64,000 bases of DNA from Bolinopsis microptera (Eukaryota > Ctenophora > Tentaculata > Lobata > Bolinopsidae), in NCBI RefSeq assembly GCF_026151205.1, contig NC_087072.1:4636084-4700083 (forward strand), given 5' to 3'. Numbering within the stretch: position 1 is the first letter of the stretch; every line of letters begins with the position of its first letter. This document shows, one piece after another, positions 1-64,000 of the stretch. The position numbers were made by a program, and so were the translations under genes. The notes beneath the pieces were generated by a model. The model did not search any database, had not been told where the DNA came from, and saw only the letters and a list, made by a program, of their open reading frames with translations.

Positions 1-2
1 TT

Positions 3-560
3 GTTGATAGTGATAGTGACAGTGAAGATGAATTCTGTCCGAATGAATCAGAGGAAGTAAGCAATGAACCATCAGCAGAAGGAGTGGAAGTTTCGAGTGA
101 AACTGAAATTTCAATAGAAGAATCTGGTAATGTAGAGACCAGTAGTGAATAAGTGAAGTCAGAAAGTGTCGGTGATGAAAATAGAGACACAAGTGAGCCT
201 GATGAATTTCAGAGTGCTTCTCGTCTGATGAGAATCAAGACTGGGTAGATGTTGTAGTCAAGAGGAATAAGGTATTAGACTTTAAGAGTGAGGATGTCAT
301 TAGGTATAACTCAGCAGATCATACCAACGATGTGTGGCAGAGAGCAAGTATAATTGGACCTGGATGGAAAGAAAATTCTGTAAGGAAGGAAGACATCAAC
401 GTCCGGAACTTGGTGAAAGAACCAGAAGGTACAACAATTCAATTGCGTCTCAGTGAGTGTCAAGTGCAGAAAAAATCACATGATTCTTTTAACACAGAGT
501 CTAGTGTTGATACGGTGATGATACCAAAGGAGAGATATGGTGAGGTGTGTAATCAGTTTA
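3..560 (+). pseudogene. Remnant of a retroelement polyprotein (acidic linker plus C-terminal segment)
   Basis: The frame starting at base 3 is open to the stop at about 152 and encodes a Ser/Asp/Glu-rich acidic stretch. A second open segment (332-625) contains a W-x-x-A-x-I-x-G-P motif and, later, an 'MIPKERYGE' motif. In some invertebrate LTR retroelements, segments of this kind lie between the integrase and a downstream reverse transcriptase. That family placement is from memory and tentative. The two open segments are separated by stops, and the second runs straight into a minisatellite, so no functional product is expected. No reverse transcriptase or integrase core is visible in the first 600 bases. 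Confidence 0.35.
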
Positions 561-589
561 TCATTTTGTGGAGACACAGTACGATCGAA

Positions 590-965
590 GACAGAGAGCT
601 GATAAATGGAGACACAGAGAGCTGATAAATAGAGACATAGACGGGTCGGAGACGAAGGCTGATAAATGGAGACACAGAGTAGTAGTCGGAGACGAAGGCT
701 GATAAATAGAGACACAGAGTGGTCGGAGACGAGAGCTGATAAATGGAGACACAGAGAGCTGATAACTGGAAACACAGACGAGTCGGAGACGTGAGCTGAT
801 AAATGGAGACATAGACGGGTCGGAGACGTGAGCTGATAAAAGGAGACACAGTGTAGTCGGAGACGAGAGCTGATAAACGGAGACACAGATAGCTGATAAA
901 TGGAGACACAGAGTGGTCGGAGACGAGAGCTGATGAATGGAGACACAGAGTGGTCGGGGACGAGT
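590..965. repeat. Minisatellite, about 37-bp GGAGACACAGAG / GCTGATAAAT units
   Basis: Units built from 'ggagacacagag', 'tggtcggagacgagagctg' and 'gataaatggagac' recur about ten times with length variants and small indels. The low-complexity array stays open in several frames, which produces spurious Ser/Leu-rich reading frames on the minus strand. It interrupts the polyprotein remnant to its left. Confidence 0.85.
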
Positions 966-1264
966 TACGGGAGAATGCAGATAGGCTGGAAGGAGATACA
1001 GAGTCAGAATGAGTCATAAAATTAATATAACAGTAGTTATATCGAAATAACAGTGCAATATCATTGATCACAAAAAATCAGATAAATCAGAAATTACTTG
1101 GAACTGAAAGAGCTGTCGATATTGAAATGAAAATTAAAACAAAGTCTTAATAAATAACTATCGGAGAGTATCACCCAACAGGGGCGGTGAGGAGAAGATG
1201 GTTAACATACCTGGAGTACAAGAGAGACAGTGACACTAAACCCACGGATTGAGATGCGTAGTAC

Positions 1265-1480
1265 ATCAACTTGTATTCTAAACGGAGACATCGAACGAGA
1301 TCCAGAAGAAGACATCTGGAAGGAGAAAAGAGACATGAAACGAGATCCAGAAGAAGATCTCTGGAAGGAGAAAAGAGACATGGAACGAGATCCAGAAGAA
1401 GATATCTGCAATATTCAGAACGAGGAGCGGAGACCTGGAGCGAGAGCCAGAAGAAGATATGTTGAACAACGAACGGAGAC
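1265..1480. repeat. Short tandem repeat, about 45-bp GARCGAGATCCAGAAGAAGA units
   Basis: Roughly four degenerate copies of a unit containing 'cgagatccagaagaagat', 'ctggaaggagaaaagagac' and 'atggaacgaga' lie head to tail. In one plus frame the array reads as an Arg/Glu/Asp-rich peptide. The repeat alone explains this, so I do not call a gene. Confidence 0.7.
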
Positions 1481-1599
1481 TCGGGACCGGATCCAGATGA
1501 GGATGTTCGCAACGAAGAATGAGACGGGGATAAGAAGAGACGAAAGAGAAAATGGACAGATAAAGTAAGCCGTTAAGTTTGGATATTGTGAAACTTTAT

Positions 1600-1784
1600 T
1601 AAATTATTGTACCAGTATAGTAAGGTTCTAAGAAAGAACATATTTTGTAAAGTTGTGTAAGCCGTGACCGGGCAAGAGATATGGTCTATAGTAAGAGATT
1701 TTCCATTAAATTACTGTACCAGTATAGTAGGGTTCTAAGAAAGAACATATTTTGTAAAGTTGTGTAAGCTGTGATCGGGCAAGA
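1600..1784. repeat. 107-bp tandem repeat, copies 1 and 2
   Basis: A unit of about 107 bp ('gagatatggtctatagtaag' through 'gtgtaagccgtgaccgggca') occurs here 1.7 times. It reappears at 5698-5812 and 6325-6414. The copies are interrupted by two LINE insertions, so the original array was probably contiguous. It may be the long terminal or untranslated part of the retroelement whose remnants lie to its left. Confidence 0.75.
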
Positions 1785-2012
1785 TTAGATTAGATTAGAT
1801 TAGATTAAGAATAATGACATAAACATCATCACTAGTTTTAAACATTCTTTCTGATTTCCTCATTATCAGAACTGTGAACATTTCACAGCCTTCGTCATTT
1901 TTAAAAAACAAACAAATTCTATAACTAACATAATTGTCATAATTTATTTACATATAAAAAAGTTTAAAAAGTTAAAAACCGTTAATTTAAAAATAACTAA
2001 ATAAAAACAAAT

Positions 2013-5008
2013 TCATGAGATATTTATTCCCTTTCTCTTGGCAACACACGGATTTTTATGTAAATATTGAACTTGTTGCTTCTTCTTTTCGATATAATTT
2101 ACACCCTCTATTTTAGCTAAAACTATATTTGACACTTCCCAAAAGTTGCCTGTGTCTACTAAATTATTAGTCTTTTTAAATTCTTCTAGATTAATTTTAA
2201 AATCAATAACAGACACCGAATTTCTAACAAAAGATGGCAATTTGTTCCAAAAGCTGATAACACGCTCTGATAAAAAATTATTAGACAAGGTTTTAATATT
2301 TCTATCAATATTGTTAGATTTAGTGCTAACAATTTTATCTCCCGATCTACTTAAATTGAAAATATCTTTTCCATACTCAACCAATCCATTTACAATTTTG
2401 TAGGCTTCAATCAAATCTCCTCTAACCCGTCTCTCTGCGAGTGTTGTAATCTGTAAGGCATCCAACCTTTCACTGTAAGGAAGTGTTCCAATATCATCAA
2501 TAAGGCGTGTGAACCTTCTCTGGACATTTTCCAGTTCAATGATAGTAGCCCAATTCCCATGGCAGGCAGGTGGAGACCACAACTGAGCACAATACTCCAA
2601 GTGGGGTCTTATTATAGTTTTATAAACATTTCTCATAACGTTAAGTTCTCTTATAATGAGATTCCTTGTAACCCATGCAATCATACTGTTTGCTTTACTA
2701 ATACAACTTTTAATATGTTTCGACCATTTCAAATCTGAAGAAGTTAAAACTCCAAGATCTTTCTCTGCTTCAATACATTCAAGTGTAACACCACTAAATA
2801 CATATTCTTGAAGGGGATTTTCGTTAAATGGAACATGCATTATTTTGCATTTGCTAGGATTAAACTTTAACAGCCACACATTTTGCCAGTTTTGCAAGCT
2901 TTCTAACATATTGAAAGTGCTTTCAGTGTCATTGGCATCCATAATAACTTTAAGATCATCTGCAAACAGTTTTGATATACCATTAATACAATCAGGCAAG
3001 TCATTGATAAAAATGACAAACAATAAAGGACCTAAAACAGACCCTTGTGGGACGCCTGATAAAACATCACGAAGGTAGGAATATGCTCCTCCAACGAATG
3101 TCTTAAATCTTCTTCCAGATAAAAAGTCTTTCACAATATCTAAAGTGTTACCACTTATACCCAAATTTCTCATTTTAGTAAGTAGTCTATGATGTGGAAC
3201 ACTGTCAAATGCTTTACAAAAATCTAAGTAAAACACATCTACGGGTGCACCATCTTCTAATAGTTCGATGATACATTCTACACTCTCTAATAGATTAGAT
3301 AAACAAGATTTACCTTCTACAAATCCATGCTGGTTTGGATTTATCTTTTTACTAACAAAACTCATAATATGCCTCCTTACTAATTTTTCATATAATTTAC
3401 ATAAAATGCATGTAAGTGACACTGGTCTGTAATTTAGGGCATCTTTCCGACTACCCTTTTTATAAAGAGATGTAACATTTGCTGTCTTCCACTGTTCTGG
3501 AATTTTTCCACTTGAAGCACATGTTTGAAATAATTTAGTCACAGCAGAAACAAAACTTGAATTATGTTCAAGTTCTTTTAATAATTTAGGATGAATGCCA
3601 TCTGGCCCTTTACTTTTACTAATATTAATTCTTTTCAGTTCTCTGCCAACATCATCCATTGTTATCTCAATATTTTCAATGTGTAACTCATCCGCAATAA
3701 AATAACATTCTCTGTTCAAAGGTCCATCTGGTTCTTTGACAAAAACTGAAGCAAAAGCATCAGCCAATACTTCGGCAGTTTCAAAATTACTTTTGGTCAA
3801 AGATCCGTCCGGTTTTTCCAGGGATGATACACAACTTTTTAACACTCTTTTCCCTCTTAAATATGCATAAAATGGCTTCGTATTATATTTCATACACTGA
3901 GTAATTTTTCTTTCATAATTAACTTTACACTTAAATGACTTACTATCAAACTGTCCTTGTTGGTTCAGTGCAACATTAAGATTTTCAGAAGAAGGATTAT
4001 TATCAAAAATATACCAACATTTATCTGTCTTTTTCCTGCATCTTTTTAGGGATGAATTTGCCCAAGGCTCACATTTAAAGTTCTTTTCCGTCGGAACTAT
4101 ATCAGATACTAAGTTAAGCTTTGAGTGTAACTCACTCCACATATCTTCAGAAGTTAAAGTACCCTCACTAAAAGACCAGTCAATTTCAGCTGATCTGTGT
4201 AACAATTCTTTGCCAGAGACTTTTCCCATAATTTTCTAGGCTCCTTTGCAGCTTCATCATCTTGCTTACTGTTACTAAGACTTAGATTTAATTCTACATT
4301 AAAACAAACATGATCGCTCTTTCCCAAGGGGGAGACAATCATTACTTCATTGACAATAGCTTCGTTTGTAGAGAGAACCTGATCTAGTGTACTCTCTTGA
4401 AGTTTACCGCTGACAACTCTACGTCTGGTAACTTCATCTGTGATATACCAAACCAAGCCATTGTCTTGTACACATTCCATAAAATTCTTTTCTATAATTA
4501 AACCCTTATTACTTGTTCCTAAAGGAGCATTAACAGTTCCACTAAGCCAAGATACATTTGGTAAATTTAAATCTCCAACTAGGATTGATTCAACATTAAA
4601 AACAGCTAGTTTTGCAATCATTTTGGTCATCGCATTGTTCTGCGCTTTAGAAAGAGACATTGATCTATAAATACATGCAATATTTACCCTACCAATGTTG
4701 CTATCGAATTCAACAGCAATCGAATCAGTGACCCTAAACCAATCTATGACAACTGGGTTCAAAGAGTCTTTAATATAAATAATACAGCCTCCACCACTAC
4801 TAACAGAACTTTCTCCTACTTCTTCCTTAACTGTAAAATCTCTATCTTTTCTAAATATTTTGAAACCAGGTATGCTAATTTCAGCATCAATAATTTCATT
4901 GTTAAAATGAGTTTCATTTATGCAAACAATGTCAGACTGGTACAGCGAAACAGCACTTCTCAGTTCACAAAACTTATTATATAAACTATTACTGTTACTA
5001 TAAAACAA
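2013..5008 (-). pseudogene. LINE ORF2: AP endonuclease + reverse transcriptase, one frameshift
   Basis: The protein nicks target DNA and primes reverse transcription of the element's RNA. The upstream frame (4154-5008, 284 aa) has the endonuclease hallmarks 'INETHF', 'GDLNLPNVSW' and 'SDH'. The downstream frame (2013-4229, 738 aa) has the complete RT series: 'KSKGPDGIHP', 'NYRPVSLT', 'FYLDFCKAFDSVPH', 'SGVPQGSVLGPLLF' and the catalytic 'FADD', then the thumb and C-terminal region. The two frames overlap by about 76 bases near 4154-4229, so a single frameshift separates endonuclease from RT. Apart from that the RT frame has no stop over 738 codons, which suggests a fairly young copy. Confidence 0.88.
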
Positions 5009-5016
5009 TTTAAGGT

Positions 5017-5661
5017 TTAGGTATTCTTTATCTTTGCTTTCTCTGCAAGTCGCTTTCTCCGTTCCTGTCTCACAAAAAATTGGACGTCTCTGTCAGCTCT
5101 GTTCAGATCCTGATTGATCCAATAAACTTCTTTCTTTGCTTTTTCAGAATCCACTTCTATCTTCCAACCTTTACCATAGTTACTCCAATGCAATGCAGCC
5201 TCTTTTGATTTTAGTTTTACTATCAGCGGTCTAGGTTGATGTTCCCTGCTTTCACCAGATTCGGTTAATTTACCTGCCCGGAAACAGGACACAATCACGT
5301 CTTCTTCCATGCCACAGGTTTCATGTAAAAACTTGAGATCATTGCTTTGAGATCTGTTCTCTTTGATAGCCATTTCGGGAACGTGTCTGATGATCACATT
5401 ACATTCTCTTTTGATCCGTTCAATCTTGTCAGCATCAATCTGTTGGACTGTTGCCTTCACTAATTGAGTTGGTGGCTTGTCACTAATAGTTGCCTGGAGG
5501 TCAACCTTCGCGGCATCAACGTAGCTCTTCACTTTTGAAGATGATTCATTGACTATATCTTTTTTGACAGCAGCCATTGCTGTTGGTAACTCGTTCTGCA
5601 GACTGTTTTTAACAGCATTGGTAACCGTTTCATTAATGGTTTCACTCAACTTAATCAGCAC
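5017..5661 (-). CDS. LINE ORF1-like RNA-binding protein
   Basis: This 214-residue frame lies 8 bases upstream of the LINE ORF2 frame on the same strand. The first 90 residues are Lys/Glu/Ala-rich with the heptad character of a coiled coil. They are followed by an RRM-like core containing 'CNVIIRHVPE', 'RPLIVKLKSKEAALHWSN' and a basic C-terminus. This layout matches ORF1 proteins of CR1/L2-type LINEs, which trimerise and coat element RNA. The frame is intact. The start is the first methionine of the open frame; a longer start upstream cannot be excluded because the 5' end lies at the 107-bp repeat junction. Confidence 0.7.
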   Translation of the reverse strand: MLIKLSETINETVTNAVKNSLQNELPTAMAAVKKDIVNESSSKVKSYVDAAKVDLQATISDKPPTQLVKATVQQIDADKIERIKRECNVIIRHVPEMAIKENRSQSNDLKFLHETCGMEEDVIVSCFRAGKLTESGESREHQPRPLIVKLKSKEAALHWSNYGKGWKIEVDSEKAKKEVYWINQDLNRADRDVQFFVRQERRKRLAEKAKIKNT

Positions 5662-5697
5662 TGTTGTCGCATTGACAATGCAGTGTGGACACTTAGA

Positions 5698-5812
5698 GAG
5701 ATATGGTCTATAGTAAGAGATTTTCCATTAAATTACTGTACCAGTATAGTAAGGTTCTAAGAAAGAACATATTTTGTAAAGTTGTGTAAGCCGTGACCAG
5801 GCAAGAGATATG
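5698..5812. repeat. 107-bp tandem repeat, copy 3
   Basis: This copy is almost identical to 1676-1784. It lies between the CR1-like LINE on its left and a LINE 3' end on its right, and the repeat evidently served as target for both. Confidence 0.75.
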
Positions 5813-5813
5813 G

Positions 5814-6324
5814 TCCAAGAGAAGAACGTTGGTGCACTTACTGCTTTTTCAGTAAAGGGCTCAAACCTATCGAGGACGAAAGCCATGTATTAATTGACTG
5901 TTTGCTTTACTCCTCAGTTAGGGAAAAATTCAACTTTTATCCCCAAAACATCACTGACCTAGCCGGTCTGCTCTCCAACAAAAATCTAGATCCTACCAAA
6001 TTTACTGCCACAGCAAGAGCAATCCATTCAATTCTCTCTGTGAACGAACAATATACAGCCTATTATAAGAGCCCAGATTTCCACTCAAATACTGGCAAGT
6101 GCATAATGCTCTAGGAACTCAAAATAAACTCATGAACCATACAAATTTGATTTACTTAAAGAAAATAGCATTATATTATAACATTTCTATTTTATCCCTA
6201 CACATTTGTAAATGATTAGAAGTGTGTAACTTAAATTATTTCAGAATTATAACTATTGTGAACTCAATAAAATAATTATCACTTTTGTATCCTTGTATCC
6301 TTGTATCCTTGTATCCTTGTATCC
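5814..6324 (+). pseudogene. 5'-truncated LINE 3' end with (TGTATCCT)n tail
   Basis: The frame from about 5814 to 6114 reads with a C-x2-C, 'IEDESH', 'C' arrangement followed by 'YSSVREK'. This resembles the C-terminal zinc-knuckle-like region at the end of many LINE ORF2 proteins. It is followed by an AT-rich 3' UTR and about five copies of an 8-bp 'ttgtatcc' tail (6286-6324). The 107-bp repeat resumes directly after, with 'tatggtc' present on both sides of the insertion (about 5807-5813 and 6325-6331), consistent with a target-site duplication. Only the last ~500 bases of the LINE were copied. Confidence 0.7.
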
Positions 6325-6414
6325 TATGGTCTATAGTAAGAGATTTTCCATTAAATTATTGTACCAGTATAGTAAGGTTCTAAGAAAGAACATATTTTGT
6401 AAAGTTGTGTAAGC
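6325..6414. repeat. 107-bp tandem repeat, copy 4 (partial)
   Basis: The sequence 'tatggtctatagtaagag' through 'aagttgtgtaagc' matches the three copies to the left. It marks the right side of the second LINE insertion. Confidence 0.7.
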
Positions 6415-6830
6415 AGTGATTAATTGAGATGAATTTAGGGTAATATTGTGTAATATGTAGATAGTGTAATGATTATAATAAGGCGGTCGTGGGGTCCAGT
6501 ATGTGACGTAGTATTTTGGGCATATATTAGTAGACGACAGTTATTGCAGTTTAAGTGCAGAGAGGTCAGTTTAACATATGTTGGGTCAGTACGAGGTTGA
6601 ATTATGGAGTGTTTACAGAATACTAGTGTTACAATGTTGTGGCTATCGACAGGACAGTTTGAAATTCCTGGGAAATGGTAGGGTTAGTTTTTGGAGATAG
6701 CTCAGTGCCAGTTTACCCGATCGAGAGGGGGGTCATTTTGATACCGGGCAGGTTCTGTAGCTAGAACCTGTTAAGGTTAGGTCGTTTAGTTAGGTAGATG
6801 GCTATAGTGGTAAGTATAATATTGGCGGCC

Positions 6831-7640
6831 GTAGAATAGTGGAGCATTACGTAGTTACTATTATCAGGCTTGGTTGTGGCCGGGGTCAACAATGGTTGGT
6901 CCGACACCAGGGGATGTCTTGACAACACTGGGCTCTGGCAGAGCGAGAGTCAGCAATGGTTGACTCAGATAGGTAAAGCTAGACTAAGAGTAAGAGCCCG
7001 GGAGAAATAGTCAGCGCTGGTTGACTTAGATAGATAAAGCTAGACTAAGAATAAGAGCCCGGGAGGAATAGTCAGCACTGGTTGACTTAGATAGATAAAG
7101 CTAGACTAAGAATAAGAGCCCGGGAGGAATAGTCAGCACTGGTTGACTTAGATAGATAAAGCTAGACTAAGAATAAGAGCCCGGGAGGAATAGTCAGCAC
7201 TGGTTGACTTAGATAGATAAAGCTAGACTAAGAATAAGAGCCCGGGAGGAATAGTCAGCACTGGTTGACTTAGATAGATAAAGCTAGACTAAGAGTAAGA
7301 GCCCGGGAGAAATAGTCAGCACTGGTTGACTTAGACAGATAAAGCTAGACTAAGAATAAGAGCCCGGGAGGAATAGTCAGCAATGGTTGACTTAGATAGG
7401 TAAAGCTAGACTAGGATAGTAGTAGAATAGTGGAGCATTACGTAGTTACTATTATCAGGCTTGGTTGTGGCCGGGGTCAACAATGGTTGGTCCGACACCA
7501 GGGGATGTCTTGACAACACTGGGCTCTGGCAGAGCGAGAGTCAGCAATGGTTGACTCAGACAGATAAGGCTAGACTAAGAGTAAGAGCCCGGGAGGAATA
7601 GACAGCAATGGTTGACTCAGATAGGTAAAGCTAGATTAAG
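6831..7640. repeat. 61-bp minisatellite inside a larger direct duplication
   Basis: A 61-bp unit containing 'taaagctagactaagaataa', 'gagcccgggaggaatagtca' and 'gcactggttgacttagatag' repeats about nine times with few changes. The segment at 6831-6985 ('gtagaatagtggagcattac' onward, through 'ggccggggtcaacaatggtt') is repeated at 7421-7580. The array is thus bracketed by a direct duplication of its own leading edge. No coding frame is supported. Confidence 0.9.
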
Positions 7641-8217
7641 GGTAGGATTAACGGCAGGAAGTGTGTTGCGTAATATTTGAGGCAGTATGAATCGGAGTAA
7701 TTAGGAATTTGTTGCATAGTATTTGAGGCAATATGAGTCTAAGTGACTAAGCGTTGGTTGAGCAAATATTCGATTATTCATTGTTCAGTTAAGTACCTTG
7801 GGCACCTTTATTATACCCCTTGTTTGCATTCTCACCCTATTCGATAGAGGGTCATGGTTGATACCGGACTAGTGTGAGGGACCAGGACCAGTTATGGTTG
7901 GGGCCTGGTGAGCACGGATGGAACGTGTCGTTAGAGGTTTAGAATCGGCAGTGGTTGTCTCAGGGCACCTAGATTAGGCACGGTCAAGGCGAGTTGACCG
8001 TGCTATCCGTGTTTTATGTTGCAGCACTAGATCGCTGGGCGTTTATGGGCGATACGAGTCTGGTTAATTAGGATTTGAAGTAGAGGTTGTCGAATTATTC
8101 ATTGTGTTGTTTCATAGTTTAATTTTGTTTACCTTTTATTATCACGCTCGTTTCCATTGTCCAAACCCTTAATTAAATGCAAATAAACTTCGAACCGAGA
8201 AGCAAGTGTCCACTGCT
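7641..8217. other. Non-coding stretch, diverged repeat-like DNA
   Basis: The motifs 'gaggcagtatga' and 'ttggttga' continue sporadically from the minisatellite. No open frame, RNA gene or element boundary can be supported here. Confidence 0.5.
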
Positions 8218-8382
8218 TACATGATAGCTATTTATGAAGCTTTGATAAGACCTCATTTTGAGAATTGTGTCCAATTGTGGAGAGCGTCCAAAGGCGGTTT
8301 ACCCGTCTGATTGATGAAGTGGGAACTCTTCCTTACAGCCGTAGACTGGATATCCTCAATTTGACAACGCTGGCAGGTAATT
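8218..8382 (+). pseudogene. CR1-like LINE ORF2 fragment
   Basis: Two short frames match the C-terminal part of the CR1-like ORF2 at 2013-5008. The first reads 'IYEALIRPHFENCVQLW'. The second, after a small deletion and frame change, reads 'RRFTRLIDEVGTLPYS' and continues to 'LNLTTLA'. The fragment is on the plus strand, opposite to the large LINE, and is too short and broken to function. Confidence 0.75.
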
Positions 8383-8469
8383 AACTTTGGATCCTCACAT
8401 TGATTCCATTCTAAATTCTAGCCATAAACAAACAAAAAAAATTAACAGATAACTCCGTTGACCATTTGA

Positions 8470-8615
8470 ATGATAATGAACATAATAGCCTGAGGTCCCC
8501 AGGTAACACATAGCCATGTACTGTGTTACTGGGCCGCGCGCTCAGCTTGTCATTCCGCCGAATCTCTATTCGGTTAATGAACATAATAGCCTGAGGTCCC
8601 AAGGTAAAGCCATGT
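8470..8615. mobile_element. Short MITE-like repeat, copy A (imperfectly duplicated)
   Basis: The block 'ttactgggccgcgcgctcag' through 'cctgaggtcccaaggtaa' is an inverted-orientation relative of the elements at 50876-50956 and 60962-61030. A second partial copy of its right end lies at 8480-8505 ('cataatagcctgaggtcccc'). Clean target duplications are not visible for this copy. Confidence 0.5.
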
Positions 8616-8719
8616 GTATACGCGTACTGCTTGACGCGCTTGTTTCACTACTGCAAGCGAGAGGGCTCTGGTTAGAGCAAGGACCAACCCAGCGATCGCT
8701 TCTTTTCAGCATTTAACTG

Positions 8720-10960
8720 CCACGGGTCCTATTTCGAAAGGCGCAGTTTATATCTCCGCCAAAAGCAAACTCCCCAAATTGCGCGCATTACTGTAACTTC
8801 TGTCAAACTTCATGAATCGAGATAAATTATTTTGCAATGTATCCAGAGTTATTATGTGCACTTGTATGCTGCAGACGTATTTCTCCATAAAAAGCAAAAT
8901 AGCGTAGGAAGCTTTTGTCGAGGTGCATCGAAATTAATCTTAAATGATTCCTCGTTCAATTTTGGTCGAGCAGCGTCAACTTAGTGCATAATCAAGCAAG
9001 TTATAAACAAATTTCATACGTATCAAATTGGATGTGCTTATGTGTTATGGCGGAAATATACGTTTGTGCGCGACTTGAGCCGCGCCGCATAAGAATTGCG
9101 ATTCGTGTAGCTGTAGGGGCTGGAGTATGCTATTTATTATTTCATATTTATAGGTGCTCTATCCAGAGCCCTTGCGCTTGCAGTAGCGCGCGCCCGCCTC
9201 ACGGCGGTAAAAAGGACTTCTCTTGACTTGTGAAACAAGCGCGCCCGCAGTGGCGCGAAAGCACATGGTTAGGTGAATATTTATAGATTAATGAAATGTT
9301 GCATTGTAAATATTTAGAATTGACGATATATTTTGATCTAAAATTCACTTTTATAAAGCAGGCTTTGGATTTAGGTAAGATTATAATTTATTTTAAAAAC
9401 CACAGATAGTTTTAAATTTAATTTGTTGTATAACTATAAGAAAGTTAATCCTGTTTTCATGAAAGCGCGGCTTTGACGGCCAGTTATTGACTTATACATA
9501 AAATTGAACTGTAAATAGAAATGCAGATATATTGAAGTTTAAAACTTTCAAAACGGAGGCTTATAAATATTATTATATTATGATTGTAAAATAAAGGATT
9601 AAATTTTAAATTTGTTTCACTAAATTTGTTTCACTATAACGTGCGCCATTTCAAAAAGAAAGCGCGCGCTGTTTCGGAATCAGTGTCCGAAAATACATCG
9701 AATTAATTTGGTCTCAACTGTCGGGGGCCCTTTTAGAAAATCTCAAAGATCGACTGTATTATTAGCACGCTCGAAAGTTTTAACTTAATTGACGATTCCA
9801 ATTCATGGCAGCTCGGCGCGGCACAGTAGCGCATCTCGCCGATCTAGCCAGTGAGTGTGCGGCGCGGCGCGGCACAGTAACGCATCGCGCTACAAGTTTT
9901 AACCATCAGGCTAAAAATAGGATTTGTAACAAACGATGACAACAAGGTTCAAGCACACGTGAAATTGCATGGCCAAATTGCATCTATTATATTAATTTTT
10001 TGTAGGTGCTACATTCCATCCATTACATCGTTACAGTAAAACAAATTTTTAGTAAAACAAATTTTATTTTATACCCACAATCAATTCATATTTAGTTCAA
10101 ATATTTAAAGTCAAAATAACCATTTCACATAAGTGGTTATATTATAATAAAATAATTTGTGATAAATTAATAAATTAATTTACACTCAAAAATGAACAAA
10201 ATATACACAATTTTTACCTAGTGCAACACTGGTTCAGCGCGCGGCTGATCGAAAAAGTTTGATTTGATTTACTAACTACAGTGTACAGCGTACATGAAAA
10301 AATTACTTACTGAATCTTTTAATACTAGACACATTTTAATTCAGATGTTGTTCAATGAGTTAGCCACAAAAATGTTCAAATTATGTAGGAGGGTAAAGGA
10401 CACAATTGCTAGTAGTGCTTCTTTGTGCCCGTTGACTACAATGAACATTTTGCGGAGTTTCTCCAGACGGCTTTTATCGGAGTGCGTGTTATTTACTTGG
10501 TTATGCACAAGCCATGCCAACATTTTGTTTTTGTGTCAGCCGTGCTACCAGGTTGCAGAGTATTATAAACACTAAACAATTATACACTATACAAATTTGC
10601 TAATACAATATCATGCAGAGTCCGATCTAGCTGCAAACGTCAGACACCACAGTTCAGCCGCCAAGTACCGTTTAAGTGAACACCGAAACACGAGGTTTAG
10701 GTGTCATTTTGTAAATCACTTTATGGATGGATAATTCAGTAATTGTTGAAGAAAATTACAGTCACTGCCACCTATAGCGTTATGTCATGGGTCTGATTAA
10801 CGGCCAAGAATAAACGTACGTGCGCGCTTAAGAAACCCGCGCAAATGTTGAGGTAGGGAGTAGCTGCGGCGCGCTTTTAACATATATTACGTATAGCGCC
10901 GTACAGAAACGGCAATATTTAAGTAATTAAGTATTTGTTTACATAAATTCCACGTTTTTA
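8720..10960. other. Intergenic DNA with CpG-rich patches, no supported gene
   Basis: This stretch is AT-rich with local GC-rich patches built on 'gcgcg' words (9070-9260, 9640-9680, 9800-9900). Those at 9810-9895 form a short internal duplication around 'cggcgcggcacagtagcgca'. The small open frames here have no recognisable domain or codon character. I see no tRNA or terminal inverted repeat I can defend. Confidence 0.5.
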
Positions 10961-10968
10961 TCAATAAT

Positions 10969-11751
10969 CTAGCATGGTCCAAAACTGTTAAAGTTGTCAT
11001 TATGCCACTCATTATCGAACCTGCTTTGGGCATCTAGAAGAGATCGGTTTAGCCTTGATTTGATTGAGTTACAGGATGTGTTCACAAAGTCAGGTTTATT
11101 CTGTGGATTGGAGTCCTTGAATTGATTCCAAAGCCAAGAAGATTTATAAATAAAGTTATGGCTTGGCTTTGGTGGTATTAGACGGTCATCCCTCAGTTCA
11201 GACATGTTAAGTAAAGAGTAGAGAGATATGGGTACCCTATATTTCACTATTTTAAAGAGTTCAGTTATAGTACGAAGTTTGTAAAGATTATGAACAGTAA
11301 GGAGTTTATGACTGTTAAATAATGGTTTGGTTGATTCCTTGGAATAGAATTCAGCTCCTAGTTTTTGACAACATAAGGGTCTAACAAGTTTATTATGAAC
11401 AGCCGATTTAGAGCGGACACACTTTGCACATGGTTTAATACGTGGATTAACAGAGTTATTAACATTAGACTCATATTTACCCAGTATTTTACATTGAATA
11501 GGTCTAGAACGAGCACATGTTTTGAATTTGTTTTGGTATGAGTTTGCATCTCCAAAAATTATTCTAATACATCTCTTCTGTGTTAAGAATACAGGGTTGA
11601 TAACTTGGTTAGAGACACCACCCCATACTGAGATGGCGAACGTAAGGTGTGATTCAAATAGTGTGTGGTATATCTGCTTGTGCAGTTTTATAGGTAGACA
11701 GTTTTTTATGCAACGACACAGATTATAACAAAATAATAAATTTAGAGCCAC
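10969..11751 (-). pseudogene. 5'-truncated LINE ORF2 C-terminal region (L2/CR1-like)
   Basis: An open frame of 260 residues contains 'SHLTFAISVWGG', 'QKRCIRIIFGD' and 'FNSHKLLTVHNLYKLRTITE', followed by a Phe/Trp-containing tail. This is the post-RT thumb and C-terminal region of L2/CR1-type LINEs. The RT catalytic block and endonuclease are absent, so the copy is 5'-truncated at about 11751. The frame is uninterrupted, so the insertion is not very old. Confidence 0.75.
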
Positions 11752-13496
11752 TACATTGAATTGGCTACTTTTACTACGCGGATTTTTATTGACGGATATT
11801 AATCGTCTAAATTTCTTCGAAGTAGCGTGCGCTGGGCCAAATCATTTGGAAAACAAATTTTTTTTTTCCGAAAACAAATTTAAATTTTGGTATTTATTAA
11901 TAACAATCAAAACATATCATATCATAAAAATAAAGCCGCGCGTTGGTTGACTGCCTCAGTAAGGTGAATAATTTAAGCTTGAAGGTGCCCTGCGCATTTA
12001 CAGAACCTTATGCGGCGATCACATATTCATGAGGACCTGTGAGCGCCAAAATTAATTTAAAGTTTCTAGAAGTCATACATCACTTTGAGTTACTCATGCT
12101 TTTGGATTATAAGAGTGCGGATTGTCAGGTATTTCATTCATTCATACTTAATCGGTTTAAAGCTGTATATTTAGAAATCACTATTGTTTAAACTACGAAA
12201 GCAGAACGTAGATAATGGACAATATACCGACGACAATACCAAAAACCCGAGTGCCGCATTGACTTTTCCGGATCCGTTTTTACCGAAGGCTTATCCACCA
12301 GTTACTCATGCTGCATGTATAGTCTGATAATATTTTGTCTTATCTCTAGCAAGCATTCTGTAAATTGAAGTGTCGTATTTATTATAGAAGAGCCAGCCAA
12401 CCTCCGCATTATAGTCTTTTGTGTGCCAAGTTCGTTAATTAACTTGGCACAATGGTCAAGGATTTTTATTGAATTTTTATATAGGGTCATTGTTATATTA
12501 TTTGTATTTTGTTTTTTGACAAAATTATAATAAAATACACGAATATACTTGATGATTTTATTAAATTGAAACGTTCAACAGTTATTTATTCCTGGATTGA
12601 GCTGTTTTCTTTGGTCGCATACACGCAATTATCTAAATTATGAACTATAAATACAGTATCGTATATTATTTGACATTAACGGGTGATACTCGTAAAATAT
12701 CTGTTCCATATATTGGACCGTCGACGAGTCCAACTCGGCGCGCGTCCTGGTAGGTTGTAAACCTACAACATTTGACACAGAGATTAATAATATATAAGTT
12801 GTTCCGCTAAATTTGATTCGTGTCTAAATTGTATCATATTGAATCCCCATTTTAAATTTGGTCATTTACAATTTATTTAGATCATCTAATAAATCAGCTC
12901 GAATAGCTTTTCAAAACCAAATAAGTACCATAGTACTAGAAACTAATACTATAGTATTATTAGTACTAAAAAATAAAAGTATTTTCATCTAATATTATTT
13001 TCTGTCGCTTCACAAAAAACTTTAAACTGAAACAACTTTAAACTGAAGTACTTCCATTTAAATCGTCAATTTCATATAATTACAAAAATACCTGGTGCTT
13101 GCCCGACGTTACCCAAGTTTTAGAGTAGGCCGGCGAGGAGACATGAAATGATACTATTGAAAATTATGTTTGTATGATGTAACAGTATGTAGATGAAGTT
13201 TTCAGTAAAAAAATTTGGAAAATTAAATGAAGGGATTAGGGTATCGGGCATACACTCATCGGGTTTAACATCAGATCTTAAAAAATTGTTAATTCTAAGA
13301 AATAAAATAGCATATTTCATACTTTTAAGCCAATGAACTGTATTTTAAAAATGATATTCGAAATAAAACAATATACATCTACTATACAATTTAAAATCAT
13401 ATCTAGTTAAATAAAACATGCAATGCAATGGCTTCCTGTTATAAATACAAAAATATCATAATTAATTGTGAACAAGTCCATGTAAAAACTTTATAA
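11752..13496. other. Intergenic DNA, no supported gene
   Basis: The stretch is AT-rich. It includes near-palindromic AT words around 12925-12980 ('accatagtactagaaac', 'actatagtattattagta'). The open frames at 12302-12490 and 13120-13320 show no family features. The 3' flank of the first UGT gene occupies the right end. Confidence 0.45.
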
Positions 13497-15086
13497 CTAA
13501 TCATGTTTAAAATGGGATCTTCGAAAGAACATTACAAACCCAAAGTAAACGATTCTGAAGAGTAAATAAGAAACAAATATTGCAATAAGAAGGACAAAAC
13601 CTATAATGTCTAAATGGTACATCTCCAAGAAATTCTGCTGTTTGATAACCTGGTTGACCAAGTAGTCCAAGTTTCTGTACTTTAACAGCAAGTTCAAGTG
13701 ATATAGCAATTTTTCTTTTCCATCAGCTGGCTCAGTGGTATAGATGTCGACCGCTTTAGACATCTCAGCGCGATATGAGTCATTTTCTTCTGTCATTTTA
13801 TTAAGTATGTGATTCAGGTGTTTCTTTGTCATTTTGTTAGGAAGAATCATTTCTCCAAAACCTCTGTATTGAACGGACTCACCATTAAGAGCCTGTTCTG
13901 CAAATACAGGAGTACACAACACTGGAACCTGGTAATATATTGTTTCAATTTTACCATTGTTCCCACAATGTGATATGAAGAGTTTGATAACTCCACTAGC
14001 CAATAGGTCTCGTTGGGGGATCCAGGATGAGAGATAGAACTTGGTTGAAAGTGCAGGGAGTTTGTGTTGAGTTTCTGTGTGGACTTTCAGAATAACACTT
14101 AAATTGCTTTCTTCTAGTACCTCAAGCAAGGTGGTGTGCCATTTCAACCATGTGAGATCAGTGTATGTTCCCATTGATACAAGAACAATGGGGCCCGTTT
14201 GTTTTTCAACAAATTCTTTTACATCACCTTGAAGTGGTTGTCCTTCCTTCAAACTTGAACCTCCAACTTGAACCACATTATTAGCAACTTGATATGGGAA
14301 TGAAAATGCTGGATGATCATTCAAAATGAAAAGCTGTATTCTGTCATTTAAGGATTGAGTTGATTTAACGCCATGTTTTTCATAAGTCGGTTGCAACATA
14401 TCCTCAATAGAAGATGTCAACATTGCTCCGCCGGAAACTAGGTTATACATAGCATAGAATCTCTTCCAAAATCCTGGTTTTTCTCCATTGAAAACTTGAA
14501 TTGCCAGACCAGGTTCGCTGCAGAGAAACATGGGAAGATTTTGAACCTCTCTAGTTTTGCTGTACTCAACCTCTGGAATGTAGGCAGCTAGTGGAATGTC
14601 ATCATCATTAGTCACTGCAAGAATTGGAAGAGCAGTTCGTTCCTCAGCAATAATAAGATCAAATTTTCCTTTTTCTATCAAGGCTAAGAATTGATCACTA
14701 GTGTAATAGTCGATGAACATGCGATAGAGCCTTTTCCAACTTTTTCTACACAGTTCATTTGAAACCATAGTATCTGTGTACATGAACTGGTCCCTCCCTG
14801 AGTTTATTACATCTTCCAAGCATTCATATACTATATCATCAAATTCTGTTGCAGTCAAAATTTCCCAGAATGGCGGAAGCAATTTGAAGTTTTCGTGCTG
14901 AATAGTATGACGATCATCAATCCTGAGAGATACAAAAGTTATTTCGTGTCCCTGTTTGGCGAGTAGATGTCCAATATCTGACAAGGCAAAATAGTGACTA
15001 CCCGGAAATGGGGCAGTTACAAGTATCTTAGCTCCCTCTGAGTTGGAAAATAAAAACAGGAATAGCAGCCATTGCAGTTGTATCAT
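13497..15086 (-). CDS. UDP-glucuronosyltransferase, copy 1 (intronless)
   Basis: The enzyme transfers a sugar from a UDP-sugar to small lipophilic acceptors and is normally anchored in the ER membrane facing the lumen. The 529-residue protein starts with a signal peptide (residues 1-18, 'MIQLQWLLFLFLFSNSEG'). Next comes 'TAPFPGSHYF', where His31 fits the family's catalytic histidine. The donor-binding half contains 'SSWIPQRDLL', then 'FISHCGNNGKIETIYYQVP' and 'FAEQ' (about residues 340-395), the UGT signature. A membrane segment near residues 490-515 ends in a basic cytosolic tail. Length and layout match animal UGTs. No introns are visible. The protein is nearly identical to the copy at 16749-18338; the differences cluster at residues 50-120 and about 425-445. 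Sugar and acceptor specificity cannot be read from the sequence. Confidence 0.95.
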   Translation of the reverse strand: MIQLQWLLFLFLFSNSEGAKILVTAPFPGSHYFALSDIGHLLAKQGHEITFVSLRIDDRHTIQHENFKLLPPFWEILTATEFDDIVYECLEDVINSGRDQFMYTDTMVSNELCRKSWKRLYRMFIDYYTSDQFLALIEKGKFDLIIAEERTALPILAVTNDDDIPLAAYIPEVEYSKTREVQNLPMFLCSEPGLAIQVFNGEKPGFWKRFYAMYNLVSGGAMLTSSIEDMLQPTYEKHGVKSTQSLNDRIQLFILNDHPAFSFPYQVANNVVQVGGSSLKEGQPLQGDVKEFVEKQTGPIVLVSMGTYTDLTWLKWHTTLLEVLEESNLSVILKVHTETQHKLPALSTKFYLSSWIPQRDLLASGVIKLFISHCGNNGKIETIYYQVPVLCTPVFAEQALNGESVQYRGFGEMILPNKMTKKHLNHILNKMTEENDSYRAEMSKAVDIYTTEPADGKEKLLYHLNLLLKYRNLDYLVNQVIKQQNFLEMYHLDIIGFVLLIAIFVSYLLFRIVYFGFVMFFRRSHFKHD

Positions 15087-15194
15087 ATTCCTGAGTGAGA
15101 TTTGTTTACTATGAAATATGTATGGGAATTAACTATGAAGTAAGCACATATTTGTGTAAGATAACCTCCCAACAAGTGTGTATGCATTTAAAAA
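15087..15194 (-). promoter_or_regulatory. Conserved 5' flank of UGT copy 1
   Basis: The bases directly upstream of the start codon, including 'ttcctgagtgagatttgttt' and 'aagataacctcccaacaagt', are almost unchanged upstream of UGT copy 2 (18339-18450). The duplication therefore included the proximal promoter or 5' UTR. No TATA or factor site is assigned. Confidence 0.5.
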
Positions 15195-15690
15195 AGTCTT
15201 TACAAAATTTCGCCATATTTTCGGACCGCCAAAATTTCGGTCGTCGTAATAGAATCCGTCGCATTATCTTTTAGCTTATTTCAATGACTGTGCCTTCACT
15301 GCTTTATTTTGTTTCTAAAAAGTAATATCAAGTAAAATAAATAAATAAATTCTGGCATCTTGGGACAAATTATCACCACACCAATGACGAATTGAATGTC
15401 AAGCAATACAGTTTAAATTTGCATTAAAATACATGTATGTGCTAACATGAAAGTCTTACAGTCTTAATACAGACTAAGTTTGAACATGATTTTACCGAAT
15501 TTCAGAAATTTCCTTACTGCTTACTGTCACAAAAAATGATGAAAAATACCCTTATTTTCTGTGACGTCCGAAATTTGACGGTTTTTGTTCAATTTCGCCA
15601 TATTTTCGGACCGCCAAAATTTCGGTCGTCGCAAATTAGGCCGCCATAAATATGTCTTGTAAGGTAGGCAATATAATATTAATAATGAAA
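15195..15690. mobile_element. MITE-like insertion in the UGT1 upstream block
   Basis: Compared with the paralogous flank of UGT2, where 'aaagtctttgcttcgcaata' runs on without a break, this flank holds about 480 extra bases between 'aaagtcttt' and 'gcaatataata'. The insert contains a 41-bp direct repeat at 15206-15246 and 15591-15631 that starts 'aatttcgccatatttt' and continues 'cggaccgccaaaatttcggt'. The same 16-mer occurs near both ends of the TA-flanked MITE at 44248-45051. This points to a related non-autonomous family. Confidence 0.6.
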
Positions 15691-15709
15691 CAAGTTTTTG
15701 AAGTATATA

Positions 15710-16440
15710 GTTTACTTTTTATCTTTGTTTATTAATCACAATACAAATTTATCATATAACAAAACGAGTATATTTAATTGAGTTTGAGGCGTCCTAATCC
15801 TCTACATATTCAAGATTGGTGCTTCTCTTGTATCACATATAATAATCAATTCAATATGAATTTAAAAACAGATAAATAGACTTTAAACAATAATTAATGT
15901 CTTTGATATGTCACGATCAATTGTGTTTAATCCAATTACAAAATCACATTCACACTTATATACGGGAATAATCAGTAATTGAACTTCCATAACTATGATT
16001 CAATAGGCATAACAACTTAAGTAATAGACAGGCTCCATAAATCATTATTTGTAAATCATTGCTATAAAATGACTTACCATAAAAATTACTATTCGTTATT
16101 AATTACCAACATAACATACATGACATATTAACTAGTTAGAATGTTGAAATTTCGCTGAAGTCTTCCCCTCCTGATGAATATGATCGTTGAATTGCATGAT
16201 ATTGAAATTAGACCAAATTTAACTACTTAGACTTGAGTCAATTATATGGGCAAACGTTTAAAACATTATGAAAGCATTTTAAAATGTAGCTATAGCTACT
16301 TCATTTTGCAACTAGTTGAGAGTCTTTACTTTCAACAAAAGCTTCTTATTTTCTTTGTTAAACTGCTAACGTAGTTTCATATCGAATAGCAATGGTTCAG
16401 TCAATGAAGTTAACCCGGTATAGAATTAAATCTCTGGACA
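15710..16440. repeat. Segmental duplication block, left copy (UGT1 upstream)
   Basis: This block, from 'gtttgaggcgtcctaatcct' to 'cccggtatagaattaaatct', has a diverged partner upstream of UGT2. That partner is split into three pieces (18505-18713, 21817-22042, 23381-23712) by two insertions. The left copy therefore serves as the empty-site reference for dating them. Confidence 0.85.
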
Positions 16441-16748
16441 GAGTTAGATAGAATTGCTCCCTGGCCGCAGGTTGTAAACATTCATTGTAAATAAATTAAA
16501 TATATTAAGCTCATCAAATATTGATAATTAATTAACATGCAGATATAAAGATTGATAGCATAATAAATTAGAGAAAAATGACACACAATTTCGAACTTTC
16601 TCCTAATCATAACAATCAGATCAAAGATGAATAAAAAGTATGCCTGTCTTATGAAGTAAAATATTTTGTTCGGAATTATAGCATCTTGCCAATCAATTGA
16701 GCATAAAATAAACATAAAATACAGAACATTTAACTAAAACGTTTTCGA
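16441..16748. other. 3' flank of UGT copy 2
   Basis: AT-rich DNA between the duplication block and the UGT2 stop codon. The 77-codon open frame in it (16482-16715) is Ile/Tyr-rich with no domain, and I do not call it. Confidence 0.4.
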
Positions 16749-18338
16749 CTAATCTTGTTTTTGACGAGATTTACAAAAAACCATTACAAACCCACAGTAA
16801 ATAATTCTGGAGAGTATATACGAAACAAATATTGCGATAAGAAGGACAAAACCTATAATGTCTAAATGGTACATCTCTAAGAAATTCTGCTGTTTGATAA
16901 TCTGGTTGACCAAGTAGTCCAAGTTTCTATACTTTAACAGCAAGTTTAAGTTATATAGCAATTTTTCTTTTCCATCAGCTGGCTCCGTTGTAAAGATGTC
17001 GACTGCTTTAGACATCTCAACGCGATATGAATCATTTTCTTTTATCATTTTATCAAGTACTTGCTTCAGGATTTCCTTTGTCATTTTGTTAGGAAGAATC
17101 ATTTCTCCAAAACCTCTGTATTGAACGGACTCACCATTAAGAGCCTGTTCTGCAAATACAGGAGTACACAACACTGGAACCTGGTAATATATTGTTTCAA
17201 TTTTACCATTGTTCCCACAATGTGATATGAAGAGTTTGATAACTCCACTAGCCAATAGGTCTCGTTGGGGGATCCAGGATGAGAGATAGAACTTGGTTGA
17301 AAGTGCAGGGAGTTTGTGTTGAGTTTCTGTGCGGACTTTCAGAATAACACTTAAATTGCTTTCTTCTAGTACCTCAAGCAAGGTGGTGTGCCATTTCAAC
17401 CATGTGAGATCAGTGTATGTTCCCATTGATACAAGAACAATAGGGGCCGTTTGTTTTTCAACAAATTCTTTTACATCACCTTGAAGTGGTTGTCCTTCTT
17501 TCAAACTTGAACCTCCTACTTGAACCACATTATTAGCAACTTGATATGGGAATGAAAATGCTGGATGATCATTCAAAATGAAAAGCTGTATTCTGTCGTT
17601 TAAGGATTGAGTTGATTTAACGCCATGTTTTTCATAAGTCGGTTCCAACATATCCTCAATAGCAGATGTCAACATTGCTCCGCCGGAAACCAGGTTATAC
17701 ATAGCATAGAATCTCTTCCAAAATCCTGGTTTTTCTCCATTGAAAACTTGAATTGCCAGACCAGGTTCGCTGCAGAGAAACATGGGAAGATTTTGAACCT
17801 CTCTTGTTTTGCTGTACTCAACCTCTGGAATGTAGGCAGCTAGTGGAATGTCATCATCATTAGTCACTGCAAGAATTGGAAGAGCAGTTCGTTCCTCAGC
17901 AATAATAAGATCAAATTTTTCTTTTTCTATCAAGGCTAAGAATTGATCACTAGTGTAATAGTCGATGAACATGCGATAGAGCCTTTTCCAACCTATTCTA
18001 CACACATAGTTTGAAACCATAGTATCTGTGTACATGAACTCGTCTCTCCCTGAGTTTATTACATCGGCCACACATGCATAAGCTATCTCATCAAATTCTG
18101 TTGCAGTCAAAATTTCCCAGAATGGTGGTATCAGCTTGAAGTTTTCGTGCTGAATAGTATGACGATCATCAATTATTAGAGATACAAAAGTTATTTCGTG
18201 TCCCTGTTTGGCGAGTAGATGTCCAATATCTGACAAGGCAAAATAGTGACTACCCGGAAATGGGGCAGTTACAAGTATCTTAGCTCCCTCTGAGTTGGAA
18301 AATAAAAACAGGAATAGCAGCCATTGCAGTTGTATCAT
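16749..18338 (-). CDS. UDP-glucuronosyltransferase, copy 2 (intronless)
   Basis: This 529-residue protein has the same layout as the gene at 13497-15086: signal peptide, catalytic His in 'PGSHYF', UGT signature 'HCGNNGKIETIYYQVP', and a C-terminal membrane anchor followed by a basic tail. The open frame continues upstream to 18485, but the start at 18338 is preferred because it matches copy 1 and puts the signal peptide first. Differences from copy 1 cluster in the acceptor-binding N-terminal half (around 'EIAYACVADVINSGRDEF') and in the segment just before the last helix ('EILKQVLDKMIKEN'). The central two thirds are almost invariant. The pair probably arose by a local tandem duplication of about 3 kb. 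Confidence 0.95.
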   Translation of the reverse strand: MIQLQWLLFLFLFSNSEGAKILVTAPFPGSHYFALSDIGHLLAKQGHEITFVSLIIDDRHTIQHENFKLIPPFWEILTATEFDEIAYACVADVINSGRDEFMYTDTMVSNYVCRIGWKRLYRMFIDYYTSDQFLALIEKEKFDLIIAEERTALPILAVTNDDDIPLAAYIPEVEYSKTREVQNLPMFLCSEPGLAIQVFNGEKPGFWKRFYAMYNLVSGGAMLTSAIEDMLEPTYEKHGVKSTQSLNDRIQLFILNDHPAFSFPYQVANNVVQVGGSSLKEGQPLQGDVKEFVEKQTAPIVLVSMGTYTDLTWLKWHTTLLEVLEESNLSVILKVRTETQHKLPALSTKFYLSSWIPQRDLLASGVIKLFISHCGNNGKIETIYYQVPVLCTPVFAEQALNGESVQYRGFGEMILPNKMTKEILKQVLDKMIKENDSYRVEMSKAVDIFTTEPADGKEKLLYNLNLLLKYRNLDYLVNQIIKQQNFLEMYHLDIIGFVLLIAIFVSYILSRIIYCGFVMVFCKSRQKQD

Positions 18339-18504
18339 ATTCCTGAGTAAGATTTGTTTAATGTTTATTATGAAATATGTATGGGAATTAACTATGAAGT
18401 AAGCACATATTTGTGTAAGATAACCTCCCAACAAGTGTGTATGTATTTTATTTTGGAAAGTCTTTGCTTCGCAATATAATAGCAATAATGAAGAACAAGT
18501 TTTA

Positions 18505-18713
18505 GGGAGTATACAATTTACTTTTTATCTTTGTTAATCACAATAAAAATTTATCATATAACAAAAGTATATTTAATTGAGTTTGAGGCGTCCTAATCCT
18601 CTACATATTGGTGCTTCTCTTGTATCATATATGATAATAAATTCAATATGAATTTAAAAACAGATAAATGGACTTTAAATAATAATTAATGTCTTTGATA
18701 TGTCACGACATAC
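18505..18713. repeat. Segmental duplication block, right copy part 1 (UGT2 upstream)
   Basis: This matches 15715-15910, including 'gtttgaggcgtcctaatcct' and 'taatgtctttgatatgtcac', and then stops at the left end of a 3.1 kb inverted-repeat element. Confidence 0.8.
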
Positions 18714-21700
18714 ACCAAAACCTTTTTTTCCGAGATTCGGGATTTGACTTCATATTAAGAAAGTATAGATTACAACAATAAGATTTGATGACTATCAGAC
18801 TGAGGATATTTGGTTAACCTCTTCTCACAATGGAGGAAATTATCAACAGCAAAATCAACCACATCATCAAATTTGTGGAACAGTCAAAAAGACTAGAAAA
18901 AAATCTCCTTGGGTAACCCTCTAGGAGTTAACATGATTGATTGGGAATCGAGCGGTTTACTCGATTAATGTTTACTCAAAATTATAATACAAACAGTAAT
19001 AGATAGAAAATAGTAACGTTAAAGAATTCTTTAAAAAAAACCCTCTGGAAAGGGCACTGCACACGGTTTATCAAAAAGTACACTGTGATCATGAAGTACT
19101 ATGAACTACAGATTTAAAAACACAACGCTTCACGCTACACATGATATTACACATCCATAATATCGATCCTATAGGTTAAGAAGTTTAGAATTGCACTGAA
19201 CAGCTTGGACTATTGTTTTTAAAATTTTGTGCAAAATTTTACCATCAGTGATTAATGATTTTGGCCGGTAACTCAGCGCTTACAGTAATTATGAGTGCGC
19301 GATTGAGATTAATGTATGGAAAAAGAATTTAGCGGCAGTGAAATGCTTGCTTATCTACGCTAAGTGGGGGTAGTTATGCGAGTGGTTATTATATTGGTAG
19401 TCAGTAATTGCATGTTGTTATTTAATTTGTGTCATTTAGTGTAGTTTCTATGTGCTGGGTTGTGTGATTTTCATACTGCTCCCTGTTGCAAGCCATTAAT
19501 TAGACAATAGACTTAATTTAAACTTAGATTATATTCGTTTCAGTTGAAATTCGATTCAGGTTAAATGTTAAAAGTTTCAATTTCACGTCGAAAGTTTAAA
19601 TTTCACGTCAGGAAATATAAAATCCACATAGAAGCACCAATTCCTTGTCTGCCCGCTGAAGTACTACAACTGAAGTGGGTTTGCTCTGAGACAGGTAGTG
19701 ACAGCTTCAAGAATCCAGAGGTCTGTTGCGTTGATATTTATTTATTTATGATTTCGTATATACTTTGGGAGTCCTGGCATGCAGCTAGCAGTCATTTTAA
19801 ACGTTTTTTAGCTGATTCTTTAACTGAACATTATTTACAGTCCGTACAAGAAGCCCTTTAAAGGATTATACAATTGAATAATAAATGACGAAGTTACAGA
19901 CCGAACAAGGCCGAGAGAAGCAAAAAGATTCGTCTTATCAAGCTGATTACGATTCTGTAAAAATTATTTCTTTTTAAAACTGACACTTTTTGAGTTATAG
20001 GCATTTTAAGCCTTAAATCTGCCTTTTTTACGATGAATTTATTAAGTCCTTTGAGGCCAGATTTCATACCTTAAAACTCAAAATTGAGAGAAAGCCTGTT
20101 ACAAAAAGTTGGATATGATCATCAGCTACACTCACAAGAGAAATGTTCAATTTGCTTACGCGTCCAATTTGTGAGCTCTGTTATCAGTAAAGTTTATTAG
20201 CTTTTAAAGTGTAAAGGGGGGCCTGATGGCTACTTTTTACCAAGATGCAGTGAAACAGATTGGAACAACAGAGGCGGTTTTTCATTCTTTGTACAAGAAG
20301 ATCGGTCGAAAAGATCATGTTGAGTTCACTGAGGAGCTGGTATTTACAAATGGAGGAACGAAAAAGGATCTGTCATCGTTCTTTTTCTAAGTTGTCAATT
20401 GTTCGCTAGACTTGATCAAGTTGCTGAAAAGTGGATGTTTAGAAGTAGATTCGTTGAAATCGGAAGCGAAAACATGCAATCAAAGAACTAGCTGAGGTCC
20501 AGAGTGAGCTACTGGTTAGCAAAAGGGAACAGATAGATATTCTTCAATCTGGTATTCAGACTACATTGAAGAAAGAACTGAAATCATACAGCGAGGCTGT
20601 TAAGAAGACAACTGTTGAATCGATCACTTTGAAGAAAATTCAAACCGCTGTAAAAGACATTGTAAAAGATAGGAGTAAAAACCTGATGATATTCGGTTTG
20701 GAGGAAGCAGCGGATGAAGATATTCACTCTACAGTCAAGGAAGTATTCGTGTCGATTGAAGAGAAACCCTTTTTTAAGGCAGAGAGGATCGGGAAACAGC
20801 ATAGTAGTGACATTTCCAGGCCTGTCAAGGTCGTATTGGACAGTTCAGCCGCATTGACAGATCTTTTGAGAAAATCGAAGGAGCTCAAAAGCACGATTTT
20901 CAAAAATGTTTACTTGACACCTGATCGAACCCTGGAGCAGAGAGTAGAACATCGAAAACTGGTAGCACAATTGAGAGAGAAAGCTCGAGAAACGCCAAAC
21001 GAACATCATTTTATCAGGAAAGGTGCAGTTTGCAGTCAAGCAAAATCAGTAGAAGATAAGGACACTGTCTCGACAAGTTCAGCAATCAAAAGTAGCAGTG
21101 CAGGAGTAACTAAGAAAAAGGAAAAGAAACCCAGACCACTTTTACCGCATCATATAGCGTGTAATCGACGACCACCACTAGGATACGTGTCACCAGTCAC
21201 AACTGACTCATCAGATTATGATAATTTGTTATTATAACTGGGTTGATTTCTGAGTGATAACGCTGCTTATCTATTAACAGCAACAAATTTTCTGGATTAC
21301 ATGACCGATAAGAAGTTTGTTAAGTAGATACATACAACGGTTTTAATATTATTACATGACACATTATAGGATTGAATTAATATTGTTATTAAAATGCTCA
21401 TTGTAGCCATATATTTTAGATTTTCATCATCATACACTCACAAGAATTTTTGGAGCGATATCTTATGACCTGGGTGATTGGTAAAATGTACAACTTTTTT
21501 TGCAAAAATTTCAATTTTGCTTCTCTCGGCCTTGTTAGGTCTGTAACTTCGTCATTTATTATTCAATTGTATAATCCTTTAAATAGCTTTTTTTACGGAT
21601 TGTGAATAATGTTTTTTTTAAATCAGCCAAAAAACGTTTAAATTGACTGAAATATCGGTATTTCAGTGACAGACTTCTCAATATTTCCAAAAATATCCAT

Positions 21701-21816
21701 TTTCCCGAATGTGTGTACTTTCAAAAAATTTGTCCAATGCCTCAAATCTTACAGTTGTAATCTATACTTTCTTAATATGAAGTCAAATCCCGAATCTCGG
21801 CAAAAAGGGTTTTGGT
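18714..21816. mobile_element. 3.1 kb inverted-repeat element carrying a LINE-ORF1-like gene
   Basis: The termini are near-perfect inverted repeats of about 63 bp. The left is 18714-18776 ('accaaaacc' through 'agtatagattacaac') and the right is 21754-21816. A second stretch of inverted homology (19783-19925 against 21520-21650, around 'aataaatgacgaagttacag') shows that the original terminal repeat was at least about 260 bp. The left arm has been interrupted by about 1 kb (18790-19782). The corresponding empty site is preserved upstream of UGT1 near 15905-15930. No transposase is seen, and the clear coding sequence is a LINE-ORF1-like protein. Superfamily is unassigned and the target duplication is unclear. 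Confidence 0.75.
20226..21237 (+). pseudogene. LINE-ORF1-like RNA-binding protein inside the inverted-repeat element
   Basis: The main frame (20566-21237, 223 aa) begins with a Lys/Glu-rich coiled-coil-like stretch. It continues into 'RSKNLMIFGLEEAADED', 'RPVKVVLDSSAALTDLLRKS', 'VYLTPDRTLEQR' and 'NEHHFIRKGAVCS', the conserved RRM-like core of ORF1 proteins in CR1/L2-type LINEs. It ends in a basic, Pro-rich, then acidic tail. Upstream, an ATG frame at 20226 encodes 'MATFYQDAVKQIG' and continues to an early stop. A third frame links the two parts, so the N-terminal region has at least two frame changes. The core frame itself is intact. No endonuclease or RT follows it before the right inverted repeat. 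Confidence 0.7.
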
Positions 21817-22042
21817 TTAATTGTGTTTAATCTAATTAAAAATCACATTAAAAATCACATTCATCACAATCTTATTCGTTCAGTTAAAAATATGGGAATA
21901 ATCAGTAATTGAGCTTCCATATGCCTTAATAGGCATAACAACTTAAGTAATACGACAGGCTCCATAAATCATTATTTGTAAATCATTGCTATAAAATTAG
22001 TTACCATAAAAATTACTGTTCGTTATAAATTACCAACATAAT
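21817..22042. repeat. Segmental duplication block, right copy part 2
   Basis: Continues the homology to the UGT1 upstream block (from 'aattgtgtttaat' to 'taccaacataa') after the inverted-repeat element. It ends with the left copy of an 11-bp LINE target duplication at 22032-22042. Confidence 0.8.
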
Positions 22043-23380
22043 GTTACATACATGTTACATGGCGAGATCTCCATCCAAAAGGATTAGTCTGCGTCGACTG
22101 CGTCATTGCTTTGTATTATACAACTTCGGCGGGTAACATTTCTCCATCCCTTTCGGTCTGCAGCTAATCTTCTCATACAATCAATCGTGAGTCCATTCCG
22201 ATCCAATCTCTGCTCAGCATCCTCAATAAATACATCATTTAAGGTCTTCCTAGGCCTGCCTCTTGATCTCTTCCCATGCTTGGGTTTCCATTCAAGTAAA
22301 TAGTTGGGTAACCGATCTTCAGGCATTCTACTGACATGTCCAAACCAACGCAGCCGTTTTGTTGTTATTATGTCAGCAAGAGCAGTTATTTATGCCCTTC
22401 TTAAAACATCCTCATTACTTACTTGATGGAACCACCTCACTCTCAGGATTCTTCTTAAGCAGTACTGATGGAAAGACTCCAATCTTCTTGTCTGCACTTG
22501 AGTCGTGTTCCATATCTCACATCCATAGGTCAGAATGGTAAGAACAGCTGCGATGTAGATTCGCACTTTGTTGTTAATGCTTATGTTCTTATTCTTCCAA
22601 ATGTTGTTGAGTTGGTTAAAAGCTCCAGTTGCTTTTCCAATCCTGACACTTATTTCTTTATCAATCTTGCCATCTGATGTAATTTTGGCACCCAAATAAG
22701 TGAATTGAGTGACCTGCTTTGCAGAGTTTCCAGCGACAGTTATATCTATGGTCCTATTCTCTGGGAGTGGGTGCTGCGATGTATCTTTCCCAATGACCAT
22801 GATCTCTGTTTTCTTTGCGTTCATCTTTAAACCCCCGAGCCCACAGTATTTCGCAATATTGTCCGTAGTTTCTTGCAGTCCTTCAACAGTGTCATCCATT
22901 CCTGCGATGTCATCAGCATAGTCCAGATCAATGACACATTTTTCCGGTTGTCTGGAACTTTGTCTGTACTGAAGAGTAAAACCACGGGATATATTTTTAA
23001 ACTTCTCTGCAAGTTCTAATCCCCAGTTAAGTACAAGATTAAAAATGGGGGGCCCTTGCACATCACCTTGTCCAGTCCCCGAATCGACATCAAACCATCT
23101 TGTCAATTCTCCATTGACACGAACTGCACTTTCAGTTGCTCTAAAGAACGCTTTGAAAACATTGATATATTTTGTCGGAAGACCATAATGTTCAAAAGCT
23201 TTCCAAATAAAGTCACGATTGATTGAATCAAAAGCAGCTTTAAAATCAATAAAGTTTATGTACAAAGGGACGTTGAATTCTATACAATTGTGTATTATAC
23301 AATGAAGTGAGTACAGCTGATCTATACAAGAACGGTTTCTCCTGAAACCACACTGATTCTCTCTGAGCAATTTAAAAAAA
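22043..23380 (-). mobile_element. 5'-truncated RTE-like LINE with 11-bp target duplication
   Basis: The insertion is bounded by 'accaacataat' at 22032-22042 and again at 23381-23391, while the UGT1 copy of the block has this word once (about 16106). That gives a direct reading of the empty site. The element's 3' end, at the left, finishes in 'atgttacatacatgttacat'-like short repeats. Only part of the RT and the C-terminal region was copied. Confidence 0.88.
22084..23380 (-). pseudogene. RTE-like reverse transcriptase fragment, frameshifted
   Basis: The upstream frame (22390-23397) has RT motifs 'QCGFRRNRSCIDQLYSL', 'INFIDFKAAFDSINRDF', 'GTGQGDVQGPPIFNLVLNW' and catalytic 'YADD', followed by 'LKMNAKKTEIMVIG' and the thumb. 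After a frame change near 22385 the C-terminal region (22084-22326) continues with 'KRSRGRPRKTLNDVF' and 'RKGWRNVTRRS', a tail typical of this endonuclease-RT group. The start lies in the truncated region. The copy cannot be autonomous because the endonuclease is missing. Confidence 0.85.
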
Positions 23381-23712
23381 ACCAACATAATATACATGAC
23401 ATATTGACTAGTTAGAATGTTGTAATTTCGCTGAAGTCTTCCCCTCCTGATGAATATGATCGTTGAATTGCATGATAATGAAATTAGACCAAATTTAACT
23501 ACTTAGACTTGAGTCAATTATATGGGTAAACGTTTAAAACATTATGAAAGCAATTTAAAATTTAGCTATGGCTACTTCATTTTCCAACTAGTTGAGAGTC
23601 TTTACCTTCAACAAAAGCTTCTTATTTTCTTTGCTAAACTGCTAACGTAGTTTCATATCGAATAGCAATAGTTCGGTAAATTAAGTTAACCCGGTATAGA
23701 ATTAAATCTATA
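23381..23712. repeat. Segmental duplication block, right copy part 3
   Basis: Matches 16106-16440 (from 'accaacataa', through 'cgctgaagtcttcccctcct', to 'gttaacccggtatagaatta'). It ends just before the proposed first exon of the WD-repeat gene, at a short inverted repeat 'taacccggtatagaattaaa' / 'tctataccgggttaac' (23688-23726). Confidence 0.8.
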
Positions 23713-23787
23713 CCGGGTTAACTTAATAATTCACAAACAGAATTGTTTAATAACCAATATACTAACACAGTACCCTACAGGATAGCA

Positions 23788-26700
23788 ATGGCCTCGGTTA
23801 AGCAGAAGTTAGCAAGTGCTCTGGATTTCGACAAGACTGTGGTTATCAAGCAAAATGGAAATATAAACGGGTTTGGATTTTTCTTCATAAATTTAGGAGT
23901 CTTGTGTTTCTACAGGAAACCGTTCGTTAATATTTGACTCAACCTTCAAAGCCGGATTCTCTCAGAGCATTTATTTCGAATCACTCAATCTGTACAGTTA
24001 TATACAATAAGGGCAGTACTGTGTTATAATCATCAAAACATAAGCCATACTATTCCTCTATATCATCAAGTACGATAACAGCCACAAAACGTGGTGGTAA
24101 AAGTCTTGATATTACCGTGATTGATATTACCGTGATTGAGGAAGCACAAGGTGTTTTATCATTCTGTATCAGTCCGTATCCATGACGAAATTGCTGCGCA
24201 CGTTTTTACCCCTTCAAACGAATCTTCATGGGAGCAATGGTATAGTACAAATTAATTGCTATTTGTAGCTGTGACCAGGTGCTTTCACGAAGGTTTTGTT
24301 GTGTGTTATGTTTTAAGGTGTCAGTATGGAGTGGCGAGTAGGAGGGGTCTGGCTACACCTCCATTATAATTGGTATGGATATTTTATTTCTTTTTAATTT
24401 GTCTTCTCGAAATCTGGCACTCCTGGACACCATGTTAGTCTTGTTTTCGTATTTCATGTTCTCGGATCTGTAGGACTTATAGTTTTATTTCGCAGGAGAT
24501 TTGGAACCTGATTATTATTATGGCCTTCCAAAAAGCTAAGCCGGCTGAGTATGCCTTGCTACTATAGAAAACCGAGTTGGTATCATGTCCACATGTCATA
24601 ACACATGTCATAACACATGCCTCTAAAATATAATAGGATCGCTACGTGACAGACCTCAAGTCACGTCCCTAATCTTAGCAATAATTACTTCTCAATCAAA
24701 CGTGACATTTTCACGTGCCAGTGGCATTGCAAAACAAGTACATGTCAATGGGGAGGAGACATTTGATGATGTGCTCCCTGATGTCACTGAGACCATATCA
24801 TCCAGCCTATATTGAGGTACAGATTTAAGGAGATAAGATGCACGCTGCTGCCAGAATATATTAGAGTGGGGCAGGGCACAATTAGGTTTGTCACTGCACT
24901 CAATAAGTCGACAGAATAGGTCAATATTCCTCATTTCATGCCTGGAACTCGGCGGGGTTTTCTTTTTTTGGCGACTTTCTCATTGCTTTGACAAAGAGAA
25001 TTGCCGTCGTGGGAAGATTCCAGACTACTAGTTTGGGAGGGACTGTCAGGTGGTTTTGGCTGGTGTTTTTATTCAATCCCACATGCACATGAAAACAAAA
25101 ATCATCAAAGACGACCCGCTCACGGAAAAGCTCAGACAATCGAACATTGAACTAATCGATAACAATTATTATATAAAATATTATACCTCGAGGAGGCCTG
25201 TACAGTATATCATATATTAGATTAATATGGAACTTCAGCTGAAATTAAGCGAATACTATGAATCTTAAAGCTAATTCGAAAATTTTTTGTTTGTTGTATC
25301 GCGCAATTAATCTCCACCAAAGATTACTCCCTCACTTCATAGTTCATAGTCTTTATTTCACTATTACAATAGTGAAACAAATCTGACCAATCTCCGTGCA
25401 ATCTAAATAATATCATCATAATTCCACTTTATATTTCACACTATTTCACTTATATTTTTCAGGGTGCACCAAGCCTCAAAAGCGATCAACATAAAGCGTG
25501 TAATCCCTACATTTAGTGTTAACGGCGTGTACAGTTGCCAGTTATCATCAGTCTCAGATCAACTGGCAATGGGGTACGGAAATGGGGACGTTGAAGTGAG
25601 TACTTGCTACTTAGAGTTGTATCTTAACATTTATTAAACCAATAGATACTTAAGATAATATATAATATATGTTATCACAATATGAACTTCTAGTTAGTAT
25701 TTTAGCTTACCAAGTTGAGCTAGAACCTGAAACAACAGTACACTTTACAACAATATTTCGGCAAAGTAAAAACTCGAGTAAAAACAAACTGCAGTGCCAA
25801 GGTTGGTGGTGAACAAAGGCAAAAGGCACAACAACAACAGATCAACTAACAGATATATTGACCAATGGCCTATAAGTAAATTAACAACAGAGTTTAATGT
25901 TGTTAACACGAGCTGCGGTACCAGGTGCCCTATCAGGAGTTCACACTTCACACTTTAAGATTACAGCTGTGCTAACTTTATACCACTTCTGGCTTATCAC
26001 TAATGATCTAATCACGTGATCAGAACGGTGAAGTTGTTAGCACGTGACCACCTCGTGGTGTGCTCTGTGTGTAAGGTCCGAGGTCTCTTCCACTATCGGG
26101 GCACGAGGCTTTTCAAAAATAAATCAATTACGTTGGATTCGAGAACGTGAACCCAAGGACACGTTTTAAATTTCAATTTATATATCCTACTGTCCTATTA
26201 GTTACTAGGATACAAAGACACCTTCATGCAATCCGATCAAGTTCTACAGAATACTAACGCGGTATCTTTTTGCATGCAATTTTTGGATGTCTGATTTCAG
26301 CCCTATTATATCGCAGAGACGTCTGAAATCTGAATTATCATTGCGAAGTTTGTTGGAAAATTTAATTTTTTTCAAACGGCGGAAATTTCAATTGTTCCTA
26401 CAGCACGTCCAACTGTATTCGATAATGTTTAACAGATAAAACTGAGCATGAGTATATTGTTAAAGATCTCAAGAGTTTCAAAACGTGGCTGAGTATGGAA
26501 AACGTGACAATTGGAAGCTAAAAGAACTCGACTTTTTCAATCACATGTGGCTTCTTCACGCATTGCATAGTGTCCGACCAAAAAGGTACTTTTAGGTGCT
26601 CGCCCCAAATTATATAAGAGAATTGGTCGTTTTTTGAGGCTAGACCGATCTTAGAAGCCACCTTTAAACAGTATTTCAGTAAATCTTTCAATCAAATATT

Positions 26701-29700
26701 TGAACGTGAGTAGACAAAGTAAGTATTAACAGTTTAGATCAAGTAATATTTGGCACCGATGGACCAACATTTAAACAATACAATGGTTATCATGATATTA
26801 AATTCACATGTGAACTAATGAGGGCCATAGGTTAAGATATTGAGTCGCAACTTGGATCTTATCGTTTGTTTATAACGTATCCAACAGTAGGGCCACCCCA
26901 TACGGGATATCAAAATTGCACAGTCAGAAGTGCCGCTATTGTGTGTTATTGAGCAAAATGGCCCTTGAAGTGGGTAGCAGAAAACGGGCGCCAAGAAACG
27001 CATTGAATTTGAAATTTGAGGATAAAAATCTGATAACCAAATTATATTATGATAAATATTATCAATCATAATATAATTTTATATCATACTAGAAAGCCCG
27101 GGAGGAAGTTAATAGTATTCTTCGATAGTCAGTTTTTATAGCATCAAAAAATATCCTTCACAACCGAAAATACAGCCAATTAAAATGTAGCTCGCACTGA
27201 ACACAACGTAATTACAACAAAACCGATGGAAATGTCGTAACAACATTCATTGCACGTGCACTTGCACTTTTGAACACCGTTACCATGGTTACCATGCAAC
27301 TTCCTATTTTCTACCTAATTTGCACGTGGGCGGTCGTACAAACAGAAACTGTTGATTACGTAATCCCCAGCCAAACCACCCTCCCCCCCCGGTCATCCAC
27401 CGCTATCATTTAAAACCCCCTCCCCCGGCTGGTTACGTAATATTTGAACGTCTTACCCACAGGTTTATAATGTAGAGACCGGAGAACAGATCTCTCTTAT
27501 CCAGAATGTTTGTAAAAACCTTCCTGTTACTTCCATCAGATACCTTTACGGCTCTGGAGCTTTCTTCGCAACAGGTTACTTTAGTTCACACATACTATAC
27601 ATCATGCTTCTTTTAGTTTCGTTCTGCGCTAAAACTTCTGCCTTTACAAGATGATCGCGTTGTTATTGAAATGTACGACAACTGATCACAAATGATGTCT
27701 TTTTTAACGATTAAGACAAAACATTACTCATCATTTGACGTTCGATCATAATCCGTTTTAAAACGCCCAAACGACGACATTGTTCAATTGAACAGCCATT
27801 ACATGAGTAATATAAGTATATCCAGTGTTCTGAACACATTACTTATTATATTTATAATCCTCCGAATATTTCCAGGTCCTAGTGGTAAAGTGCGGCAGAT
27901 AGACCCCTCACAAAACATAAACCAGTGGGTTTTGGAGTTAGATAACAACGAGATAAACTGTGTAGACGTTAATCTTGATAACACCTATCTCGCGCTAGTC
28001 GGCAAGGTTTTACTACTTACATTTCTTACTAGTGTTAATTTAATGTTTGAAGAGAAGTCTCCATTCAATGAGCTGCAAACTAGTTAAATATGGATTATAT
28101 TAGAGCCAGGCCAGCCTAACTCCGGGCTCATTGTCGGTAGCATTTGTTTGAGCTCACTCTAGTCTCAAGTACGTGTTTTCACTGTGAACAATTAATTTGT
28201 AGTTACTCTTTTAATTGATGCCGCTCTAGGAACTAATAATACTGCTAACTTTGATCGTTTGTTTTGAAGTAACCAATGCTACTTGTCTCCTCGACTTAAA
28301 CTATCTGCTAACTGTTTTGAAGTTACCGATGCTCCTTGCGAAGGTGATCTTGTGTTTTACAGATAACATCATAGCACATCACACAAGTTTTACAAGTTTC
28401 ACATAACACAGCCCTTAATTCGCTCATATACATTATACATGCACAAGTGAGCCGATTTAAAGATGTCTGCCTTTATAGTTTACTTAACAGTTAACATTTG
28501 AAGTTTACGAAGCACGACTAAAGTTTGTTGCTCGTTATAATTCATCTTTGCAGCGGTTAAATGAGAGCGCGCGCCGACTTAAATAATAAAAAAGGATAAT
28601 TTAAAGATCGAACACGTGAATTTAACATATTTTAACAATATTTTGACGTTATAATTGGCTTTTCCAGTTACCATACGTGTTTGTCTATGACGTGGAGACT
28701 TTCAAAGTGCTTACTGTTTTTGAAGGACCTAAAGGAATTAGGTAAGTAAAAGATGTGATATTTTCTGCAGAAAAATATATTGTTTGAAAGTTAAACAAAC
28801 TTTAGATGCCGATCATGTGACATCCAGTATTGACTTTACACTGTCTGACTAATTAATTCGGAAAGACGCACAGTATTAAAAGTATTAAAAGTAAGCGAAA
28901 TTTAAAGATCGACTGGGAAAAACAATTTCCTGATCTCGTACAAAATCTGTGCACGTCAAAGAAAAGAACATTCAATTATTGTTACAATGAAAGTAGCAGT
29001 GAAAATAGGAAGGTTTTATGTTTTGACCGAGTGGCCTGAGAAAATAAGATTGTTCTGCACAATATTATGTGTTCGTGAAAATACCAAGGTGATTAATAGA
29101 ATAACTTAATTAAAATTTTCACATTTCAAAACGGTTAGAATTTCATCTAACTGCAAACTTACGTTAAAAATGAAATAATTAATAAAACGTGAGGAGGGGT
29201 ACTTAGTACTTCAGATGAAAATACGAATATCAGATGAACCTTCGCTGGTCCTGAATCTGGTGAATTAGATTTATCCTGTGATGAACTGTGAGACTAATCT
29301 ATAAATTCCTTTGAAGGCTCGTAATTTGAAATTCGATACGTGAACTGACCCGCATTGGGCAATGTGCTAAGTCGGCCGCCAGTCGATTTGATTAGGCCCA
29401 AAACGGCTGACATAAACCTTTAATTGGGATGGGAGCAGTTTCATGACTGACTGATGAGTTGTTGTCCAGTGAGCAACTGTCTAGTGAAGGGACTGTATAC
29501 TGAAAACACATTATCATGCTATCTTCTCAAGTCTACTCAATCAGCCACTTTTCATTGACCACAGCGTTATACTTCGTTGTGAAGTGTCTGTAATGTGGGC
29601 TACTGTGTCTATGCATTGTTATGCACACAAGCACTTTATCGTAGCGTAATATGAAAATGTCGGAAATATTCACAGGCTAGTACTGGTTTTAAAATAAAGA

Positions 29701-32700
29701 ATATAACAGTTTTAAACTTGTGTAATTATATACTTGTTGGTTTATTGGGTTCATTGTGATTAAGATGTATTGGCCTATTGGTGAGATGACAGAAGTGTCT
29801 TTAACTTTGCTGCTCAAAAAACATGGAGCTCATTCTTATCTGGGCTGTTTCCACAGAACTCCATTGGAACTGGGTTCATTACCTATTCAAACTTATTTTG
29901 CTACACAGACCCCTTCCTCAAAATAACGAATCAAGTTTTTTATTACTTCTTTTTTATTACTTTTCGGCTTACTGAAATCATGAAACGATTTTAAGTCGCC
30001 AAAATTTCTGTTTGATTAAAAATGCACGACAGCCTCATCCGAATGTTACCGAACAAATTGAAAAATCATACCAGGAAAATTAATTTAAAAGTTGATTAAT
30101 AAAACCCCCCGTTATCAAATTTCAAAACAATGCCACGCCGCTAATAAATTATTGCCCGATGTTTTAATCGATTCCACGATTCTAAGAATGTAAAAGATTT
30201 GCTGCCCTTCTGGAGTATTTACGGATAGTCAGTTGGTGGGATATTGACAGATCAGTGTCATCAGATTATGGTTTATACTAACTGATATACGCCCTCGAAT
30301 TCCCTACCAACAACCTACCAATAACCTACCAATAACCTACCAACAACTTACCAATAACCTACCAACAACCTACCAATAACCTACCAATAACCTACCAATA
30401 ACCTACCAACAACTTACCAACAACCTACCAATAACCTACCAACAACCTACCAATAACCTACCAACAACCTACCAATAACCTATCAATAACCTACCAATAA
30501 CCTACCAACAACCTACCAATAACCTACCAATAACCTACCAATAACCTACCAATAACCTAACAATAACCTACCAATAACCTACCAATAACCTACCAATAAC
30601 CTACTAACACATACTAACAACCTACCAATAACCTACCAATAACCTACCAACAACTTACCAATAACCTATCAATAACCTACCAATAACCTACCAACAACCT
30701 ACCAATAACCTACCAATAACCTACCAATAACCTACCAATAACCCAACAATAACCTACCAATAACCTACCAATAACCTATCAATAACCTACCAATAACCTA
30801 CCAACAACCTACCAATAACCTACCAATAACCTACCAATAACCTACCAATAACCTATCAATAACCTACCAATAACCTACCAACAACTTACCAACAACCTAC
30901 CAATAACCTACCAACAACCTACCGATAACCTACCAACAACCTACCAATAACATATCAATAACCTACCAATAACCTACCAACAACCTACCAATAACCTACC
31001 AATAACCTACCAATAACCTACCAATAACCTAACAATAACCTACCAATAACCTACCAATAACCTATCAATAACCTACCAATAACCTACCAACAACCTACCA
31101 ATAACCTACCAATAACCTACCAATAACCTACCAATAACCTATCAATAACCTACCAATAACCTACCAACAACCTACCAATAACCTACCAATAACCTACCAA
31201 CAACTTACCAACAACCTACCAATAACCTACCAACAACCTACCAATAACCTACCAACAACCTACCAATAACCTATCAATAACCTACCAATAACCTACCAAC
31301 AACCTACCAATAACCTACCAATAACCTAACAATAACCTACCAATAACCTACCAACAACCTACCAATAACCTACCAATAACCTACCAATAACCTACCAATA
31401 ACCTAACAATAACCTACCAATAACCTACCAATAACCTACCAATAACCTACCAATAACCTAACAATAACCTACCAATAACCTACCAATAACCTACCAATAA
31501 CCTACTAACACATACTAACAACCCACTAACAACGTTGCCATTAGGGCGTAGCTCCTCGTGAGCCTCTCTTGTCGTGAATTCCTCTCTCACGTGCGCTTCT
31601 TCTTATCTCCTCTTAATTTTTCGTCGTCTTACCGAAATCAAATTAAAAAATCATATCAAGAAAATCGATAATTAAAATTAAATATTAAAACCGCCCAAAA
31701 TTATGTAGTTGCCCAGTTCCACCTCCCAACTGGATGGTGGACTGGAATTACCAAAATAACTGTACAACAACCGTTACCGCTGATCCTTGTCCGCTGCATT
31801 CTCTGAACAGTGTATACCATTTGCTGTTTGCAGGAACTGTTCGGTGTGCTTTGCACTTGAAAATACATCTGGTCAGTACATAATTATGGAACTAGTTGAC
31901 TTGTGGTTATTAGCAATTAAACCAAGAACTAGATATTTCAGTCTGGAGGGATCCCAAACAGGGCACTCACAGCGCCTCTTCGTAACCAAGTTCGATCCTG
32001 TAGACAAGTTTACTGTGATGAGTGCGGGGTGGGACAGCAGTGTCAAACTCTGGGACACTAGAACTAACAGTGTCATTTGGAATGTCTCTGGTAGGTTGGA
32101 TTAAATAACTTTAAAGTCCAAATCCAGGCCTTAACTATGATTCAATTGTCTCTGCACGAAGCCTCCCAGATTCAATTTCTTGTTCAACTGCGATTTAAAC
32201 TGATTATATGGTTTATCATTGATGCATTATTCTTCATTCAAATGGAGACAAATTTTTAAAAAAAATTTCATATTTCAGTCAATAACAATGCTCAAAATAA
32301 TAATCTGCATGCTAATTGTGAGCTTATTGTGTGCTAATTATGTGGTAACTACTTCATATTACAGGTCCCAAAGTATGCGGTGAAGGAATTGACAAGTCAG
32401 GAAATTATTTAGTAACAGCATCTTGGTTTGTTAAAGACGCTCTGCAGGTAAATCCTAAATTATTTAAGTATTTTAGAATTTATTTGTTAAATGTTATTGT
32501 TAGCTTGTAGAGTTCGTGTGCTTGTTTGTCACTGACAAAAGAACATATTACTTACCGACTGCTGCATTCACGAATGCGTCATGTTGAAGAATTGTTTATT
32601 TGGAAAACAGCTTCTGTCAATAAAGTTGGTTCTAATTAGATTTACGCTTCAATAAATGAAAACATTGCATATAATAGTGCACGTCAATTTCATATGCGTT

Positions 32701-33827
32701 GCCCACTGTATTTGAATTCGGCAGAAGCCGCTGGATAGTAGATATATTCGATACAAGTCAAGCTTAGTCTCTATTGATGAATAAGAGTCGTAAAAAACAA
32801 AGGCCTTTTGTCTCGTATCCAGGATAATTGGCCCTAACGAGTTTGTGCGATGTTAAAGCAGGGTAGATTTACAAAGAAAGGGTGTTCATTAGTCACGCAT
32901 AGAGGAATGTTTGGAGTTTTTTTGAATCCCCGATTGTCATCAGTCGCTAAATGTATCAGGTTTGTTTGGCATTGAAGTTCATACAATTTTTCGCGGTATT
33001 CGCAATTCGGCAAGTGCTTATTGTTGTCTGGTTACTGACTGGTCTGGCAAAATAAAATCGGTCACAAAGTACTACCACGTGTTTTCATTTGATTTGGAAC
33101 CCGCGTAAATATTGTAATGATGCAAATCTTAATTTCAGCAGTTAGTGAGTTACCGCGCATCTATACTATATAAGTATTATATACTATAAAATATAGACTA
33201 TATATATACTAGCTTCTAAGCTATGCGCGCTAAGCTAAACTCTACTGTATCATTACATTATTAAAAATGATGAAGTCTAGTTGAGCCGTACTATACAGTA
33301 TACTCAGTAAAAACCACGTGAAATTTGAATGAATTAGTCATTAGCCATGATCATTTTGCTTATTTCGCTCCATTTCAACCATAAAGATATAACATCCTCA
33401 GTTATGGGATACCAGATCTCAGAAACTGGTCTCGACTCTGAATTGTCGAACTGTGGAGGATTCAGAGTTTTTGTACTGCGGACAGTTTTACACCCACGAC
33501 AAAGTCATCTGTGGAGGAAGTGGGGTCACAAATGCTAAACTCGTGGATACTGTGGAGAATAAGGTACTGTTTAAATTAAACGTGCATATAAATAAACCGA
33601 TTTTCAGTGAACTTTCTGCTTTCAAATTATATTTTTGGTTCAGTTAAAAAAGATTGAAAGAAGTTTATTTTTCCGCAGAACAATTTGACGCTGATTTAAT
33701 ATCCCAGGTAGTTGACGAGGTTATGACAAATCTGAAAGTGATGCAGAGCTTGTGCCTGTCACGTGAGAGGAAGATGTGTGTGACAGCTGGTCTGGGAGAC
33801 CACGCCACGTGCGCCACTTTCTCATGA
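23788..33827 (+). CDS. WD-repeat (beta-propeller) protein, ten exons
   Basis: Proposed exons are 23788-23870, 25463-25595, 27463-27574, 27876-28006, 28668-28741, 31834-31871, 31962-32090, 32365-32447, 33402-33563 and 33708-33827. All internal joins use GT/AG with matching phases, and the total is exactly 355 codons including the stop (354 aa). The protein is a single WD40-like propeller of roughly seven blades. Visible blades include 'LAMGYGNGDVEVYNVETGE', 'KFTVMSAGWDSSVKLWDTRT' and 'YLVTASWFVKDALQLWDTRS'. Such propellers are protein-interaction scaffolds, and I cannot assign a specific orthologue. The first exon ('MASVKQKLASALDFDKTVV') is the least certain: its donor is weak (gg|gtttgg), but it supplies an ATG and the phase needed by exon 2. 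The seventh acceptor (aaacag|ggcac) lacks a good pyrimidine tract. Exons 2-10 are well supported by protein continuity. Confidence 0.8.
30305..31520. repeat. 1.2 kb minisatellite, 11-bp CCAATAACCTA unit, intronic
   Basis: About 110 head-to-tail copies of 'ccaataaccta' occur with a few recurring variants ('ccaacaaccta', 'tcaataaccta', 'acaataaccta', 'ccaacaactta'). The variants recur in the same order over longer blocks, so the array shows higher-order structure from block duplication. It lies in the fifth intron of the WD-repeat gene, between the exons at 28668-28741 and 31834-31871. Confidence 0.95.
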
Positions 33828-34451
33828 CATCAGAGCTTTCCAGAAACTTGTCGATAAATTCTTCCGGTCAGATGCTCTGTGGAGTGAAAAACGTTGAATA
33901 GAACTTTGTAGAAAATCAGACGAAGCAGGCAAAGTATTTATAAAAACAGAGTTCTATATTGGTGATCACGTTTTTTCAAGAACTTCAGTCTTTAATTGAT
34001 TTAAAGTCACGTATTTGTATTTGACAAAACTCTTTTCAGTATTCTTTAGCTTTTAAGATATAATACGACCGTCAACGGTTTTGTATTTAGTTTTTGCGAT
34101 ATCTGTTCCGAAATACAGTGTAAAAATGTATGTTGGTTTTAATTAAACGATAATATTGTTCCCATAGAACTCAGAAGCAATTCATTTTTTCATGTTAAAA
34201 CAACCAAAATAAAAATTGTGACACGGTACAAGAATCAAAAGCAAGTAAGATTCAGTTTCCTGTGATCTAAAACTTCATATTTTTGCAATAATAACAGGAA
34301 AACCCAGGATTTTGCAAAATAAAATCTCATGATAAAAACAATATTTGTTTTGTTCTGATCAAATTTTTTAAAATCTCCCGAGCGACAATTTAAAATCAAA
34401 TAAGAATCTCAACTCCCAATGTTAACAACTCTGAATTAAAAGTAGCTTCTA
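33828..34451. other. Gap between convergent genes, no supported gene
   Basis: AT-rich DNA separates the WD-repeat stop from the stop of the EF-hand gene. The two genes converge, so this holds both 3' UTRs. I see no other feature. Confidence 0.5.
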
Positions 34452-36245
34452 TCAAGTGTCACTACCAGACGGCTCTGGTTCCGGGATGGGCGATATTTGA
34501 CCTGACGTGAAAAACAGATCCGATAATTCTTTCTTGCTGATCTTTCCATCAAAATTAGTGTCTATAACTCGCACAACTTTCTGAAATATGACAAGATTAG
34601 CGTCCATTACAATTCGCAAAGCAAGCTAGGATTTCTAATAGGCAATAAATTGCCATGGTCACGATGGATCCAGGATTTTGCCGATGTTTAAATTCACTGT
34701 TAAATGAAATGTTCGCTATAATAGCGATTCCCCGCTAACACCGACTTCTCCGCCAAAAATGGGTGTATCTCCAAAATGCCAGACTAACCTCTACAAGATT
34801 CTCTAGTTGGTCCACGGTAAGGTCTATCTCAACTTTCCTCATCATATCGCTAACTATCTCCATCAACTCTTCTCCCTCCAGAAACCCATCTCCTAAGGAA
34901 AGTGGCGTGTGAATTTCCCTGAATCTTTAAAGAATCATATAAATAAAATGTCGGTAAAACAAGCAAGATACGACACTCTCAAGAATAATTCCACTTACTG
35001 TCCCTATCGTAGTGTTCGAAGATCTCAGTAAACTCCTGCTTGTTCAGGTTCTTGTAAAGCTCAATATGGTCCAGGAAGTTGGTGGGAACTTGGAGGATCA
35101 GCTTCAGCTCATCCTGTTCTATCAGCTTGTCGTGGTTCCCGTCAAAATGTGAGTATATCTCGTTCATTATTAGATCCATCTCCGCTTCCTTGATAGAGAT
35201 GTTCTGCGAATTTTCGCATTAGAAACGAAAAAGCATGCAATGTAATTCCAATATATGTACTTCCAATATACTTCCACTGTTAATATGTACATAAATGTGA
35301 GTGCATATCGTTAATCTTAGTAAAAACACCTAAGTTCTGTATCAAACCCTGTTGGTCCTGATAAGATCTGTCATGAAACTCTCCAGCTCTTTGCGCTCCA
35401 ACCTCCCACTGTTATCACGATCGTAATACTCCCAGATTCTCAGAAAGTTGGGGTACGTCAGGGGTCTGTTTTGTATCTTGAACTTGAGGAGAAAGTTTTC
35501 CTCAACAGGAAGGATCTTAGACATCTCCGAAAGTTCTATTTTACCATCCCTGTTTAGATCATAGCATTCCAGGAGGGTTTGTTTCAGTCCCGCTATGTCT
35601 GACTTGGAGATAATCTGGCCCTGCGAAGAAAGATCGATATCATCTTTGTTAGATCTTTAAGTTGGTACTTAACTAGGAAGCACTAAACAGCGCAGCTCAC
35701 AGTTGCAAAATACTTTCTACCTGTGCTTCAAAGAGGTCTGATAGAAACTTGTTAATTTCTTGTTCCTCAATAAAACCGTTCCCATCTGAGTCGTAGTGCA
35801 TCCAAACGTCACGAAAATCAGCGGCAGACAATCTGAATAAGAGTATGGGTTAGATTCTACTTAATAGAGAAAGTCAGGTCATGAACAGGTCTCATAGCGT
35901 TCAGAGTCAATGTACTCACTACCTGTTTGTATGCCGTAAATTAGTCGTTAATTAGCGACTAAATACCTCAGCTAAATGCTTTAAGATCAGAACACTGTAC
36001 AAGTATACAACAGAAAATACTGAATTTGTATTATTAAAATGCCTGAATATCCTCTAGGGCTAATTGCTTTAGGAACTAAGATTGCTATTAGAATTACAAT
36101 GAATATTCTACTGCCTTATTCAGACACAAATTATGTTCTCAACGTTTGTAATTTAAATCTTAGTATATGAGCTAAAAGAAAGCAAATAATAAGTAAAGAC
36201 ATACTTGACTCCCAGGGGTATCGAATCGAAAAGGAACATTGTCAT
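34452..36245 (-). CDS. Six-EF-hand calcium-binding protein, calbindin/calretinin/secretagogin family
   Basis: Exons in transcription order are 36205-36245, 35721-35832, 35348-35620, 34999-35203, 34789-34892 and 34452-34580. All joins are GT/AG and phase-consistent, giving about 287 residues, close to the 260-276 usual in this family. Six EF-hand loops follow in order: 'DSDGNGFIEEQE', 'DLNRDGKIELSE', 'DRDNSGRLERKE', 'DGNHDKLIEQDE', 'DRDRDGFLEGEE' and 'DTNFDGKISKKE'. 'SEMSKILPVEENFLLKFK' after loop 2 is a family hallmark. These proteins are cytosolic calcium buffers or sensors. All six loops keep acidic or amide ligands at 1, 3 and 5 (Ser at 5 in loop 3) and Glu at 12, whereas some vertebrate members have degenerate loops. 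The ATG in the 41-base first exon is the most plausible start. It is less certain than the other exons. Confidence 0.9.
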
Positions 36246-37474
36246 TATATGACTCAGGAATCTACATCGCCAACCCCACCGAAGAAAATGTGCAGATAAC
36301 AAACGAGGACATGCCTAGAAAATGGTTTCCTCAAATTAAGCGAGAGTCGTTCAGTTGGCACCAAGTTGTAGTTAACGAGTTAACTAAGACAGGTATTAAG
36401 CCACTACATATTGTAGTAAATTAGCGCGACTAAAATTAGGGAGATAGCATGTTCAGTTCCTCGGGAATAGATGGCCTAATTAGCAACCACTTAGTGGCCT
36501 AATTAGCAATCACTTATTGTTGTGTATCTTGGATAATTCCTGTATTAATGATCCCTTAGCTGTGTTGTCGTATACTGGTCATTCGCACCTGAGCAACCGT
36601 TTATCTGCGTACAACTAAATTACTCGTACGATGTCATAAAAGAGGTTGGTATATACAAGAGGTTTGTGTATGAACGAGGAAGATACGAGGATCACTATTT
36701 GGCACAACAAGGATCACTGTTTGGCACGGCAAGGTTTAGTGCAATGGTTTATATAGTTAAACTAGTCTGCCTGTTCTGAGTGACACAAAACAAATCTACT
36801 AAACTTGTCTACTTTGTGCTGCTCACGGCTCGTATACCTACCTATTTCGTCACCTAATATGTAGATTGTCTGAGTGGAAATTATTAACGAAATAAGAAAA
36901 TGATTTACTAGAATAAGAATAATATCAATAAATCGTAAATAAAACGTCAAGGAATCGTAAATGAATCGTAAATAAATAAATGTTGAAACAAACGCCCTGG
37001 CCCGACACGGATCGAAACTACTAAAAGTAAAGGGTGCCAAGTTAACAAAGGTACTGATGTTAAAAAAGAGGGTTTGAGGATTGCTGAGAGATGCAGTGCC
37101 TCGCGATGCCTCGCGGTCTAGGATTGGGCGTACCAATACCATGATATTGAAGGCTCTTTTTGACAAGTTTGCAACTTTTAAAATGCGACTCAAAATATTC
37201 TAGCAATATGTACCATGATTAACTTCGGTCTCATTGAAAGTCTACTTTCACTGACAAACTCATGTGAAAGAGTGGTAGTGAAACTTTTATGCCAATAATT
37301 ACTAAATAAATTAAAGATAGCCGTTACCACATAGCCAGAACATCTGGTACAAACCAAACAGTCTTCCTGATAACTCTAACATCATGATACTATTTTGTTA
37401 TCACGCGGCGCTTGTGCTACTATACTGTATTAAGTTACAGTTAGGTTACAGTCAGTTCAAAAAATTATGTGTAG
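36246..37474. other. 5' flank of the EF-hand gene and intergenic DNA
   Basis: No gene is supported. The 143-codon minus frame at 36762-37193 has no recognisable domain and is Phe/Ile-rich toward its C-terminus, as expected from AT-rich sequence. The promoter of the EF-hand gene must lie near 36250-36500, but no core element is distinctive. Confidence 0.5.
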
Positions 37475-37482
37475 TGTGTATT

Positions 37483-38996
37483 CAAGGATCGACCGGGACC
37501 AGGACTGGAAAAAAGTGCCGGGACCGGGATTGAACCGAGACCGGGAATAAGACCGGGATCTGGAATAAGATCGGGACCGGGATTAAGCCGGGATCGTACC
37601 TAACAAAAATTTTACTTTCAATATTCTTTGATCTTATAATTGATCATGTATAATCAATAATGGCGTTAGGTGCAGTATTTAAACAATGTGCTATGTCAGC
37701 AAGTTGGTTGATCAAGTTGGTTGATATTAAAGTCACTATTGTGACGGTACAATGTACATTATATTTGGAATTGACGGTACAATTATATTGGATTGTTAGA
37801 ATATTCTACATTTGATTTAAGCGTAAAAAATATTACTTGTATTTGGTTATCCGAATCTATTGGAGTCCGATTAGCCGTCGCGTTGTGGTTTATCAGAGCG
37901 ACTCTTTACCTATAAGGTAAATGGTAATCTCAAGCCGCCAAAGAGTTCCTGATCTCCAAGTTTAAGAGAGAGGTGGGGCTTCCGACAAAGAAAGAGTACA
38001 AGAATAAGTGCGGACAGTGATATCGAGAAGGGAAGAAACAGTGATACTAACGACTCAGTCAGAGAGATTAACGATGATGCAGCGACTTGGAACCAACTGA
38101 CCAACTCCTACGCAGTACTTCAGACGGGCCCTGATCTCTGAACAACGTGGTAAGGGAAGATGTTACCAGATATTTGAAGGACAAGCTGGAGCCCCAGAGA
38201 CGTAATCCTCTGGAGTTCTGGAGGAAAAATCACACTCTGTACCCCATCTCACCTCCTTTGTCCACCTCCTTTCTCAGTCGCAAGTGAAAGGGCTTTCAAG
38301 GTGGCGAAAAACATTGTAGGAGATAGCAGACTGAGCCTCCTGCCGGAAAACTTAGAAATCAACTTGATTATCAAATACAAGTACAACTGAAGAGTGAAGA
38401 GCCATAAACTACGAAATATATATCAGCTCAAGTTCCCTCCTGATTGGTTAATGGTTATTGGTTATATTACCTTGCCCCGAACAATCTGAACAAAGACGAC
38501 TCGGACGACGAGAGTATTGTTACGGAGTCTAATGAAGAGGCAGTTAGATTTACCGACGAATCAGATGACGAGGACATTACGTAGGGTAGCATGTGTTAAT
38601 TTACTGACTCTGACACTACAACCTTGGTATCCTTTACTGATTAAAATCACAGCTATCAGCACAACAAACCAGCACTTAAATCTGACACTAAAACCTGGTA
38701 TCCGCTACTGTTTAAAAGCACAAGCACAGCTCACCCAACAAACTGGCAATTAACTCTGACAGTGTTTTGTTGATTAATTGGGAAATAATTTTGCTTAAAA
38801 TTTCAGTTTTTCAAAAAAATCGTTCATTTGTGCAAAAAGTTTTTCGATAATTTAATAAAATGGTCAAACAAAATTTAGAAAAAAATCCCGGTTCGGTCCC
38901 GGTCAAAATTCGGCATTTTAGCCGGGACCGGGATTCCCGGTCCCGGCCGATTTTTGACCGAGACCGGGATTAAGCCGGGATCCCGGTCGAGCCTTG
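37483..38996 (+). mobile_element. hAT-type DNA transposon, decayed, 8-bp target duplication
   Basis: A perfect 8-bp direct repeat 'tgtgtatt' flanks the element at 37475-37482 and 38997-39004. The terminal inverted repeats read 'caaggatcgaccggga' at the left and, reverse-complemented, 'caaggctcgaccggga' at the right. Subterminal arrays of 'ccgggaccgggatt' occur at both ends, as in many hAT families. A hAT transposase remnant lies inside. The 8-bp duplication and the C-terminal dimerisation motif together make the superfamily call firm. Confidence 0.93.
37905..38583 (+). pseudogene. hAT transposase C-terminal remnant
   Basis: The frame around 38155-38390 reads 'RRNPLEFWRKNHTLYPISPP', then 'AFKVAKNIVGDSRLSLLPEN' and 'INLIIKYKYN'. 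This is the hAT dimerisation domain, and its usual 'LATxxxxSERAF' centre is damaged by a small indel. A shorter segment around 38000-38115 may be an upstream piece. A later frame (about 38478-38583) is an acidic tail with 'KDDSDDESIV' and 'FTDESDDEDIT'. The catalytic N-terminal half and BED finger are missing, so the copy cannot mobilise itself. Confidence 0.75.
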
Positions 38997-39004
38997 TGTG
39001 TATT

Positions 39005-40039
39005 GCTGTAAAATGTAAGCAGTGTAGAATTAATAAGTTTAAAAGTGTTAAAAGTGTTAAAATTGTTAAAAGTGTTAACAGTATCGGCTGCTAGAAGTAA
39101 AAGTATTACTATTGGTTAGCTAGCGAACAACTTAAACTTGTTAATGTTCCATGAACGACAAACGTTTAAATCGTTTAACGTCCGTAAATTGGCAGCGTTA
39201 TACCCTCTTGCGGTAGAAATGGGCTAACTACTGTAGCCTACTTTACTTTATAGCTGTTTTATACACAACAAGCTTATCAGAATATAATACATCTCAGTAA
39301 TAGGAGAACTGGAAAACATACCGGTCTCCACATAGCACAACTGCAGTGCTAAGTGATGTATCCTTATGTTTCGCTATGGAAATGCACAAATATAAAAGTC
39401 ATTAAGCTTTCATCGATTCGAACGATGAAATCGAACCTGCTACCGCATACTAAAGATTCGTAAAAAATTCGTACTTTTTTTTGCGCTATGACCCATACCA
39501 CATACCCAGGTATTATAAACGAATTCAGCTACTTTAAGAAAAGAAACCTTTTTGCTCGATAAGTTACCAATTACTAAGTTATGATCATAACAATAACTAG
39601 TGATAGTTGGACGTGACGTGCTCCTAAAGAAAGGTATACAAAAGGGACTGGGTCTAGACTAACGATCTTCTTCTCATATTTTTACTCTTTTACTCTTTTC
39701 TAGCTTTACAGCTAAATAGTTATTATACGAACCAGCTGCGTCACACTGAAATGAATTACACGAAAAGACGCCCTACTTAATGAGTTTTGTACGCAACATT
39801 AGCTTTAGTCTCTAATGCTTTCAACTCTTAAGTGTTTAAAACATGATTAAATATTAAATATTCAGACACTTCACACTAGGGAAGCTTGCAGCAATCAAGC
39901 TGTAATCCAAATATGAACCCAATATGGAAACTATAGAGCATGTTGATTGTTGGTCACATTTTTCATGTTTAAAAACAGGTTTTAACTTTTTTTAGAGCTA
40001 TCTTAATCATGAAGGTAATAATAATAACACAATTAAATA
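39005..40039. other. Intergenic DNA, no supported gene
   Basis: AT-rich sequence between the hAT element and the left target duplication of the 9.65 kb element. Short runs such as 'aaaagtgttaaaa' around 39040-39075 are simple repeats. Confidence 0.45.
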
Positions 40040-40046
40040 TCACATA

Positions 40047-40165
40047 GGGGGGGTCCACGTTAAAAAAAGTTAAAAAAGTTAAACTAATTAATGTTAAATT
40101 TCAAAATTCAGGCTTAGAAAGTTTAACTTTTTTAACATAAATTCAAATTTGGGTTGAAATTGTAA
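40047..40165 (+). repeat. Left terminal inverted repeat of the 9.65 kb element
   Basis: Seven G, then 'tccac', then a 78-bp segment (40059-40136) bounded by 'gttaaaaaaagttaaa' and 'tttaacttttttaac', then 'ataaatt'. That inner segment matches 49611-49686 in the same orientation, while the outer bases match in inverted orientation. Confidence 0.7.
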
Positions 40166-40247
40166 GACTAGACTAGTTTACTTTTAGGTCATGCGTTGGT
40201 ATTTTTGTTCATTAGTCATTACATGTAGGAATCTAGGAATGCCCATG

Positions 40248-40934
40248 TATAGAAAACCGAGTTCTCTTGGTATTTAGTGTATGCTAGTCAAGCTCTAGTC
40301 ACGAAGCACGAACGGCAGGGCGTACCGTATAGTAGAAATGAAACGAGTAAACTAAAATGGATAATTAATTAAATGGAAAAGTAATACAAAGTGAACGTCA
40401 ACAGATAAAAACCTCCAAGTGTTCGCTCTAATCAATTGACGTGATTATAGATCACTCGACGTGTCTAATCACAGCTGGTAGTGCTCAGTAAGACTGGCTA
40501 CCGTCAATTTGAATCCCTTAAAATGATTAAGGGGCAACTAAGAAGTGAGCTCTCCACATCCGGCTCTTCGGGTATACTCTCAAAACTCGTCACGCCACAC
40601 TGCGTGACGGCACAACGCATCTGCTTGTACCACGTGACACGCCGTCTCGCCAATGAGCACTCCACTAGCAGTCACGCTGTGGTCGCGAGGACCAACCACA
40701 GGTCTGGCTGTTAGTCAGGTGCAAAGTGAGCGGACGGCTCGTTACAGACAGTTAGTCTGACAGTAGTTCTGCCAGCCAACCGACTTACACTCAAAATGTG
40801 TAACTCCCAAATACGAACATATAAAAACATTGGTTAATATATACCCGGAAACACATACTAAATTCTACGTCCCGTAAACGTTATACTAAAACTAAGATAT
40901 CCTAAAAGATATCTCTAAATACCATATTACAACA
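40248..40934 (-). repeat. 3' LTR of the gypsy element (687 bp)
   Basis: Nearly identical to 43356-44042. Differences noticed are 'aaaaccgag' against 'aaaacggag' and 'ccttaaaatg' against 'ccttataatg'. The 77-codon frame inside both LTRs follows from their identity and is not evidence of a gene. Confidence 0.95.
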
Positions 40935-41520
40935 TCTCTACCCAAAAATTTTTTTCGAATATTTTAAAACAATAAAATAATCGCCCTTTTCAAAATTTAA
41001 ATTTCAATGCTCCAACGCATCAAAAGTCCAAAACTTAAAAATAAGACAAGTCTCAAAATATAATACACGGCCCTAACCCTGTGCATTAAATTCAAATCAT
41101 CAAAATCCTAAAGTTAAAACTGAAATTGACTTCCACAAATCTTTCAAAACTTTCCAAAACTTTCAAATACTTCCCTTTTGCACCAAGTTGTAGAGTCTTT
41201 GGTGTTGAGTCTTCATCATTAGATAGAGATGTATCGAATCTCTAAATCTTCTTTGACAAGCAAACAAAGAAGTCAAAATAAATTCGAAGATTTCTACGTT
41301 TCCACCACTAAAGCAGCCCTGAGCGAGTCGTGTTGCGAGTAAAGATTCTAATATCCCTATCAGTACTGTTCTGAAAGATAACACGTGTTATACCTAAGTA
41401 AGGTACGGTTCCACTGCTAAATACTAAGTGGAAAGTCTAGCTAAGTGAGTAAGACTATACTGTTCTGAAACTAGATTCCAAAAGTAAGTGTACTTCCCTA
41501 TCCGGGCATCTCCTCGTCTT

Positions 41521-42831
41521 CTACTGGTTGAAGAGTTTTATAAGATCCGTAACTAGTCTAACGTTGTATCCTAGACGATCAGGTTGTCTCCGTTCCTCAG
41601 GTCTCCTAGTGTTATATCTGCGCTCCTCCCTCGGAGGGCTCTCATGTCTTCTTAGATCCACAGGAGAAAGCGATCCTGTTGTGTCAATGTCGTGCCCCAC
41701 TGTATCATACGACATAGAACTGCTATGACCCATCGTTCCTTCACCAACAACCGGACTCGATGATCTTCTAGCGGCCGATCTCTCTCTAGCTGGAGTGAAG
41801 AATTCTGCAGAATTATCAACTGTTTCCACACTATCGCCTGAAGGAATGTTATGTGTGAGAGGTGTTACAGTACTAAAACTAGGATTAGTAGAATTCAGAT
41901 CTAGTTGAGCAGGTCTATTAACAGCCCTAGGAGTTGAACTAAAACTAGGTTGCTTGTAAATGCTAGCTGCACCATCCTTCTCCAGACGAAACTTCTTCGG
42001 ATGAACCTCTCTTCTCCTCACAACTGGTGCTCTTCTCAGTTGAAAATCTGTCTCCTCTTCACTATTACTATCGGAATAATCTACAAATCGCTCCGATGAG
42101 TCCGTCTTTAACTCAGCTCCACTGCTCTTAGCCTTATTGTAAATGTATGCCTGAGGTGGCTTACTTGCTGTACACAAGACCCCTCTCTCTAGAGAGCTTA
42201 CATCTCTAGTAACCGCTGAAACATTTTCCACCGTATCAACTGCTCCCGCAACTACTGATGCCTTCTCTGTAGTATCAGCCTGAGTAAGACTAAAATTGCA
42301 ATGGTGGCTATCAACTTCAGGCGTAATCTGAACAACGTTTACTGTGCTATGGTCATCACTAAACTTCTCATCAAACAATAACCCCGGAATCATACTATCC
42401 TCAACACTCAACTCATTGCAAGATTCCTCGATCATATTACTGCAATCATCCTTAACCACTGTCTCGCTGCTAACCGGTACCTGCAGCCTCTTAAACAGTA
42501 TCGGGTGTTTACATCTATAATGTTCACGTGTCACCCGGTTTACTCCGTCTAAGGCAGCTTCAAGACTAAAAGTGCAACTGCTACTAATGCTCGCTACATT
42601 TTCTCGAGATTTACCATAACCCTGGTATTTATAGCGGTTAAATCCACCACACTTCTGGTTTCTCTTCCCCGAGATATGCTTCGTGGTAAAAGTACAGTTA
42701 GCAAGCTCCTGAAGCTTCCTGATGACAGAAGACGACACTTTCGAAAATCTCATTACAATCTCATAAATACGTGTGTTTTTGACCGCGGGTGACCTCCTCT
42801 TAAATCTAGGGCCACCCTTTAGAAGTTTAAA
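41521..42831 (-). CDS. Gypsy pol remnant (RNase H end joined to a C-terminal tail), read by -1 frameshift
   Basis: The minus frame is open from the slippery site at 42825-42831 to the stop at 41521. It contains 'LQELANCTFTTKHISGKRN', the end of a Ty3/gypsy RNase H region, but the usual 'ADALSR' continuation and the integrase are gone. The rest is a Ser/Thr-rich, partly acidic linker with 'SDSNSEEETDFQLRRAPVVR' and an Arg-rich tail, similar in character to the variable region after gypsy integrases. From the first internal Met (42753) it is 410 residues. With protease, RT and integrase missing it cannot be enzymatically active. The frame is nonetheless undamaged, so it may be translated as a gag fusion. 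Confidence 0.7.
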   Translation of the reverse strand, partial: FKLLKGGPRFKRRSPAVKNTRIYEIVMRFSKVSSSVIRKLQELANCTFTTKHISGKRNQKCGGFNRYKYQGYGKSRENVASISSSCTFSLEAALDGVNRVTREHYRCKHPILFKRLQVPVSSETVVKDDCSNMIEESCNELSVEDSMIPGLLFDEKFSDDHSTVNVVQITPEVDSHHCNFSLTQADTTEKASVVAGAVDTVENVSAVTRDVSSLERGVLCTASKPPQAYIYNKAKSSGAELKTDSSERFVDYSDSNSEEETDFQLRRAPVVRRREVHPKKFRLEKDGAASIYKQPSFSSTPRAVNRPAQLDLNSTNPSFSTVTPLTHNIPSGDSVETVDNSAEFFTPARERSAARRSSSPVVGEGTMGHSSSMSYDTVGHDIDTTGSLSPVDLRRHESPPREERRYNTRRPEERRQPDRLGYNVRLVTDLIKLFNQ

Positions 42832-43028
42832 GGCACCTGACTGTTAGGTCTATACACTCTGTTCCAACTCTGTTGGCCATAACCACTCTGATATGAAGAC
42901 CCTCTGTCTTGATATCTACCTCTATTACCAGCTAATCTGCTCGGACAGTTCCTCTGAAAATGTCCAATATCACCACACTCCCAACAACCTTCCAACTGAT
43001 GGCGAACGTTACGATCATCATTTCTCAT
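42819..43028 (-). CDS. Gypsy gag nucleocapsid fragment with one CCHC zinc knuckle
   Basis: The 69-residue frame contains 'CWECGDIGHFQRNC', an exact C-x2-C-x4-H-x4-C zinc knuckle that binds element RNA for packaging. A Gly/Arg/Tyr/Ser-rich tail follows. The capsid part of gag upstream is not recognisable in 43029-43355. The frame stops at 42819, nine bases after a slippery heptamer, so readthrough into the pol frame is by -1 frameshifting and not by stop suppression. Confidence 0.8.
   Translation of the reverse strand: MRNDDRNVRHQLEGCWECGDIGHFQRNCPSRLAGNRGRYQDRGSSYQSGYGQQSWNRVYRPNSQVPLNF
42825..42831 (-). promoter_or_regulatory. Programmed -1 ribosomal frameshift site, slippery heptamer U UUA AAC
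   Basis: On the minus strand the zero-frame codons are cct tta aac ttc taa, so the heptamer T TTA AAC sits in the correct X XXY YYZ register just before the gag stop. After slipping back one base, the pol frame reads on without a stop to 41521. I have not established a downstream pseudoknot. Confidence 0.75.
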
Positions 43029-43355
43029 GGTAGCTTAATCTCACAAATACGAGCTATCTATCTAGATTTAACTGTACTGCGAAGCTTACAAACGGCTGTA
43101 AAACTGGGTGCTCGTTAAAACGATAGCACTGAACTGGAATATACAGGTACCACAAAATGCGTAGCAACACTTACCAATTCTAGTAGGAAGTACTCAAGAT
43201 CTAGAACAACCTCCAACGTAATTCTTCTGAACTGCGACGTACACCGAACTTAGCTTAGCAAATGACAACGTTAGGATCTAATCGAAACTATACTGAATAT
43301 AGGTGATAATAGAAGGATCACGAGCAAAATAGCAACACTAAAAGTGGCCTCCAGA
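43029..43355 (-). other. Leader region of the gypsy element with primer-binding site
   Basis: Between the 5' LTR and the gag fragment. The minus strand begins TC then 'tggaggccacttttagtg', a TGG-initial sequence as expected for pairing with a tRNA CCA 3' end. The capsid coding region is missing here, consistent with an internal deletion. Confidence 0.6.
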
Positions 43356-44042
43356 TATAGAAAACGGAGTTCTCTTGGTATTTAGTGTATGCTAGTCAAG
43401 CTCTAGTCACGAAGCACGAACGGCAGGGCGTACCGTATAGTAGAAATGAAACGAGTAAACTAAAATGGATAATTAATTAAATGGAAAAGTAATACAAAGT
43501 GAACGTCAACAGATAAAAACCTCCAAGTGTTCGCTCTAATCAATTGACGTGATTATAGATCACTCGACGTGTCTAATCACAGCTGGTAGTGCTCAGTAAG
43601 ACTGGCTACCGTCAATTTGAATCCCTTATAATGATTAAGGGGCAACTAAGAAGTGAGCTCTCCACATCCGGCTCTTCGGGTATACTCTCAAAACTCGTCA
43701 CGCCACACTGCGTGACGGCACAACGCATCTGCTTGTACCACGTGACACGCCGTCTCGCCAATGAGCACTCCACTAGCAGTCACGCTGTGGTCGCGAGGAC
43801 CAACCACAGGTCTGGCTGTTAGTCAGGTGCAAAGTGAGCGGACGGCTCGTTACAGACAGTTAGTCTGACAGTAGTTCTGCCAGCCAACCGACTTACACTC
43901 AAAATGTGTAACTCCCAAATACGAACATATAAAAACATTGGTTAATATATACCCGGAAACACATACTAAATTCTACGTCCCGTAAACGTTATACTAAAAC
44001 TAAGATATCCTAAAAGATATCTCTAAATACCATATTACAACA
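43356..44042 (-). repeat. 5' LTR of the gypsy element (687 bp)
   Basis: Nearly identical to 40248-40934. It carries the element's presumed promoter because it lies upstream of gag on the minus strand. Confidence 0.95.
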
Positions 44043-44247
44043 CATGACAAGAGTAAAACAGTCATATAACATAGGTACAACCGATAAATAATTGATACAT
44101 TTGATCATTACAATAATAAATTATAATTCATAGAAATATAAACAGCTGATTCATAAATAATTTATAAAAAAACAACAGATTCCATTCACAGTGTCAACAC
44201 TGAAAATAGGGCTATGATAATCTATATCATTAAATCTAGTGATACTA

Positions 44248-45051
44248 CCTTACTCGGGATTATTATGACCGGGATAAAGTGGTGGGTTTAGGGTAATTTC
44301 GCCATATTTTTCCCGAACCACATTTTCACCGGTCGTTAATAAACCCGCCTACTCAGCTTTTAGGGTTCCCAAGGGGTATGGGTGCTCATATTTTAATCGT
44401 TGTCTTATATTCACTAAAGAAGACTATTGGGACACTTGTTGTAGGTTTTTCGACTTCATTTGGCTAAAATTGCAAAAAATTCACCTTTTTGCCCAATTCT
44501 TGTCATATATCCTTATTGTCAAATTTGATTTAAATAGGCCAATTTTTAATTTCTTAGGTATTGACTATCTCTACATAATGAAATAGGACTCAAAGTAAAA
44601 GTAACAGTTAAATTAAAACTTGAATTTATTAAAACTGATGAAAGGGATGATCCAGATGAAGATAACGAAGATGATTACAACTTATTGGAAGACTAAACAG
44701 CTCTCCCTTTATCTTAATATCGATCTGGTTGTTGCGCTCCAAATGTTAAAAATTATTTTCCATCTAGTTTGATTAACCACGAGTCATTATTTCTGTCTAC
44801 TTTCAACAATTATTGATAATTCGACTTGTTTCACAAGTTTTAGCAATGCGAAAATTTCTAAAGTTCTTCCTTATCTCTAATAAGGAAATTTACATCTGAG
44901 ACAAAATTTTTGAATCTAAAATTGAAAGGTTGGACACCGGTAAAATGGCGACCGGGAAAATGTGGTGGGTTTTGAGCAATTTCGCCATATTTTTCCCGAA
45001 CCATATTTTAACCGGTCGTTAATAAACCCGTCGTAATAATCCCGAGTAAGG
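44248..45051. mobile_element. 804-bp TA-flanked MITE (Tc1/mariner-like)
   Basis: The ends are an exact 18-bp inverted repeat 'ccttactcgggattatta' (44248-44265 and 45034-45051), each abutted by TA, the Tc1/mariner target duplication. Subterminal direct repeats containing 'aatttcgccatatttt' lie at 44295-44310 and 44978-44993. A short acidic frame ending at 44696 ('DERDDPDEDNEDDYNLLED') could be the tail of a lost transposase, which is speculative. Confidence 0.88.
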
Positions 45052-45082
45052 TAATCGTAATGAATTAATAACTGAATAAAAT

Positions 45083-45330
45083 TCTAATGATGTTTCATAA
45101 AAGTTATCGCTTAAACAAAGAGTCACTGTGTCACGATATTATATTACAAAATTTAAAATAGTGTCTAATGATATTTCATAAAAGTTATCGCTCAAACAAT
45201 GAGTCAATTTGTCACGATATTATATTACAAAGTTAAAAAGAGTCACGTCTAATGATGTTTCAATGTAAAAGTTATCGCTCAAACAATTTGTCAATATATT
45301 ATATTACAAAATTAAAAAACAGTGTCAATG
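45083..45330. repeat. Three tandem copies of an ~82-bp repeat
   Basis: The unit contains 'taatgatgtttcat', 'aaaagttatcgct', 'aaacaa' and 'gtcacgatattatattacaa' and occurs three times with small indels. It lies just downstream of the minus-strand terminal exon at 45450. Confidence 0.75.
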
Positions 45331-45449
45331 AAGTAAAAATTTTACAGGTGTTACTGTAATAACGTAAATAAAAGAACTTGAGGTTCTAATTTGAAGTTAC
45401 TTATATCATTTAACCTGAATATAAAAGTCTATCATTAAAATAATTTTCA

Positions 45450-45640
45450 CTATAGTGCAGCCGAGTTCTTATCGTCGTTCATATATTTTAGAACTTCACT
45501 TGTAATACGATTAACATCATACGGTTGAGGAATCTTCATTATATCACGACATACATCATTATTCAGTAATGAAAATAGATGTTCCTCAATAATCTCTTCC
45601 TCGGACATTCCTGATGTCCTAAGACTAGGGAGGCTACCTC
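45450..45640 (-). CDS. Probable terminal exon of a gene of unknown function
   Basis: The frame ends at 45450 and reads 'MSEEEIIEEHLFSLLNND', 'RDIMKIPQPYDVNRI' and 'SEVLKYMNDDKN'. It has a balanced, helix-compatible composition unlike the surrounding AT-rich DNA, and AG acceptors stand just before it. It resembles the segment 'DDEELVHRSLNEIKNN...VPEVLKQ' at 47711-47995, on the same strand beyond the inserted LINE. Both have acidic EE, a predicted helix and 'VLK' at similar spacing. I infer it is the last exon of the gene at 47711-49257, separated by the LINE. The function is not recognised. Confidence 0.45.
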
Positions 45641-47700
45641 TTATGGCCAAACAACTGGCTAAAAAAGCACAAATCCTTCAGTACTGATCCTGAGATCGCT
45701 GAACTGTCACTTGAACGCAAGCAGCTGATGATTGCGAATATGCAGAACAAATTCCCGACCAACAGGAAGCATGTCAAGACCAACATCAACCAGCTAAGAC
45801 GTAAGATTACAAAGAGACTCAGAGATATCAACAACCGCAGTGCTGACACACTCGTCGAAGAGGTAAACAACACAGACGACGCCCGGAGATACTTTGGAGC
45901 CTCTAAGATACTCGCCAAAGGATATGTTAGACCAGCTCTAACCGTCCACAACCCTGCTGGGAATATCGCAGGTACTAATGAGGAGAAAGCGAGGATTATT
46001 AAGGAGTACTTTGAAGCTGAGTTCAACGACGCTGATGAGCCTACCCTTCCTGCCTTCCTTGACCCCCCATCTAGCCTTAACAGTCCCATCACCGTTGCAG
46101 AGATAGAGAGAGCCATCAGTAAACTCAAGTCTGGTAAAGCAGTGGGTATTGATAAAGTTCCTGGCGAGGTCATGAAAGCCCTGAACAACCCCCTCCTTCA
46201 TGAAGAGCTGGCTAATGTGTTCAACGAGTCTTTCGAGAAAAACATTCACATTGAAGCAATAGGAGCAGGCATCCTCACACCACTGGCTAAGCCTGGTAAA
46301 ACTCGTGGCCCAGTTAAGTCGATACGACCATTGACCCTGCTGAATGTTTCTAGAAAGATCCTGTCACTGATAGTGCTAAACAGAATAGAGAGAGCTGTGG
46401 ACAACTTCACCGGACCGTTCCAGGAGCTGTGCTGACCTAGTTTGGGCACAGAGCATGCTCATATCTGTGGTAATGAAGAAGGAGTTTGAATGGAACAAAG
46501 TGAGTATCGACATGTCAGCTGCCTTCAATACCATCCGCAGAGGTACAACAATTAGACTACTAGAAGCTGCAGGATGCAGGATGCTCCAGAGACGACCTGA
46601 GGCTTGTACAATACCTCATGGCTAACACCACTCTAGTAGTCAGAGTGTGTTCTACTGACTCAGAGATGTTCTCTTTCAACATAGCTTAGGAGCCTCCCAA
46701 GGAGACAGCACAGCTGGTAAATTGTTTACCCTCAATCTAGCTGGAGCTGTAGTGCACATAAGAGCAGTCCTCCCCTCAAGACCCAACCCTCCGATAGCCG
46801 ATAACCACATGCCTCTTGAGTCCGGCTATTCAGACGATTTAGAGGAGATTGGTGAAGATATGGAGGAGTTACAGGATATCTTTCAGATCTCCAAGAATAT
46901 TCTCAGTGAATGGAGTCTCTTTGTCATTGACACAAAGACAAAGTTTACCAGAGTGTATTTAGAAGAAGTTGGTGCCTGTGACAAGTGGGATAATGAACTA
47001 AGAGGAAGAGAGGAGTGGAGAAACGAGACAATTCTTGGTACTAAGCTTGGATCAGAGCAGGATGTTACTAATAGAATAAATAAATCTAACTCTGCCTTCT
47101 GGTCATTTGACAAGCTGTGGTGCCAGGGATCAGAGAGGAGTCAGATAACTGAGAAGAGAAAGATCAAACTCTACGACTCACTAGTAGTATCAGTGCTCCT
47201 GTACAACTGCTGCTGCTGGGCCGTACCTCAGCATGTTCTAGAGTCTGTAGATGTTCTTCAGAGGAAGCACCTCAAGCGCATCCTACACATCTATTGGCCT
47301 AGCTCAATATCTAACAAGGCCCTCTACGCTCGTACCCAGACCAGGCCCCTTTCCGAGAGAGTGGAAAAGGCACGGTGGACAATGCTAGGTCATGTTCTAC
47401 GCAGTGAAAACGACACACCTGCCTACCAGTCTCTGTTATTTGCTACACTAGGATGTCAAACACTAAAGGGACGAGTGGGTAGACACAGGACTAATTTGTA
47501 TGATATTATTGTGAAAAAGGACCTATTTAAGAGACAAATTTATTTTAAAAATGAAGATGATTTTACCAACTTAGTGAACTTAGCAAGAGATAGAGTAGGA
47601 TGGAGGAGTTTATTTACTTTGAGACATATTGAACGAATGAGTCTTCGTAAGCGTAAATAGGCCAGCACTTTGCTGAGCCTCTTTAGGTGCTCTTTTGTTT
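45640..47700 (+). mobile_element. 5'-truncated LINE (endonuclease-lacking RT) inserted on the plus strand
   Basis: The copy covers most of a LINE ORF2 RT and C-terminal region in broken frames, followed by a short 3' UTR ('aggccagcactttgctgagc' onward). It has no endonuclease. The right boundary near 47700 and left near 45640 are judged from where LINE-like coding stops; target duplications were not found. It separates the two halves of the minus-strand cargo gene. Confidence 0.7.
45650..47660 (+). pseudogene. LINE reverse transcriptase, frameshifted, catalytic box altered
   Basis: The first frame (to 46435) carries 'ERAISKLKSGKAVGIDKVPG', 'LTPLAKPGK' and 'IRPLTLLNVSRKILS', RT motifs 1-2. 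After frame changes, 'KVSIDMSAAFNTIRR' (motif A) and 'LGASQGDSTAGKLFTL' (motif B) follow. The last frame (46722-47660) has 'LESGYSDDLEEIGE' where YADD is expected, so the active-site Ala is Ser. It then has the C-terminal 'EKARWTMLGHVLR' and 'RVGRHRTNLYDII'. At least two frameshifts and one in-frame stop rule out function. Its origin is a LINE clade distinct from the CR1-like copy at 1785-5697. Confidence 0.8.
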
Positions 47701-47710
47701 ATAGATGTTA

Positions 47711-49257
47711 TTATATTATATAACTGGCTAAATGGCTCTTTAGATTATGAGAGCATCTATGTTTTGAAACAGAACTTCGATCTGGTTGTTTCACTTTCCC
47801 ACACCCCAATAGGTTCTTTACCTGCTTTAAGACTTCAGGGACTTCATTTTCAATATCTTCCGCGATATCAATTACATTTAGATATTTCTTTGAATCCTGA
47901 TTATTTTTTATTTCATTCAACGATCTATGCACAAGTTCCTCATCGTCACAACTTTTCAAATTGCTTGGACCTAGTGATCTAGTTAACTCTAGCATTACCG
48001 CAATGTGGGAAATAAAGGCAAAAGAATGCTTCCCAGTTCCCTGTCACATTTGCATGGACATAATTAGTAGATAGCTTTCCTTGTATTTTTGGAATAGATT
48101 GAATAGTTTCCGATGACAAGATTGGTTTCACTCTAGCTATTGGGTATGGCTGATGCACAGTATTCTGCACCACATCATCCGTACTCTTTGTTCCATTCTG
48201 ACATTCCGGGGTAGGTAAAATACTCATCATCCGACGACGTCTTTTCTTAGATTTTAGTCTTAATACCCGCTCCATGGGTCGCACAATTGATAACGTAGGA
48301 CACCTGGATTTTTTCCTCCGAAAATATTGTATATATTCTGTAGGCAAGCTTCCTCTAAAGAACACCCAAGTCTGAATAAAACCCGTTGAATTGTTTTGGC
48401 CTTGATAATCTGGCCAGGTACCATGTCGTTACACTTCCACAATTCAATTTCAAAATTCGTCCTGACCATGCATCTATCTTTAATCGTTTCGGCATCGAGC
48501 GCCTTTCTTCCGGATTTCTCCTTACAAAGTTTGTTTTTCGGCGTGGAAGTGCCATCTTCTGTGGAGAATCTTGTAGAAAGTTTGTTTAAAACAGTCTCTT
48601 TCTTCGCAATCACAGGCTTATCACCTTTTCCATCGTGTACTGGCAGTCTAATTGTACTCAGAGAACTTGTTGGAGGAGTATTTCTAGAGTTCAATTTGTC
48701 CCGATTTCCCTGCTGATTCTCATTCTTGATTGCAGTTCCACCTTCAATGAGTCGTGTAGACAACTTGTTAAGTGCTGTTTCCTTCTTTGAATTTAACACT
48801 TTCTTGCTGCTGTTTATCTTATCAACATCAATTGGTCGTCCAATTGTGAATTTAGAATTGTCTACTGTGGGAGTTCTCGTGGTTAAATTATCAGTGTTAG
48901 CCCGCAAATGCTCCTTCTTCTTCAGACCCGTCGATGAAGATTTATCCATAATCGTCAATTTGCTTTGCACCGTCGGTTTCTTAATCTTTGGAATCCTAAA
49001 AGTAGGGACAGCTCTCCTCTTGAATGAGTTGCTTGTTATTATCGCAGTAGTGATAACATCAGCAGATGATTCGTCTTCAGAATCATATTGAGTTCTAGGT
49101 TTTGATGAATCAGCAGCCCTTTTTGAAGTGTTGACAACAACTGATACGTCCTCAGTAGATGGTTCGGGTACAGGGATTACAGCTGGAGGAAGCTCCGGAG
49201 TATCAATACCTGATGATGTGTCCTCAGTAGATGGTTCGGGTACAGGGATTACAGCTA
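47711..49257 (-). CDS. Spliced gene of unknown function, basic Ser/Thr-rich protein (cargo of the 9.65 kb element)
   Basis: The minus frame from about 49257 to 48260 is open for over 300 codons, though stops close the same frame upstream. It starts with a duplicated 'PAVIPVPEPSTED' unit. An acidic patch 'QYDSEDESSADVI' and 'RRAVPTFRIPKIKKP' follow, then two copies of a 'KKETxLNKLSTR' module, then 'DRCMVRTNFEIELWKC' and a leucine-rich end. A second frame (47979-48365) has an NLS-like 'RLKSKKRRRRMMSILPTPE'. A third (47711-47995) has 'DDEELVHRSLNEIKNN' and a good donor after 'VLKQ' (CAG|GTAAAG). The frames must be joined by introns or frameshifts that I cannot resolve. Composition suggests a nuclear protein. 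No transposase or known domain is recognised. Confidence 0.45.
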
Positions 49258-49589
49258 CAGGAACCCTTCAAGCGAATGAGCGACTCTCCTGATGCCTTCG
49301 CTAAATTGCAACGTAAACATCTGTCGTATGTGAGACTTTCCATAACCCTTCCGCACTTACACCGCTAAGCCATATTCTTTTTTCGTATAATATGAATGAT
49401 TATATTAGTAAATTATACAATTATGTGTATATAATATAGATACAAGGTGTTTTTTTTGTAGAGTTATCAAATCGATTACAACTACAGAAAACAATTGCAA
49501 GAGCGAGGTACTACTAGTACTAAAGGTCAACACTCATAATTGAGTTTAATTTGGGTAATTATGTTAAAATTTGAACCGATTAGTCAGCC
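49258..49589. other. Right interior of the 9.65 kb element, no supported gene
   Basis: Upstream of the minus-strand frame, which is closed by a stop just past 49263. AT-rich, with no inverted repeat until the terminal repeat begins near 49590. The promoter or first exon of the cargo gene would have to lie here. Confidence 0.4.
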
Positions 49590-49701
49590 AAAATCTGATT
49601 TTTAATTTATGTTAAAAAAGTTAAAAAAGTTAAAGTAATTAATGTTAAATTCCAAAATCTCGATCTTAGAATTTAACTTTTTTAACGTGGACCCCCCCCC
49701 C
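49590..49701 (-). repeat. Right terminal inverted repeat of the 9.65 kb element
   Basis: Ends in 'aacgtgg', then A and ten C, directly followed by the 7-bp duplication 'tcacata'. The segment 49611-49686 is in direct orientation to 40059-40136, flipped relative to the outer repeat. Confidence 0.7.
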
Positions 49702-49708
49702 TCACATA

Positions 49709-50875
49709 CATAATTATTTAATCTGAAGCAAACTTGAACTTCCCCTGCTAGTCGGACTGATAGACTGAGCAGTAAACAAACATACATTCCAGGTGCGGAA
49801 TTGTTGATCCAGTTATGACATCCATGTGTAATTACTGGTTAGTATTCCTTGATATTATTGAATGAAAACAACATCATATCCTCAGTCAGTAAATTGCATT
49901 GCATTAAAGTCAAATTATCTGCTAATGACTAGCAGTTGGATATAATAAAGGGCATGAACTTTAAGTGATATATTATTTACTATTTAAGTGATATAGCGTA
50001 CGGTTTACGAAAAGAAGAAACAGTATACGGTGGTGACTGGTGACATCTACTCGGCAAAAAGTGACGAAGTTCATTTTCCACATTATGACCAACAAAAAAA
50101 GTACCGCAATGGCGAAATGTATAAACTGAGCCCGAATTATGTTTGAAAGAAAGTTTTAGAGCCTTGGGTCCTCAAAAATAGTTTGAAATACAGAGCAAAT
50201 AAAAATTAGCGTGATTAATTTTCGCAATTCTAAACCAAGAAAGAGTGAACACTAAACTCTAAAGGCAGCCTCACTTGAATAGACTAATAAATTCTAAAGA
50301 ATTACAGTCATTCCGTCTAAAACTCTAAATGTGAACAAAACTCCAGGGATGTAATCGAAATTCCAAATTATCTGGAAATAATCGAGAATTCTGAATCTAG
50401 AAGTTAATGTTTGTTGTTTGGGGACCGGTTTTTGGTACACCGGCCAATGTTTACAAAATCATATGATACATAACAATATCATATGAGAATTGAAAATGAT
50501 GATGTAACCTTTATCGTTTATTCATTAAAAAAAACCAAATCTTTAAAAATTTAAACTTGCATATCATGATTTATTAACATAGTGACAAATAATTTCATTT
50601 GATACGACAGATGATCACACGCACTGTTTTATGAGCTACTTGTGTTGGATTAACGATTAGTTGGCAGTGGGCAGTGCCGAGTCGATAGCACAGTGCTCTG
50701 TATCAGTAATGATACTTCGAAAGTAAGTGAGCAGTGAGTGATTGTACAATGTCATAATCAAACTGAAATTGCTCGCACTGCAGTTTACAACTTTGGCACT
50801 CATTATATGTGAACACACAATGTATTATTAATAGATCCATAGCATAGAGAGACAACAAATTTAAGCAACAGGCAC
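49709..50875. other. Intergenic DNA, no supported gene
   Basis: AT-rich sequence with short open frames only. No repeat boundary or RNA gene can be defended. Confidence 0.45.
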
Positions 50876-50956
50876 TTTACCTGGGGACCCCAGGCTATGA
50901 TGTTTATAAACATAAATGGAGACTTGGCGGAATGACAGGCTGAGCGCCGCTCAGTA
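50876..50956. mobile_element. ~80-bp MITE-like repeat, copy B
   Basis: 'tttacctggggaccccaggc' through 'gagcgccgctcagta'. The flanks share 'caggcac' directly on both sides (7 bp, extendable to 8 with one mismatch). The family also occurs at 60962-61030 and, inverted, at 8530-8610. The 7-8 bp duplications suggest a hAT-type MITE. Confidence 0.65.
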
Positions 50957-51120
50957 ACAGGCACAATGCTCATTCAAGTCGGTATCGACTCAAATGTACC
51001 ATGACATTTAGAAAACAGTTGTGCATTGCATGATATATTCCCCGATACATTACAGTATTCCTCTTCTGTATTCTGTAATGCAGTCTTTGGGATGAAAGAT
51101 TTTGCGTTGCATGGGGGCGT

Positions 51121-51181
51121 GTTATAGAGGGAAATACTGTATATCAATGATATACAGTATTCCCCCTCTATTGTCTATAAC
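51121..51181. repeat. Near-perfect palindrome (hairpin) with a very short loop
   Basis: 'atagagggaaatactgtata' pairs with 'tatacagtattccccctcta', with only a few bases between arms, and outer 'gttataga' pairs with 'tctataac'. The loop is too short for a typical microRNA precursor. A remnant foldback element or palindromic MITE is more likely. Confidence 0.6.
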
Positions 51182-51677
51182 GTACCCCTGTACAACACTG
51201 ATATTATCATTGTGATCAAATCACAGTGATTGTACTGATGAGGTCGCTGCAGTTGCTCGTTTTGAGAGGTTTTATACAAAACTTTAAATGTGAATAATGA
51301 TGGGGTGGCATGGTGCAAATTTGATTTGACACGTGTCAGCAATCCGAGGACTTTACTGGTCGACGCTGAAGTTTACTGCCCAATCATTGTGACGTATCGG
51401 ACAGGAAGGGCACGTACATGCAGTTGACTGGAATATAATATACTGTGTGGCCGACTACAAAAGCACTCTCTATCCTCAAAGGTTAGGATAAGATATAGCA
51501 AACACTGTTGAGAGATGTGTTGCTAGAAGCACGACGAGAACAATTAATCCTCTCCAGGGCTCTGTATCTGGTCTAGAACCCCTTCTACTGTAGATATATT
51601 GCCCCTTTTTATCCATCAGACCTGCCCTTTATAAATGTAAGTGCGGTGTGTGCGGAATCGCGTGTATTGACCTAATA

Positions 51678-51870
51678 CAGTAAAACCCTAATTTACGATT
51701 TTCCGCAAACTCCGATTTATCGCGGCCATTTCCTTTCCCCAAATAGGGCTTAACATACATAATGTTAACAATCAAAACCCCGATTTAACTGTTAACGCAA
51801 ACCCCGATTTAAATTTACCGCGCAGCTTTTTCCTTTCTCCCGAACTCCGAGGTAAATCGGGGTATTGCTG
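51678..51870. mobile_element. 193-bp TA-flanked MITE (pogo/mariner-like)
   Basis: The termini are imperfect inverted repeats, 'cagtaaaaccctaatttac' at the left and, reverse-complemented, 'cagcaataccccgatttac' at the right. TA stands on both sides (51676-51677, 51871-51872). It has no coding capacity. Internal 'aaccccgattta' words repeat. Confidence 0.75.
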
Positions 51871-53297
51871 TATTGCACTTTAAGGACCATCAGTCATTAT
51901 TCGTTCTATCAGATTTGTGTATTTGGTATAGCTGTGTATGATGAGATAAGATTGACAATGATGCCATGTTAAGGTCAAAAGTTTTTCATGACGAATCATC
52001 AAACACATCGGCGAGTACAATTACTTTAAAAATCAGGAAAAACATATATATACTTATAGAGCAACAATGGCATAGATTTTTATGGCATAGATAGCTAAAA
52101 TGTTTGTCCAATAACTGACATTTATGCTATTTTATGCCATTGGCCTCTAGAAGCCTCTATGATGCTTGAAGTATAAAGGGTCACAATTCCTATGATGAGG
52201 AGAGAATGGACTCTGGCCATATCAGTTGATTGCTTTGCAGTAAGAGTGGTGCAATCTGCTGTTTTGCCGTTTGGACGACTAATGTGATTAATAACCTCAC
52301 GAAATTTACAAGATATTGCACAATAAAACGTACGGTCAGTAAAACGTACAATGTTGTGAAACGAAAGCTTCAAGGGTGATCGGAAATCTTATACTATATT
52401 TATAAACTTCAACTTTCTGAAGCCATATTTGATGCTTAACGTGGGTAATCTGGGTTTTCTAGCATTGTTCAGTGTCTGGGTCTGAAGGCCGCTCGCTTAC
52501 TCTTTTGAAACTTACAGTTACAATATGCTGACCGCGACTGAAAGATTCGTAACTTAAAATGATCCCTCACTGTTATATCTTATTGAACTTCGGAATATAG
52601 CTTAATAAGGAATAAGAATGCTTATTGCTTAAGTTACCTATTATAATAATAATAGAAAGTTGAATAATTAAAAGTAGATGATACGATGAAAGGTACCGAC
52701 TCGTTACAATTCTATATAATTCACTATAACATAACTTATAATTGTATTCGTATTGAATTCATTCAATTTCCACGGCATTACAAATATGTAGCCTTTAATA
52801 TCCAGGAGATAATCTCGACATGGCAGAATAAACTGAAACGCACGTGGCATACATTACAGAAACGGGCCGGCTGAAAAGACACATGATCCGGGAAACTACC
52901 TGTCAGTGCAACATTGAAGCCTTAGCTACTAAGTTAGTATTATTTATTAAGGCAACCCGCAACTTTAGCAGTCCGTCTTGCGTGATCAAAGTAAAAGTCA
53001 AAATAAGCTTGCCAAACCCAACAGGGCAATGTAGACAACAATAATGAGTTTGAGGAAGATCATCACAGCGCACAGAAACATGTGAACGAAATGGAATTGC
53101 AGCATATCTACGACAACGAAACAGACACCATTGATCCATAATTGAGTAGAGAGTGTAGTTAGAAGACAAATGACTATAAATACAGAATTGAATAAGGACG
53201 ATAAAGTAAAACAGTTTGATTATAAAAACAAAAAGAAGTCAGTAATTATTTAAATCTAACGTAACAACATGATGTAAATATAATGGTTAAGCTCAAC
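51871..53297. other. Intergenic DNA, no firmly supported gene
   Basis: Mostly AT-rich. One plus-strand open segment (about 53022-53144), after a weak acceptor 'aacccaacag', encodes 'NNNEFEEDHHSAQKHVNEME' and ends 'YDNETDTIDP'. Its composition is protein-like, but I found no partner exon. Confidence 0.4.
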
Positions 53298-54384
53298 TCA
53301 CAAAGTCTGTCCTCTGAGGTACGCCAGAAACGCGGGGTTCTTCATTTCAAACACTCCAGATCGTTTTTCCCTTCGCTCTGTGACAGGCTTAACAGTGACA
53401 AGCTTAATTCCACCACCTTCTCCTTTTCCTCCTCCGTGGCTGAAGGAGTTGGCGATCACGGAAAATCGCTTCTTCGCCTGAAAAAACACACATCGTTAAA
53501 TATATGTAATTTAAGAAATGGTATTTTTGCTTAAATTTGTCTTTGTATTGGATGCATCTAAACACTCAGTTGATATATTATATTTATATTAAGATTGTTT
53601 AATGTCTGTAATTCACGTATTTGAGAATATATGGTTGCCTTATCGCTTTCATCTACCTTTCTAAACCGTTCTGACATTTAAACTCAAATATACCGGTCCT
53701 AACAAACGTAACATATAAACGGCGCTAACATAGAATAAGTGACGATAACTAGTGTAGCACAGGCCCAATTAAGTTTAACAGTACGTAATTAAATCATTAC
53801 AGCACCATTGCCTCATGGTGACAACTTGAAACAGTTATAATATAGTGGTCACTGGTCACTGGTCATCATGGTCGGGGCTGTAATAGGTGGCGGTCATTAT
53901 TTTTCTAGCGCGTCAAAACTTTTTCAAAACTATTGGTTAAGGTATAGTGCCAGGTATAAGTCATTCGCAATGACCAATGTTAATTGCGTGAAATATTACG
54001 GCGCTCTTCGACATAGAACCGGAGATAGTTGAGCCAGGTTACAAATAAAAGACATCATTTAACTTCCATTTATACATTAAACCTACATTACAACTCACTA
54101 TTTCATGACATTAGATAAAATCACATTTTATAACCTTGGTAAAAATAGTCATCCTTTTATCAAGATTTCCCACAATCAAAAACGACCAACCATTAAAGTA
54201 AACAATTTTTAAACTGACCACCCCAAATATTGAATAATGTTATGATTAGTTAATATTTTAACGAAGATACATCACGATTTCCTCTCGGTTTCCCGGCATT
54301 GAGCTTCTGCAGTAATTCTGGATGAGAACCGACCATAGCCATGATATCAGGCTGAACATTACTATTAGATACTTTAAAGTCCAT
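53298..54384 (-). CDS. Small two-exon gene, function unknown (97 aa)
   Basis: Exon 1 is 54271-54384 (ATG, 38 codons, donor GTATCT) and exon 2 is 53298-53477 (acceptor 'gtgttttttcag', 59 codons plus stop). The join is phase 0. The protein starts 'MDFKVSNSNVQPDIMAMVG', continues 'HPELLQKLNAGKPRGNRD', and in exon 2 has a basic, Gly-rich stretch 'SFSHGGGKGEGGG' and then 'VTERREKRSGVFEMKNPAFL'. The strong acceptor and balanced codon use in both exons support a real gene. I do not recognise the family. It has no signal peptide or membrane segment and sits 0.6 kb downstream of the HECT ligase gene on the same strand. Confidence 0.6.
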
Positions 54385-54969
54385 TAACTTGAATTAAATG
54401 ACTCATTTGTCTCCCAAAATTTCGCTATCATTAACTAATATTTCCGAGACGGAATACTAAGTCAGATTAACATAAAACAATTCCTGCAGGGTTAAGTAAG
54501 CTGAGCTCTAATTAGTCCTGGTCCACTTACTTTCATTATTATACTGGATTTATGGATTAACCCCTAAGAAAGGTTATTCAAACAATTATCAAAACCTAAT
54601 CTCTATTCAAAATATTTCAGGACTACTTGTCTTACATATAACAAAGATATTCAGCTAGCTGAAATTCAAGGAATTATCAAAAAGAACTATAAAAACCTCG
54701 TCTGAAATCAAAACAATCAAATTACAAATCCACTAAGTGGGTCCATTTTCCATTATTACCATTGGCGAGCGATAAGTCCAGTTCTAAAGTTTATATGCCA
54801 CAGTGGACAATACCACACTTTGCCACAGTGATATATACTTCTTGAGTACGTATCTGTCGCGCTATATAACTTAAAACTCGCATAATACGTGGTGAACCAA
54901 GAAATCAATAAAATGAATTAATCTAACTGTATATAAGTATAAGACCCAAAACTGCTATAAAACTATAAG
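54385..54969. other. Intergenic gap between the small gene and the HECT ligase
   Basis: AT-rich sequence holding the 3' end of the ligase gene and the 5' flank of the small gene. No other feature is seen. Confidence 0.4.
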
Positions 54970-59498
<4,529 letters not shown>

Positions 59499-60277
59499 CT
59501 GAAATACATAAGAATATATCAAATATCTTATATTGGGCATTGGTCAATAAATACTAAATAGTCTCATGAGATCTGGCTTGTAATCAATTTAATAGGTTCG
59601 AGCCTGTCAGTATTGCCTCAGAATACATTGCCTAATGGTTAGAAGCCTAATGGTTGTAGGAACTGATATTAACCGAGTTTCTGATTCAGGATGTTACTGA
59701 AGATAGTAATGAAAATGTTTTAACACCTCAGTACTGTGTTTTACTACAGCTCAACCTGCTCAGTCTGACTATTTGGGAATTTAAACTCTTGATGGTTAGA
59801 ATGTTAGATATATAGAAATGTAAGATATACAGGGTGTACCGCATAAAGTGCGACTTTCTTCCACTTTAATAGTTTTTGACAAAATTAAACTTCACAGTTA
59901 TTTTTAACTAAATTTTGTCAGAAATATAGTTGAATTGATAAAAATAATAAAAAATATGGTAAATAGTTAAGCATCTAAGCAAAAGAATCTTCCCAAAAAT
60001 TAAATATTGTAGTCTGAAATTGACATAACTTATTTGAGGCCCAAGATGTTCAAAATCTAATAAAAACGTTTTAAAGACCTTCCACAAAATTTTCAGGGTG
60101 ATTGATCAAAAACAGTTGGAGAAAAAAGATTTTTAGACTCGATTTTCACTACGCACGATAGAAAATCGCTCGCTCAATACAATTACTCATGAGCGCTGAC
60201 CTTTGACCAACGAAATTTTTTGAACGAAATTTTTAGATAGGACCAAAAGCAACTGATAGAAACTAATCTTTTCTATC

Positions 60278-60333
60278 AAAAGCAACTAAAACGGTGGTAT
60301 CCTCCTGGTGTCCTGGGGTTTGGCAGGTTCCTC

Positions 60334-60389
<56 letters not shown>

Positions 60390-60400
60390 CAACTAAAACG
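60278..60400 (+). mobile_element. Tiny L1-style retroinsertion: 44-bp body, 51-bp poly(A), 16-bp target duplication
   Basis: 'aaaagcaactaaaacg' occurs at 60278-60293 and 60385-60400. Between them lie 'gtggtatcctcctggtgtcc', 'tggggtttggcaggttcctc' and 'attt', then an uninterrupted A run (60338-60388). A severely 5'-truncated body, pure poly(A) and a 16-bp duplication are the products of target-primed reverse transcription by an L1-type machinery. The source transcript is not identifiable from 44 bases. Confidence 0.88.
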
Positions 60401-60545
60401 TTGATTTCGAAAAAAAATTCCTGAGACCTCTTAATTACATCAAGCTTAAGTTCCTGAGGTAGTACCATAACAGAATAGCAATTTGTGATAAATCAAAAAG
60501 TGATAGCGAGCGACTTGAAACTTGGTATGCATAAATTCGACAAAC

Positions 60546-60830
60546 TAGCAGGAACCCGTCTAACCCTAAAGTGGTGTCAAGACTCGAGAGACTTAAATAA
60601 TTATTACCCATTTAATTCGCGTTTTTGAAACCACTTGGGAGTCCAAATTTTGGGCATCAAAATTCTTATTCCTTGGCCAATTGTTTATTTTTTCATGCTG
60701 ATTTTTAAAGCATTAAAGCATTTGACCCAGTCACAAAAGTTTCCATTGATATCTTTTACGGTTTTTGCGGAAAGTCACGTTAAAGTTGATGCCGTGGTGT
60801 CAGTAAAATAGCACGGATCCATAATCCATT
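60546..60830 (+). repeat. Dispersed repeat, copy 1 of 3
   Basis: 'gcaggaacccgtctaaccct' through 'gttgatgccgtggtgtcagt', nearly the same as 61388-61675 and 62105-62310. The minor open frames in it are shared by the copies and do not look like a gene. Confidence 0.85.
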
Positions 60831-60961
60831 ATATACTATACATGATATATATATCCATATACATGATATATATATAGAGAATTAACCGTCTTTGCAAAAT
60901 TAAAAACCATATTCTGTGAATCTGTGTAAAACATCTCAGTTCACCATTTCCTAACAGCACT

Positions 60962-61030
60962 TTACCTGGGGACCCCAGGCTATTATTATGTTAGAATAGA
61001 GAATAGAGATTCTGAGCGCCGCCCAGTAAA
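60962..61030. mobile_element. ~70-bp MITE-like repeat, copy C, 8-bp target duplication
   Basis: 'ttacctggggaccccaggct' to 'gagcgccgcccagtaaa', flanked by 'acagcact' at 60954-60961 and 61031-61038. Same family as 50876-50956. The 8-bp duplication indicates a hAT-type MITE. Confidence 0.75.
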
Positions 61031-61387
61031 ACAGCACTGTGTGTCCCTTTGTCCAGGCGGGCCTAATCGGTCTTCATTACTGCACTCGGCAAATGTCAGC
61101 CTCGTAATATGTAATAACTCGCGGGGTATAGGAGGGACGCTTACTGAGTTACTGGAGGATCTCTGGAAGAGGCGATCAAAATTGTCGACAGCTCAGTCCT
61201 GATCAAATAATGGGCCGAATGTAGTGAATAGAATAATGCAGTTATATAGGAAACGATTAAAACTCACAAAGAATCTCTTTTGCGCTCCTTAACTTGCGCT
61301 ATTTCCTAACAGTGCACTGACTATTTCGTTACTTATAGGGTTAGACGGGTTCTTGCTAGTAGATATAAACCCTGTGCGTTATACAGT

Positions 61388-61675
61388 ATACTTACCAGCA
61401 GAAACCCATACAACCTTAAAGTGGTGTCAAGACTCAAAAGGCTAAAATAATTATTACCTATTTAATTCGCGTTTTTGACACCACTTGGGGGTCAAAATTT
61501 TGGGCACTTAAGTTCTTATTCCTTGGCGAATTTTCTATTTTTTCATGCTGATTTGAAGGCCATTAAAGCATTTGACCCAGTCAAAAAAGTTTCAGTTGTA
61601 TATCTTTTACGGTTTTTGCAGAAAGTCGCGTTAAAGTTGATGCCATGGTGTCAGTAAAATGGCACGGATATATAT
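61388..61675 (+). repeat. Dispersed repeat, copy 2 of 3
   Basis: Same unit as 60546-60830, in the same orientation and about 840 bp downstream. It begins 'tacttaccagcagaaaccca' and ends at the 'ggtgtcagtaaaatggcacg' region. Confidence 0.85.
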
Positions 61676-62104
61676 ATCGTCTCGCTTTATATATAGTAAG
61701 ATAGTTTTTAGCAACTGCTCCCATAATATTTTGTATCATTTCTCAAAAAAGTCACACTTTCTGTGGTACACCCTGCATATAGAAATATTGATGGACATGT
61801 TCATTTGAAGCTCAAGATATTGGTACAATGCCAATGAATAGTCCAGCATCATTTTATGGCCTGAATGTGTTGAGAATTGTTAAACTAATTACAACACTAC
61901 AAATTTATTAAATTTATTGAGTATTAAATGCAACGCGATGGAAATATTTTAAGCGGGTAATACCCAGGATACATGAAGACTTTGTTGTAACTTTGTATGA
62001 AAAGCATTAATACCTCACTGCTACAAACAAATAAAACACAGAAGGCACAAAATGTATTAGTTCATTCTAGACGAAATATTTGATTTCTTAAACATTCTAA
62101 TCAC

Positions 62105-62310
62105 TAGCAGGAACCCGTCTAACCCTAAAGTGGTGTCAAGACTCGAGAGACTTAAATAATTATTACCTATTTAATTCGCGTTTTTGAAACCACTTGGGAA
62201 TCCAAATTTTGGGCACTAAAATTCTTATTCCTTGGCCGATTGTTTATTTTTTCATGCTGATTTTTAAAGCATTAAAGCATTTGACCCAGTCACAAAAGTT
62301 TCCGTTGTGG
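62105..62310 (+). repeat. Dispersed repeat, copy 3 of 3, truncated by a G-run
   Basis: Follows copies 1 and 2 closely up to 'cacaaaagtttccgttg'. It then breaks into a run of more than 20 G (about 62307-62330) where the other copies continue 'atatcttttacgg'. Confidence 0.85.
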
Positions 62311-62412
62311 GGGGGGGGGGGGGGGGGGGGTGTAACCCAAAAAAAACCCAAAAAACCCAATCCCAGTATGACCTTTTTCAGGGTAGGAGTTGGGTTTTTT
62401 TGGGTTTTTTAC
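62307..62412. repeat. G-run followed by an AACCC/GGGTT-rich hairpin
   Basis: After the G-run, 'aacccaaaaaaaacccaaaa' and 'aacccaa' pair with 'gttgggtttttttgggtttt' around a ~25-base loop. The structure is palindromic and low-complexity and has no coding value. Confidence 0.65.
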
Positions 62413-62743
62413 AAATTTTTCATTTGAAGGAAATAAAATCATGTAGGCACCTAGCAAAACAATTATCAGTACAACATCACTGTTGTGGTTCATCACTACA
62501 ACATCACAATAGATATAATCGCTTAAATATCACCCAAAAGCAGTATTTTATTCACTGATGTGCTCAGAAGAAGTTGGCCATCCAGATATGATATCAGTCA
62601 TATGTAATGCTCACTTCGATGGCCATGGTAAATTGAGTTAGTAGGGACGCAACTCACTGATGACCCCAACCCTGACCGCAACCGGTATGAGAGGAATAAA
62701 GCCTTTCTTCTCACCTTCACGATCTCTGTTTCCGTTTTCCTGA
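62413..62743. other. Intergenic DNA, no supported gene
   Basis: Non-repetitive sequence between the G-run hairpin and the frameshifted minus-strand gene. Nothing is assigned. Confidence 0.35.
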
Positions 62744-63738
62744 TCATCCGCTTAACGAGAATCCATGCTCTATCTCCAACTGAAAGAATCTTGCAGTTAC
62801 CATCAGCTGCATGATCACATGTGATATTAAGTGATATCTTCGCTTGTTTATGGCCCTGGAGTCGCTAAAATCTTGACTGGGATGGCATTTGATCTCGCCC
62901 TCCATTGAGGCAAACCTCAACAGCCGTATCATGATGCAGAGCATCACCATACACAGTTACTATTTTCGCCCATTCCTCTGATGAGTCAATATCCTCCACT
63001 TCCTCTTCTTCATCATCTGTTTCCGCTTCGTCACTCTCTGCTCCGTCAGAAGATGGTTGGAAAGCCTCTCCTTCAAAGCTACAGTGTTCTTGAAGGAGTT
63101 CTCTACCCCTTGAGACTCCCTTCTTCATAGCTTGTAACAATCTTGGAATTGAAGTATCTTTACCTCTAAATAGTTTCTCTGCTTTCGGATGCGGTATAAC
63201 AAGCTTGTTGCGAGAGTGGGCAACTGTTACAGGAATCAAATTTTTGCCGAGTGCATCAAGCTCGAGGGAACGGTTTGATTTGCCCATGCCAACCAACATA
63301 TCCTTAGAACACAGATTAGTTCTAATGCCTGCATGGAGGCCTATGCGCAGGAAAGCATAAAGTTTGCTCGCAGGCATCAGATGTAAACAGCCAGGGCATA
63401 AAGTGTTGATAACTGTTGTCAGCTGTTACACTGAGAATGTACAGCATCAGACCCTCGACTGTAATAATCGCATCATCAAAATTTTTACAAGTAGGCAGGT
63501 GGTCTTTCAATGGTTGTGTGAAGCTTAGGTGGCCCAAGGCGTCACCGCTGGATAGAAGCTGGGTGGAAGCCCTGGTCTGATGTGAGGCTCCCAGAACTTT
63601 GAAAAGGGGTATCCTGCTGGTGCCCTCTTCCAGACACTCATCGGACAGCATGATGAAAGCCACTACCTCCGCGTGGTGAAGACTGGATACTGGACAGGCA
63701 GGACGGTCGACGGGAGACATTGAGCCCCGGAAGTTCAA
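62744..63738 (-). pseudogene. Frameshifted gene of a transposon-associated family (identity tentative)
   Basis: Two overlapping minus frames continue each other. 63322-63738 has 'FRGSMSPVDRPACPVSSLHH', 'EVVAFIMLSDECLEEGTSRI', 'LGHLSFTQPLKDHLPTCKNF' and 'MPWLFTSDACEQ'. Then 62865-63377 has 'YAFLRIGLHAGIRTNLCSKD', 'LVGMGKSNRSLELDALGKNL' and 'AEKLFRGKDTSIPRLLQAMK', followed by a highly acidic 'SDEAETDDEEEEVEDI'. A one-base shift near 63350-63375 separates them. I recall similar proteins as multicopy genes in marine invertebrates, usually close to mobile elements, but have no database check. The N-terminus may lie outside the window. No catalytic motif is assigned. Confidence 0.5.
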
Positions 63739-64000
63739 TAATTTGATCTGTTGACTCCTTAACTCTTGGTCTACAAGAGGCTTTGAGACTCGTAAATCTT
63801 TACTGTGTATTGCACAGTAGCTAAAGAGGTGTTGGCTGTTACCCTGTTCAACCTAGTCTACTATGACCCAGCTAGACTGGACCACACTCTGGTAGTCAGG
63901 ATACGGCTCCCTATGCCCGGGGTACCGGGTAACGAGGTAGTCAGGGGAAGGGTTAGTCCCCGCTAAAGTGTAGCTCTGTTTTCAATCTAACCTCCTTATG
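63739..64000. other. Right edge, no supported gene
   Basis: Moderately GC-rich sequence with repeated 'ggtagtcagg' words (63890-63945). It could be the 5' flank of the frameshifted gene or an element end cut by the window. Confidence 0.35.

Follow-up and report, generated by a model that had tools for sequence, protein, structure and literature searches.

The window, that is the whole stretch of 64,000 nucleotides of Bolinopsis microptera DNA that was analysed, carries at 40047-49701 a single TIR (terminal inverted repeat) insertion with a 7-bp target-site duplication, and the boundaries of this insertion are exact. The sequence TCACATA adjoins both ends of the element. The left tip, beginning at 40047, reads G7-TCCACGTTAAAAAAAG (G7-TCCACG) and is inverted relative to the right tip, which ends at 49701 and reads CTTTTTTAACGTGGA-C10 (CGTGGA-C10). 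The duplication is not the sole support for the left boundary: of the 34 further left-end matches of full length, 30 have the first base of the G run as their start (query position 8, equivalent to 40047) and four start at positions 3-6. Each end is composed of a short inverted tip (the G run and about 20 bp) and thereafter a partly self-complementary block of about 75 bp, which is common to both ends in direct, not inverted, orientation.

An earlier sequence-only reading of this DNA had proposed a single insertion with inverted ends and abutting TCACATA, and this is confirmed by the TIRs, by the 7-bp duplication and by a total of 35 elements with the same ends. The same reading had described a terminal repeat of about 115 bp; the inverted part of it is correct for the short tip only, and the remainder is the directly oriented block.

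The features of the 9.7-kb copy are collected in Table 1. The LTR retrotransposon has LTRs of 687 bp at 40248-40934 and 43356-44042, and it is together with the 804-bp MITE-like element the only insertion private to the window copy.

Table 1. Features of the insertion and of the elements nested in it (positions of the window; a point marks features given without strand)
Feature	Position	Strand	Basis or remark
Left target-site duplication TCACATA	40040..40046	.	6-7-bp duplications in 22 of 24 tabulated elements
First segment of the left end cassette (TIR tip plus partly self-complementary block), common to the family	40047..40247	+	Sequence comparison; continues at 44047-44110
Private LTR retrotransposon	40248..44042	- (from its minus frames)	TSD CATG; empty site in L029
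Remainder of the left end cassette, reaching approximately the cargo junction TTTGATCATTA	44047..44110	+	Sequence comparison
Private 804-bp MITE-like element, TIR CCTTACTCGGGATTATTA, TSD TA	44248..45051	.	Empty site in L029
Tandem repeats of about 81 bp, part of the Ser/Thr cargo unit	45083..45310	.	Also in L009
Coding 3' portion of the Ser/Thr-rich gene (approximately aa 508-579), severed by the LINE	45453..45663	-	
5'-truncated LINE (reverse transcriptase)	45664..47721	+	Duplication AACTGGCTAAA at 45653-45663 and 47722-47732
Principal exon of the Ser/Thr-rich gene, with a frameshift in the window copy	47733..49254	-	
Predicted 106-bp intron GTAAGT...CTGTAG	49255..49360	-	Prediction only
Predicted exon 1 ATGGCTTAGCGGT; stop at codon 3 in the window copy	49361..49373	-	Prediction
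Right end cassette with TIR tip plus partly self-complementary block; presumed to provide promoter and leader	49380..49701	-	Common to both cargo types
Right target-site duplication TCACATA	49702..49708	.	Read from sequence

Genome-wide distribution of the elements

The genome-wide searches were performed in the 264.65-Mb assembly. The tip 15-mer GGGGTCCACGTTAAA gave 36+34 matches against 0+1 for its reversed control, and the 68 exact matches of a tip 19-mer were assembled into 33 inward pairs and two elements with one altered end, which makes 35 dispersed elements. In the altered elements the right end is truncated (C5:16221058) or the partner tip carries two mismatches (C11:8925370). Unpaired tips stand at C7:2210918 and C9:5551568, both known as tips alone. 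This search for paired inverted ends had been proposed in the sequence-only reading, which had also named the case that would speak against it, namely short solo elements made of the G-run repeats. Such elements were looked for, and the shortest exact tip pair was found in L029 (2933 bp), with no exact tip pair less than 2.9 kb apart genome-wide. Twenty-four of the 35 elements were fetched whole along with most of one more (L015 with the tips L046-L047), and ten are known by matches or tips. Classified by coordinates, 25 of the 35 elements carry the Ser/Thr-rich gene of the window copy and the other ten carry a SAM-domain gene.

The target-site duplications were tabulated for 24 elements, of which 22 belong to the 24 fetched whole and two are known by their tips. 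The duplication is 6 bp in 13 elements and 7 bp in nine; of the remaining two rows, the first is set in G-rich sequence and the second shows a degenerate C run. In 23 of the 23 rows that show any repeat the duplication ends in A, and in 18 it ends in TA; the duplications share a T....A pattern over 6-7 bp. The duplication AGTATA of L027 was read by eye and that of L023 is ambiguous. Outside the table, the flanks of L010 share TGACTA, and L030 was left out owing to its truncated right end. The left G run is 7-23 long in the tabulated rows and 25 long in L010, a variation of which slippage is the plain reading. Inverted ends with a target-site duplication at many loci place the family among the TIR DNA transposons. 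Elements of the hAT or P superfamily have a duplication of about 8 bp and family-typical tips; the duplications found here are of 6-7 bp with T....A ends, which may bear some likeness to hAT targets, and we assign the family to no superfamily.

Two cargos at the same borders

The left border TTTGATCATTA is common to both cargos in 7 of the 7 copies shown (L029, L032 and L009 with the Ser/Thr-rich gene; L033, L026, L014 and L011 with the SAM gene), and the right border CATATAATA(G/C)GAAA is common to both as well. L016, having other sequence at that place, was left out of the comparison. After the right border the Ser/Thr cargo continues as AAAGAAT-ATG-GCT-TGG with the ATG 7 nt in (L029, L032, L009), and the SAM cargo continues as GAGC-ATG with the ATG 4 nt in (L014, L011, L033). 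TCG-GCC stands directly after the SAM ATG in L014 and L011; L033 has a few extra bases and L031 has lost the ATG. The two cargo genes therefore begin only a few bases within the right cassette, and they run in the same direction. As judged from these comparisons, the element is a cargo flanked by two end cassettes, about 280 bp long on the left and about 310 bp long on the right, and the cargo gene reads inward from the right one.

The Ser/Thr-rich gene

The minus-strand frames at 47711-49257 and 45450-45640, treated as separate in the sequence-only reading, are parts of one gene split by the LINE, as L032, where the LINE is absent, has a single frame of 580 codons that joins them. The description of the cargo as a basic Ser/Thr-rich protein of unknown kind is supported, with no known family matched: the Pfam profile search with the frame gave no family, the PDB search with the protein gave a best E of 0.32 and no relative, and the scan of viral contigs gave no relative. 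At E <= 0.001, 72 of the 72 genome matches of the protein lie inside the 25 Ser/Thr-type elements, and no parental copy outside the elements was found in the assembly at this threshold.

The start of the gene is predicted from a short exon ATGGCTTGGCGGT followed by GTAAGT, with TAG/CTG 106-113 bp further on (the slash marks the splice joint). Of the 19 copies, 18 show this pattern, among them the window copy, which carries a stop in codon 3; L010 is without the donor string. As an unspliced, cysteine-rich frame of at most 49 aa (MAWRCKCG...DRCLRCN) is also there, the start is a prediction with two candidates; Pfam gave for this short frame only DUF7130 at E 0.04, below its cut-off. The predicted intron and a start beside the right cassette would suit a gene that was once expressed from the element.

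Among the 19 copies the variants of the open reading frame comprise 105 non-synonymous, 30 synonymous and 5 stop changes (99.9, 34.6 and 5.6 expected), and omega is about 1.2 against 0.77 and 0.87 in two shifted control frames. No purifying selection was detected among these 19 copies, and the variation is drift. Several copies retain a frame that is 514-580 codons long. Variants shared between copies, which are the ones to bear on source lineages, number only 17 (14 non-synonymous, 2 synonymous, 1 stop), so that this drift is no proof against past selection on a source copy. Even a genuine element gene would be expected to drift neutrally in its finished copies.

The SAM-domain cargo and its parent locus

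Ten elements carry a SAM-domain frame (SAM_2, E 8.4e-6 in L026), for which the PDB matches confirm the SAM domain only. In the element at C9:16630453 protein identity is 58-65% in frameshifted pieces; the DNA is 95% identical over the unit, and for this reason it is counted as the same capture with frameshifts.

The SAM unit is matched by the locus C3:13647059-13648367 in four separate pieces, 87-92% identical to it. Two of the joints are continuous in the element (query 527/527 and 612/610), and the C3 locus has gaps of 166 and 292 bp there (across C3:13647723-13647890 and 13647975-13648268); at the third gap the pieces do not meet cleanly (query 245 to 305 against 229 bp). A donor was predicted after GCAGA from a 3-base overlap, and the one string searched stands for one of four presumed splice sites. 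It gave 33 genome matches at up to 3 mismatches, a count that means little alone because the reversed control gives 24. The single best match (1 mismatch) lies at the predicted place in C3 and reads GCAGA/GTAAGT, and all 10 SAM elements read GCAGA/GTATT at this joint. The SAM unit of the elements is a spliced copy, since C3 has the GTAAGT donor and gaps where the elements are continuous. From this comparison the cargo appears to be an intronless copy, derived from spliced RNA, of the gene at the C3 locus.

LINE passengers

The LINE piece of the window copy, 2,058 bp in length, is flanked by an 11-bp duplication. Among the 19 fetched Ser/Thr-type copies, 16 contain it (14 by the 3' junction, L010 and L012 by reverse transcriptase matches), and L029, L030 and L032 lack it and show an empty site. 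Three later insertions had been subtracted in the sequence-only reading; the LTR element and the MITE stand as such, and the LINE does not, being shared by most copies. It entered an ancestral element and was amplified with it afterwards, and it is older than most Ser/Thr-type copies.

This reverse transcriptase (RT1) has relatives outside the elements, with identities of 96.9% to the window piece and 98.6% to the L009 piece. The stand-alone relative L038 has an endonuclease-RT frame of 1,056 aa, and hence the RT1 piece of the element is 5'-truncated. Stand-alone relatives with endonuclease and RT, the 5' truncation and a duplication of its own make the RT segment a non-LTR retrotransposon. 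Four different LINE reverse transcriptases were found in the elements, namely RT1 (e.g. L012), RT2 (L011, L026, L033), RT3 (L014) and RT4 (L031), along with an RNase H frame in L032, an RT frame in L030 and a LINE frame of 1,161 codons in L023. RT2 has relatives outside the elements at 94-96% identity. The first-look RT candidates in the genome number 5,972 (RT1 search) and 5,713 (RT2 search), of which 68 and 106 were scored, and the LINEs are treated as passengers because these candidates run to thousands. The LINE frame varies in the same manner as the Ser/Thr frame and shows in its 16 copies 91 non-synonymous, 28 synonymous and 6 stop changes against 87.7, 32.9 and 4.4 expected.

Search for a mobility enzyme

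From 24 whole elements and part of one, 256 stop-to-stop frames of at least 90 aa were extracted, and 53 representatives were run against Pfam. The domains found were RT, endonuclease, RNase H, SAM, THAP, P2RX7_C and two doubtful repeat or receptor matches, at E up to 0.01. No transposase catalytic domain was found among these 53 representatives, and within these elements the earlier remark that no transposase is visible holds. As the search covered frames of at least 90 aa and Pfam families in 24 whole elements and part of one, a transposase may still lie in the rest of that one or in the other ten, and shorter frames or families absent from Pfam would have escaped it. The THAP domain is known from some transposases; the match obtained here is below its cut-off and lies inside a separate TIR transposon nested in L027. 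L011 adjoins a frame with a rhodopsin-family receptor domain. The tip-like repeat GGGGGTGCACGATAAA was tried as a mark of an autonomous relative and rejected: it has 166+143 matches (control 0+0), and no close inward pair occurs among the approximately 100 places listed.

Explanation and rival readings

We consider it likely that these elements are a non-autonomous TIR transposon family which is moved in trans and in which the cargo was swapped, probably by capture of a copy of spliced mRNA. A transposase supplied from elsewhere would move the elements, and an excision or break inside one of them may have opened a gap. This gap would have been closed with reverse-transcribed spliced SAM mRNA, which replaced the old interior; LINEs, being common in this genome, could supply the reverse transcriptase. 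The element with its new SAM cargo would then have multiplied in trans. It is also possible, although we put it forward only tentatively, that the element acts as a swappable expression cassette, in which the right end gives promoter and leader and the coding interior is exchanged at the start codon for a spliced host mRNA copy by RNA-templated repair, with spread in trans thereafter.

The mode of entry of the SAM cargo has a rival in ordinary LINE-driven retroposition into a small element, without break-repair replacement. The copy is intronless and LINEs are abundant, as this requires; however, no poly(A)/T run was seen at the left joint of the SAM unit and no surrounding duplication was seen by eye, and a simple insertion would need both the SAM and the Ser/Thr units to have arrived at the same site, for they share their borders. 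We regard this route as rather unlikely. The direction of the copying may also be reversed, the C3 locus being a decayed element copy with later insertions and not the parent gene. Its 87-92% identity in pieces to the element, in a locus known by matches alone, agrees with this, but no element tips or end matches are listed at C3, it has the GTAAGT donor at the predicted joint, and its two gaps fall at contiguous element positions, which makes the reversal very improbable.

As for the engine of the family, the sequence-only reading had offered two proposals. A DNA transposon with captured host sequence is borne out by the SAM sister group with its parent locus and not by the Ser/Thr gene, for which no parent locus was found. 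A family whose mobility gene is not yet recognised would have the Ser/Thr-rich protein as its mobility or accessory protein. The protein does match only inside elements, has an open frame in L032 with a plausible intron and the alternative cysteine-rich short frame, and has no relative in Pfam, PDB or viral contigs. This proposal is weakened, and is in our judgement improbable, as 10 of the 35 elements spread with the same ends and an unrelated SAM gene instead, the LINE interrupts the gene in 16 of the 19 copies fetched, and purifying selection was not seen. A reverse transcriptase that belongs to the element and drives its movement is hardly credible. Four such enzymes occur inside elements, with RT frames also in L023 and L030, but this reading is contradicted by the empty RT1 site in L029, L030 and L032 and by the stand-alone LINEs. 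Close relatives of RT1 and of RT2 occur outside the elements, and both were rejected as the mobility gene; RT1 is 5'-truncated with a duplication of its own, and the intact short element L029 has no RT frame. On the preferred reading, a non-autonomous family moved in trans with swapped cargo, the elements have in the Ser/Thr-rich gene another passenger: it is a relic element gene or else a capture for which no parent was found in the assembly, and it is probably not the mobility gene.

Comparison with known systems

The nearest known kind is the Pack-TIR. Like the family described here, Pack-TIRs and Pack-MULEs are TIR transposons with non-transposon sequence, multiplied with target duplications (PMC8277862). 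In its available text this survey gives 370 Pack-TIRs in 100 animal genomes, four of them multicopy (given as 1.4%); by its method, copies without introns were discarded if the gene copied has several exons. Unlike that survey, the present data comprise 35 elements, with one cargo that is an intronless copy and another without a parent found in the assembly. As a Pack-TIR cargo, the SAM gene has its parental copy at C3, a locus known by matches where no tips are listed; the Ser/Thr cargo of the window copy has no such copy, its genome matches all being inside elements. The SAM cargo falls outside the definition given in the available text of PMC8277862, and SAM members would be filtered out of that survey because intronless multi-exon copies are discarded there.

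Pieces of spliced mRNA without introns or poly(A) are captured at Cas9 breaks in mouse zygotes (PMC4516963). Such break repair mediated by reverse-transcription products resembles the present case in its intronless spliced mRNA copy without poly(A) and, as described there, differs in that the break would here lie inside a transposon. Turmoil-1 of C. elegans is likewise an animal transposable element with protein-coding sequence that it acquired from host genes; as described in PMC2572040 its pieces lie within the inverted repeats, whereas here they lie between two end cassettes. The Dada superfamily shares the target duplications of 6-7 bp, and the available text of PMC3706591 describes it as having no TIRs, with definable insertions in small RNA genes. 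Dada was rejected as a home for the family: TIRs are present here, the targets share T....A and not an RNA gene, and no Rfam family reached the gathering score in the window copy, L012, L031 and L033.

In a literature search we recognised no publication on this family or on an intronless host gene multiplied by TIRs; the family may be listed in Repbase or Dfam. In being non-autonomous and LINE-ridden the family is ordinary; unusual are the RNA-derived gene and the presence of two cargos between fixed borders. The comparison suggests that RNA-derived captures of this type may be filtered out by surveys, as PMC8277862, according to its available text, removes intronless copies by design. With a multicopy case that has a spliced-copy cargo, an extant parent gene and two cargos at fixed borders, the capture of RNA-derived genes by DNA transposons would become open to direct tests.

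Family tips and related repeats

The G run at the left tip was found to vary from 7 to 23 across the family copies, with 25 in the member L010, and that at the right tip from 5 to 17. This variation between copies is assumed to be due to slippage, and end tailing is a possible alternative source. Two tips without a partner may be relatives having a different other end. The repeat tip GGGGGTGCACGATAAA gave 166+143 matches genome-wide, and no close inward pair was seen among the matches listed, and this repeat looks one-ended.

Positions of tips and inserted elements (G000, B. microptera genome assembly; C, its contigs; L, family members)
Feature	Position	Detail
G runs of window copy	40047-40053; 49692-49701	left; right
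Tips without partner	G000:C7:2210918; C9:5551568	
GGGGGTGCACGATAAA tip, example places	G000:C3:18525171; C1:3948988	
LTR retrotransposon	window 40248-44042	
Endonuclease-RT LINE frame	L023:1471-4953	1,161 codons, without stop; insertion in family member
Second non-autonomous TIR transposon	L027:1827-3789	inside LINE part of family member

Elements nested in family members

The LTR retrotransposon of the window is judged young because its LTRs are 99.7% identical; its 440-codon minus-strand frame had no Pfam match. The transposon nested in L027 has ends AGCGATCGTCAT / ATGACAACCATCGCT and an 8 bp duplication, TTAAGGAG. It carries a P2RX7_C frame (E 7e-18) and a THAP-like frame slightly below the cut-off (E 2.6e-4, 22.1 bits), and thus looks like another gene-carrying TIR family beside the 35-element one.
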